A stretch of DNA of 44,190 bases from Wenzhouxiangella sp. (GTDB taxonomy: Bacteria; Pseudomonadota; Gammaproteobacteria; Xanthomonadales; Wenzhouxiangellaceae): contig SLQY01000011.1 in NCBI GenBank assembly GCA_007131235.1, forward strand, positions 1-44,190, read 5' to 3'. Of the stretch, positions 1 through 44,190 are shown one piece after another. The first letter of the stretch is position 1, and each line of letters opens with the position of its first letter. Below the pieces are notes generated by a model. That model made no database searches, was not told the origin of the DNA, and worked only from the letters and a program-made list of their open reading frames with translations. Position numbers and translations under genes: made by a program.

Positions 1-323
1 CCAGTTTCTTTGGTTCGTGCGCGGTTGTCGGTTAGTGCTCTTGTTTAGGATTTGAATGGGTGTGTCGGTAGGGGCATCGTGTGGTATCCGCCAGCTGCGA
101 GGGTTGCGAGGAGGTGGGTGGTTGGGCTGTTTTCGAGGAATTCCCAAGATTCTGGCGAAGGATTCAGCATGGACCCCGGCCGCACGCACAGTCGGCTTCC
201 GTGATAGCGCTTCTTGCCTTCGGCAAACCGCACCATCCCTCCAGCCTGTGCTGGGCAGGGCTACGATGGCTGTAGTGCCGACTAACCGAATGGAGGATTA
301 GTAGGGAGTTTCGCAGGCGGCGA
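1..323. other. intergenic region without a convincing gene
   Basis: No reading frame here looks like a protein: the frames on both strands are short, rich in Arg/Ser/Pro and lack a ribosome binding site. A small hairpin TTGCCTTCGGCAA (5-bp stem) lies near 213-225. A perfect 16-bp palindrome CGGCGATTAATCGCCG at 318-333 overlaps the truB stop codon. rpsO and pnp, the usual genes after truB, are not in this stretch. No T-tract follows the palindrome in the direction of truB transcription, so it is not a standard terminator. Confidence 0.5.
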
Positions 324-1238
324 TTAATCGCCGACAGCAAACAGTCGCTTGGGCGACAGGCGGCCGTGGCCGTCGGTTTCGGTGATGCCGAGGAAGGTGT
401 GCTGGTGGTAGGCGCGGATCAGGCCCGCTGGCATGGGCTCGAGGCCGGACAGGCGTTGGCCCTGGCGCAGGCGGGTGGCCTGGGTGGTGTCAAGTTCTAC
501 GGCGGGTAGGTGGGACAGTGCCGTGTCGGCAGGGCGTAGCAGGCCTCGGCCGGCGGCCTGGTCCAGGGTATTGAGTTCGTCCAGGGTGGTGGCATCGACA
601 AGCTGGAACGGGGCGCTGTAGGTGCGGCGCAGGGCGCTTAAGTGGGCGCCGCAGCCCAGGGCCTGGCCGATGTCGCGGACCAGGGAGCGGATGTAGGTGC
701 CCTTGGAGCAGCGCACTGCCAGGCCCAGTTGGGGGGACTCGAAGCTGGTCAGGGTGAGCTCGTGGATGGTGACCGGGCGCGGCGGCCGTTCGACCTGCTC
801 GCCGCGGCGGGCGAGTTCGTACAGGCGTTGGCCCTTGTGCTTCAGGGCCGAATGCATCGGCGGCACCTGTTCAATCGGGCCACGAAAGCGCTCCAGAACC
901 GTCTCGATATCCTCGATATCGAGATCCGGCACCGCGTGGCGCGCCGTCACCTCGCCCTCGGCGTCCTCGCTATCGGTAACGACACCCAGGGTGGCCTCGG
1001 CCAGGTAGGTCTTGTCGGCATCGAGCAAAAATCCGGCCACCTTGGTGGCCTCGCCGAAGCACAGCGCCAGCAGGCCGGAGGCCATGGGATCGAGAGTGCC
1101 GGTATGGCCGGCCTTGCGAATACCCAAGACCCGCTTGGCCCGGCCCAGCGCCGCGTTCGAGGTCACCCCAGGGGGCTTGTCCAGCAGCAGAATGCCGGAG
1201 CCACTGTCGCTCGAATCGGGATGCACTGACCCGCTCAT
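324..1238 (-). CDS. truB: tRNA pseudouridine(55) synthase TruB
   Basis: Converts U55 in the T-loop of elongator tRNAs to pseudouridine in the cytoplasm. The 304-residue protein has the family motif [12 protein letters not shown] at about residues 44-55, with the catalytic Asp at 50, the KGTYIRSL substrate-binding segment in the middle, and a PUA-like C-terminal part. Length is normal. The ATG at 1238 begins only 2 nt after the nuoN stop and has no clear Shine-Dalgarno sequence of its own, so translation is probably coupled to nuoN. The location is odd: truB normally follows rbfA in the rimP-nusA-infB-rbfA-truB-rpsO group, and none of those genes is seen here. Function is secure; the operon assignment rests on spacing. 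Confidence 0.97.
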
Positions 1239-1240
1239 GG

Positions 1241-2677
1241 TCAGCTAAACGCGCTGACGCACAGGCTGATCAAGCCACCTGAGAAGATGCCCAGGCCCAG
1301 GACGGCCAGGCCGTTGACAGTCAGCACGGCGCGGAAGTCGACCGGGGCCGAGATCGGGGCTTCCTGGTCGGGCTCGTCGAAGTACATCAGCTTGACGATG
1401 CGAAGATAGTAAAAAGCGCCGGCCACGGCAGCGAGCACGGCCAGCACGGACAGTCCGACAAAGCCGGCCTGCAAGGCCGCGGCAATGACTTGCCACTTGG
1501 CAAAGAAACCGAGAAAAACCGGGATGCCGGCCAGTGAAAACAGGATCATCAGCATCAGGAACGCCTGCCAGGGATTGCGCCGGGCCAGACCCTTGTAATC
1601 CTCGATCTGGTCGGCTTCGCGACCGTCGACCGACAGCATGATCACCACCGCAAAAGCCCCGGCTGACGTGATCGCATAGGCAATGGCGTAGAACATCGCT
1701 GCTGCATAGCCTTCCGGCGTACCGGCCAGAATACCGAGCAACAGAAAGCCCATGTGGGAAATGGTCGAGTAAGCCAGCATGCGCTTGATGTTGGTCTGGG
1801 CAATGGCAATGACATTGCCCAGCACCAGTGACAGGGCGGCCAGCACCACCAGCATGCCCTGCCAGTCCGAGTGCAGGCCGATCAGGCCATTGTCGAGCAA
1901 GCGGATAGCCAGGGCCAGGCCGGCCAGCTTCGGCACCGAGCTGATGAACAAGGTGATGGCCAGCGGTGCCCCGTGGTAAACATCGGGCACCCACATGTGG
2001 AATGGCACGGCACCCAGCTTGAAGGCAATACCAATGACGACGAACACCAGGCCAAAGGTCAGCAACATGGAATCACCGACCCCATCGCCCAGTGCGGCAC
2101 TGACTGCGGCCAGGTCGAGCGAGCCGGTTGCACCGTAAATCAGGCTCATCCCATACAGCAGCATGCCTGAAGCCAGCGAGCCCAGGATGAAATACTTCAT
2201 CGCCGCTTCCGAACCGTAACGAGAGTCCCGATCAAGCGCGACCAGGGCATAGGTTGACAGCGCCAGCAATTCAAGCCCCAGGTAGACCGTAATCATGTTG
2301 CCGGCAGAGATCATGACCATGACACCGAGCAAGGCAAACAGGGTCAGGGTGTAGAACTCGCCCTTGAACAGGTTGAACTGGCGCAGGTAGTGCTTGGCAT
2401 AAACATAGACGCCGGCCAGGATGATGTAACTGAACACCTTGAGCACATCACCAAAACGGTCGCGCACGAAAGTGCCGGAAAACGCTACCAGCACTTCACC
2501 TGGCGGCAACATGACGCGCAGGGTCAGGATGGTGGCGAAAACCAGGGTCAGCACCGCCAGCAGGTGGGTCAGGCCGCGCCGTTCATCGGAGATGAACAGA
2601 TCGGCCAGCAACACCACACAGGTCATGCTGAGCACAAAGATCTCGGGAAGGGCCAGTTGCAGTTCTGCGATAGTCAT
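1241..2677 (-). CDS. nuoN: NADH-quinone oxidoreductase subunit N
   Basis: Antiporter-like membrane subunit of proton-pumping complex I, 478 residues and almost entirely hydrophobic, with about 14 expected transmembrane helices. It belongs to the same family as NuoL and NuoM: the mid-protein run AFKLGAVPFHMWVPDVYHG carries the conserved Lys and His-Trp-Pro-Asp pattern of the proton channel, and the later segment with NIKRMLAYSTISHMG carries a second. It is the last complex I gene. The ATG at 2677 overlaps (ATGA) the stop of a five-codon frame that bridges the gap from nuoM. truB follows 2 nt after its stop. Confidence 0.98.
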   Translation of the reverse strand: MTIAELQLALPEIFVLSMTCVVLLADLFISDERRGLTHLLAVLTLVFATILTLRVMLPPGEVLVAFSGTFVRDRFGDVLKVFSYIILAGVYVYAKHYLRQFNLFKGEFYTLTLFALLGVMVMISAGNMITVYLGLELLALSTYALVALDRDSRYGSEAAMKYFILGSLASGMLLYGMSLIYGATGSLDLAAVSAALGDGVGDSMLLTFGLVFVVIGIAFKLGAVPFHMWVPDVYHGAPLAITLFISSVPKLAGLALAIRLLDNGLIGLHSDWQGMLVVLAALSLVLGNVIAIAQTNIKRMLAYSTISHMGFLLLGILAGTPEGYAAAMFYAIAYAITSAGAFAVVIMLSVDGREADQIEDYKGLARRNPWQAFLMLMILFSLAGIPVFLGFFAKWQVIAAALQAGFVGLSVLAVLAAVAGAFYYLRIVKLMYFDEPDQEAPISAPVDFRAVLTVNGLAVLGLGIFSGGLISLCVSAFS

Positions 2678-2691
2678 GATCCGTATCTCAT
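2674..2691 (-). other. five-codon mini-ORF between nuoM and nuoN
   Basis: The reading frame ATG-AGA-TAC-GGA-TCA-TGA begins 2 nt after the nuoM stop, and its TGA overlaps the nuoN ATG (ATGA). It encodes only MRYGS. It could carry ribosomes from nuoM to nuoN by termination-reinitiation. At this length the overlap could arise by chance. It is listed because two longer gaps in the same operon show the same arrangement. Confidence 0.2.
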
Positions 2692-2693
2692 GT

Positions 2694-4208
2694 TCAGCCA
2701 GGCAGCTTGCTGTTCATGATGTGCTCGACCAGGTTCTGGACCGAGACTTCCATCATGTTGAGCAACGGCCAGGGCCAGACGCCGACACCCAGCACCAGGA
2801 CCGCCAGGGTGACCATCAAGAGCCACTCCCGACCGCTCAGATCCTTCAGCGCAGCCACGGCACTGTTGCCGATCTCGCCGTAGAACACGCGCTTGACCAG
2901 CCACAGGCTGTAGGCTGCGCCCAACAGCAGCGTGGTACCGGCCACAAAGGCAAACCAGAAGTTGGCATGAAAGGCAGCCAGGATGACCATGAACTCTCCG
3001 ACGAATCCGGATGTGCCGGGCAAACCCGCATTGGCCATGAAAAACAAGACGGCAAACATGGCAAACCACGGCATGGTGTTGGCAACACCGCCATACGACG
3101 ATATTTCCCGGCTATGCACCCGGTCGTACAGCACGCCCACAGCGAGGAACATGGCACCCGAGATAAAGCCGTGAGAAATCATCTGCACCATGGCACCACT
3201 GATTCCCAGGCCAGCACCGGTCACCTCGCCGGTATTGCGGACAATGGCAAAGGCCAGGAACAGGCCCAGGGTCACGAAACCCATGTGCGAAATAGAGCTG
3301 TAGGCAATCAGCTTCTTCATGTCGGACTGGGCCAGGGCGACAAAGCCGATGTAGGCAATGGCGACCAGCGACAGTCCGATCACCAGCCAGTCCAGTGCGG
3401 CGGCGGCATCGGGCACGATGGGCAAGGAAAACCGGACCAGGCCATAACCACCGATCTTGAGCATGATCGCCGCCAGCACCACCGATCCACCGGTTGGCGC
3501 CTCGACGTGGGCATCGGGCAACCAGGTGTGGACCGGCCACATTGGCACCTTGACCGCGAAGGCGATCAGGAAAGCCAGGAAAATCCAGACCTGTGCATTC
3601 AGGTCTATGGTCTGCTGGTGCAGGTCCAGGATCGCGAAACTGCCACCCTGCAGGTAGAGCCAGATCAGGGCGATCAGCATGAACACCGAACCGAAGAAGG
3701 TGAACAGGAAGAACTTGATCGTCGCGTAAATCCGGTTGGGCCCGCCCCAGATGCCAATGATCAGAAACATCGGCACCAGCATGGCTTCGAAAAACACGTA
3801 GAACAGCAGCGCATCAAGGGCTGCGAACATGCCGGTCATCAAGCCCTGGAGCAGGAGGAAGGCGGCAAGGTACAGATGTGGGCGCTCACCGATCTGCCAA
3901 CCGGCAATCACGATCAGCACACCGATCAGCGTGGTCAGAAGAATCAGCGGCAGGGACAGTCCATCAACCCCGAGATGGTAGTGAATGTCAAAAGCCGCGA
4001 TCCAGACCAGGCGCTCCTCGAACTGCATCATTGAGGTACCGGCATCGAAGCCCGACCACAGCACCAGCGACAGGGCGAAGGTCACCAGCGTGGCAACCAG
4101 GGCCAGCGGACGAACCAGGCCAGGCTGGTTCTGACCCAGGACGGCAAGACCGACCGCGGCAGCGATCGGCAGCCAGACCAGCAGGCTCAGCAATGGCCAT
4201 TCAGACAT
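2694..4208 (-). CDS. nuoM: NADH-quinone oxidoreductase subunit M
   Basis: Antiporter-like, proton-translocating membrane subunit of complex I, about 504 residues with roughly 14 helices. The family segment AVKVPMWPVHTWLPDAHVEA, with its conserved Lys and His, is intact, as is KKLIAYSSISHMG further on. I chose the ATG at 4208 (MSEWPLL) because GGAAAG lies about 5 nt upstream and homologues begin in this way. An ATG at 4220 that overlaps the nuoL stop (TGATG), and a TTG at 4223, are in frame alternatives that would add 4-5 residues. It lies between nuoL and nuoN in the normal order. Confidence 0.97.
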   Translation of the reverse strand: MSEWPLLSLLVWLPIAAAVGLAVLGQNQPGLVRPLALVATLVTFALSLVLWSGFDAGTSMMQFEERLVWIAAFDIHYHLGVDGLSLPLILLTTLIGVLIVIAGWQIGERPHLYLAAFLLLQGLMTGMFAALDALLFYVFFEAMLVPMFLIIGIWGGPNRIYATIKFFLFTFFGSVFMLIALIWLYLQGGSFAILDLHQQTIDLNAQVWIFLAFLIAFAVKVPMWPVHTWLPDAHVEAPTGGSVVLAAIMLKIGGYGLVRFSLPIVPDAAAALDWLVIGLSLVAIAYIGFVALAQSDMKKLIAYSSISHMGFVTLGLFLAFAIVRNTGEVTGAGLGISGAMVQMISHGFISGAMFLAVGVLYDRVHSREISSYGGVANTMPWFAMFAVLFFMANAGLPGTSGFVGEFMVILAAFHANFWFAFVAGTTLLLGAAYSLWLVKRVFYGEIGNSAVAALKDLSGREWLLMVTLAVLVLGVGVWPWPLLNMMEVSVQNLVEHIMNSKLPG

Positions 4209-4219
4209 CAGACTTTCCA

Positions 4220-6181
4220 TCAACGTAACAAGACAAAGGACGCCACGATCGCCACCAGGCCGATGATCATGGCGAACGCGTAGTGGAACAGGAACCCGGA
4301 CTGGATCTGGCGCGCCACCCCGGCCAGCCTGCCTACCAGCCTGGCCGTGCCATTGACGATCACCCCATCAATCAGGAACCGGTCGCCGCCGCGTGACAAG
4401 CCGTCGGCAATCCTGAGCCCGCCACCAGCAAACACGCGCTGGTAGAGCTCATCGAAGCCATACTTGCGGTCAAGAATCGTCCAGACCAGCCCCAGGCGCT
4501 GCCTGATACGCTCGGCCAGCGCCGGATTGAACAGGTAGATGTAGGTTGCCAGCCCAACACCGAGCATGGCCAGCCAGAACACCAGGGTGACGAAACCATG
4601 CAGGGCAAAGGCAAACGGGCTGGTCACCTTGTCGGCCAGGGCGGCCACCACATCATGCGCTTCGCGCACATGGATGGCATCGGCCAGGGCGCCTCCGAAC
4701 AGCAAGGGCTGGACCGTGAAATAGCCAATCAGCACCGACGGGATGGCGAGCAGAATCAGCGGGATGGTGACGACCAGCGGTGACTCGTGGGCGTGCGAAC
4801 GGGTGTCTTCATCCATGCGTGTCGGCCCGTGGAAGGCCAGGTATAGCAGCCGGAACGAGTACAGCGCGGTAATGAACACGCCAGCGTACACGGCAAAGGT
4901 AGCGAAAGCCACGCCGGGTCGGTCGGCCAGCTTCACCGCCTCGATGATCAGGTCCTTGGAGTAGAAGCCGGAAAAGAACGGAAACCCGATCAAGGCCAGC
5001 GAACCCAGCCAGGCCGTGACCGTGGTGATTGGCATGTAGCGGGCCAGGCCGCCCATCTGCCGCATGTCCTGCTTGTGGTGCAGGGCCATGATCACCGAAC
5101 CGGCGGCCAGGAACAGCAGGGCCTTGAAGAAAGCATGGGTCATCAGGTGGAAGATCGCCGCCGAATACGCCGACACACCCAGGGCCACGGTCATGTAGCC
5201 CAGCTGAGACAAGGTGGAATAGGCAATGACCCGCTTGATATCGTTCTGGACAATCCCGACCAGGCCCATGAACAACGCGGTGATCGCGCCGATGACAAGG
5301 ATGAAGCTCAAGGCGGTCACCGAGGTTTCAAACATCGGTGACAGCCGGGCCACCATGAAGATACCGGCCGTGACCATGGTGGCGGCATGAATCAAGGCCG
5401 AGATCGGCGTCGGGCCTTCCATGGAATCGGGTAACCAGACATGCAGGGGCACCTGGGCTGACTTGCCCATCGCACCGATGAACAGGCAAATGCAGATAAA
5501 GGTCATGACCTGCCATTCCATCTGGCCGAGGATGGCGATGGTCTGGCCCTCGACGGCAGGCGTGGCCGCGAATACCTCGGCGTAGTCCAGCGAACCCATG
5601 TAGAACAGCACTGCGGCAATGCCGAGCAGGAAGCCAAAGTCGCCCACCCGGTTGACGAGGAAGGCCTTGAGATTGGCCCGAACCGCCGAATCTTTCTTGA
5701 ACCAGAAGCCGATCAACAGGTACGAGACCACGCCGACGGCTTCCCAGCCGAAAAACAGCTGCAGGAAGTTGTTCGCCATCACCAGCATCAGCATGGCAAA
5801 GGTGAACAGGTTGATGTAGGCGAAGAATCGCTGGTAGCCGTCGTCATCGTGCATGTAACCGATGGTGTAGATGTGCACCATCAACGACACGAAGGTCACC
5901 ACCACCATCATCAAGGCAGTCAGACTGTCGATGAGAAAACCGATCTCGAAGCGTATGCCATCGGTGACGGCCCAGGTGTAGACCGAGTAGTTCAATACCG
6001 GGAGATCGTTGTAGAACACCTCCCAGGCCACGTAGGAAGACAGCAGCAATGACCCCGCTACCGCCAGGATGGTCACCCAGTGCGCCCCGGCTCGTCCGAT
6101 CAGAGCGCCGAACAGACCCGCGGTCAGGCAACCGATCAGCGGCAGCAGCGGGATCAGAAGGATAAGGCTTTGGATAGTCAC
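4220..6181 (-). CDS. nuoL: NADH-quinone oxidoreductase subunit L
   Basis: Largest antiporter-like subunit of complex I, 653 residues, including the C-terminal lateral helix and terminal membrane helix that run along the membrane arm. Recognisable parts are the N-terminal hydrophobic leader (MTIQSLILLIPLLPLIG), the channel segment SAQVPLHVWLPDSMEGPTP at about residues 240-260 with its conserved Lys-equivalent region and His, and the NDIKRVIAYSTLSQLGYM segment. The start is GTG at 6181, which overlaps by 4 nt (GTGA) the stop of a 21-codon frame that begins at the nuoK stop. The spacing to nuoM is an overlap or a few bases depending on the nuoM start. Confidence 0.98.
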   Translation of the reverse strand: MTIQSLILLIPLLPLIGCLTAGLFGALIGRAGAHWVTILAVAGSLLLSSYVAWEVFYNDLPVLNYSVYTWAVTDGIRFEIGFLIDSLTALMMVVVTFVSLMVHIYTIGYMHDDDGYQRFFAYINLFTFAMLMLVMANNFLQLFFGWEAVGVVSYLLIGFWFKKDSAVRANLKAFLVNRVGDFGFLLGIAAVLFYMGSLDYAEVFAATPAVEGQTIAILGQMEWQVMTFICICLFIGAMGKSAQVPLHVWLPDSMEGPTPISALIHAATMVTAGIFMVARLSPMFETSVTALSFILVIGAITALFMGLVGIVQNDIKRVIAYSTLSQLGYMTVALGVSAYSAAIFHLMTHAFFKALLFLAAGSVIMALHHKQDMRQMGGLARYMPITTVTAWLGSLALIGFPFFSGFYSKDLIIEAVKLADRPGVAFATFAVYAGVFITALYSFRLLYLAFHGPTRMDEDTRSHAHESPLVVTIPLILLAIPSVLIGYFTVQPLLFGGALADAIHVREAHDVVAALADKVTSPFAFALHGFVTLVFWLAMLGVGLATYIYLFNPALAERIRQRLGLVWTILDRKYGFDELYQRVFAGGGLRIADGLSRGGDRFLIDGVIVNGTARLVGRLAGVARQIQSGFLFHYAFAMIIGLVAIVASFVLLR

Positions 6182-6243
6182 AGGCTTTGAGATTCCCCGA
6201 AGCAGGCGCGGCTGTCGATCTGTGCTTTCATGTCTGCCTCCAT
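6178..6243 (-). CDS. 21-residue mini-ORF bridging nuoK and nuoL
   Basis: The ATG shares its first base with the nuoK stop (TGATG), and AAGG lies about 5 nt upstream. The frame runs 21 codons (begins MEADMKAQ, ends GESQSL), and its TGA overlaps the GTG start of nuoL (GTGA). It therefore fills the 61-nt gap between nuoK and nuoL exactly. The peptide has no recognisable domain, a single Cys and no membrane segment. I infer a role in keeping ribosomes on the message so that nuoL, which has a weak GTG start and no good ribosome site, is translated. Chance occurrence is possible; conservation in relatives would decide. Confidence 0.3.
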   Translation of the reverse strand: MEADMKAQIDSRACFGESQSL

Positions 6244-6548
6244 CAGCCCTTCAGGTCCGCCAGGTCCTCGACATCGATGGAACCTCGATTACGGAACAGA
6301 ACAACCAGAATGGCCAGACCAATCGCGGCCTCGGCGGCCGCCACGGTGAGAATGAAAAACACGAACACCTGGCCGTCGTAGTTATCGAGAAAGCGCGAAA
6401 AGGCAACGAAATTCATGTTCACCGCCAACAGCATCAATTCGATGCACATCAGCAGAATCAGAACGTTCTTGCGGTTCAGAAAGATGCCGGCCACGCCGAT
6501 GCAGAACAGCACCGCGCCCAGGGTCAGAAAGTGGGCCAGGGTGAGCAT
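6243..6548 (-). CDS. nuoK: NADH-quinone oxidoreductase subunit K
   Basis: Small three-helix membrane subunit of complex I, 101 residues, homologous to Mrp antiporter subunit MrpC and mitochondrial ND4L. It carries the two buried glutamates of the family, in [13 protein letters not shown] (about residues 32-44) and in the [13 protein letters not shown] helix, which take part in proton transfer. It begins 2 nt after the nuoJ stop with no separate promoter. Length is standard. Its stop overlaps the start of a 21-codon frame that leads to nuoL. Confidence 0.98.
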
Positions 6549-6550
6549 GC

Positions 6551-7153
6551 TCAGTTCTCCTCGCCGTCGGCAGACATCTTGACCAGCCGAACGCGTTCTT
6601 CGCGTCTGACCTTGACCTGCTGCCCCGGATCCTGCGCCTTGGTGCCGGGACGACGCCGATGGGTCAGTGCAATGGCGGCAATAATGGCTACCAGAAGAAT
6701 GACCGCGGCGATCTCGAAGGCATACAGATAGTCGGTGTAGAGCAAGCGACCAATCTCACTGGTATGGCTGTAGCCAACCGGGCGTGGCTCGGGCATGGGC
6801 TGGGTTTCCAGGCCGCGGGTCCAGATCACCAGAAACATCTGCACGGCCATGATCAACATGACCAGCAGGCCAACCGGCAAGTAGGCGGCAAAACCGCCGC
6901 GCGGCCTGACGGCACTGACATCCAGCATCATGACCACGAACAAGAACAGCACCATCACTGCACCGACATAGACCAGGACCAGGACGATGGCCAGGAATTC
7001 GGCCTGCAACAGCAGCCAGATGCAGGCTGCCGAAAAAAACGAAAGCACCAGGAACAGGGCCGCGTACACGGGGTTCCCGACAGTCACCACGCTCAACGCC
7101 GAGCCAATCAGCACCGCGCTGAACAGGTAAAAGATTATTTCAATGATAGGCAT
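6551..7153 (-). CDS. nuoJ: NADH-quinone oxidoreductase subunit J
   Basis: Membrane subunit J (ND6 homologue) of complex I, 200 residues from the chosen start, with five predicted helices followed by a basic cytoplasmic tail rich in Arg and Lys. The third helix has the expected Tyr-Val-Gly-Ala-Val-Met-Val-Leu-Phe pattern ([18 protein letters not shown]), the site of the pi-bulge in known structures. I chose the ATG at 7153 (MPIIEIIFY) because AAGGA lies 10 nt upstream. An ATG at 7180 is in frame but has no ribosome site and would add nine polar residues before the first helix. The gap to nuoI is the largest in the operon. Confidence 0.96.
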
Positions 7154-7202
7154 GCCTGACTGTTCCTTGGGACGGGACATCGAGGCGGGACCACGGCCAG
7201 CA

Positions 7203-7220
7203 GGAAGCCGACAAGCTTCC
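7203..7220. other. hairpin in the nuoI-nuoJ gap
   Basis: GGAAGC and GCTTCC form a perfect 6-bp stem around the 6-nt loop CGACAA. It sits in the middle of the roughly 100-nt spacer between nuoI and nuoJ, the longest spacer of the operon. There is no T-tract on either side, so it is not a classical terminator. It could be a processing or stability element of the nuo mRNA; this is inference. Confidence 0.3.
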
Positions 7221-7255
7221 CTTCCTGCCCTGTTCCCACCCTGCCCGCGCTCTCC

Positions 7256-7744
7256 TCAGCGATAAGCCGCGTCCTGCTGCCGGGCCGCCGCAATGCGCGC
7301 TTCATAGCGATCGCCGATGGCCAGCAACTGTTCCTTGGTGACGATATTCTCACCGCGGTTTTCAAAGTGATACTCGCTGATATCCGTTTCAACAATGGAA
7401 TCGACCGGGCAGGACTCCTCGCAGAACCCGCAGTAGATGCACTTGAACAGGTCGATATCGTAACGCGTCGTGCGGCGGGTGCCATCGTCACGCTGGTGCG
7501 AATCGATGGTGATCGCCAGCGCCGGGCATACTGCCTCGCACAGCTTGCAGGCAATGCAGCGCTCTTCGCCGTTGGGGTACCGTCTCAGCGCGTGCAGGCC
7601 ACGAAAGCGCGGCGACTTCGGTGTTTTCTCTTCCGGGTAGTTGAGCGTTTCCTTGGGCGCCTTCCAGTAGCGGAAGGTCAGCGCAAGTCCCTGCATCAAC
7701 TCCAGCAGCAGCAGCGACTTGAAATAGCGTTGGACGGTTTGCAT
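7256..7744 (-). CDS. nuoI: NADH-quinone oxidoreductase subunit I (two 4Fe-4S clusters)
   Basis: Peripheral-arm ferredoxin-like subunit that holds clusters N6a and N6b and passes electrons towards NuoB. The 162-residue protein has both CxxCxxCxxxCP motifs, [12 protein letters not shown] and [12 protein letters not shown], and the family signature [20 protein letters not shown] before the first. An amphipathic N-terminal helix ([14 protein letters not shown]) would bind the membrane. I chose the ATG at 7744 because GGAGG lies 9 nt upstream and it gives the usual length. An ATG at 7753 that overlaps the nuoH stop (ATGA) would add three residues. Confidence 0.97.
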
Positions 7745-7749
7745 GATGG

Positions 7750-8769
7750 TCATCCTCCGTACCATCCAAGCACCCGGAACACGCCGGCGACCATGATCCA
7801 GACGATGGTGATCGGAATGAACACCTTCCAGCCCAGGCGCATGATCTGGTCGTAACGATAGCGCGGAAAGGTGGCGCGAAACCACAGGTACAGGAAACAG
7901 AACACGGCGGTCTTGAGCAGGAACCAGTGAATTCCGCCTGCGCCAAGGAAGGTGTCGCCCAACACCGGCCAACCCTGGAACGGACTTAGCCAACCGCCCA
8001 GGAAGAGCAGCGCGGCCAGGGCCGATATCAGGATCATGTTGGCGTATTCGGCGAGGAAGAATACGGCAAAGGCCGAGCCGGAATACTCGGTGTGAAAACC
8101 AGCGACAATCTCCGACTCACCCTCGGCCACGTCGAACGGGGCGCGGTTGGTTTCGGCCACGCCGGAGATGAAATAGATCACGAACAAGGGCAGCAGGGGC
8201 AGCCAGAACCAGGACAGCACACTGCCGGACTGGGCCTGAACAATGCCGCTGAGGTTGAGCGTCCCCGACAGCACGACCACGCCAACCAGGGCAAAGCCCA
8301 TGGCAATCTCGTAAGACACGGTCTGGGCTGCCGAGCGCAGACCGCCGAGTAGCGCGTATTTCGAGTTCGATGCCCAGCCGCCGATCAGAATGCCGTAGAC
8401 GCCCATGGAGGTCAGCGCCAGGACGAACAACAAGCCGGCATCGATATCAGCCAGCACCAACCAGTCGTCGAACGGAATCACGGCCCAGGCGGTCAGGGCC
8501 GGCGCCAGGGCCAGCACCGGTGCCAGCAAAAACAGGAAGCGACTGGCGTTGGTCGGGATGATGATCTCCTTGAACAGCATCTTGAACACGTCGGCAAACG
8601 GCTGCAGCAAGCCCATCGGACCCACCCGGTTGGGCCCGCGCCGCACCTGCATGTAGCCAATCACCTTGCGTTCGAAGAACGTGAAATAAGCCACCGCGAT
8701 GGTGATCGGCAAGACAATCATCATGATCTTGGTCACGGTCCAGATCAGGGTCAGCAGTTGCTCGATCAT
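7750..8769 (-). CDS. nuoH: NADH-quinone oxidoreductase subunit H
   Basis: Membrane subunit (ND1 homologue) that forms much of the quinone chamber at the junction of the two arms of complex I; 339 residues, about eight helices. The highly conserved [19 protein letters not shown] loop follows the first helix (about residues 33-51). The acidic loop with [17 protein letters not shown], rich in functional glutamates, is present at about residues 215-232. The ATG at 8769 overlaps the nuoG stop by 4 nt (ATGA). Length and order are normal. Confidence 0.98.
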
Positions 8770-11129
8770 GATGCCGCCTCGACCGATACAGCACCCCAGG
8801 CCGGCCCGAGAAGCCGCGTCTGGGGCGTTGCGCTGGGCAACCAGACCGCGCCCGGCGCAATCCGGGCATCGGCCTGCCAGGGCAGCTCAATCGCAGCTTC
8901 GCCCTGGCGGATACGCACTGGCTCATCCTCGACCAGGCCAAGCTCGGCGACGCTGGCCGGATGCAGACGAACAATGGTCGCATCGGCGTGGGTGGTGGCT
9001 TGCAACGGCGCCGAGCGGCGCTGCAGGCCATCACCGGCGTACAGGGGCACATCACCGATCCGTCCCAACGTGTCTTGATCTGCATCGTTGACAGCCGGGT
9101 CAAGCGACCAGGCAACATCGGTTGGCATTGCCGCCGGCTCGCGCTTGGCGACCGCCTCGAGATTGACGAAATCGAAGCCCGGAAGCTGATACAGCTCGCC
9201 CAGGCGCCGCAGAATCTTCCAGCCCGCGCGGGCCTCGCCCGGTGGACGAACAACGGCGCGAAAGTCCTGGCGCTGGCCGTCCAGGTTGAGATAGCTGCCG
9301 TCGGTCTCCTGCAGGGCAGCAAGCGGCAGCAGCACATCGGCGTGCCGGTCCAGCAACTGGCAGCGAACACTGGCAACGGCGACGGTGAACTCGGCCGCGG
9401 CCAGCGCCCGTGCAGCCAGCGCCGGATCGGCAAGGTCCAGGTCCGGCTCGAAGTCCCAGAGCAGGTAGGCCGCTCGCGGCGACGCGAGCATTGCCTGCGC
9501 ATCAAGGCCTTGTGGCCCTGGCACGCAGCCGGCGCGCCAGGCACCTTCGCTGTTGGCTGGTCCGGGCAGAATACACAGGGCGGCATCGACACTGGCCGCC
9601 AGCCAACTGGCCAGCTCGCGCAGCCAGCTGCCCCGGGTGTGATTCAGAGCACCGTCGCCAAGCACGATCGCCGGGTTTTGGCCGGCACGGAGCAAGGATG
9701 CGATGCGCGTGCTGCTCTGGTCTGCTTCGGCATGGGCCAGCAACTCACCCAAGCGACCGTCTGGCGCTTGCAAATCGCCAAGCTCAAGGGCCGCGCGACA
9801 GATCCGGGCCAGGGCATCAACCATGGACTGCGGAGCGACGGTGACCCGTTCGGCCAGATCGAAGTGGAAGTCGTAGGCGACAGGGTTGAGGTCCATGATC
9901 TGCGCATCGTTCAGACGCCATGCGCTGCGCAGACGGTGACCCAGCAGGGGCTGGTCGTGGCGGATATTGCCGCCGACCAGGAATATCGCATCCCGCGTCG
10001 CCAGCTCGCGACTGGGAATGTCCATGTGGGCCAGGCCGGCACGCGGATGACGCAGATCGCCCAGGCGCAGGCGATGGTCGAGGTTCTCCGAACCCAGGCC
10101 ACGGGCAAGATCTGCCAGCAACCGATGCTCCTCGCAGGTTGCACGCGGGGATACCAGCATGCCCAGGCTTTCGCCGCCGGCGGCAGCCATTGAACGGGCC
10201 AGGCCATCGCGCACAGCGTCCAGGGCCTGGCCCCAGTCGCAGCTTTGCCACTGACCATCGATCTTGATCATTGGCGAGGTCAAGCGGTCATCGCTGGCCA
10301 GGCCAAAGTGACTGTAACGATCACGATCCGACAACCAGCACTCGTTGATCGCCTCGTTGTCACGCGGCACGGCACGCATGATGCGCTGGCCGCGTACATG
10401 GTAGAAAAGATTGGCACCCAGGCAATCGTGCCCGCCGATGAACGGGCGGGCCCGCATTTCCCAGGGTCGGGCAGAGAACCGGAACGGCTTGTTGGTCAGC
10501 GCGCCGACCGGGCACAGGTCAATGATATTGCCTGACAGTTCGGAGTTGATATTGCGCTCGACGAAGGTCGAGATCTCGGTGTGCTCGCCGCGCCCGATGC
10601 CGCCGAGCTCGGCGGTTCCGGCGATCTCTTCAAGAAAGCGAACGCAGCGCGTGCAGTGGATGCAGCGGGTCATGTCGGTAGACACCAGCGGGCCCAGGTT
10701 CTTGTCCTTGACCACGCGCTTGCGTTCGGTGAAGCGCGACACCGATCGGCCGTACCCCATGGCCAGATCCTGCAGCTCGCATTCTCCGCCCTGGTCGCAG
10801 ATCGGACAGTCCAGCGGGTGATTGATCAGGAGAAACTCCATCACGCCGCGCTGGGCATCAACGGCCCGTTTCGACTCGGTAAACACCTTCATGCCGTCGG
10901 CCACCGGTGTCGCGCAGGCCGGCAGCGGCTTCGGCGCTTTCTCGACATCGACCAGGCACATCCGGCAGTTGGCCGCAATCGAGAGCTTGTGGTGGTAGCA
11001 GAATCTCGGAATGTCGATTCCGATTCGGTCAGCCGCCTCGATGATCATCGAGCCCTTCGGCGCCTGCACCACCTGGCCATCAATCTCTATCGAAACCAGG
11101 TCGGTCTGTGGTCGCTCAAGCGTCGCCAT
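8766..11129 (-). CDS. nuoG: NADH-quinone oxidoreductase subunit G (iron-sulfur)
   Basis: Large peripheral-arm subunit, 787 residues. Cluster ligands are visible in order: C44, C55, C58, C72 for the 2Fe-2S N1b; H104, C108, C111, C117 for N5; C156, C159, C162 and C206 for N4. The rest is a molybdopterin-oxidoreductase-like domain without an obvious cofactor site. The four-Cys N7 motif seen in E. coli NuoG is not present: only isolated Cys residues remain after residue 210. The start is the ATG at 11129 (MATLERP), supported by AAGGTG 5 nt upstream. Longer in-frame extensions upstream run into the nuoF coding region and are not credible. The TGATG overlap with an upstream 23-codon frame suggests translational coupling. 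Confidence 0.98.
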
Positions 11130-11200
11130 CACTTCACCTTGCCCGGCCGGCGCGTTGTCATCGCGCCAGCCTGCCTGATCGTGCTGCCGGTCTGGCTCAT
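11129..11200 (-). CDS. 23-residue mini-ORF bridging nuoF and nuoG
   Basis: The ATG at 11200 overlaps the nuoF stop (ATGA) and is preceded by a good ribosome site, GGGAGAGG, inside the last nuoF codons. The frame runs 23 codons (begins MSQTGSTI, ends PGKVK), and its TGA shares a base with the nuoG ATG (TGATG). The nuoG ribosome site AAGGTG lies within its last codons. It fills the 67-nt spacer exactly. The peptide is basic, Arg/Lys/Thr-rich, without a known domain. It may be a coupling device rather than a functional peptide. Its strong ribosome site makes it the best supported of the three bridging frames in this operon. Confidence 0.35.
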   Translation of the reverse strand: MSQTGSTIRQAGAMTTRRPGKVK

Positions 11201-12492
11201 GCCGCCTCTCCCAGTTTCTCGGCGACGATGGAGCGGCCATGCTGGATGAAGTACTCGAACTCATGGCGGTAATGACGCAAAAAGCCCTGCACCGGCCAGG
11301 CCGCGGCCTCGCCAAAGGCACAGATGGTATGACCCTCGATCTGACCGGCAGCCGAAATCAGCAGGTCAATATCTTCCATGCGACCCTTGCCGTCCATGAT
11401 CCGCTTGAGCACGCGGTACATCCAGCCGGTACCCTCGCGACACGGCGTGCACTGGCCGCAGGACTCGGCGTAGTAGAAGCGGGCGATTCGCGTACAGGCA
11501 GCCACCATGCAAGTCGTCTCGTCCATGACGATGACGGCACCGGAACCCAGTCCCGAGCCGGCTTTCTGGATCGAGTCGTAATCCATGGTCAGCTCCATCA
11601 TGGTTTCGGCTGGCAGCACCGGCATCGACGAGCCACCCGGGATGACTGCCTTCAGCGCGTTGCCATCACGGACCCCGCCGGCCATGTCCAGCAAATCGGC
11701 AAACGGCGTGCCCAGCGGGATTTCGAAATTGCCTGGCTTGTTGACGTGCCCGGAGACCGAGAAGATCTTCGCGCCACCGTTGTTCGGACGCCCCATGGCA
11801 AGAAACCACTCCGGCCCATTGCGCATGATGGCCGGCACCGAGGCCAGGGTCTCGGTGTTGTTGATGGTGGTCGGCTTGCCGTACACGCCGAAGTTGGCCG
11901 GGAACGGTGGCTTGAATCGAGGCTGCCCTTTCTTGCCCTCCAGCGATTCCATCAGCGCGGTCTCTTCACCGCAGATATAGGCACCGGCACCGAGCACGTT
12001 GTGAATATCGATATCGATGCCGGATTGCATGACGTCGCGGCCCAGGTAACCGGCCTGGTAGGCCTCCTCGCGAGCAGCCTCGATACGCTCGAAAGGCTCG
12101 TGGTGGAACTCGCCGCGCAGGTAATTGTAGGCAACCGTTGCGCCCATGGAATAAGCGGCAATGGCCATGCCTTCAAGCAAGGCATGCGGATTGAAGCGCA
12201 GGATGTCCCGATCGTGGCAGGTGCCCGGTTCGGACTCATCGGAATTGCACAGCAGGTACTTCTGCCCCGGCGCCGAGCGCGGCATGAACGACCACTTCAG
12301 GCCGGTCGGAAATCCAGCGCCCCCGCGTCCGCGCAAGGCCGACTTCTTGACCGCTTCGATAATCTCTTCCTGGCTCGTCTTCTCACGCACGATCCGCTCC
12401 CAGGCCTGCCAGCCGCCGTGCCGACGATAGGCCGCCAGCGACCAGCACTGCTCGTCGTCCAGGTGGGTGAATACGACATGGTGATCAGACAT
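11197..12492 (-). CDS. nuoF: NADH-quinone oxidoreductase subunit F (FMN, NADH binding)
   Basis: Subunit where NADH is oxidised: it binds NADH and FMN and holds the 4Fe-4S cluster N3. The 431-residue protein has the FMN/NADH signatures GRGGAGFPTGLKWSF (about residues 58-72), CNSDESEPGTCHDRDI and YICGEETALMESLEG, and the cluster motif ESCGQCTPCREGTGW near residue 350 with a further Cys about 40 residues on. The ATG at 12492 (MSDHHVV) gives the standard length. Upstream in-frame codons overlap nuoE and are not credible. The gap to nuoE is 11 nt. Its end carries the ribosome site for a 23-codon frame that leads to nuoG. Confidence 0.98.
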   Translation of the reverse strand: MSDHHVVFTHLDDEQCWSLAAYRRHGGWQAWERIVREKTSQEEIIEAVKKSALRGRGGAGFPTGLKWSFMPRSAPGQKYLLCNSDESEPGTCHDRDILRFNPHALLEGMAIAAYSMGATVAYNYLRGEFHHEPFERIEAAREEAYQAGYLGRDVMQSGIDIDIHNVLGAGAYICGEETALMESLEGKKGQPRFKPPFPANFGVYGKPTTINNTETLASVPAIMRNGPEWFLAMGRPNNGGAKIFSVSGHVNKPGNFEIPLGTPFADLLDMAGGVRDGNALKAVIPGGSSMPVLPAETMMELTMDYDSIQKAGSGLGSGAVIVMDETTCMVAACTRIARFYYAESCGQCTPCREGTGWMYRVLKRIMDGKGRMEDIDLLISAAGQIEGHTICAFGEAAAWPVQGFLRHYRHEFEYFIQHGRSIVAEKLGEAA

Positions 12493-12503
12493 CAGCAATC
12501 TCT

Positions 12504-13031
12504 CTAGTCCAGGCCATCCAGAATTTCGTCGATCTTCTCCGGCGTCAGATGCTCGAAGTAATGACCGTCGACGATCATCATCGGGGCGCCAGTGCAGGCG
12601 GCAACGCACTCTTCCTCGATTTTCAGGAAGATGCGACCGTCCGGCGTGGTTTCGCCAAGCTTGATGCCAAGCTTGTCTTCAACCTGTGCCACGACCTTGT
12701 CTGCACCGCACAGCATGCAGGAGATATTCGTGCAGATGGAGATCGAGTGACGCCCGACCGGCCGGGTCTCGAGCATGGAATAGAAGTTGGCCACCTCGTA
12801 GGCCCACACCGGTGGCACGTCCAGGTAGTCGGCCACGGCATCCATCAGTTCCGCGCTGAGCCAGCCCTTGTTTTGCTGCTGGGCCGCGAACAAGGCCTGG
12901 ATCAGGGCGGAGCGCCGCCCTTCCAGGCCTTCCGGAAACTTGGTCAGCCAATGGTCGATGGCAGCCCTGGTCGTTTCCGACAGCAGGCTGGCCTTTCCTG
13001 CAACCACTCGTCCGGTCGCCTGAATACTCAT
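12504..13031 (-). CDS. nuoE: NADH-quinone oxidoreductase subunit E (2Fe-2S)
   Basis: Thioredoxin-fold subunit of the NADH-dehydrogenase module with cluster N1a; it partners with NuoF. The 175-residue protein has the four ligands as CTNISC and, about 40 residues later, ECVAAC followed by the conserved GAPMM. The N-terminal part is helical, with [17 protein letters not shown] typical of the family. The ATG at 13031 overlaps the nuoD stop (ATGA). Length and order are normal. Confidence 0.98.
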
Positions 13032-14281
13032 CGGTCGATTTCTCCGAAGACAATGTCCTGCGTTGCGATCAGCGCCGGAATATCGGCGAGCATGTGGCCC
13101 GCGGCCATCTCGTGCATGGCCGACAAGTGGGCGAATCCGGGCGCGCGCAGGTGGACGCGAAACGGCTTGTTGGCTCCGTCGGACACGAGGTAGCAGCCAA
13201 ACTCACCCTTGGGAGCCTCTACCGCAGCATACGTCTGCCCTTCCGGCACACAGTAGCCTTCGGTGAACAATTTGAAGTGATGGATGAGCGCTTCCATGTC
13301 ATCCTTCATTTCTTCCCGAGTCGGTGGGCTGACCTTGAAATTGCGCAACATGACCGGGCCGGGATTGTCTCTGAGCCAGGCCACGCACTGCAAGACCATG
13401 CGCGCTGACTGGCGCATCTCCTCGATCCGGACCAGGTAGCGGTCGTAGCAATCGCCGTTGCTGCCAACCGGGATATCGAAATCCAGCTCGCGGTACTTCG
13501 CGTAAGGCTGCTTCTTGCGCAGATCCCAGGCCACGCCACTGCCCCGCAGCATCGGCCCGGTGAACCCGAGTTGCAGCGCGCGCTCGGCGCTGACCACGCC
13601 AATGCCAACCGTGCGCTGCTTCCAGATACGATTGTCGGTCAGCAGCGTTTCGTAGTCGTCGACCTTGCCAAAGAAGTCCTCGCAGAACGCTTCCAGGTAA
13701 TCAAGCAGACTGCCATGGCGCCATCGATTCATGCGCGCCAGGTCCTTGCCCTTGCGCCAGCGACTTTCGGCGAGCTTTGGCATCTGGTCCGGCAAATCAC
13801 GGTACACGCCGCCCGGCCGGTAGTAGGTCGCATGCATGCGAGCCCCGGATACCGCCTCGTAAGTATCCATGAGGCTTTCACGTTCCCGGAACGCATACAG
13901 AAAAGCGGTCATGGCACCCAGGTCCAGCGCGTTGGAGCCCAGCCACATCAGGTGGTTGAGTATCCGCGTGATCTCGTCGAACATGGTGCGGATGTACTGG
14001 GCCCGATCAGGGGGCTCGATACCCAGCAGCTGCTCGATGGCGCGAACATAAGCATGTTCATTGCACATCATGGAAACATAATCGAGCCGGTCCATGTAAC
14101 CGATGGACTGGTTGTAGGGCTTGGACTCGGCCAGCTTCTCAGTCGCTCGATGCAACAGGCCTACATGTGGGTCGGCCCGTTCGACCACCTCGCCGTCGAG
14201 CTCAAGAATCAGGCGCAGAACGCCATGGGCGGCTGGATGCTGCGGCCCGAAGTTCATCGTGAAGTTCTTGATTTCACTCAT
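13028..14281 (-). CDS. nuoD: NADH-quinone oxidoreductase subunit D
   Basis: Peripheral-arm subunit related to the large subunit of NiFe hydrogenases; with NuoB it forms the quinone-reduction site. The 417-residue protein carries the conserved [16 protein letters not shown] near the N-terminus, with the quinone-pocket His, the [15 protein letters not shown] segment and the C-terminal [15 protein letters not shown]-like end (here [14 protein letters not shown]). It is separate from nuoC, unlike the NuoCD fusion of E. coli and Pseudomonas, and overlaps nuoC by 4 nt (ATGA). Confidence 0.98.
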
Positions 14282-15006
14282 CGGGCGTCACCATTGTCGA
14301 GCTTTTCGTCCACGTAGCGACTGTCGCGACGAACAACCCTGGGTACCAGGACGCGCGGCTCGATTTCCACCGGCTCATACACCACACGGCCCTTGTCCTG
14401 GTCGTAACGGACACTGACGTTGCCGATCAGCGGAAAGTCCTTGCGGAACGGATGGCCCATGAAGCCGTAATCGGTCAGGATGCGGCGCAGATCGGGATGG
14501 CCTTCAAAGACGATTCCGAACAGGTCGAAGGCCTCGCGCTCGTACCAGCTCACCGAGGCCCAGACCTCGATCAGCGATGGCAGCAGCGGTAGCTCATCGT
14601 CAGGCGCAAAGCAACGCAGCCGCAGGCGGCGGTTGTGCCTGAGACTGAGCAGGTGAACGACCACGGCGAATCGATGCTCGATCTCGGCCGCTTCCGGACG
14701 CTCCTGCCAGGAAAAGCGACCGGGACCCAGCGCATCGACGCCGCGCGAGAAACCGCTTCCCGATGCCTCGGCCGTTTCCCACTCGTCATCACCGTAGCCG
14801 AGGAAGTCGATGCCGCACAGGTCCACCAGCTGTTCGAAGCAAAGCTGCGGTTCGTCGCGCAACTGCCAGGCCACGTCCAGCCAATGCTCGGCCGGGATAT
14901 CCGCGGTCAACTGGCCACGATGCTCATCCAGGCGTTCAACCTTGCTGCCGAGGACATCTTCCAGCGCTCTGGCCAGGGCCTGGTTGGCTCGAGAGGTCGC
15001 TGTCAT
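14278..15006 (-). CDS. nuoC: NADH-quinone oxidoreductase subunit C
   Basis: Peripheral-arm subunit (30-kDa family), 242 residues. The conserved block [20 protein letters not shown] followed by [20 protein letters not shown] is intact. An additional Glu/Gly-rich stretch around residues 75-105 ([17 protein letters not shown]) lies where the length of this family varies. The ATG at 15006 overlaps the nuoB stop (ATGA); upstream in-frame codons would lie inside nuoB. It overlaps nuoD by 4 nt, so translation of B, C, D and E is coupled. Confidence 0.97.
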
Positions 15007-15548
15007 GACCCACCAATCGAGTGGGTGCGGCGGATTTTCTTCTGCAGCTGCAGGATGCCGTAGACCAGTGCTTCGGCGGTTGGCGGACAACCCGGCACGT
15101 AGATATCAACCGGAACGATACGATCGCAGCCTCGGGTCACGGCATACGAGTAATGGTAGTAGCCACCGCCGTTGGCGCACGACCCCATCGAGATCACCCA
15201 CTTGGGGTCGGGCATCTGGTCATAAACCTTGCGCAGTGCCGGCGCCATCTTGTTGCACAGTGTGCCGGCGACAATCATGACGTCCGACTGACGCGGGCTG
15301 GGCCGAAAGATGACGCCGAAGCGATCGATATCGTAGCGCGAGGCCGCCGAATGCATCATTTCAACCGCGCAGCAGGCCAGACCAAAGGTCATTGGCCACA
15401 TCGAGCCGGTCCGAGCCCAGTTAATCAGGGCATCGGCGCTGGTCGTGACCCAGCCGCGCTCGAGCAGGGGGTTGTCGGCGTGGGGCCGCAGAATGTCATC
15501 GACCTCGCCGTCGACCAGCGGGTTGTGCAGGATTTCGCTCACTCCCAT
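15003..15548 (-). CDS. nuoB: NADH-quinone oxidoreductase subunit B (cluster N2)
   Basis: Holds the terminal 4Fe-4S cluster N2, which reduces quinone. The 181-residue protein shows the tandem-Cys motif [13 protein letters not shown], the [14 protein letters not shown] segment and [12 protein letters not shown], which supply the four ligands. I chose the ATG at 15548 (MGVSEIL), with AGGGGG about 7 nt upstream. This start lies inside the end of nuoA and gives a 10-nt overlap. An ATG 21 nt further upstream would add seven residues and overlap nuoA more. Confidence 0.97.
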
Positions 15549-15895
15549 TCCAGGGCCCCCTTCTTCCATTCGTAGACAAAGCCGATCACCAGGATCAGCA
15601 AAAAGATGCCCATCGCCACCAGACCGGTCATGCCGATCTCGTCGAGCACGACGGCCCAGGGAAACAGGAAGGCGATTTCAAGGTCGAAAATGATGAACAG
15701 AATGGCAACCAGGTAAAAGCGCACGTCAAACTTCATGTGAGAGCCTTCGAAGGCCTCGAAGCCGCACTCGTAAGCCGAGAGTTTTTCACTGGAGGGGTTG
15801 CGTGGGCCGAGAATGCCGCCCACGAGCAGCAGGACCGCGCCCATACCCGCGGCGACGCCCAGGAAAATCAGAATTGGAAAATATTGGGCAAGCAT
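15539..15895 (-). CDS. nuoA: NADH-quinone oxidoreductase subunit A
   Basis: Small three-helix membrane subunit (ND3 homologue), 118 residues. The loop between the first two helices carries the family signature YECGFEAF (with the conformation-sensing Cys) followed by [21 protein letters not shown]. It is the first complex I gene. About 100 nt separate it from the tRNA-Leu gene upstream, and I see no strong promoter in that gap, so transcription probably enters from tpiA-secG-tRNA. Confidence 0.98.
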
Positions 15896-15999
15896 TGTGT
15901 TCGTTTCGTCTCCGATTCATTGGTCGATCGGGAAACAAGTCGAACGGTCCGGAAAGCGAAAACTACCGAACCCACATGGATCCCGGAACCCTCCAAAAA

Positions 16000-16084
16000 T
16001 GGTGCCGAAGGCCGGACTCGAACCGGCACGGCTTTCGCCACTGCCCCCTCAAGACAGCGTGTCTACCAATTCCACCACTTCGGC
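16000..16084 (-). tRNA. tRNA-Leu (anticodon GAG)
   Basis: A complete 85-nt cloverleaf is visible on the minus strand. The acceptor stem GCCGAAG pairs with CTTCGGC, followed by discriminator A and an encoded CCA. The anticodon stem CTGTC/GGCAG encloses the loop TTGAGGG, so the anticodon is GAG, which reads CUC and CUU. A long variable arm (GTGGCGAAAGCCG) marks a class II leucine tRNA, and the T-arm has GTTCGAGTC. It lies 38 nt after secG and 104 nt before nuoA, in the same direction, so it must be cut from a longer transcript unless it has its own promoter. Confidence 0.97.
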
Positions 16085-16122
16085 AAATTTTAGAGGGGCC
16101 ACACCAAGAGCTCGTGAAGAGC

Positions 16123-16506
16123 TTAGTCCTGGGGCGGCTCCGGGATGAATTCGTCTTCTTCTTCAGGCAGGAAGATGAACTCTTCCTGCTCTGCTTCGAC
16201 CTGCTCGGCGGCAGGCGGCGCTTGCAGCCCGGCAGCAATGCCGAGATCGTCGGGCGATTCGATCATGCCGCCGGAACGGGCCACGATCACGGCCATCGAC
16301 AGGCTGATGGCGAAAAACGCCACGCCCAGCCAGCTGGTGGTCCGGGTCAGAAAGCTGGCCGAGCCACGGGCACCGAACACGGTGCCGGAAGCGCCCGCGC
16401 CAAAAGCGGCACCCATGGTGGCACCCGGGCCGCGCTGGACCAGCACAATGGCGATCAGGCCAGCGGCCAGCACGACATGAAATACGATCAGAACTGTGTA
16501 AAGCAT
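16123..16506 (-). CDS. secG: preprotein translocase subunit SecG
   Basis: Accessory subunit of the SecYEG channel, which stimulates protein export across the inner membrane. The 127-residue protein has two membrane helices (about residues 3-20 and 57-76), separated by the family loop VLVQRGPGATMGAAFGAGASGTVFG-like region with its Gly-rich FGARGSASFLTR end. The C-terminal tail from about residue 95 is strongly acidic (EQEEF, EEEDEF) and proline-rich at the end; tails vary in this family. It lies 25 nt after tpiA and before the tRNA-Leu, a common arrangement in gammaproteobacteria. Confidence 0.97.
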   Translation of the reverse strand: MLYTVLIVFHVVLAAGLIAIVLVQRGPGATMGAAFGAGASGTVFGARGSASFLTRTTSWLGVAFFAISLSMAVIVARSGGMIESPDDLGIAAGLQAPPAAEQVEAEQEEFIFLPEEEDEFIPEPPQD

Positions 16507-16531
16507 TTGTTTTTGAAAACCGGTTCAGTTG

Positions 16532-17284
16532 TCATCCAGCCGCCTGGTAAATGGCCATAAAGCCATCGGCCGACAGCGATGCGCCTCCAATCAGGCCACC
16601 GTCGATATCTTCGCAATCGAGCAGTTCAGCGGCATTGTCCGGCTTGACACTGCCACCGTACAAGATTCGCAGTCGGCCGGCTATTGTAGCATCTTCTTCA
16701 GCCAGGTGCGCTCTGATCATGGCATGAACCGTTTGCGCCTGGTCCGGCGTGGCCGATTGGCCGGTACCGATTGCCCAGACCGGCTCATAGGCCACAACCG
16801 CCCTGGCAAAAGCGGCGATCCCGCAGGCTTCCAGCACGGCGTCGATCTGGGCCCGAACCACTTCGTCGGTTTGCCCGGCCTGACGCTCTTCCAGGCTCTC
16901 ACCCACACACAAAACGGGCTGCAGGCCAGACGCCTGGGCGACCGCGAACTTGGCCGCGACCAGTGCGTTGTCTTCGCCATGCAGGCTGCGACGCTCGGAG
17001 TGGCCGACGAGCACGTGACTGCAGCCCACGTCTGCCAGCATCCGACCGGCAACCTCCCCGGTGTAGGCCCCGCTGTCGTGGCGACTGAGATCCTGGGCGC
17101 CAAGCAGAACGGGGGTATTTTCCAGCAGGGAATTGACCAGCGGCACGTAGGGATAGGGCGGCAACACCAGCACGTCGCTGGATTGACCGGCATCCAGACG
17201 CGACAGGATGCCGGCGATCAGCTCCCGGACCATCGGCTTGCTGCCGTTCATTTTCCAGTTGCCAGCGATCAACTTGGTGCGCAT
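16532..17284 (-). CDS. tpiA: triosephosphate isomerase
   Basis: Interconverts dihydroxyacetone phosphate and glyceraldehyde 3-phosphate in glycolysis and gluconeogenesis. The 250-residue TIM barrel has all catalytic residues: N9 and K11 in AGNWKMNG, H95 in GHSERR, E167 in VAYEPVWAIGTG with the flexible loop 6 after it, and the phosphate-binding YGGSV and GGASL loops. Start ATG at 17284. It heads the long minus-strand series, with a sigma-70-like promoter 33-61 nt upstream of the start. Confidence 0.99.
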   Translation of the reverse strand: MRTKLIAGNWKMNGSKPMVRELIAGILSRLDAGQSSDVLVLPPYPYVPLVNSLLENTPVLLGAQDLSRHDSGAYTGEVAGRMLADVGCSHVLVGHSERRSLHGEDNALVAAKFAVAQASGLQPVLCVGESLEERQAGQTDEVVRAQIDAVLEACGIAAFARAVVAYEPVWAIGTGQSATPDQAQTVHAMIRAHLAEEDATIAGRLRILYGGSVKPDNAAELLDCEDIDGGLIGGASLSADGFMAIYQAAG

Positions 17285-17316
17285 CGGGTGGCTCCCCCGC
17301 TTGATTCAAACGCGAT

Positions 17317-17345
17317 AGGATAAGATGCCTGACCTCCACAGGCAA
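17317..17345 (-). promoter_or_regulatory. sigma-70-like promoter upstream of tpiA
   Basis: On the minus strand, TTGCCT (17345-17340, 4 of 6 to TTGACA) is followed after exactly 17 nt by TATCCT (17322-17317, 4 of 6 to TATAAT). It lies in the 71-nt gap between the divergent tpiA and the dehydrogenase gene. It would drive tpiA-secG-tRNA-Leu and perhaps the whole nuo-truB series. Prediction from sequence only. Confidence 0.4.
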
Positions 17346-17355
17346 CCACAGAATC

Positions 17356-18171
17356 ATGGCCGCACGACCGCTTGCACTCATCACCGGCGCCTCGGCAGGC
17401 ATCGGTGCCGAATTCGCCCGTCAAATGGCGGCTGGCGGCTACGACCTGGCCTTGTCAGCGCGCCGCCGGGAACGACTCGACAGCCTGGCCGAACGCCTGC
17501 GCACCGAGCACGGCTGCGAATGCCTGGTGATACCCGCCGACCTGGCCGAACCAGGGGCACCGCAGGCAATCTGCGAAGCCGTGGCCGAGCAAGGGCGCAC
17601 GATCGATGTCCTGGTCAACAATGCCGGGTACGCCATCGCCGGGGTCTACCACCAGACCGAGTGGGATGACCAGGCGCGCTTCCTGCAGGTCATGGTCACC
17701 GCCGTGGCCGAACTGTCGCATCGCGTGCTGCCCGGCATGCGCAACAGCGGCAATGGCGGCATCATCAACGTTGCCTCACTGGCCGGCATCGTGCCCGGCT
17801 CATCCGGACACACGCTTTATGCGGCAGTGAAGTCCTTCATGATCTCGTTCTCCGAATCACTGGCGATGGAAAACGCCCAGCGAGGCGTTTGCATCCAGGC
17901 CCTGTGCCCGGGCTTCACCTACTCCGAGTTTCACGATGTGGTCGGGACCCGCGACATCGTCTCGAAGATGCCTGATTACATGTGGATGCAGGCCGAAGAG
18001 GTCGTGCGCATCAGCCTTGCCCGATTTGGCAAGCCCGGGGCGCCGGTCATGCTGGTACCTGGTCGGTTCAACCGATTCCTCGCCACGCTGTCGCGCAAAT
18101 TGCCCTACCGGGCCGCCTTCGCCCTGGTCAAACAGCGCAGCGGAAACTTCCGCCGCCAGGAAACCGACTGA
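17356..18171 (+). CDS. short-chain dehydrogenase/reductase (SDR)
   Basis: NAD(P)-dependent oxidoreductase of the classical SDR family, 271 residues, with substrate unknown. The cofactor motif TGASAGIG is at residues 10-17, NNAG at 88-91, and the catalytic triad is S141, Y155 and K159 (YAAVK). An Arg-rich SARRRERL after the second strand suggests NADPH. The stretch after the catalytic Lys (LCPGFTYSEFHD) and the basic C-terminus resemble the DltE/YqjQ-like SDR group that often acts on acyl or steroid-like substrates; this is weak. It diverges from tpiA across a 71-nt gap, and a yceI-like gene follows on the same strand. Confidence 0.9.
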   Translation: MAARPLALITGASAGIGAEFARQMAAGGYDLALSARRRERLDSLAERLRTEHGCECLVIPADLAEPGAPQAICEAVAEQGRTIDVLVNNAGYAIAGVYHQTEWDDQARFLQVMVTAVAELSHRVLPGMRNSGNGGIINVASLAGIVPGSSGHTLYAAVKSFMISFSESLAMENAQRGVCIQALCPGFTYSEFHDVVGTRDIVSKMPDYMWMQAEEVVRISLARFGKPGAPVMLVPGRFNRFLATLSRKLPYRAAFALVKQRSGNFRRQETD

Positions 18172-18266
18172 CCAGTTCGGTGGTCATTCACGCGCCACAA
18201 GCGCAAGGTGACCGACACTGCCCGACCTTCACTCAAACTGGCCTTGGGCCAAAAGGAGACAACGAA

Positions 18267-18866
18267 ATGATTCGCCAGCTGATCGCTGCAGCATTCCTCG
18301 CCACGGCAAGCACCGTCGCCCTGGCAGACGACCAGGCTGAAGGCAATGGCAGTGTCGAGCACTACCTGATCGACACCCGTGGCGCCCATGCCTTCATCCA
18401 GTTCAAGATTTCGCACCTGGGCTTTTCCTGGCTGTACGGTCGCTTCAACGACTTCGAAGGCGAATTCACCTTCGATCCAGCCGACCCCGCCAACTCAAGC
18501 GTAGAGGTCACCATCCAGACCGGCAGCGTCGATTCCAACCACGAGCGTCGGGACAACCACCTGCGCAACGAGGATTTCCTGAGCGTCGAGGATTTTCCCG
18601 AAGCGCACTTCCGCAGCACTTCGTTCCGCCACATCGAGGGTGAGCGCTACCATATGGTCGGCGAATTCACCTTGCTGGGTCATACCCGGACGCTGGAGTT
18701 CGAGGTCGAGCACGTCGGCGCCGGCACCGATCCATGGGGCGGCTACCGGCGCGGGTTTACCGGCCGGACCACCTTTGCCCTGGCCGACTTCGGCATCGAT
18801 TACGATCTTGGTCCAGAAGCCGAAGTCATCGAGATCATCCTCGATGTGGAAGGCATCCGCCAGTAA
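18267..18866 (+). CDS. YceI family periplasmic protein
   Basis: Secreted lipocalin-like beta-barrel protein of the YceI family, whose members bind polyisoprenoids such as ubiquinone-8. The 199-residue precursor begins at ATG 18267, with AAGGAG 8 nt upstream, and has a signal peptide (MIRQLIAAAFLATASTVALA) with cleavage expected after residue 20. The mature part shows YceI features: the first strand YLIDTRGAHAFIQFKISHLG, VEVTIQTGSVDSNHERRD, the FRSTSF strand and FTLLGHTRTLEFEVE. Longer in-frame codons upstream run through the end of the SDR gene and are not credible. Ligand unknown. Confidence 0.93.
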   Translation: MIRQLIAAAFLATASTVALADDQAEGNGSVEHYLIDTRGAHAFIQFKISHLGFSWLYGRFNDFEGEFTFDPADPANSSVEVTIQTGSVDSNHERRDNHLRNEDFLSVEDFPEAHFRSTSFRHIEGERYHMVGEFTLLGHTRTLEFEVEHVGAGTDPWGGYRRGFTGRTTFALADFGIDYDLGPEAEVIEIILDVEGIRQ

Positions 18867-18915
18867 GGTCGCGCTTGAATTCCGGGCACAGCAGCGGGCA
18901 ACGGATGGTCCGGGC

Positions 18916-20265
18916 TCAGGATTGACCGGCCACCATCATCTGCTCGATCAACAGTGATCCGGTCTGGATATTGCGGCGGGTATCGATATCGGTACCTGCC
19001 GCCACCACACCTTGCAGCATGTCACGCAGGTGGCCGGCAATCGTGATTTCCTCGGCCGGCCAGGCCAGTTTGCCGTTCTCTACCCAGAAACCTGCCGCAC
19101 CGCGCGAGTAATCCCCGGTGACCAGGTTCACGCCCTGCCCCATGACCTCGGTGACTACCAGGCCGGTACCCATCTCGGCCAGCAACTGGTCGAAGTCAAG
19201 ACCACCACCCAGCACGGCCAGGTTGCGCACGCCACCAGCGTTGGCTGTCGTCTGCAGGCCGAGCCGGCGGGCCGAGTAGTTGCTCAACACGTAACGCAGC
19301 AGCTGACCATCGGCGACCAGGGCCGACTCACGCGTCGCTACGCCATCGCCGTCATACCAGCCGGATGAAGCTCCGCCGATCAGACGCGGCCTTTCAACCA
19401 GCGAGACCCATTCCGGCAGCACCTGCTGGCCAACCGCGTCGAGCAGAAAACTGGCGCGCCGATAGAGACTGGAACCGGATACGGCCCCCACCAGGTGACC
19501 AATCAAGCCACGCGCCACTTCGGGCGTGAAAAGCACCGGCACCTTGCCGGTAGGCACGCGCCTGGCACCCAGTCGGCGAACGGTGCGACTGGCTGCGCCG
19601 GCACCGGTCAGCGCTGGCTCGGCCAAGTCGGTGAATCGGCGCCGGCTGTCCCAGTCATAATCACGCTGCATGCCGGCCTCATCGGCGGCAATCAGCACAC
19701 AACTCTGGGAATAGCTGGTGCCGCGACTGCTGCCAAAAAAGCCGTGGCTGTTGGCGTAGACCGAGACCGCGGCCTCGGTGCTGACACTGGCACCTTCGGA
19801 GTTGCTGATTCGATCATCGGCCTGGCGCCCGGCATCCTCGATGGCGCGGGCGCGGGCCAGCAAGTCACTCATCTCCAGGTCCACTGGATGCCACAATTCC
19901 AGGTCGACGGCCTGGTCAGCCATCAGTGACACGTCGGCCAGGCCAGACGATGGATCAGCCTGGGTATGGCGGGCAATGGCCAGGGCCCGGTCCACGCATT
20001 CATCGACGATTTCGGGGCGCAAGTCACCGGTCGAGGCCGAGCCGCTGCATTGACTGCGAAAAACAGTTACCCGGATGCCGCGATCGCGCGCTTCTTCCAG
20101 CACATCGACCTCGCCCAGGCGAACCGCCGCTTCGCGGGCCAGGCTGGAAGACACCGAAACCTCGGCCTGGTCGGCACCACCCTGGCGGGCGCGATCCAGC
20201 ACCCGTTGCGCCAGTTGCTGAAGTTGTTCGATTTCGCGTTCCGGGCGGTCGAGAAAGTCGCTCAT
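18916..20265 (-). CDS. pmbA: metalloprotease-associated protein PmbA/TldE
   Basis: Partner of TldD: in E. coli the TldD-TldE heterodimer unwinds and cleaves peptides such as the microcin B17 precursor and the antitoxin CcdA. The 449-residue protein has the three-part PmbA/TldD fold and, as expected for the non-catalytic partner, no HExxxH motif. The typical C-terminal part with GGVRNLAV, GVNLVTGDYSRGAAGFWVENG and EITIAGHLRDML is clear. The ATG at 20265 shares a base with the tldD stop (TGATG), which fits equal synthesis of both partners. Confidence 0.96.
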   Translation of the reverse strand: MSDFLDRPEREIEQLQQLAQRVLDRARQGGADQAEVSVSSSLAREAAVRLGEVDVLEEARDRGIRVTVFRSQCSGSASTGDLRPEIVDECVDRALAIARHTQADPSSGLADVSLMADQAVDLELWHPVDLEMSDLLARARAIEDAGRQADDRISNSEGASVSTEAAVSVYANSHGFFGSSRGTSYSQSCVLIAADEAGMQRDYDWDSRRRFTDLAEPALTGAGAASRTVRRLGARRVPTGKVPVLFTPEVARGLIGHLVGAVSGSSLYRRASFLLDAVGQQVLPEWVSLVERPRLIGGASSGWYDGDGVATRESALVADGQLLRYVLSNYSARRLGLQTTANAGGVRNLAVLGGGLDFDQLLAEMGTGLVVTEVMGQGVNLVTGDYSRGAAGFWVENGKLAWPAEEITIAGHLRDMLQGVVAAGTDIDTRRNIQTGSLLIEQMMVAGQS

Positions 20266-21698
20266 CAGGCCGTACCCCCGACGGTCAGCCCATCGACACG
20301 CAAGGTCGGCTGGCCGACGCCCACCGGCACGCTCTGGCCTTCCTTGCCGCAGACACCAACGCCACTGTCGAGCTTCAGGTCGTTGCCAACCATGCCAACC
20401 CGGGTCAGCACATCGGGGCCGTTGCCAATCAGCGTGGCCCCCTTGATGGCAGCCCCAAGCTTGCCGTTCTTGATGCGGTAGGCTTCGGATGCGGCGAAAA
20501 CGAACTTGCCCGAGGTGATGTCAACCTGGCCACCGTTGAAGTTGACCGCGTAAATGCCGTCGGCGACCGAGGCGATGATCTCGGCCGGGTCGTGTTGGCC
20601 GGGCAGCATATAGGTATTGGTCATTCTCGGCATGGGCAGGTGGGCAAACGACTCGCGCCGGCCATTGCCGGTCGGCGCCACGCCCATCAGGCGGGCATTG
20701 AGCTTGTCTTGCATGTAGCCGACCAGGCGGCCGTTTTCGATCAGGGTGGTGCAGCTGGCCGGCGTACCCTCATCGTCAATACTCAGGGAACCACGGCGCC
20801 GCTCCAGGGTGCCGTCATCGACGATGGTGCAACCCGTGCTGGCCACTTGCTCACCGATGCGATTGCTGAAGGCCGAGATTCCCTTGCGATTGAAGTCCCC
20901 CTCCAGGCCATGACCGATGGCCTCGTGCAGCAGCACGCCCGGCCAGCCCGGCCCGAGCACCACGGTCATGTGACCGGCCGGTGCATCTTCTGCGGTCAGG
21001 TTGACAGCGCCCTGACGGACGGCCTCGCGGGCCATCTCCTGCCAGGTCTCCGGCTGCATCAGCTCGGCCAGTTCAAAACGACCGCCGCCGCCGGCGAAGC
21101 CTTGTTCGCGCCGGGTGCCATCTTCCATCAGCACGCGAATATCCAGTCGCACCAGTGGCCTGACGTCGCCGGCCAGGACGCCGTCACTGGCAGTCACCAG
21201 GATCGCCTCGAAGCTGGCCGACAGGTTGACCGTGACCTGGGTGACCCGCGCATCCAGTGAGCGAGTATAGGCATCCACCGTCCGCAGCAACTCCACCCGG
21301 TCGCTGGCCTGGCCGGTGGCGGTCGGATCGTCGGCCGCGTAACGATGCTTCGCCTGCACCGCCTGGCCGGCCTGCACCCGCCCCGATTGCCCGGAGCGGG
21401 CAATGGCCCGGGCGCTGCTGGCCGCCTGCATCAAGGCCGGCAGATGCAGGGAGTCGGCATAGGCAAACCCGGTCCCGGTGCCGGCCACGGCGCGCAGGCC
21501 AACGCCCTGGTCCACGTCCCAGCTGCCGCCGCGCACGCTGCCGTCTTCCAGCATCCAGCTCTCGCGAACCCGGCGCTGAAAATAGGCTTCGCCAAGGTCC
21601 ACGCCCGGACCACACAAGCGCGCCAGTATTCGCTCCAGGTCGTCTTCACCCAGGCCAGCCGGTTGCAGCAGGTGTCCTCTTGCCAGCTCAAACATCAT
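20265..21698 (-). CDS. tldD: metalloprotease TldD
   Basis: Catalytic subunit of the TldD-TldE protease. The 477-residue protein carries the zinc motif HEAIGH at about residues 258-263, and the third ligand is probably the Cys in [10 protein letters not shown] near the C-terminus. The preceding [18 protein letters not shown] and the later [12 protein letters not shown] and [11 protein letters not shown] segments are typical. Start ATG at 21698 (MMFELARG); the next codon is also ATG. Homologues begin at this point, and a longer frame to 21743 adds an atypical polar leader. It is cotranscribed with pmbA and lies downstream of yhdP after a 132-nt gap. Confidence 0.96.
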
Positions 21699-21779
21699 GT
21701 CTTGTTCATCCAGGTTCCTTGGGGCTTCTGCCCGTCTCGCCAAACCAGGCTCGCACGGGGAAGCGTGATGATAGGGAAA

Positions 21780-21794
21780 ACGGCGATGCGCCGT
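21780..21794. terminator. possible weak terminator hairpin between yhdP and tldD
   Basis: ACGGCG and CGCCGT form a perfect 6-bp stem around a 3-nt loop. In the direction of transcription (minus strand) it is followed by TTT, a short T-run. It lies in the 132-nt spacer between yhdP and tldD and could attenuate read-through. It is too weak to call with confidence. Confidence 0.3.
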
Positions 21795-21830
21795 TGTAAT
21801 CCACCGATATGCCGACGAACGCGCCGGCTT

Positions 21831-24800
21831 TCAATCGACCGGCGCAGGCGGCCCGATGATGGCCTCTTCGCCAGCTTCGTCAGTCACCCGGGCCTGGACC
21901 AGCTCGATGAGCGGGTCATCCCAGGAACCGGTGACGGAATAGCGCGCCTCGGCAATGCCGCGCAACGGGCGCTCGAGCAGGGTTCGCAAGACCAGTCCGG
22001 CGGCCGCACCGGCCGGACCACCGGCCAGCACCCCGATCAGCGGCAGGGTTGCGCCGAGACCGGGCTCGACCACGATGATCTGATCATACTCGCGCGCTGC
22101 CATGTCGGTGTCACCGGTGATCGTGATATTGGCCGCCGGCGCCGTAATTTCCAAGCCATCGGTGCGCGCGAAACCTGCCGCCAGGTCGAACCGGCCTTCA
22201 ATCTGGTCGAACTTGAAGCCGGCGCCAAAGACATCGCGAAAATCAAGCATCAGCCGGCGCGGAATGGCGGTAAAACTGGCCAGCCCGAGCAAACGACCCG
22301 CCCCGGGTCGGGCCTCGGGAATGGCGCCATCGTTGATCCGGAGATCCAGGCTGCCACTGAGCCGACCGAGGGAAAAATCCATCGGCGCACCCGGCCAGCG
22401 CACGTCCAGATCCACCTGGGCACGGCTGGCCAGGAGTCCGGATTCGTAGCCCGCCGACTGCAGCAGACCACTGAGATCGGCAGTACTCAGGCGGCCGTGA
22501 AATTCACTCTGGAGACGCTGTTCGCGCTCGACCCAGCGGCCACGACCGTGGAGGCGCAGATCCGGGCCGGAAATATCGATCAGCTCGACTTCCATACCGT
22601 CGACGGCGGCATGCGCCTCCAGGCGCGCGCGTCCAAGGTCAAGCTCCCCCCAGCGCAGGGATTCGATGAACAGATGCAGCGGCGGCAGGCCAAGCGGACT
22701 GCGGGTCGAGGTCTGGGCACTGAGCGGTTGCAGCCCCAGCTCGGCGGCAACGGGCTCCGGATCGACAGGTGCCAGGCGCAAGCGCTCGAGGTCGGCGACC
22801 AGGACGCGGCCCGAATCCAGCGGCACCGGCACGGTGATCCGGCCGGCCATACGCTCGCTGTCGAGCAACAGCTGCCAGGCCAGCTCATCCCGGTCGAGAG
22901 ACAGGGACAGGTCATCGAGTTCCAGCCCGAGTGCCTCTACCCGGTCAAGCTGAAGCTGGATATCGACGCTGGCGGCAGCCCCGGGGTGCGCCTCGTTCTC
23001 GCCCAGCAGCTCGAACCAGTCGGTCAAGGCCAGCTCGGCCAGGCGACCGCGCACGATCAGGCCATTCGACGCCGGCAGATCCGGCACGGCATGATCCAGG
23101 CCAATGGCCAGGGCCCAGTTTCCGTCCGCCAGTCGCCAGTTCGCATCGGCCATGGATTCGATCTCCAGGCTTCCTGCCTGACCGTTTTCATCGACCAGCA
23201 CCTGCAGGGCCAGCGGCCATGCTTGCGCGGCCGGCTTGGTCATCGGTGCTGGAAGATCGAGCGCCAGGCCGCGCAGGTCACTGGACAAGCTGATGCCAAG
23301 TCCACCACCATCACGACCAGTCACCAGCAGCTCGAAACGGCTCTGGCCGCTGGCATGCAAAGCCTGCTCGGCCAGTCCGGGGAACCACGGCAGCGGGTTG
23401 ATGGTTCCGACCAGGCGCAGCCAGGCCGGTGCATCGAACGCTGCCTCAAGCGCCATCGGCCAGGATTGATCGCCAACTTGAACTTCTAGTTCATCTGCGC
23501 TCAGGCGCCGGCGATCGAACTCGGCCCTGCCGCTCAGCCCATCCACGCCCAGGCCCACGCCTGGCAGCGCCAGGCGCGTTCTGTCGAGGTCGACGATGCC
23601 GTCCATCGACCAGGTCTCCATATCGCGGAAAGGCAGGCCCAGATCAAGCGCAATGGCGGCCGGACCGGACCAGCGCGTCGTCTCGATAACGCCGGTGAAG
23701 CCATCCACCGGCATCTCTGCCAGCAGCGCAGCGACCTCGGCTGCCTCGGCCCGCGATGCCACCAGGGACAGCGCCAGGGTCGGTTCGGTCAGGTCCGGAA
23801 TATCCAGATCAGCCCGGTCAACGGCGACCGCGCCCAGGCTGGACTGCTCGAGCTGGGCCGATAGCGAACGCCCCAGAAACTGGGCCTGCCCGGCCAATCC
23901 GCCGGCCCTGGGCCAGTCCGGCCAATAGTCGATGTCCACGCCCTCGAACGCCACCTCGGCCTGGAAGTCACCGGGTTGGATATCGCGTGCCAGTTTGCCG
24001 GCGCGCATGTGCAAAACAACATACCCGCTCGCCTGCTCGACCCAGCCCAGCGACTGCTCCAGCCAGTCCATCGCGGCCTCGGGAACAAAGCGAGGCGGCA
24101 AGTAAGGCCTTGGATCGACCTCGGCCACGCGCTGCGCGTCAATGGAAAAATCAAGAAAGGGCCGGCCCTCCCAGAGCAGAATCCAGCCGTCGACGCTGCC
24201 GCTGGCAAAAGCCGTCTGAATACTGACCTGGTCCAGCTCCATGGCCTGGGGCGACAGCAATATTCGACCACCGATCGCCTCCAGCGCTACCGTGGGCTCG
24301 AACAGTATCGGCCAGACCACCTGGGGCTGCCCGCCCGGCATCAGCACGGCACGGTCACCGGACAGCGCCAGTGCCAGGTCCAGGCCGGTCAGCTGAGGCA
24401 ACGGATCCGGAAGTTCGAGCGACAGCCCCTGGATTTCACCGCGCAAGGCGTGCAGGCTGCCGTTGGGCTGCAATGCCAGTTCCAGGTCGACCACGCGGCC
24501 ATCGGCATGGGTCGGCATGGCCGGCCAGCGTGCCAGCCAGGGCAGAACAAGCGCGTGCAGGGCGCCAAGATCCAGCTCGTCGACGGCCAGGGCGATGACC
24601 GAGTCTTTCAACCCCAAGGCAACACCACGGGCCAGGCTGACCGCCTCGTCCCGGCCCGTGTAAAGGCGCACCAGCTCGATCTGATTGATCTCCGATGCGC
24701 TGCTCAGCACCAGCTCGGCCCCAACCCGATCGCTGCCCAGGCCCGCATCCATCAGCGACAAGTCGAGATCAACCCGAGCACCTTCGTCCACCGACCACCT

Positions 24801-25574
24801 GGCCCACCCTTCAACCGAAGCGCGGGCCGACTCAGGCAGGCCATCGGCACCCAGCCACTGCGACGGCACCAGTTCATCGCCAAGCAGCCAGGCTCGGGCT
24901 TCACGCCAGCGCCCGTCGGGATGGTCGACACCCAGGGCAAAGCGAAGGCCGGGCCCGGACTCTTGATCGGGCTCGAGCAGCCCCTGAACCTCGGTACGCG
25001 GCCCGCGTCGCCGGATTTCCCCTTCAACCAGGCGGGCGCCAAACGCGGGCTGATTGGCCGGCCTGACGGTCAGGCTGGCATCCCGGACCAGCAAGTCACC
25101 CGCTGGCACGACGTCACGGCCGTTGCGCTCACCCAGTGCGGCACCCCCTTCGAGCTCCAGACCCCAGTTGCCCTGTTGATCCTGGACCAGGACCAGGTCC
25201 AGGCCAAGCACCACGAGGCGAAACGGGTTGCGATCACCGCGCAATAAGTCGGGCAGGTGCAACTCCAGGCGAGTCTCGTCGATTTCCAGCAAGGCGGCAT
25301 CGGTTGGGCCCACTTCCAGGCCGAACAGGTGGACTTGCGGAGTCAGCCTCGGCCACTGGGCCTCGATCCTTTCAAGACGCACTTCCTGGCCGATGCGCTC
25401 GCCGATATGTAACGCCAGCCAGGGCCGCATTTCATCGGCATACGGGATCAGGGCGCGACCGATACCGACCAGCACGGCCGCGAGAATGATCACCACGGCG
25501 ATGGCCGTCAACAGCACGGCTCGCAGCGAGCCGAGCAGGGCACGAAAGCGGGAACGAGATGCTTGACCAGTCAA
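21831..25574 (-). CDS. yhdP: YhdP family AsmA-like envelope protein
   Basis: Very large inner-membrane-anchored periplasmic protein, 1247 residues, close to the E. coli YhdP length. YhdP, with TamB and YdbH, is implicated in moving phospholipids to the outer membrane and is thought to form a long beta groove. One N-terminal membrane helix (about residues 17-40) is followed by a long alternating beta-strand region with AsmA-like features and a C-terminal AsmA-type domain with GRLSGSLDLRINDGAIPEA and the FDQIEGRFDLAAGFARTDGL pattern. It overlaps rng by 4 nt (ATGA). The order rng-yhdP-tldD is conserved in gammaproteobacteria, which supports the name more than any single motif. Confidence 0.93.
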   Translation of the reverse strand: MTGQASRSRFRALLGSLRAVLLTAIAVVIILAAVLVGIGRALIPYADEMRPWLALHIGERIGQEVRLERIEAQWPRLTPQVHLFGLEVGPTDAALLEIDETRLELHLPDLLRGDRNPFRLVVLGLDLVLVQDQQGNWGLELEGGAALGERNGRDVVPAGDLLVRDASLTVRPANQPAFGARLVEGEIRRRGPRTEVQGLLEPDQESGPGLRFALGVDHPDGRWREARAWLLGDELVPSQWLGADGLPESARASVEGWARWSVDEGARVDLDLSLMDAGLGSDRVGAELVLSSASEINQIELVRLYTGRDEAVSLARGVALGLKDSVIALAVDELDLGALHALVLPWLARWPAMPTHADGRVVDLELALQPNGSLHALRGEIQGLSLELPDPLPQLTGLDLALALSGDRAVLMPGGQPQVVWPILFEPTVALEAIGGRILLSPQAMELDQVSIQTAFASGSVDGWILLWEGRPFLDFSIDAQRVAEVDPRPYLPPRFVPEAAMDWLEQSLGWVEQASGYVVLHMRAGKLARDIQPGDFQAEVAFEGVDIDYWPDWPRAGGLAGQAQFLGRSLSAQLEQSSLGAVAVDRADLDIPDLTEPTLALSLVASRAEAAEVAALLAEMPVDGFTGVIETTRWSGPAAIALDLGLPFRDMETWSMDGIVDLDRTRLALPGVGLGVDGLSGRAEFDRRRLSADELEVQVGDQSWPMALEAAFDAPAWLRLVGTINPLPWFPGLAEQALHASGQSRFELLVTGRDGGGLGISLSSDLRGLALDLPAPMTKPAAQAWPLALQVLVDENGQAGSLEIESMADANWRLADGNWALAIGLDHAVPDLPASNGLIVRGRLAELALTDWFELLGENEAHPGAAASVDIQLQLDRVEALGLELDDLSLSLDRDELAWQLLLDSERMAGRITVPVPLDSGRVLVADLERLRLAPVDPEPVAAELGLQPLSAQTSTRSPLGLPPLHLFIESLRWGELDLGRARLEAHAAVDGMEVELIDISGPDLRLHGRGRWVEREQRLQSEFHGRLSTADLSGLLQSAGYESGLLASRAQVDLDVRWPGAPMDFSLGRLSGSLDLRINDGAIPEARPGAGRLLGLASFTAIPRRLMLDFRDVFGAGFKFDQIEGRFDLAAGFARTDGLEITAPAANITITGDTDMAAREYDQIIVVEPGLGATLPLIGVLAGGPAGAAAGLVLRTLLERPLRGIAEARYSVTGSWDDPLIELVQARVTDEAGEEAIIGPPAPVD

Positions 25575-27043
25575 AGTAAAACGACGTCGAACTGTTCCTG
25601 ACCGTATTGTTCTTCTGGCTGAAACTGGATGCTGGTACCCAGTAGCTCGGTCAACTCGGCGATCGAGCGATGATGATCTTCGAGCATGCGATCGACCACG
25701 CCCGGCGCCGCCATGACCCGCAGCTGCCCGGTTTCGAACTGGCGCACGGCGCGCAATATCTCCCGGAAGATTTCCGAGCAGACGGTTTCGATGCTCTTGA
25801 CCCGGCCGCGCCCGTCACAGACCCGGCAAGGCTCGCACAGGCGATGCTCCAGGCTTTCGGTGGTGCGTTTGCGGGTCATCTCAACCAGGCCCAGCGGCGA
25901 AATCTCGGAAACCGAGCTGCGAGCATGGTCGCGGGCCAGCGCCCGTTGCAGGGTTCTGAGCACCTGGCGCTTGTGGTCGGCCTCGGTCATGTCGATGAAG
26001 TCGATGATGATGATGCCGCCGAGATTGCGCAGCCTGAGCTGGCGGGCGATGGCCTGGGCGGCCTCGAGGTTGGTCTTGTAGATGGTTTCTTCGAGATTGC
26101 GGAAACCGACGTAGGCACCGGTATTGACATCGACCGTGGTCATCGCTTCGGTCTGGTCAATCGACAGGTAGCCACCCGACTTGAGCGGCGTGGTGCGACT
26201 CAAGGCACGGTCTATTTCCTGCTCAACCCCGTAGAGATCGAACAGCGGCCCGTCGCCATCGTAGTACTCGATGCGCTCGACCCAGTCCGGGAAGAAATCG
26301 CTGGCAAACTTGCGGGCGCGCTGCCAGGTGGTGCGGTCATCGATGCGCACCTTGTCAATGCCTGCATGCATCAGGTCGCGCAGGGATCGATACGGCAGGG
26401 ACAAGTCCTCGTAGATGCATTGCCCAGCCTCGGCCGCCTGCATGGCCTGCTCGATACGAGACCACAGCCGACGCAGGTAATCCAGATCCTTGGCCAGGGC
26501 TTCGGCGACCACGCCCTCGGCATTGGTGCGCAGAATGAAACCGGCCCGGGTGGTTTCGCCGATCATCGCGCGCAGCATGTCCTTCAGGCGCTGCCGCTCT
26601 TCCTCGGCCTCGATTCTGACCGACACGCCCAGGCTGTCGACTTCCGGCAGCAGTACCAGGTAGCGGGACGGCACGCTCAGCTGAGTAGTCAGGCGCGCAC
26701 CCTTGCTGCCAAGCGGATCCTTGATCACCTGGACCAGCAGTTTCTGGCCCTGCCTGAGCAAATCGGTAATGGCCGGAGCCGGGGTCGGCTCGCCGTCTTC
26801 GCCCAGCTCCGGCTGACGTGGGGTAATGTCGTTGGCATGCAGGAAGGCGGTGCGCTCCAGCCCGACATTCACGAACGCGGCCTGCATGCCCGGCAACACC
26901 CGCTCGACACGGCCCATGTAGATGTTGCCCACGTAGCTGACATCGTTCTCGCGCTCCAGGTAAAGTTCCTGCAGCAAGCCGTTTTCAACCACGGCCACGC
27001 GGCTTTCGGTCAGGGTGACATTGATAAGAATTTCGTCGCTCAC
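25571..27043 (-). CDS. rng: ribonuclease G
   Basis: Endoribonuclease that matures 16S rRNA 5' ends and takes part in mRNA decay; paralogue of RNase E. The 490-residue protein has an S1 RNA-binding domain near the N-terminus (NIYMGRVERVLPGMQAAFV), a 5'-sensor/RNase H-like part, and the catalytic Asp residues D305 in TTVDVNTG and D348 in IIIIDFIDM. The zinc-link CxxC is at C406 and C409 (CRVC). It lacks the long C-terminal scaffold region of RNase E, so it is RNase G. It is the first gene of rng-yhdP-tldD-pmbA and diverges from maf. Confidence 0.97.
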   Translation of the reverse strand: MSDEILINVTLTESRVAVVENGLLQELYLERENDVSYVGNIYMGRVERVLPGMQAAFVNVGLERTAFLHANDITPRQPELGEDGEPTPAPAITDLLRQGQKLLVQVIKDPLGSKGARLTTQLSVPSRYLVLLPEVDSLGVSVRIEAEEERQRLKDMLRAMIGETTRAGFILRTNAEGVVAEALAKDLDYLRRLWSRIEQAMQAAEAGQCIYEDLSLPYRSLRDLMHAGIDKVRIDDRTTWQRARKFASDFFPDWVERIEYYDGDGPLFDLYGVEQEIDRALSRTTPLKSGGYLSIDQTEAMTTVDVNTGAYVGFRNLEETIYKTNLEAAQAIARQLRLRNLGGIIIIDFIDMTEADHKRQVLRTLQRALARDHARSSVSEISPLGLVEMTRKRTTESLEHRLCEPCRVCDGRGRVKSIETVCSEIFREILRAVRQFETGQLRVMAAPGVVDRMLEDHHRSIAELTELLGTSIQFQPEEQYGQEQFDVVLL

Positions 27044-27140
27044 GGGCCTGTCTGAAAATCAATCCGGGCAAGCATAGCACTTCATCAAGCGCTACCATTG
27101 ATAACCCGGCTCAGACCCCGAAACCCTGGCAGGATTCCCC

Positions 27141-27701
27141 TTGATACTAGCTTCCGCCTCACCGCGCCGCCGCGAGCTGCTGACCGTCTTCGACATCCCG
27201 TTTCGTGTGGTACCTGCCGATATCAACGAAGATCGGCTGGCTCAGGAATCCGCCACCGACTACGTCAGGCGCATTGCACTGCAAAAAGCGCTGACCGTGG
27301 CCACAACCCACCCCGGCGAATTCGTCCTGGGCTCGGACACCGCGGTCGTGGTCGACGGCTCCCCCCTGGGCAAACCCGCCGACGCCGACCAGGCTCGATC
27401 CATGCTGCGCACCTTGTCGGGACGCTGCCATGACGTCCTGTCCGCGGTTGCCCTGGTCTGTCCCAACGGTCGCCACCTGCAGCGCCTGAGTACCACCGAG
27501 GTCGAGTTCAACCAGCTACCAGAGGGCTGGATCGAAAGCTACATCGCCTCCGGCGACCCGATGGACAAGGCCGGTGCCTACGGAATACAGAACCAGGCCG
27601 GCATCTGGATCCGCCGCATCAGCGGCAGCTACAGCGGCGTCGTTGGCCTGCCCCTGTTCGAAACCGGCGCCCTGCTCCGCGAAGCCGGTTTACTGGACTA
27701 A
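27141..27701 (+). CDS. maf: Maf-like nucleoside triphosphate pyrophosphatase (YhdE type)
   Basis: Hydrolyses non-canonical or excess dTTP/UTP-type nucleotides to monophosphates; the YhdE subfamily prefers dTTP and UTP. The 186-residue protein has ASASPRRRELL at the N-terminus, the catalytic-site LGSDTAVVVDG and GKPADADQARSML, and ending segments with DPMDKAGAYGIQ and GSYSGVVGLPLFET. The start is TTG at 27141, supported by AGGA 6 nt upstream and by the fact that homologues begin with this Leu/Met-Ile-Leu-Ala. It lies next to rng as in E. coli but on the opposite strand, and it converges on rlmH over a long hairpin. Confidence 0.96.
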   Translation: MILASASPRRRELLTVFDIPFRVVPADINEDRLAQESATDYVRRIALQKALTVATTHPGEFVLGSDTAVVVDGSPLGKPADADQARSMLRTLSGRCHDVLSAVALVCPNGRHLQRLSTTEVEFNQLPEGWIESYIASGDPMDKAGAYGIQNQAGIWIRRISGSYSGVVGLPLFETGALLREAGLLD

Positions 27702-27733
27702 CAAACCGAAGCCTGGCGCACGGGCGACAAGAC

Positions 27734-27828
27734 AAAAAACCTGGGAACCACCGAAGACACCGAAAACACCGAATTGATTTTTTCCTCCTTCGGTGTCTTC
27801 GGTGTCTTCGGTGGTTCCCTTGTTTTTT
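27734..27828. terminator. long bidirectional terminator hairpin between maf and rlmH
   Basis: Two 31-nt arms (27743-27773 and 27789-27819) are inverted copies with a single mismatch, around a 15-nt loop. Just outside them an A-run (27734-27740) can pair with a T-run (27822-27828), giving arms of about 40 nt. The T-run follows the hairpin for maf, and the A-run becomes a U-run for rlmH, so the element can end both converging transcripts. The arms are made of a 9-nt unit, CACCGAAGA and variants, repeated about three times. It is far longer than an ordinary terminator and may be a dispersed repeat. Confidence 0.8.
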
Positions 27829-27873
27829 CAGCAGTTGGCCAGCTAACGGAGCCGAAGCTTCTGCAAGAAAAAC

Positions 27874-28335
27874 TCACGCCCGGTGGTAAGGATGCCCGGA
27901 CAGGATGGTGGTGGCGCGGTAGAGCTGTTCGGCGACCATGATTCGGATCAGCATGTGGGGAAAGACGGCCGGGCCGAATGACCAGCGCTGACGGCTGCGG
28001 TTCAATAGGTTGGCGTCCAGGCCATTGGCGCCGCCGATGACGAAGCAGACCGGATCGCCATCGTGCTGCCAGTCGGCCAGGTGTTTGGCCAGGTGTTCGG
28101 TGGACCAGGACTTGCCGCCGCCGTGCAAGGCGATCAGCCGGGCGCGTTCAGGCAGCCTGGCGAGCAGGCGTTCGGCTTCGACTTTGGACTCCTGACCCGG
28201 ATGAGAGCGCCCGGCCACCGGTACTTCAACGAGTTTCAGCGGCAGGTGCGGCGGCATGCGCCGGGCATACTCGTTCCAGCCAGCAGCCACCCAGTCGGAC
28301 ATGCGCGTGCCAACGCCGGCAACGACCAGATCCAC
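27874..28335 (-). CDS. rlmH: 23S rRNA (pseudouridine1915-N3)-methyltransferase RlmH
   Basis: SPOUT-class methyltransferase that methylates pseudouridine 1915 in helix 69 of 23S rRNA on assembled 70S ribosomes. From GTG at 28335 the protein is 153 residues, the usual length, and begins like its homologues (VDLVVAGVGTRMSDWV). The trefoil-knot SAM-binding segment CFVIGGANGLD and the terminal EQLYRATTILSGHPYHR are intact. A longer frame to 28380 would lie inside rsfS. The GTG lies 10 nt after the rsfS stop. It is the last gene of the leuS series, before the long terminator. Confidence 0.96.
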   Translation of the reverse strand: MDLVVAGVGTRMSDWVAAGWNEYARRMPPHLPLKLVEVPVAGRSHPGQESKVEAERLLARLPERARLIALHGGGKSWSTEHLAKHLADWQHDGDPVCFVIGGANGLDANLLNRSRQRWSFGPAVFPHMLIRIMVAEQLYRATTILSGHPYHRA

Positions 28336-28345
28336 TGCGCAACGC

Positions 28346-28711
28346 TCAGGCCTGGGCCGAACGCGTGGCTGGTGGCGCACTCCAGAGCTTTTCGAGGTTG
28401 TAGAAGGCCCGGGTTTGCGGCAGCATCAGGTGCACGACCACATCGGCCAGGTCAACCAGGACCCATTCGGCCTCCCGGTCTCCCTCGACACCGAGCGGCT
28501 TGACGCCAGCCGCCTTGGCCCGCTCGACCAGTCGATCGGCCATGGCCTTGACCTGGCGGGTCGAATTGCCGCTGGCAACCAGCATGAAATCGGCGAAGCT
28601 GGACCGATCGCGAAGATCGATAATCTGAATGTCCTCGGCTTTTGCATCTTCGAGGACGGCGTGGGCGAGATCCCGGAGTGATCCGGATTCGACAATCGTG
28701 GATTCGTTCAA
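28346..28711 (-). CDS. rsfS: ribosome silencing factor RsfS
   Basis: Binds ribosomal protein uL14 and blocks subunit joining, which lowers translation in starvation. The 121-residue protein has the family pattern VLEDAKAEDIQIIDLRDRSSFADFMLVASGNSTRQV and, later, EWVLVDLADVVVHLM followed by RAFYNLEKLW. It lies between nadD and rlmH, its usual partners. Confidence 0.96.
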   Translation of the reverse strand: MNESTIVESGSLRDLAHAVLEDAKAEDIQIIDLRDRSSFADFMLVASGNSTRQVKAMADRLVERAKAAGVKPLGVEGDREAEWVLVDLADVVVHLMLPQTRAFYNLEKLWSAPPATRSAQA

Positions 28712-28742
28712 GTATCCGTTCTAAGGGTGACCTGCCGCTAGT

Positions 28743-29408
28743 CTATACCTTTTTGCGGCGGCTTTCATTGCAGCCATAAAGTCCGTGCTTGCGGATGTAG
28801 GCCAGCACAGTGGCCGGCAACAGGAATCGGGGATCGCGACCGACCGCCAACTGGCGCCGGATATCGGTGGACGAAATGGCCAGCTGGGTCACTTCGACGT
28901 GGCGCACGCGCCCGGCCGGTTGCCCCATCAGGTCGCGGGTCCGCTGCACCCGCCGTTCCTTGAACATCTCGCCAAGATCGTTCGGGTAGCGCGGACGACT
29001 GCGCGGACGAGTCATCACCACCAGGTGGGCCAGGTCGAACAGTTCGCGCCAGCGGTGCCAGCGGTTCAGACCATTGGCGGCGTCCTGACCCAGGCACAGC
29101 AAAATAGGCGCATCGCCCACTTCGGCCCGGATGCTGGCCAGCGTGTCGACCATGAACGACGGCCCGTCCCGGCGCACCTCGCGCTCGTCCACGGTCAGGT
29201 CCGGGTATGGTGCCAGGGCCAGCTCCAGCATGGCCAGACGATGGTAGGCATCGGCCCAGGTACCCTCGCGATGCGGCGGATGCCCGGCCGGCAACAGGCG
29301 AAAATCGCTGACCTTGAGTCGCTCCGCGACCTCGGCGGCGGCGCGCAGATGGCCGTAGTGCACCGGGTCGAAGGTGCCGCCGAAAACGGCAACGGCCCGG
29401 TTCTTCAT
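28743..29408 (-). CDS. nadD: nicotinate-nucleotide adenylyltransferase
   Basis: Joins nicotinate mononucleotide and ATP to form deamido-NAD in NAD synthesis. The 221-residue protein has the nucleotidyltransferase motif GGTFDPVHYGHL, with the HxGH signature at the N-terminus, and the C-terminal ISSTDIRRQL motif. The ATG at 29408 overlaps the holA stop (ATGA); upstream in-frame codons lie inside holA. The C-terminus ends in a short basic run (RRKKV). Part of the leuS-lptE-holA-nadD-rsfS-rlmH operon. Confidence 0.97.
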   Translation of the reverse strand: MKNRAVAVFGGTFDPVHYGHLRAAAEVAERLKVSDFRLLPAGHPPHREGTWADAYHRLAMLELALAPYPDLTVDEREVRRDGPSFMVDTLASIRAEVGDAPILLCLGQDAANGLNRWHRWRELFDLAHLVVMTRPRSRPRYPNDLGEMFKERRVQRTRDLMGQPAGRVRHVEVTQLAISSTDIRRQLAVGRDPRFLLPATVLAYIRKHGLYGCNESRRKKV

Positions 29409-30424
29409 GCGGCCACCCGGCCGGGCCGACCGGCCAGATCGACGCACAAACGCTCCAGGTTGAGCCAGAATTCATCGCGCTGATTTGATTTTGACATGCG
29501 ATCCAGGTCCGACAAACGAGCCAGCGCCTGGCGCACGCGCGCCGGGCCAACCCGGCCCGCGGCCGACTCCAGGCCCTGGCGGCGGCTAGGCCAGACCTTG
29601 AGCTTTTCCATCGCGCGCTGAGCCGGCATCTGACGGCACAGGGCCTGGAAGGCCTCGACCTGCATCAACTCCCTGGCCAGGGCACCCACGACCAGCGGCA
29701 TCGGCGTGGCGCCATCATCCAGGCCGCGAATGCAGCGCACGCTGGCTCCAGCCTGTCCGCTCATGACCAGTTCGACCAGGCGGAAAGCATCGAATCGGGC
29801 GCTGTCAGCCACGGCCTCCTTGAGCTGGGCCAGGTTGAGCTGACTGCCGCGACCGTAAAGCAACGCCAGGCGCTCGACCTCCTGCGCTGCGGCCAGCAGA
29901 TTGCCTTCGAGGCGATCGGCCATGAAGGCCGCGGCGGCATCGTCTGCGCTGATGCCGCGCGAGCGCATCCGGGCCCGAATCCAGGCCGGCAGGCGATGCG
30001 GCTTGATGCTCCAGCAAGGGACAAACACGCCGGCTTTTTCGACATCGCGAAACCAGGCCGTTTTTTCACTGGCCATTTCCCAGGCCTGGCACTTGATCAG
30101 CAGAATGTCGTCGTGCTGGCCGGCCGCCCACTCACGCAAGGCCGCCCCGCCCTCGCGCCCCGGCTTGCCACTGGGCAGACGCAGTTCGATCAGGCGGCGG
30201 GTTGCAAACAGCGACAGGTTGTCGCTTGCCGACCCAAACTGGCTCCAGTCATAGCGCCCATCAGCATCGATCACGACCCGTTCAGCGACGTCGGCCGAGC
30301 GCGCTGCCCGGCGGATGGCATCGCAGGACTCTTCGACCAGCAACAGCTCGGGTCCGGCCACCAGGTAGATCGCGTCGACACCCTTGTCCAGGTGGGCCGC
30401 CAGCTTTTCCGGGAACAGTTTCAT
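29405..30424 (-). CDS. holA: DNA polymerase III subunit delta
   Basis: Subunit of the clamp loader that opens the beta sliding clamp. The 339-residue protein shows the family N-terminus (LAAHLDKGVDAIYLVAGPELLLVEE), the central helical domain with LEGNLLAAAQEVERLALLYG and the C-terminal collar domain. It lacks a Walker A motif, as expected for delta. It starts 7 nt after lptE and overlaps nadD by 4 nt. Identification rests on both sequence pattern and its place between lptE and nadD. Confidence 0.95.
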   Translation of the reverse strand: MKLFPEKLAAHLDKGVDAIYLVAGPELLLVEESCDAIRRAARSADVAERVVIDADGRYDWSQFGSASDNLSLFATRRLIELRLPSGKPGREGGAALREWAAGQHDDILLIKCQAWEMASEKTAWFRDVEKAGVFVPCWSIKPHRLPAWIRARMRSRGISADDAAAAFMADRLEGNLLAAAQEVERLALLYGRGSQLNLAQLKEAVADSARFDAFRLVELVMSGQAGASVRCIRGLDDGATPMPLVVGALARELMQVEAFQALCRQMPAQRAMEKLKVWPSRRQGLESAAGRVGPARVRQALARLSDLDRMSKSNQRDEFWLNLERLCVDLAGRPGRVAA

Positions 30425-30431
30425 CGCCCTG

Positions 30432-30910
30432 TCAGATCGACTCCAGGCGTCTGAGCATGCGGGCTGCCATGGCCTGGCGCAGGTCGTTGCGAAGAAACTC
30501 CTCTTCCCGACTCGCGGCCAGGATTTCCTGCTCGTCGAAGCTGTACTCTCGGGTCAGGCGCAGCGTCTCGCGAGCAATCAACACCTCGCCATCGCCGTCC
30601 AGCAGTTCGAATTCGACATCGAAAATCAGCAGGAACTCGCGGACCCGGGCCCCGGCCGCGATGGTCAGCGCCTCGCTACGCAGTCGCTCGGCGTGGATGC
30701 GCAGTTCAGCCGCGCCGTCAACGGGGGTGCTGTGCAGATCGACCCCATTGGCTCTCAGCACCAGGCCCAGTTCGCGAATGAAGGCGGTGCTGTCGTCCGC
30801 TGTCACCAACCAGGTCTGGTCCATCACCGGCGGCAGGCGTGCATCACCGCGCAGCTGGAAGCCACAGCCTGCCAGGCTGACAATCAAGATACCCAGGATC
30901 AGCGCGCGCA

Positions 30911-30911
<1 letters not shown>
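30432..30911 (-). CDS. lptE: LPS assembly lipoprotein LptE
   Basis: Outer-membrane lipoprotein that plugs the LptD barrel and helps insert lipopolysaccharide. The 159-residue precursor has a lipoprotein signal with lipobox LAGC and the lipidated Cys at 16, directly followed by GFQLRGDARLP, the typical LptE start. The rest alternates strands and helices, with VEFELLDGDGEVL and a long C-terminal helix. Its ATG shares a base with the leuS stop (TGATG). LptE sequences diverge widely; the motif and position between leuS and holA make the call firm. Confidence 0.94.
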
Positions 30912-33595
<2,684 letters not shown>

Positions 33596-34114
33596 TTAGT
33601 CGGTTTCGTCGTCTTCGTCTTCGCTGAATTCGACCTCATCGAGCTCGCGCCAGGCCGCTTCAGCCTGTTCCCGCAGGGACTTGGTTGCTTCACGCGCTTC
33701 GGCCCAGGCATCCTCGGTAAAGTCGCTGGCCTCTTCCCAGGCCATGGCAGCACGATCACGGGCGCGCTCGGCAGCTTCGCGGGATCGCTCCCAGGCATCG
33801 CGGCTGCCGCTCTCGGCCGCTTCAGCGGCCTGTTCGGCCAGTTCGCGAGCCTCGCGGGCCAGACGTTCTGCCCGTTCCCACAGCCGCTCGACGCCGCTGT
33901 CCATCTGTTCGGTCCCATCGGCCAGGAGATCAGCGATCTCGGCCTCGGCTGCTTCGGCCTGTTCAGCCGCGTCCTCGAACACGTCGGTCATGTCATCTTC
34001 AACGGCCGCAGCGCTGTCATCGACCGCTTCGTCCATATCGGTGGCATCGTCATCGCGCTGGCAACCGGTCAGGACCAGGGCCATCAACATCACAAGCAAA
34101 ATCAGATAACGCAT
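33596..34114 (-). CDS. acidic Ala/Glu-rich coiled-coil lipoprotein, function unknown
   Basis: I do not recognise a family. The 172-residue precursor begins at ATG 34114, with AGGAG about 7 nt upstream; a TTG two codons earlier is possible but badly spaced. It has a short lipoprotein signal (RYLILLVMLMALVLTGC), with the lipidated Cys at 18, followed by an acidic linker (DDDATDMDEAVDD). About 110 residues of Ala, Glu and Arg in heptad-like order come next (for example ERAERLAREARELAEQAAEA), almost certainly a long alpha helix or coiled coil. The C-terminus is very acidic (EDEDDETD). The composition resembles Lpp-like or stress-related periplasmic spacers; that is only a resemblance. It lies upstream of leuS on the same strand and diverges from a Sel1-like gene. 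Confidence 0.8.
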   Translation of the reverse strand: MRYLILLVMLMALVLTGCQRDDDATDMDEAVDDSAAAVEDDMTDVFEDAAEQAEAAEAEIADLLADGTEQMDSGVERLWERAERLAREARELAEQAAEAAESGSRDAWERSREAAERARDRAAMAWEEASDFTEDAWAEAREATKSLREQAEAAWRELDEVEFSEDEDDETD

Positions 34115-34153
34115 GGTCAACTCCTAGGCTGAATGCAGGTCTTGGAACTCGCC

Positions 34154-34159
34154 ATTATG
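34154..34159 (-). promoter_or_regulatory. possible -10 box upstream of the coiled-coil lipoprotein gene
   Basis: CATAAT on the minus strand matches TATAAT at 5 of 6 positions and lies about 40 nt before the ATG at 34114. No good -35 element is visible at 16-18 nt upstream, so this is weak. Confidence 0.25.
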
Positions 34160-34307
34160 CCCAAAAGCCGGTCGGGTGAGCCGAGGAATAACGCGATTGG
34201 CCGGGAACCGGAACACTTCTCGGTTGCTCGCGGGGCTGGACGCTGGCTGTTCCAGCTCGACAGACAAGCTGCCGGCGCAAGGACCTGGATGGTCACACCG
34301 GCGTTGT

Positions 34308-34313
34308 TATACT
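34308..34313 (+). promoter_or_regulatory. possible -10 box upstream of the Sel1-like gene
   Basis: TATACT matches TATAAT at 5 of 6 positions, 33 nt before the ATG at 34346. The expected -35 position holds CTGGAT, a poor match. It lies in the 231-nt divergent spacer between two envelope protein genes. Confidence 0.3.
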
Positions 34314-34345
34314 CGGATGCGTTGGTATTCATCAGGCTTTTTGAA

Positions 34346-35044
34346 ATGAACATGATCATGAATGGCAAATATTTGCTTCAGATCGTCGCGTTGCTGGTCG
34401 GCATGGCCTGGCTCGCCGACGGAATGGCACAGGCCAGGGCTGCCGGCTACGCCGAGCATACGCCGGGCTATCGCTACCATGTCGATGCCACGCGCTCCTA
34501 CCATGCCGGGCAGTTTGCCAGCGCCAAGTCAAAGTTCACCGCCGCGGCACGCTGGGCCGACAAACTGGCGCAATTCAATCTTGGCGTCATGAATTACCAC
34601 GGCCACGGCGTGCGCCAGGACTGGGCGCGCGCCTGGGCCTGGTTTGCGCTGTCGGCCGAGCGTGGCTACCCGGAAATGGTCGAAATGGCCGAGATCGTCT
34701 TCGATCAGCTCACCGAGGCCCAGAAAGCGCGGGGTCAGCGCATCCTGGAAAACGAATTGCTGCCCGAGTTTGGCGATGCCGTCGCCATCGAACGCACCGC
34801 GACCCGGATGGAGCGGGAGCGCCGGCGTGCCACGGGTTCACGCACCGGCTTTGTCGGCAATCTCGTGGTGATTGATCGCTCGGGCCGCAACCGCAGCGGC
34901 GATGAATTCTTTCGCGCCGAGGCCTGGGATTTTCGCCAGATCGTTGAGCTGGAAACTCGGATTTTCCGGGCCCTGGCCAGCGGTGGGGTCACCTTGCGCG
35001 ATTTCGAAATCATAGAAGAGGACGATGATGCCGCCGAGAACTGA
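34346..35044 (+). CDS. secreted Sel1-repeat-like protein
   Basis: The 232-residue protein starts at ATG 34346 (AGG 9 nt upstream; ATG codons at 34352 and 34358 are alternatives). It has an N-terminal hydrophobic signal (KYLLQIVALLVGMAWLADGMA) with cleavage likely around residues 28-33. Residues about 70-105 form a Sel1/TPR-like helical repeat: AQFNLGVMNYHGHGVRQDW followed by ARAWAWFALSAERGYPEM. The C-terminal half is charged and has no domain that I recognise. Sel1 repeats bind proteins, so a periplasmic adaptor role is plausible, though this is inference. Its end overlaps the next lipoprotein gene by 20 nt. Confidence 0.82.
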   Translation: MNMIMNGKYLLQIVALLVGMAWLADGMAQARAAGYAEHTPGYRYHVDATRSYHAGQFASAKSKFTAAARWADKLAQFNLGVMNYHGHGVRQDWARAWAWFALSAERGYPEMVEMAEIVFDQLTEAQKARGQRILENELLPEFGDAVAIERTATRMERERRRATGSRTGFVGNLVVIDRSGRNRSGDEFFRAEAWDFRQIVELETRIFRALASGGVTLRDFEIIEEDDDAAEN

Positions 35045-35633
35045 AAATCCGGCGTCGATGATCGGTCGCCTGTCCAGGACCTTCAGCCTGGTCCTGGCCC
35101 TGGCGCTGCTGTCAGGTTGCGCGGCCCGGGAACTGCAGGATAACCTCGCCGGTGCCACCGCCCAGCGCCTGGTCACCTACGCCATTGAAGACCTGGTCTC
35201 GCAGATTCCCGAAGCCGACTTCGCCCCCTACCGAGGCCAGGCCATGCGCCTGGACAGTCATTTCATTGCCGAGGACAAGCTGCGTAACTACGCCGACCAG
35301 CGCCTGGCCCGGGAATTGCTGCAACGCTTCGATATTCGCATTGTCGACCCGCTGGACCCTGAAGCCAGATTCAGCCTGAGCGTCTTCTACACGGCACTGG
35401 GCACAGACCAGGGCCTGCTCGGCTTCTACCTGCCCCTGGGCGCTGTTCCCGGCATGGACGACAACACCCGCATCAACCTGATTTCCCTGGAGCAGTTCCA
35501 CGGCGTAGCCGAGATGTTTTACTTCATCGACGGCGAAGACATGACCAGACAGGGTCCGCGCCTGCTTGGCCGCACCCGCACCGATGCGCTCGGCCTGCCG
35601 ATCATCACCATTCCGATTTCCAGCCTGGATTGA
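35025..35633 (+). CDS. putative lipoprotein, function unknown
   Basis: No family recognised. The 202-residue precursor has a lipoprotein signal with SLVLALALLSGC and the lipidated Cys at 32 from the first ATG. The start is uncertain: ATG at 35025 or 35028, with AGAGGA just upstream, gives a long polar n-region, while ATG at 35058 gives a more usual signal length but has no ribosome site. The mature part is mixed alpha/beta with no repeats and few Cys. It overlaps the Sel1-like gene by 20 nt, so the two are probably made together. It converges on pgi with an 18-nt gap and no clear terminator. Confidence 0.78.
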   Translation: MMPPRTENPASMIGRLSRTFSLVLALALLSGCAARELQDNLAGATAQRLVTYAIEDLVSQIPEADFAPYRGQAMRLDSHFIAEDKLRNYADQRLARELLQRFDIRIVDPLDPEARFSLSVFYTALGTDQGLLGFYLPLGAVPGMDDNTRINLISLEQFHGVAEMFYFIDGEDMTRQGPRLLGRTRTDALGLPIITIPISSLD

Positions 35634-35651
35634 ATCCAGTCACGGGGCTGA

Positions 35652-37136
35652 TCAGTCGCGCATGCCGCGATTGGTCAGGTCCAGCCAGTCATCGAAATCC
35701 GGTTCACCCCGTTCGGCAAGCGCCGTGTTGAAACGGGCCGCCAGGCGCTTGCCCTCTTCAACCCCCCACTGGTCGAAGGGATTGATTGACCACAGCACCG
35801 ACAGGGCAAATACGGCATGCTCGAAAGAAGCCAGCAAAAAGCCCAGTGATCGCGCATCCAGTCGCCGGGCCATGAGAACCATCACCGGCCGATTGCCCGG
35901 CAAGCGCCGACAGGGTCGCTCATCATCTCGACCACGCGCCATTGCGGTTGCCTGGGCGAGCAGATGCGACAGTTGCACCCGGTGCCAGTCGTCACGACCG
36001 TGTCCCGGTTCCAGCACCCCGGCCAGGATCAAGGGATGAGAATCGGGCGCCTGGTGCAAGGCCTGGAAAATCGAATGCTGCAGATCCGTACCTCGGCCAC
36101 CAAACACCAGCGGCGAGGTCGACTGTCGCAACGGAACATCCTCAAGATCCACGCCCTTGCCAAGGCTTTCCATGACCAGCTGCTGCAGAAAGTCTCCCAA
36201 CAGCGCCAGGCGCGGATCATAGGCCACGATGCCGAGGCTGGGCGCGCTGAGGTCGCGGCGCAGAAAGTGCATCAGCAAGGCCAGGTGCAGCGCCAGCGAT
36301 TGATTCCGATCCGGGCCAGAGAAGCAGAGGTCCGCCGCGGCCGCTCCGCGCAGCAGCTCCCTGAAGCAGGCGCGCCCCAGTCGGGCAGCCGCGCTCACGC
36401 CAACCGAAGACCAGAGCGAAAATCGCCCACCCGTCCATTCCGGAAACGGCAGCACATGAGCGCGATCGATGCCGAAATCCGCGGCCCGTTCAGGCATGGC
36501 GGTTGCGGCCCAGGCCTGGCTGGCAAATCGCTCTCCCAGCCATTCGCGCAGCGCCCTGGCCTGGAGCAGGGTTTCCTCAGTGGAAAATGACTTGGAAGCG
36601 ATCACCACGCCGGTTCGAGCAGGATCGAGCTCGGCCAGCAGGCGGTCCAGGCGTCGTGCATCCACCGTCGACAGCCAGTGCACGCGCACCGCCGACTGAT
36701 CAACATCCAGCGCATCGCTGACCAGGCGCGGCCCCAGGTCCGAACCACCGATGCCAACATGGATCAGGTCGGTCAGACCGCGGTCGCCATTGAACAACGA
36801 TTCGGCCAGGGCAAGAAAACCATCGCGATCCCGGGCCAGGCATTGGTCGGGGTCGGCACCGGGAAAGCTGGACGGATCGTCCGCTCGCAGCGCCATGTGC
36901 AGGGCCGGGCGACGCTCGCTGGGGTTGACAATTTCTCCGCCGAACAGGTTTGCTACGGCCGCCTCGAGGCCGGCGTCGCGGGCCAATTGCTGAAGCTGAC
37001 CATAACCATCCCCGGTCAGCGGCAGCCGCGAGTAGTCGAGCAGCCAGGCCTGATCAAGCAGAGAGAATTGACGTATGCGCTGCGCGTCTTCGGCAAACAG
37101 CGTGGCGACGTCGGGGGTGTGGTTTTTTCCCAACAC
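35652..37136 (-). CDS. pgi: glucose-6-phosphate isomerase
   Basis: Interconverts glucose 6-phosphate and fructose 6-phosphate. The 494-residue protein has GIGGSDLGP near residue 130, SKSFSTEET for sugar-phosphate binding, EWTGGRFSLWSSVG, the catalytic Glu in LVMESLGKG, the ring-opening His in LQHSIFQALHQ, and the C-terminal FDQWGVEEGK with the catalytic Lys. It is slightly shorter than E. coli Pgi. The start is GTG at 37136 (a TTG follows directly), 14 nt after the panD stop. Neither start has a well-spaced ribosome site, so coupling to panD is likely. Confidence 0.96.
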   Translation of the reverse strand: MLGKNHTPDVATLFAEDAQRIRQFSLLDQAWLLDYSRLPLTGDGYGQLQQLARDAGLEAAVANLFGGEIVNPSERRPALHMALRADDPSSFPGADPDQCLARDRDGFLALAESLFNGDRGLTDLIHVGIGGSDLGPRLVSDALDVDQSAVRVHWLSTVDARRLDRLLAELDPARTGVVIASKSFSTEETLLQARALREWLGERFASQAWAATAMPERAADFGIDRAHVLPFPEWTGGRFSLWSSVGVSAAARLGRACFRELLRGAAAADLCFSGPDRNQSLALHLALLMHFLRRDLSAPSLGIVAYDPRLALLGDFLQQLVMESLGKGVDLEDVPLRQSTSPLVFGGRGTDLQHSIFQALHQAPDSHPLILAGVLEPGHGRDDWHRVQLSHLLAQATAMARGRDDERPCRRLPGNRPVMVLMARRLDARSLGFLLASFEHAVFALSVLWSINPFDQWGVEEGKRLAARFNTALAERGEPDFDDWLDLTNRGMRD

Positions 37137-37150
37137 CTGCCCGCCAGCGA

Positions 37151-37531
37151 TCAGGCAGCCTGGGCCGGAATATGCCCGGCAGTGCGCAAGATGCGATTAT
37201 TGCCATCGGGGTAGACCAGGCTGGGACTGTAGCTGGCAGCCGCCGCCGCATCCATGGCACCGTAGGCGGCGATGATGACCAGGTCGCCCGGCGAGGCCTT
37301 GTGGGCTGCGGCACCGTTGATGCTGATCACGCCGCTGTCGCGTTCGGCGCGAATGGCGTAGGTGACAAACCGCTCGCCATTGTTGATGTTGTAGATATGT
37401 ATTTGTTCGTACTCGAGAATTCCCGACGCCTCGAGAAGCGCCTCATCAATGGCGCAGGAGCCTTCATAGTCCAGCTCGACTCGTGACACCGTGGCCCGAT
37501 GAATCTTGGCCTTGAGCATATTGACCTGCAT
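37151..37531 (-). CDS. panD: aspartate 1-decarboxylase
   Basis: Makes beta-alanine for pantothenate and coenzyme A. The 126-residue proenzyme has the self-cleavage site between G24 and S25 in DYEGSCAID, which yields the pyruvoyl cofactor, and the conserved [21 protein letters not shown] later. ATG at 37531 ([15 protein letters not shown]), with GAGG about 10 nt upstream. panB and panC, often next to panD, are not in the window. It is followed by pgi on the same strand and preceded by a terminator that isolates it from anything further upstream. Confidence 0.97.
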
Positions 37532-37569
37532 GTTACTGATACCTCAAGCTTTCCTGACCGTGCTCAATC

Positions 37570-37600
37570 AAAAAAAAACCCCTCCCCTGTCGGGGAGGGG
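37570..37600 (-). terminator. strong rho-independent terminator (leftward)
   Basis: CCCCTCCCC and GGGGAGGGG form a perfect 9-bp GC stem with the 4-nt loop TGTC. On the minus strand it is followed by nine T. It lies 39 nt upstream of panD and points towards it, so it ends a leftward transcript that starts between panD and the ABC operon. Confidence 0.88.
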
Positions 37601-37673
37601 CAATTTGTCGGAGTGATGTACCTCGCTTCGCGCCCTGCGACCTTGCCTAAACGTTGCGGTTTCGTCAAGGTTG
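37570..37673 (-). ncRNA. candidate small RNA upstream of panD
   Basis: A transcript from the predicted promoter at 37680-37709 to the strong terminator at 37570-37600 would be about 100 nt and has no open reading frame with a start. It can fold: CCTTG/CAAGG with an inner AAAC/GTTT stem near the 5' end, a short TCGC/GCGA stem in the middle, then the terminator hairpin. I do not recognise it as a known RNA; it has no 6S, RNase P, SRP or tmRNA signatures. The call rests on promoter, structure and terminator only. Confidence 0.4.
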
Positions 37674-37679
37674 GTGGTA

Positions 37680-37709
37680 AGTCTACCACAGGCTTGGCCT
37701 TCTTGCCAA
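37680..37709 (-). promoter_or_regulatory. candidate promoter with inverted repeat over the -10 box
   Basis: On the minus strand TTGGCA (37709-37704, 5 of 6 to TTGACA) is followed after 18 nt by TAGACT (37685-37680, 4 of 6 to TATAAT). A perfect inverted repeat, GTGGTA-N4-TACCAC at 37674-37689, covers the -10 box and could be an operator. Confidence 0.4.
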
Positions 37710-37912
37710 CTGACTTTTCACAATCGGTTGCGCGTCGGCCACGTCTACTGAGAGCTCACCGACGGCAACAAGTTCCTCCGCCCGGCCTCAAACTCATCGC
37801 CGATGAAAATGACTGTTCACAGCTGTTTCACCGACCAGATTGCACCATTGGCCCCGTATTCGGAGCGGACCCTCCAAGGCCCTGACTCCCTCCCCCGTTC
37901 CGGGTACGAAGC

Positions 37913-37951
37913 AAAGCCCCTGACCAAGGCTCCCGGTCAGGGGCTTTTTTT
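37913..37951 (+). terminator. strong rho-independent terminator (rightward)
   Basis: AAGCCCCTGACC and GGTCAGGGGCTT form a perfect 12-bp stem around a 9-nt loop, followed by a run of seven T on the plus strand. No recognised plus-strand gene precedes it after pgi/panD (both minus), so it ends a rightward transcript of unknown nature that starts between about 37600 and 37900. It also insulates the operon that begins at 38054. Confidence 0.88.
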
Positions 37952-37960
37952 ATTCTAGGA

Positions 37961-37988
37961 TTCAGTGTTCAGGGTTCAGTGTTCAGGG
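37961..37988. repeat. heptamer tandem repeat (TTCAGTG TTCAGGG, twice)
   Basis: A 14-nt unit made of TTCAGTG plus TTCAGGG occurs twice in perfect tandem directly after the terminator T-run. Nothing else in the window matches it. It may be part of a dispersed intergenic repeat or a slippage product. The rest of the 37532-38053 spacer holds the candidate RNA, two terminators and a possible -10 box (TACAAT, 38018-38023) for the next gene. Confidence 0.7.
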
Positions 37989-38053
37989 GGGCGACGTTTT
38001 TTTTCTGGTGTGGTGGGTACAATTTGGGCCTTGGTACTACAGGTAGAAACGAG

Positions 38054-38488
38054 ATGAACCCACGATCGACGCATACCGTTCGTATTCTGGGCTGGGCCGG
38101 ACTGCTGCCGTTCGCCTTTCTGCCGCTGATCGCGGCGATCGATACGGCCGAATGGCTGCAGCGGCTGCTTTTGACCTACGCCGTGATCATCCTGGCCTTC
38201 ATGGCAGGCACGCTGTGGGCCCGGCTTCTGCTCGCCGATGATCCCGGGCGGTTTCGCCTGATTGCCAGCAACGTGCTGGCCCTGGCCGCCTGGCCGGCGG
38301 TACTGCTGGACCTGCACTGGGCAGCGTTCTGGCTGACACTGGTATTTGGTGCCCACCTGCTGCTCGATGAACCCTGGCGCTCGCACGATCTGCCCGGCTG
38401 GTACCGGCGCCTCAGGCTCGGCCTGAGCAGCTCGGTGATCGGGCTGCTCCTGCTGACCGGACTGATCGGGGCCGGGCGTGTCTTCTGA
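38054..38488 (+). CDS. DUF3429-like small membrane protein
   Basis: The 144-residue protein has four predicted membrane helices (about residues 10-27, 38-57, 73-100 and 122-141) and short loops. The pattern RILGWAGLLPFAFLPLIA and the acidic-histidine segments suit the DUF3429 family, whose function is unknown. ATG at 38054 with AGGT about 9 nt upstream; TACAAT 31 nt before the start could be a -10 box. It overlaps the following ATPase gene by 11 nt, which ties it to the ABC operon. A role as an extra membrane component is possible but unproven. Confidence 0.8.
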   Translation: MNPRSTHTVRILGWAGLLPFAFLPLIAAIDTAEWLQRLLLTYAVIILAFMAGTLWARLLLADDPGRFRLIASNVLALAAWPAVLLDLHWAAFWLTLVFGAHLLLDEPWRSHDLPGWYRRLRLGLSSSVIGLLLLTGLIGAGRVF

Positions 38489-39158
38489 ACCTGTCCTCCA
38501 GGCCATTGGCGTGGGCCGGCATTTCAGTGTTGGCGCAGAGACCATTTCGATTCTCGATGGCCTGGACCTGAGCCTGGAACGCGCCGAGCGGGTCGCCATC
38601 ATGGGCGCGAGCGGTTGTGGAAAAACCACGCTGCTCCACTTGATCGCCGGCATGGACCAACCCAGCCAGGGTTCTATCCATTTAGCCGGCACCGATCTCG
38701 GCCAGCTGGCCGAGCCGGCCCTGACGCGCATGCGGGCGCGTCGCATCGGTCTGATCTTCCAGGACTTCAACCTGATAGACAGCCTGACGGTGGCCGAAAA
38801 CATCACCCTGCCGCTGTGGCTGAATCGCTTGCCGCAACCCACCGAATTTCTCAATGAGCTTAGCGATACACTGGCCATCCAGCCCCTGCTGGATCGCATG
38901 CCGACCACCTTGTCCGGCGGCGAAAAACAGCGCGTGGCCATTGCACGCGCGCTGATCCACCGACCTTGTCTGATTCTGGCCGATGAACCTACCGGGAGCC
39001 TGGACGAAGCCACGGCGACCCGGGTCATGGACCTGTTCGACCAGGCCATCAAGCGCAGCGAAGCTACCTTGCTGATGGTGACCCACAACCGCGAAGCAGC
39101 CGGGCTTTGCGAGCGCCGGTTGATGCTGCGCAACGGGTCCTTGCAGCCTGCCGAATGA
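38478..39158 (+). CDS. ABC transporter ATP-binding protein (YbbA/LolD/AttE-like)
   Basis: ATPase of the MacB/LolD superfamily, 226 residues. Walker A GASGCGKTT begins at residue 43, the Q-loop Gln is at 95, the signature LSGGE at 145-149, Walker B LILADEP at 165-171, and the switch His at 203 (VTHN). These ATPases drive permeases that transmit force to the periplasm rather than move substrates through a channel. The start is GTG at 38478, inside the end of the DUF3429-like gene. The stop overlaps the permease ATG (ATGA). Its length matches E. coli YbbA (228 residues). Confidence 0.95.
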   Translation: MSSEPVLQAIGVGRHFSVGAETISILDGLDLSLERAERVAIMGASGCGKTTLLHLIAGMDQPSQGSIHLAGTDLGQLAEPALTRMRARRIGLIFQDFNLIDSLTVAENITLPLWLNRLPQPTEFLNELSDTLAIQPLLDRMPTTLSGGEKQRVAIARALIHRPCLILADEPTGSLDEATATRVMDLFDQAIKRSEATLLMVTHNREAAGLCERRLMLRNGSLQPAE

Positions 39159-41581
39159 ACCCGCTGCTGCAGTTTTCCAGGCGCTTTTTGTATCGCCACC
39201 CCGGCCAGCTGCTGTTGGCCCTGGTCGGCATTGCTGCCGGCGTCGCCGTGGTCACCGGGGTCGCCCTGCTCCGCGACGTGCTGATCCAGTCACTGGACCT
39301 GGCCAGCGACGCCATCGCCGGGCGCGACAGCCTGCGTATCGAACATCCCGCGGGCAGGCTTGCCGAGTCGGTCTACGTTGACCTGGCCACTCGCGCCGGA
39401 TCGCCCGACCTTGTCCCGGTCTTGCGTGCCCGCGTCCGTCACCAGGGAGAAAGCCTGGAAATCCTTGCCCTTGACCCCCTCGCAACCAGCACCGGCCCGA
39501 TGGGCCTGAGTGGTCCGGCCACCGCTCCATTGCTGGGGTCTGCGCGCGGCGTCATGCTCAGCCAGGCCACCCTGGATCGCCTGCAGGCCAGTGCCGACGA
39601 GCCGCTGGTGGTGCGGGTTGCCGGCCGCAGTGCAACACTCGATATTGTCGCCGTTCTACCCAACCGCCCGGAAATCGACCAGCGCCTGATCATGGACCTG
39701 GCCAATGCCCAGGATCTGCTCAACCGGCGCGGCGAACTTTCCTGGATCGACGCCCCGATCGGGGCCAGCGCATGGCTGAGTCAACATTTGCCAGATGACC
39801 TTCGGTTGACCAGTGCCGATCAGCGACGTGACAGCGCCGCCAGACTGACCGCCGGGATGCGCACCAACCTGGCCGCGATGAGCCTGCTTGCCTTCGCCGT
39901 AGGCCTGTTCGTGGTTCATGCCGTCCTTGCTTTTTTGCTGGTTCAGCGACGTGGCCAGATCGGCATGCTGCGCGCCATCGGCGTGACCCCGGGACAGCTG
40001 CGCACCGTGCTTGCCGCCGAAGCCTTCGTCTTGACCGGCTTTGGTGCCTTGCTCGGCCTGGTTCTGGGGACGGTGCTGGCCGATGGCTTGCTTGACCTGG
40101 TCCGGGCGCCGGTCGCCGAAGTCTACGGACTGGTAACGGCCGGGACGGTTCGCCCGACCCTGCCGCTGTACCTGGCAGTCTGGAGCCTGGCAGTGGCCCT
40201 GGGACTGGCCAGCGTGGCCGGCGTGCTGCGCTCGGCCATGCGCATTGCTCCCGGTGAGCTGAGCCGCGATACGGACTCGCCGGCCGCGCTGTCAGATCGC
40301 ACGCTGGCGCTGATCGCACTGGTCCTGGCGCTGGTCGGCAGCATGAGCCTGGCGATTGAACGCGGCCTGGAGCTGGCACTGGCCGGGCTGTTGATGTGGC
40401 TGACAGCCGTTGCCTTGCTGGTGCCCGCCGCCGGCATGGCCCTGCTGGCTGGCTGGCAACGCCTGCGCCCGGCCAGTTTATCGGGTCGCGCCGTCGGCAT
40501 GCTGCGCCAGGCCCGGACGAGGCTGGCGCCGGCACTGGCCGCACTCAGCCTGGCCCTGGGCCTGAGCGTCGGTATGGCCATGATGGTGCTGGGATTCAGG
40601 GCGGCCGTGGACGACTGGGTAGAGCGGCTGTTGCGGGCGGATGCTTATCTGACGGTCAGCGCCGGACAAATCGACGATGACTTGCTTGCCGAGGTCGAGG
40701 CCTGGCCGGAGGTCGTTTCGATCTCCAGCGCCCGGCAACGCGAGCTACCGGATGGAAAACGGCTCGTCGGCTTTGACCTGCCCGCGCCGGCCTGGGCCGG
40801 TTTCGACTGGCTGGCCGGGGACTCGGCGACGGCCCGTCCCGACTTTCTGGCGGGCCGGGGCGCACTGATCAGCGAACCCATGGCGCGCCATGGCCAGCTC
40901 GCGGTCGGCGACAGCGTGAGCTTCATGACCCCTGGCGGCGAGCAGCGCTTGCCGGTGCTGGCGGTCTACCGTGACTATGGCAGCGATCGCGGAGTGATCG
41001 CGATTGACGGCAGCTTCTACCGGCAGTGGTTCGACGACCGACGGCGCGACAGTCTGGGCCTGTACCTGACCGATCCCGAGGCGTCGCTGGAGCAGCGCCT
41101 CGCGACCCTGCCGGTCGAAGCCGCACTGACTACCCGTGGCCAGGTCCGCGCCCAGACCCTGGCCATTTTCGATCGCACCTTCAGGATTTCCTGGGCATTG
41201 GCCCTGCTGGTTGGCCTGATCGCCCTGGTCGCCCTGGTCAGCGCCCTGCTCGCCCTGGGGCTGGAGCGCGGCCGTGATTACGCCACGCTGCGGGCCCTGG
41301 GACTGACCCGTTCCGGCCTGCTGGCCTGGGTCATCACCCAAACCACCGCGCTGGCTGCTGCCGCCGCCGTACTGGCCATTCCAATCAGTTTCGGCATTCA
41401 TGCCACGCTGTCGCTGATCATCCAGCCGCGGGCTTTTGGCTGGACCGTTCCGCTGAGCCTGCCGCTGACGCCCTGGCTCCTGATGCTCCCGCTGGCCCTG
41501 CTGGCCGGCGCCCTGGCCGGCCTGTATCCGGCCTGGAGCATCACCCGGCGCAACCCGGCACCGCTGCTCCGGAGTCGCTGA
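39155..41581 (+). CDS. FtsX-like ABC transporter permease, ten-helix type (YbbP/AttF-like)
   Basis: The 808-residue inner-membrane protein has about ten helices: one at residues 18-38, then a periplasmic domain to about 235; three FtsX-type helices at about 240-263, 288-312 and 337-358; two further helices at 383-400 and 405-433; one at 457-480; a second periplasmic domain; and a final three-helix FtsX module from about 690. Both modules have the cytoplasmic loop pattern (GQIGMLRAIGVTPGQLR and GRDYATLRALGLTRSGLL). Architecture and length match E. coli YbbP. Starts at ATG 39155 overlapping the ATPase stop. Transported or processed substrate unknown; lipids or lipoproteins are the usual ligands of this superfamily. 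Confidence 0.94.
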   Translation: MNPLLQFSRRFLYRHPGQLLLALVGIAAGVAVVTGVALLRDVLIQSLDLASDAIAGRDSLRIEHPAGRLAESVYVDLATRAGSPDLVPVLRARVRHQGESLEILALDPLATSTGPMGLSGPATAPLLGSARGVMLSQATLDRLQASADEPLVVRVAGRSATLDIVAVLPNRPEIDQRLIMDLANAQDLLNRRGELSWIDAPIGASAWLSQHLPDDLRLTSADQRRDSAARLTAGMRTNLAAMSLLAFAVGLFVVHAVLAFLLVQRRGQIGMLRAIGVTPGQLRTVLAAEAFVLTGFGALLGLVLGTVLADGLLDLVRAPVAEVYGLVTAGTVRPTLPLYLAVWSLAVALGLASVAGVLRSAMRIAPGELSRDTDSPAALSDRTLALIALVLALVGSMSLAIERGLELALAGLLMWLTAVALLVPAAGMALLAGWQRLRPASLSGRAVGMLRQARTRLAPALAALSLALGLSVGMAMMVLGFRAAVDDWVERLLRADAYLTVSAGQIDDDLLAEVEAWPEVVSISSARQRELPDGKRLVGFDLPAPAWAGFDWLAGDSATARPDFLAGRGALISEPMARHGQLAVGDSVSFMTPGGEQRLPVLAVYRDYGSDRGVIAIDGSFYRQWFDDRRRDSLGLYLTDPEASLEQRLATLPVEAALTTRGQVRAQTLAIFDRTFRISWALALLVGLIALVALVSALLALGLERGRDYATLRALGLTRSGLLAWVITQTTALAAAAAVLAIPISFGIHATLSLIIQPRAFGWTVPLSLPLTPWLLMLPLALLAGALAGLYPAWSITRRNPAPLLRSR

Positions 41582-42696
41582 TGCGCCTTGACCTGGCCAT
41601 ACTTGTCCTGGTCGTGACCGCCTTGGTTGCCTGGCTGGGCTGGCAAACGCGAACAACCGAGCCAGGCGTCGAAGCGATCGGTCTGGCCCAGGTACTGGGC
41701 GACGCACCAGCCCACTTCCGGCGCGTCACCGAACCGGTGGCGCTGGAATTCCCGCGCGATCACGGCGCTCATCCTGATTACCGCAGTGAGTGGTGGTACT
41801 TCACCGGTAATTTCGAAACCGCTGATGGCCAGCGCCTCGGATTTCAGTTCACCCTGTTTCGTTTCGCCCTCAACGAGGCCCAGACCGCGCAGTCGGACTG
41901 GGCCACCGATACGCTGTGGATGGCGCACCTGGCCCTGAGCGACGGGCGATCAAGGCGTTTCTTTCAGGCCGAACGCTTCGCCCGCGGGGCGCTTGAACTG
42001 GCCGGCGCCACTGAATCTCGCTGGTGGTTGCGCGACTGGGTAGTCAATGCCACGCCCAGCGGCTGGCACCTTGTTGCCGATGGCGGCGACTTCGCCCTTG
42101 AGCTGAACCTGGACCAGGTGCGGCCGCTGGTTCTGCAAGGCGATAGTGGCTACAGCCGCAAGGGACCCGAGCCGGGCAATGCCTCGCGCTACTACTCGGC
42201 CACCCGGCTTGAGGCCAGCGGACGCATCCGCCTGGACCAGCAATGGCTGGAGGTCACCGGCCTGGCCTGGCTGGACCGCGAGTGGGGATCGAACCAGCTG
42301 TCGGAGACCCTGGCCGGCTGGGACTGGTTTGCCCTGCACCTGGACGATGGACGCGACCTGATGGTCTACCGCTTGCGCGACCATGATGGCAATGCTTCGC
42401 CCTGGTCTGCCGGCGCGCTGGTCGAGCGTGACGGCAGCTCACGCACCCTGCAGCACACCGATTTCACTGCCGATGCGCTGACATGGTGGCGCGATCCCGA
42501 TGGTCAGCGCTGGCCCCTGTCCTGGCGCATCCGGGTACCCGACGCGGGCCTGGATCTGACCACCAGGCCGTTGTTCGAAGACCAGCTCTGGACGCGGTCG
42601 GTGCGTTACTGGGAAGGCATGATCGACGTCATCGACAGCGCCAGCGGCCAACCCCTCGGGCGCGGCTATACCGAGCTCAGCGGCTACGCCGAGTAA
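41581..42696 (+). CDS. AttH/CrtC-family lipocalin-like protein
   Basis: The 371-residue protein has an N-terminal membrane anchor or uncleaved signal (residues 4-21) and two lipocalin-like halves. The family motif SEWWYFTGN is at 69-77; WLDREWGSNQ and DWFALHLDDGRDLMVYRLR are further hallmarks. The family holds carotenoid 1,2-hydratase CrtC and the AttH proteins encoded with ABC genes in Agrobacterium. The ABC context makes AttH the better label here. No carotenoid genes are in the window. It shares one base with the permease stop (TGATG), so it is made with the transporter and may be its periplasmic partner or act on its substrate. Confidence 0.9.
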   Translation: MRLDLAILVLVVTALVAWLGWQTRTTEPGVEAIGLAQVLGDAPAHFRRVTEPVALEFPRDHGAHPDYRSEWWYFTGNFETADGQRLGFQFTLFRFALNEAQTAQSDWATDTLWMAHLALSDGRSRRFFQAERFARGALELAGATESRWWLRDWVVNATPSGWHLVADGGDFALELNLDQVRPLVLQGDSGYSRKGPEPGNASRYYSATRLEASGRIRLDQQWLEVTGLAWLDREWGSNQLSETLAGWDWFALHLDDGRDLMVYRLRDHDGNASPWSAGALVERDGSSRTLQHTDFTADALTWWRDPDGQRWPLSWRIRVPDAGLDLTTRPLFEDQLWTRSVRYWEGMIDVIDSASGQPLGRGYTELSGYAE

Positions 42697-42700
42697 GCGT

Positions 42701-43678
42701 TCAATGCGCGGCCAGCGTGTCGACCGGGGACAACGGCGGCCCAGACGGGGACTGATAGGAAGGCTGGGAAATCCGTTTGCCACTGCGAATGCCGAGCAAG
42801 CGCTCGACATCACCGACCGCAACACCACGCTTGAGGAGGTGGGCGGCAAAACTGTTGCGCAGGGTTGCGGCCGAGACACTGCCGCCTATCCCGGCCTGGC
42901 GGGCTGCTGACTCGATGATCTGGCGCCCTTCCGGCTCCGGCAGATGGCAGCGCAGGACCGGCCCATCGGGCCTGCCCGGCTCACCCATGTAAGGTCCGGG
43001 AAACAGAAACTGCCACATCCAGCTCCTGGCCGTGGCAGGGGCCGCGCGCAGGCCTGCCGGTAGCTGCGCGCCACCGTAGCCCTCGGCCAGCTCACGAATA
43101 TGCCTGAGCTTGAGCTCTTCCTGGTGGGCACGGATGGGATCACGCACCCTGGCCGGCAACAAGGTCTCGCGCAGCAACCGCCCATTGGTATCGCGCACCA
43201 GGATGCGATCCGGCTCCAGATCCCGAATGCGCAGACGCACACACTCCATCAAGCGCAAGCCCGAACCATAGACCAGCGAAGCGAGCAGCCAGTCGCTGCC
43301 GGTCAGGCAACCGAGCAGCTGCTGCACCTGCGAGGGGGTCAACAATAGCGGACCAGACTCACGCTGGAGCCGTTCAGCAATGGCGTCAAGGCCGTCCAGG
43401 CTGAGCACAAGCACGTGGTCGAGCAGAAACCGCACGGCCTTGAAAGCCTGGCGGCGCGCACCCGCCGAGAGCTGGCGGCGCTGGTCCAGTGCGGCCAGGA
43501 ACGCCTCGACGTCGGGCTCACTAAGCGCGTCGACCGGGCGATTCAAGTTGAATTCGAGAAACTGCCGGGCCCAGTACAACCAGGCCTTGCGAACGTTTTC
43601 ACTCATCTCTTCGCCGTCCAGCCGCGCCTGCATGCGGCTGATCAGTGACGATGAATCCATGCTGGGACTGCCATCCAT
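42701..43678 (-). CDS. integron-integrase-like tyrosine recombinase, catalytic residues degraded
   Basis: The 325-residue protein is collinear with IntI-type integrases: an N-terminal SAM-like DNA-binding domain (about 10-105), then a catalytic domain with LLASLVYGSGLRLMEC, in which R142 is box I. The integron-specific insertion is present (RHIRELAEGYGGAQLP through SWMWQFLFPG, about 192-228). In box II the expected His-Thr-Leu-Arg-His reads Ala-Thr-Leu-Arg-Asn (271-275), so R274 stays but both His are lost. The LLGH His is Ile297, and the beta-strand Lys is not evident. Y308 is the only candidate nucleophile and lies in an altered context. It is thus probably inactive, yet the frame is intact. 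It converges on the AttH gene with a 4-nt gap. Confidence 0.85.
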   Translation of the reverse strand: MDGSPSMDSSSLISRMQARLDGEEMSENVRKAWLYWARQFLEFNLNRPVDALSEPDVEAFLAALDQRRQLSAGARRQAFKAVRFLLDHVLVLSLDGLDAIAERLQRESGPLLLTPSQVQQLLGCLTGSDWLLASLVYGSGLRLMECVRLRIRDLEPDRILVRDTNGRLLRETLLPARVRDPIRAHQEELKLRHIRELAEGYGGAQLPAGLRAAPATARSWMWQFLFPGPYMGEPGRPDGPVLRCHLPEPEGRQIIESAARQAGIGGSVSAATLRNSFAAHLLKRGVAVGDVERLLGIRSGKRISQPSYQSPSGPPLSPVDTLAAH

Positions 43679-43679
43679 G

Positions 43680-43735
43680 CCATCACCCTTACCGTGATGG
43701 ATATCACACTAATAGTCCGGGTGCCTGGCTGTCAA
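43680..43735 (-). promoter_or_regulatory. promoter and start-site hairpin of the integrase-like gene
   Basis: On the minus strand a perfect -35 box TTGACA (43735-43730) is followed by TATTAG (43714-43709) after 15 nt, or TTAGTG after 17. Directly before the ATG at 43678 an inverted repeat, CCATCAC-N7-GTGATGG (43700-43680), places the likely ribosome site AAGG in its loop and right arm. The repeat could be an operator or a hairpin that controls translation. No LexA-type CTGT-N8-ACAG box is seen. Confidence 0.4.
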
Positions 43736-43741
43736 GGACAT

Positions 43742-44190
43742 TCATCTCGGAGGCAGAAAAACCCGTCCGTCACGCATGACAAACTGCACGGCCGAGAGCT
43801 GGCTGACGTCACTCAAGGGATCTTCCGGCACGGCGATCAGGTCGGCCAGAAAGCCTGGTGCTATGCGCCCGAGCTCCTGCTCGAGACCAAGCAGCTCGGC
43901 GCCATGGAGGGTGGCGCTGCGCAGTGCATCGGCCGGTGACATGCCGGCCTCGACCATGTACTCGAACTCGCGGGCATTGCTGCCGTGCGGACACACGCCG
44001 CAGTCGGTGCCGAACGCGATCCTTACCCCGGCGGCATGGGCGCGCGCAAAAGTGCCCTGGATCAGGGGACCGATCTCGGCCGCCTTGGCTGCCACCACCG
44101 GGGGAAAGTAATCGTCGATGGCCGCCTTGTCGGCAACGAAGCGGCCGGCTGAAATGGTCGGCACATACCAGGTCTGGTGCTCGATCATCA
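43742..44190 (-). CDS. amidohydrolase family protein, 3' part only
   Basis: C-terminal end of a metal-dependent amidohydrolase of the imidazolonepropionase/prolidase-like group (COG1228 type); at least 148 residues are in the window and the N-terminus lies beyond the right edge. Visible features are IAFGTDCGVCPHGSNAREF with the metal-binding Asp, MVEAGMSPADALRSAT, then the closing beta-domain with GRIAPGFLADLIAVPEDPLSD and VMRDGRVF. An ATG lies at 44188, but the frame stays open to the edge and homologues are much longer. A signal peptide, common in this group, cannot be assessed. Substrate unknown. Confidence 0.88.
   Translation of the reverse strand, partial: MIEHQTWYVPTISAGRFVADKAAIDDYFPPVVAAKAAEIGPLIQGTFARAHAAGVRIAFGTDCGVCPHGSNAREFEYMVEAGMSPADALRSATLHGAELLGLEQELGRIAPGFLADLIAVPEDPLSDVSQLSAVQFVMRDGRVFLPPR

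Follow-up and report, generated by a model that had tools for sequence, protein, structure and literature searches.

Introduction

Integron integrases (IntI) have so far been known as recombinases, active or broken. Their I2 region accommodates the extrahelical bases of attC sites, and an IntI1 carrying the Y312F substitution gave no transfer (PMC4792948). Some proteins with the tyrosine-recombinase fold work in another way. MrpR (YopR), the master repressor of the SPbeta prophage, has this fold but no recombinase activity and represses through repeated operators (PMC10516654). In Xanthomonas, the chromosomal intI is vertically inherited and inactive; its inactivation is recent: beside cassette arrays that lie downstream of ilvD, the gene has acquired frameshifts, stops, and deletions (PMC12444791).

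The gene analyzed here lies at 42701..43678 on the minus strand of a 44,190-nucleotide stretch of Wenzhouxiangella DNA, referred to in its entirety as the window. It begins with ATG, encodes 325 amino acids, and is called dIntI, for dead integron-integrase homologue. Like IntI (TIGR02249; VchIntI4, PDB 2a3v), dIntI has a core-binding domain and a catalytic fold, homology extending over the full length, the I2 region, both catalytic arginines (RI and RII), and the SPxD tail. Unlike IntI, it lacks the catalytic Lys, the Tyr, and the helix bearing the Tyr, reads xxLRN in place of HTLRH, and has a collapsed positive charge. It also falls below the TIGR02249 cut-off and sits at a fixed chromosomal locus without attI or attC context. 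By its function-defining features, dIntI is outside the working IntI family. With MrpR and with SroF of phage phi3T (PDB 9rd5, 9rgl), it shares a tyrosine-recombinase fold from which the recombinase chemistry has been lost, but the pattern of loss is the reverse of that in MrpR, which keeps Lys and Tyr and has lost RI and RII. MrpR and SroF are moreover phage repressors that reside in prophages and are not derived from IntI, whereas dIntI occupies a conserved chromosomal locus and its DNA binding is putative. The intI of Xanthomonas, from a related group, is likewise chromosomal, vertically inherited, and inactive; in dIntI, by contrast, the frame has been kept under long selection without cassettes. 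The literature searched, which lay largely outside subscription papers, does not describe any clade of dead IntI.

The comparisons below indicate that dIntI is a domesticated pseudo-recombinase rather than a decaying gene or an active recombinase. Its chemistry appears to have been dropped once, after which the protein was selected as strongly as active IntI, suggesting that IntI can be domesticated. Taken with MrpR and SroF, dIntI suggests that tyrosine recombinases turn into regulators repeatedly. It is a warning, too, that integrons can be counted where there are none when genes are annotated automatically as "integron integrase."

Homology, Fold, and Active Site

Sequence comparison places the homology of the open reading frame to IntI far beyond chance. 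The protein matches the NCBIfam integron integrase model TIGR02249 over residues 13–296 (E 6e-56) with 190 bits, a score that marks it as homologous but misses the curated family cut-off of 265, and it matches VchIntI4 (PDB 2a3v) over residues 27–299 (E 7e-31). The alignment to IntI4 crosses the I2 insertion, which only integron integrases have, without a large deletion. In the I2-containing region (residues 196–248; 42935..43093, minus strand), W220, W222, Q223, F226, and H245 are conserved, and the C-terminal SPxD tail is retained in the clade of dIntI proteins described below. The full-length alignment with IntI, integron-specific insertion included, that the first-pass annotation had claimed from the letters alone is therefore upheld by both profile and structure-based matches. 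An AlphaFold2 model has the IntI fold (mean pLDDT 87). Foldseek returned IntI4 (2a3v) as its top match (E 2.7e-16) and also lists the DNA-bound phi3T repressor SroF (9rd5; E 5.5e-5, TM 0.51).

Of the six catalytic residues (R, K, H, R, H, Y), only the two arginines are retained across the clade of 22 proteins, RI with one exception. In the window (all positions on the minus strand), R142 (43253..43255) occupies the column of RI, which is kept in 21 of the 22. N165 (43184..43186) replaces the catalytic Lys, lost in every member. The HTLRH motif has become ATLRN (A271 to N275; 42854..42868), with A271 in the HisII column; across the clade the motif reads xxLRN, RII (here R274) being kept and the second His replaced by Asn in 22/22. 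In the catalytic-column alignment, I297 (42788..42790) stands in place of the LLGH His (HisIII). Five members of one genus still have HisII, and HisIII persists in genome G031 and in a second family. Both His of HTLRH, the LLGH His, and the Lys are thus gone from the window protein, as had been proposed.

The catalytic Tyr is absent from all 22 proteins. Y308 (42755..42757) lies outside the Tyr column and is not conserved in relatives, and the closest of these (G022, 74% identical) has no Tyr whatsoever after LLG. Alignment does not restore the missing residues elsewhere: the nucleophile has no counterpart, and the Lys and Tyr columns are empty throughout the clade. In the model, residues 300–312, where the Tyr helix would be expected, are unstructured (pLDDT below 50), whereas a canonical IntI modeled as a control from a similarly thin alignment has a helix at 300–309, likewise at low confidence.

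Clade and Selection

A protein search for the same substitutions recovered a clade of 22 proteins, distributed over 14 Wenzhouxiangellaceae genomes and five genomes of a second family in the same order. Whole-genome searches detected a dIntI-type protein in 14 of 43 Wenzhouxiangellaceae genomes; those of the second family were found with a profile search, and two of its five genomes have tandem copies. In a maximum-likelihood tree of 83 IntI rows, the dead clade forms one side of a branch with support of 100/100, opposite 61 canonical rows, and the shared losses have a single origin. Sequence and tree indicate descent from IntI or from a sister lineage of IntI. Because the tree leaves the root unplaced, descent from an active IntI is argued from the conservation of catalysis among active tyrosine recombinases in general.

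Beyond the two families, the best class-level matches that were inspected are canonical. Matches on plasmids and phages are all <60% identical (<=37.5% among the matches listed), and relatives from viral contigs or phage records reach at most 35% identity, those inspected being canonical at LRH. IntI-like genes on the viral IMG/VR contigs L211–L217, some of them at contig ends, combine a canonical core with C-termini altered after the Tyr (IYTAVHRVNHK vs IYTHV), which may have been cut at an attachment site. One relative, L033 from Wenzhouxiangella sp. DLM2.Bin32, seems identical to contig G022:C51, with which it agrees in length and match position.

Codon models with one ratio per set gave an omega of 0.048 for the five dIntI genes of the source genus (g1), 0.126 for five of a second genus (g6), and 0.067 for four of the second family, next to 0.054 for canonical intI of Wenzhouxiangellaceae. 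For the pair of the source genome (G000) and G022, the NG86 dN/dS is 0.18. These ratios point to purifying selection on dIntI, similar in strength to that on canonical IntI. The 325-codon frame in the window is uninterrupted, and each of the 22 copies has an open frame of full length, with no stops; the gene is not a singleton in decay but one of a clade of 22 under selection. The single-origin clade with the same losses, conserved synteny, omega values of 0.05–0.13, a conserved promoter, and open frames strongly support the proposal that selection acts on a role different from standard recombination.

Omega is 0.32 for the tandem set of the second family and about 1.7, on few changes, for one pair of orthologous tandem copies (28 amino-acid differences; dN 0.045, dS 0.027), which is near neutral or diversifying. 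The duplicates may therefore be relaxed or diverging. This pair belongs to tandem dead IntI genes of G170 and G217 (L131:10254-12498 and L130:1170-3754). In the neighboring copy pair, dS is 0.44, and the contrast suggests gene conversion or mixed strains.

Chromosomal Neighborhood and Promoter

Upstream of dIntI, across a 63-bp gap, is a codirectional amidohydrolase gene (PF01979; 43742..44188, minus strand) that is cut by the contig end. On the other side, a gene for a CrtC/AttH-like lipocalin protein (41581..42696, plus strand) converges with dIntI and is preceded by genes for an FtsX-like ABC permease (39107..41581, plus strand) and an ABC transporter ATPase (38478..39158, plus strand). All four are conserved neighbors, and nearly all complete loci of Wenzhouxiangellaceae show the same gene order: FtsX permease, CrtC/AttH, dIntI, amidohydrolase. 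Exceptions are G026, which lacks the amidohydrolase gene, and G013 and G035, in which CrtC/AttH is on another contig. In the second family, the neighborhood upstream of dIntI is partly common with that of Wenzhouxiangellaceae. Farther away in the window is a tRNA-Leu (GAG) gene (16000–16084, minus strand).

In many genomes without dIntI, including G011, which is close to the source genome, the amidohydrolase gene directly adjoins CrtC/AttH. Six changes in presence of dIntI are needed on the CrtC/AttH gene tree, which has many weak forks. Because synteny spans genera, repeated clean loss is likelier than repeated gain; with several clean losses, the gene is dispensable.

A −35-like TTGACA box (43730..43735, minus strand, thus read from 43735 to 43730) precedes dIntI and is conserved in 5/5 congeneric dIntI genes and in G035. 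The perfect box reported in the first-pass annotation is real, and dIntI is predicted to have its own conserved promoter.

Integron Context

Two regular-expression scans for attC missed sites even beside real arrays, so we used a covariance model built from local Wenzhouxiangellaceae arrays. It had no match in 20 dIntI loci (351 kb) and 22 in the 119 kb surrounding canonical intI, ten of these 22 control sites being the model's own training sites. The scan for attC sites thus found none near any copy of dIntI. Canonical IntI is nonetheless encoded by 10 of the 14 Wenzhouxiangellaceae carriers, several of which have attC arrays; in G026, the array and intI are about 3 Mb from dIntI by coordinates. 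No intI was detected in carriers G015, G022, G035, and G065, and G015 and G035 have no attC match genome-wide either. Because most of these genomes are metagenome-assembled, the absences are provisional: several of the intI-free carriers are incomplete, and G065 is 99% complete. The source genome itself has an intact canonical IntI gene at a contig end (L002; G000:C167:392-1231), a second canonical intI interrupted by TAA (L003; G000:C35:376-933), and attC-like sites on G000:C187.

Function of dIntI

The median net charge is +21 (12 to 27) for canonical IntI and +3.5 (−8 to +12) for the dIntI clade, and it is negative for most members from the second family. Of 33 positions typically basic in canonical IntI, 20 have nonbasic residues in most clade members, and the loss of positive charge is largest in the core-binding domain (from +8.2 to +0.4 and −1.6). 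This fall weakens the case for a DNA-binding role. Strictly conserved basic residues, however, are lost no faster than other conserved residues (retention 0.47 vs 0.53, p 0.52), and only overall charge declines; charge is therefore not decisive either way. The description of the DNA-binding part as intact was overstated, given this fall in charge and in basic positions. A DNA-binding regulator, one of the two roles first proposed, is plausible by analogy to MrpR and SroF even though the charge collapse speaks against it.

With a probability of roughly 0.6, we favor dIntI being a domesticated, noncatalytic IntI lineage that probably serves as a DNA-binding regulator or architectural protein. 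In a common ancestor of the two Xanthomonadales families, the helix with the Tyr and the catalytic Lys would have disappeared from a chromosomal IntI. The dead gene would then have become fixed between the amidohydrolase and CrtC/AttH-type genes and been vertically inherited. The tyrosine-recombinase clamp, formed by the core-binding and catalytic-fold domains, may grip particular DNA sites without cutting them; the phosphate-gripping RI and RII, the I2 region, and the SPxD tail would serve this clamp, and the role of dIntI would be regulatory or architectural, like that of MrpR in SPbeta. More tentatively, and at somewhat less than even odds, this would be the first known case of an IntI exapted as a conserved, chromosomally encoded DNA-binding regulator. 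Such a factor would act in host transcription or on the chromosome with a site code inherited from attI/attC recognition, and it would be present in two families, with tandem duplicates in one genus.

The large loss of positive charge, most pronounced in the core-binding domain and the second family, could also reflect a protein that has largely given up DNA binding for a protein–protein or scaffold role, for example with another enzyme or with the amidohydrolase system, whose codirectional gene is part of the fixed neighborhood. We regard this as unlikely, since RI, RII, the aromatic core of I2, and the SPxD tail stay conserved and the amidohydrolase persists without dIntI in many genomes. 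Retention of I2, the canonical IntI in many carriers, and the attC arrays in several of them would suit a modulator of the host integron, one that binds attC, attI, or active IntI and lowers cassette recombination as a dominant-negative partner. That role is improbable given the four carriers without detected intI, two of them also without an attC match, the lack of attC near dIntI, and the reduced basic surface.

Decay into a pseudogene would account for the missing catalytic residues, the genomes without the gene, and the near-neutral tandem pair, but not for 22 open, full-length copies, low omega, or the same substitutions, synteny, and promoter being conserved across large divergence. On these sequence grounds, the pseudogene reading is refuted for the clade, and we assign it a very small probability. 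Recombination with a different nucleophile, such as Y308, has an equally slight chance. RI and RII are kept and some members retain HisII or HisIII, but the Tyr and Lys columns are empty in every member, Y308 is not conserved, the model has no Tyr helix of the kind seen in the canonical control, and IntI1 without its Tyr (Y312F) gave no transfer (PMC4792948). The noncanonical recombinase that the first-pass annotation had offered as its other suggestion is accordingly not supported.

Upstream Palindromes

Directly downstream of the TTGACA box, a GTGA-N6-TCAC palindrome (43694..43707) spans the −10/+1 region. We take this motif to be a CRP/Clp-type site. It lies upstream of 8/14 Wenzhouxiangellaceae dIntI genes (at most 1 in shuffles) versus 0/27 canonical intI genes. 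In the five congeners, the box and this palindrome are conserved together. AGTGTGA-N6-TCAC is also present in two genomes between htpG and an M23 peptidase gene (L188 and L191, of G015 and G022), so that the motif is probably the site of a general regulator rather than a means of autoregulation.

A different palindrome, TGTAGG-N6-CCTACA, which resembles a GacA/UvrY-type box, is upstream of dIntI in G031 and the second family. As a candidate dIntI operator it was rejected: several Wenzhouxiangellaceae genomes without dIntI carry it, and the five source-genus genomes with dIntI lack it. An unrelated regulator more likely binds it. Scanned against Rfam, the palindrome loci gave a match only to a tRNA. 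Palindromes found upstream of dIntI occur elsewhere too. TGTAGG-N6-CCTACA is rare (L175, L176, L177 [3' of purA], L178, L129, L131, and L133), and within the second family it is confined to the dIntI genus, both upstream of dIntI and 3' of purA. It is also found in about a dozen Wenzhouxiangellaceae genomes, twice as a pair 21 bp apart.
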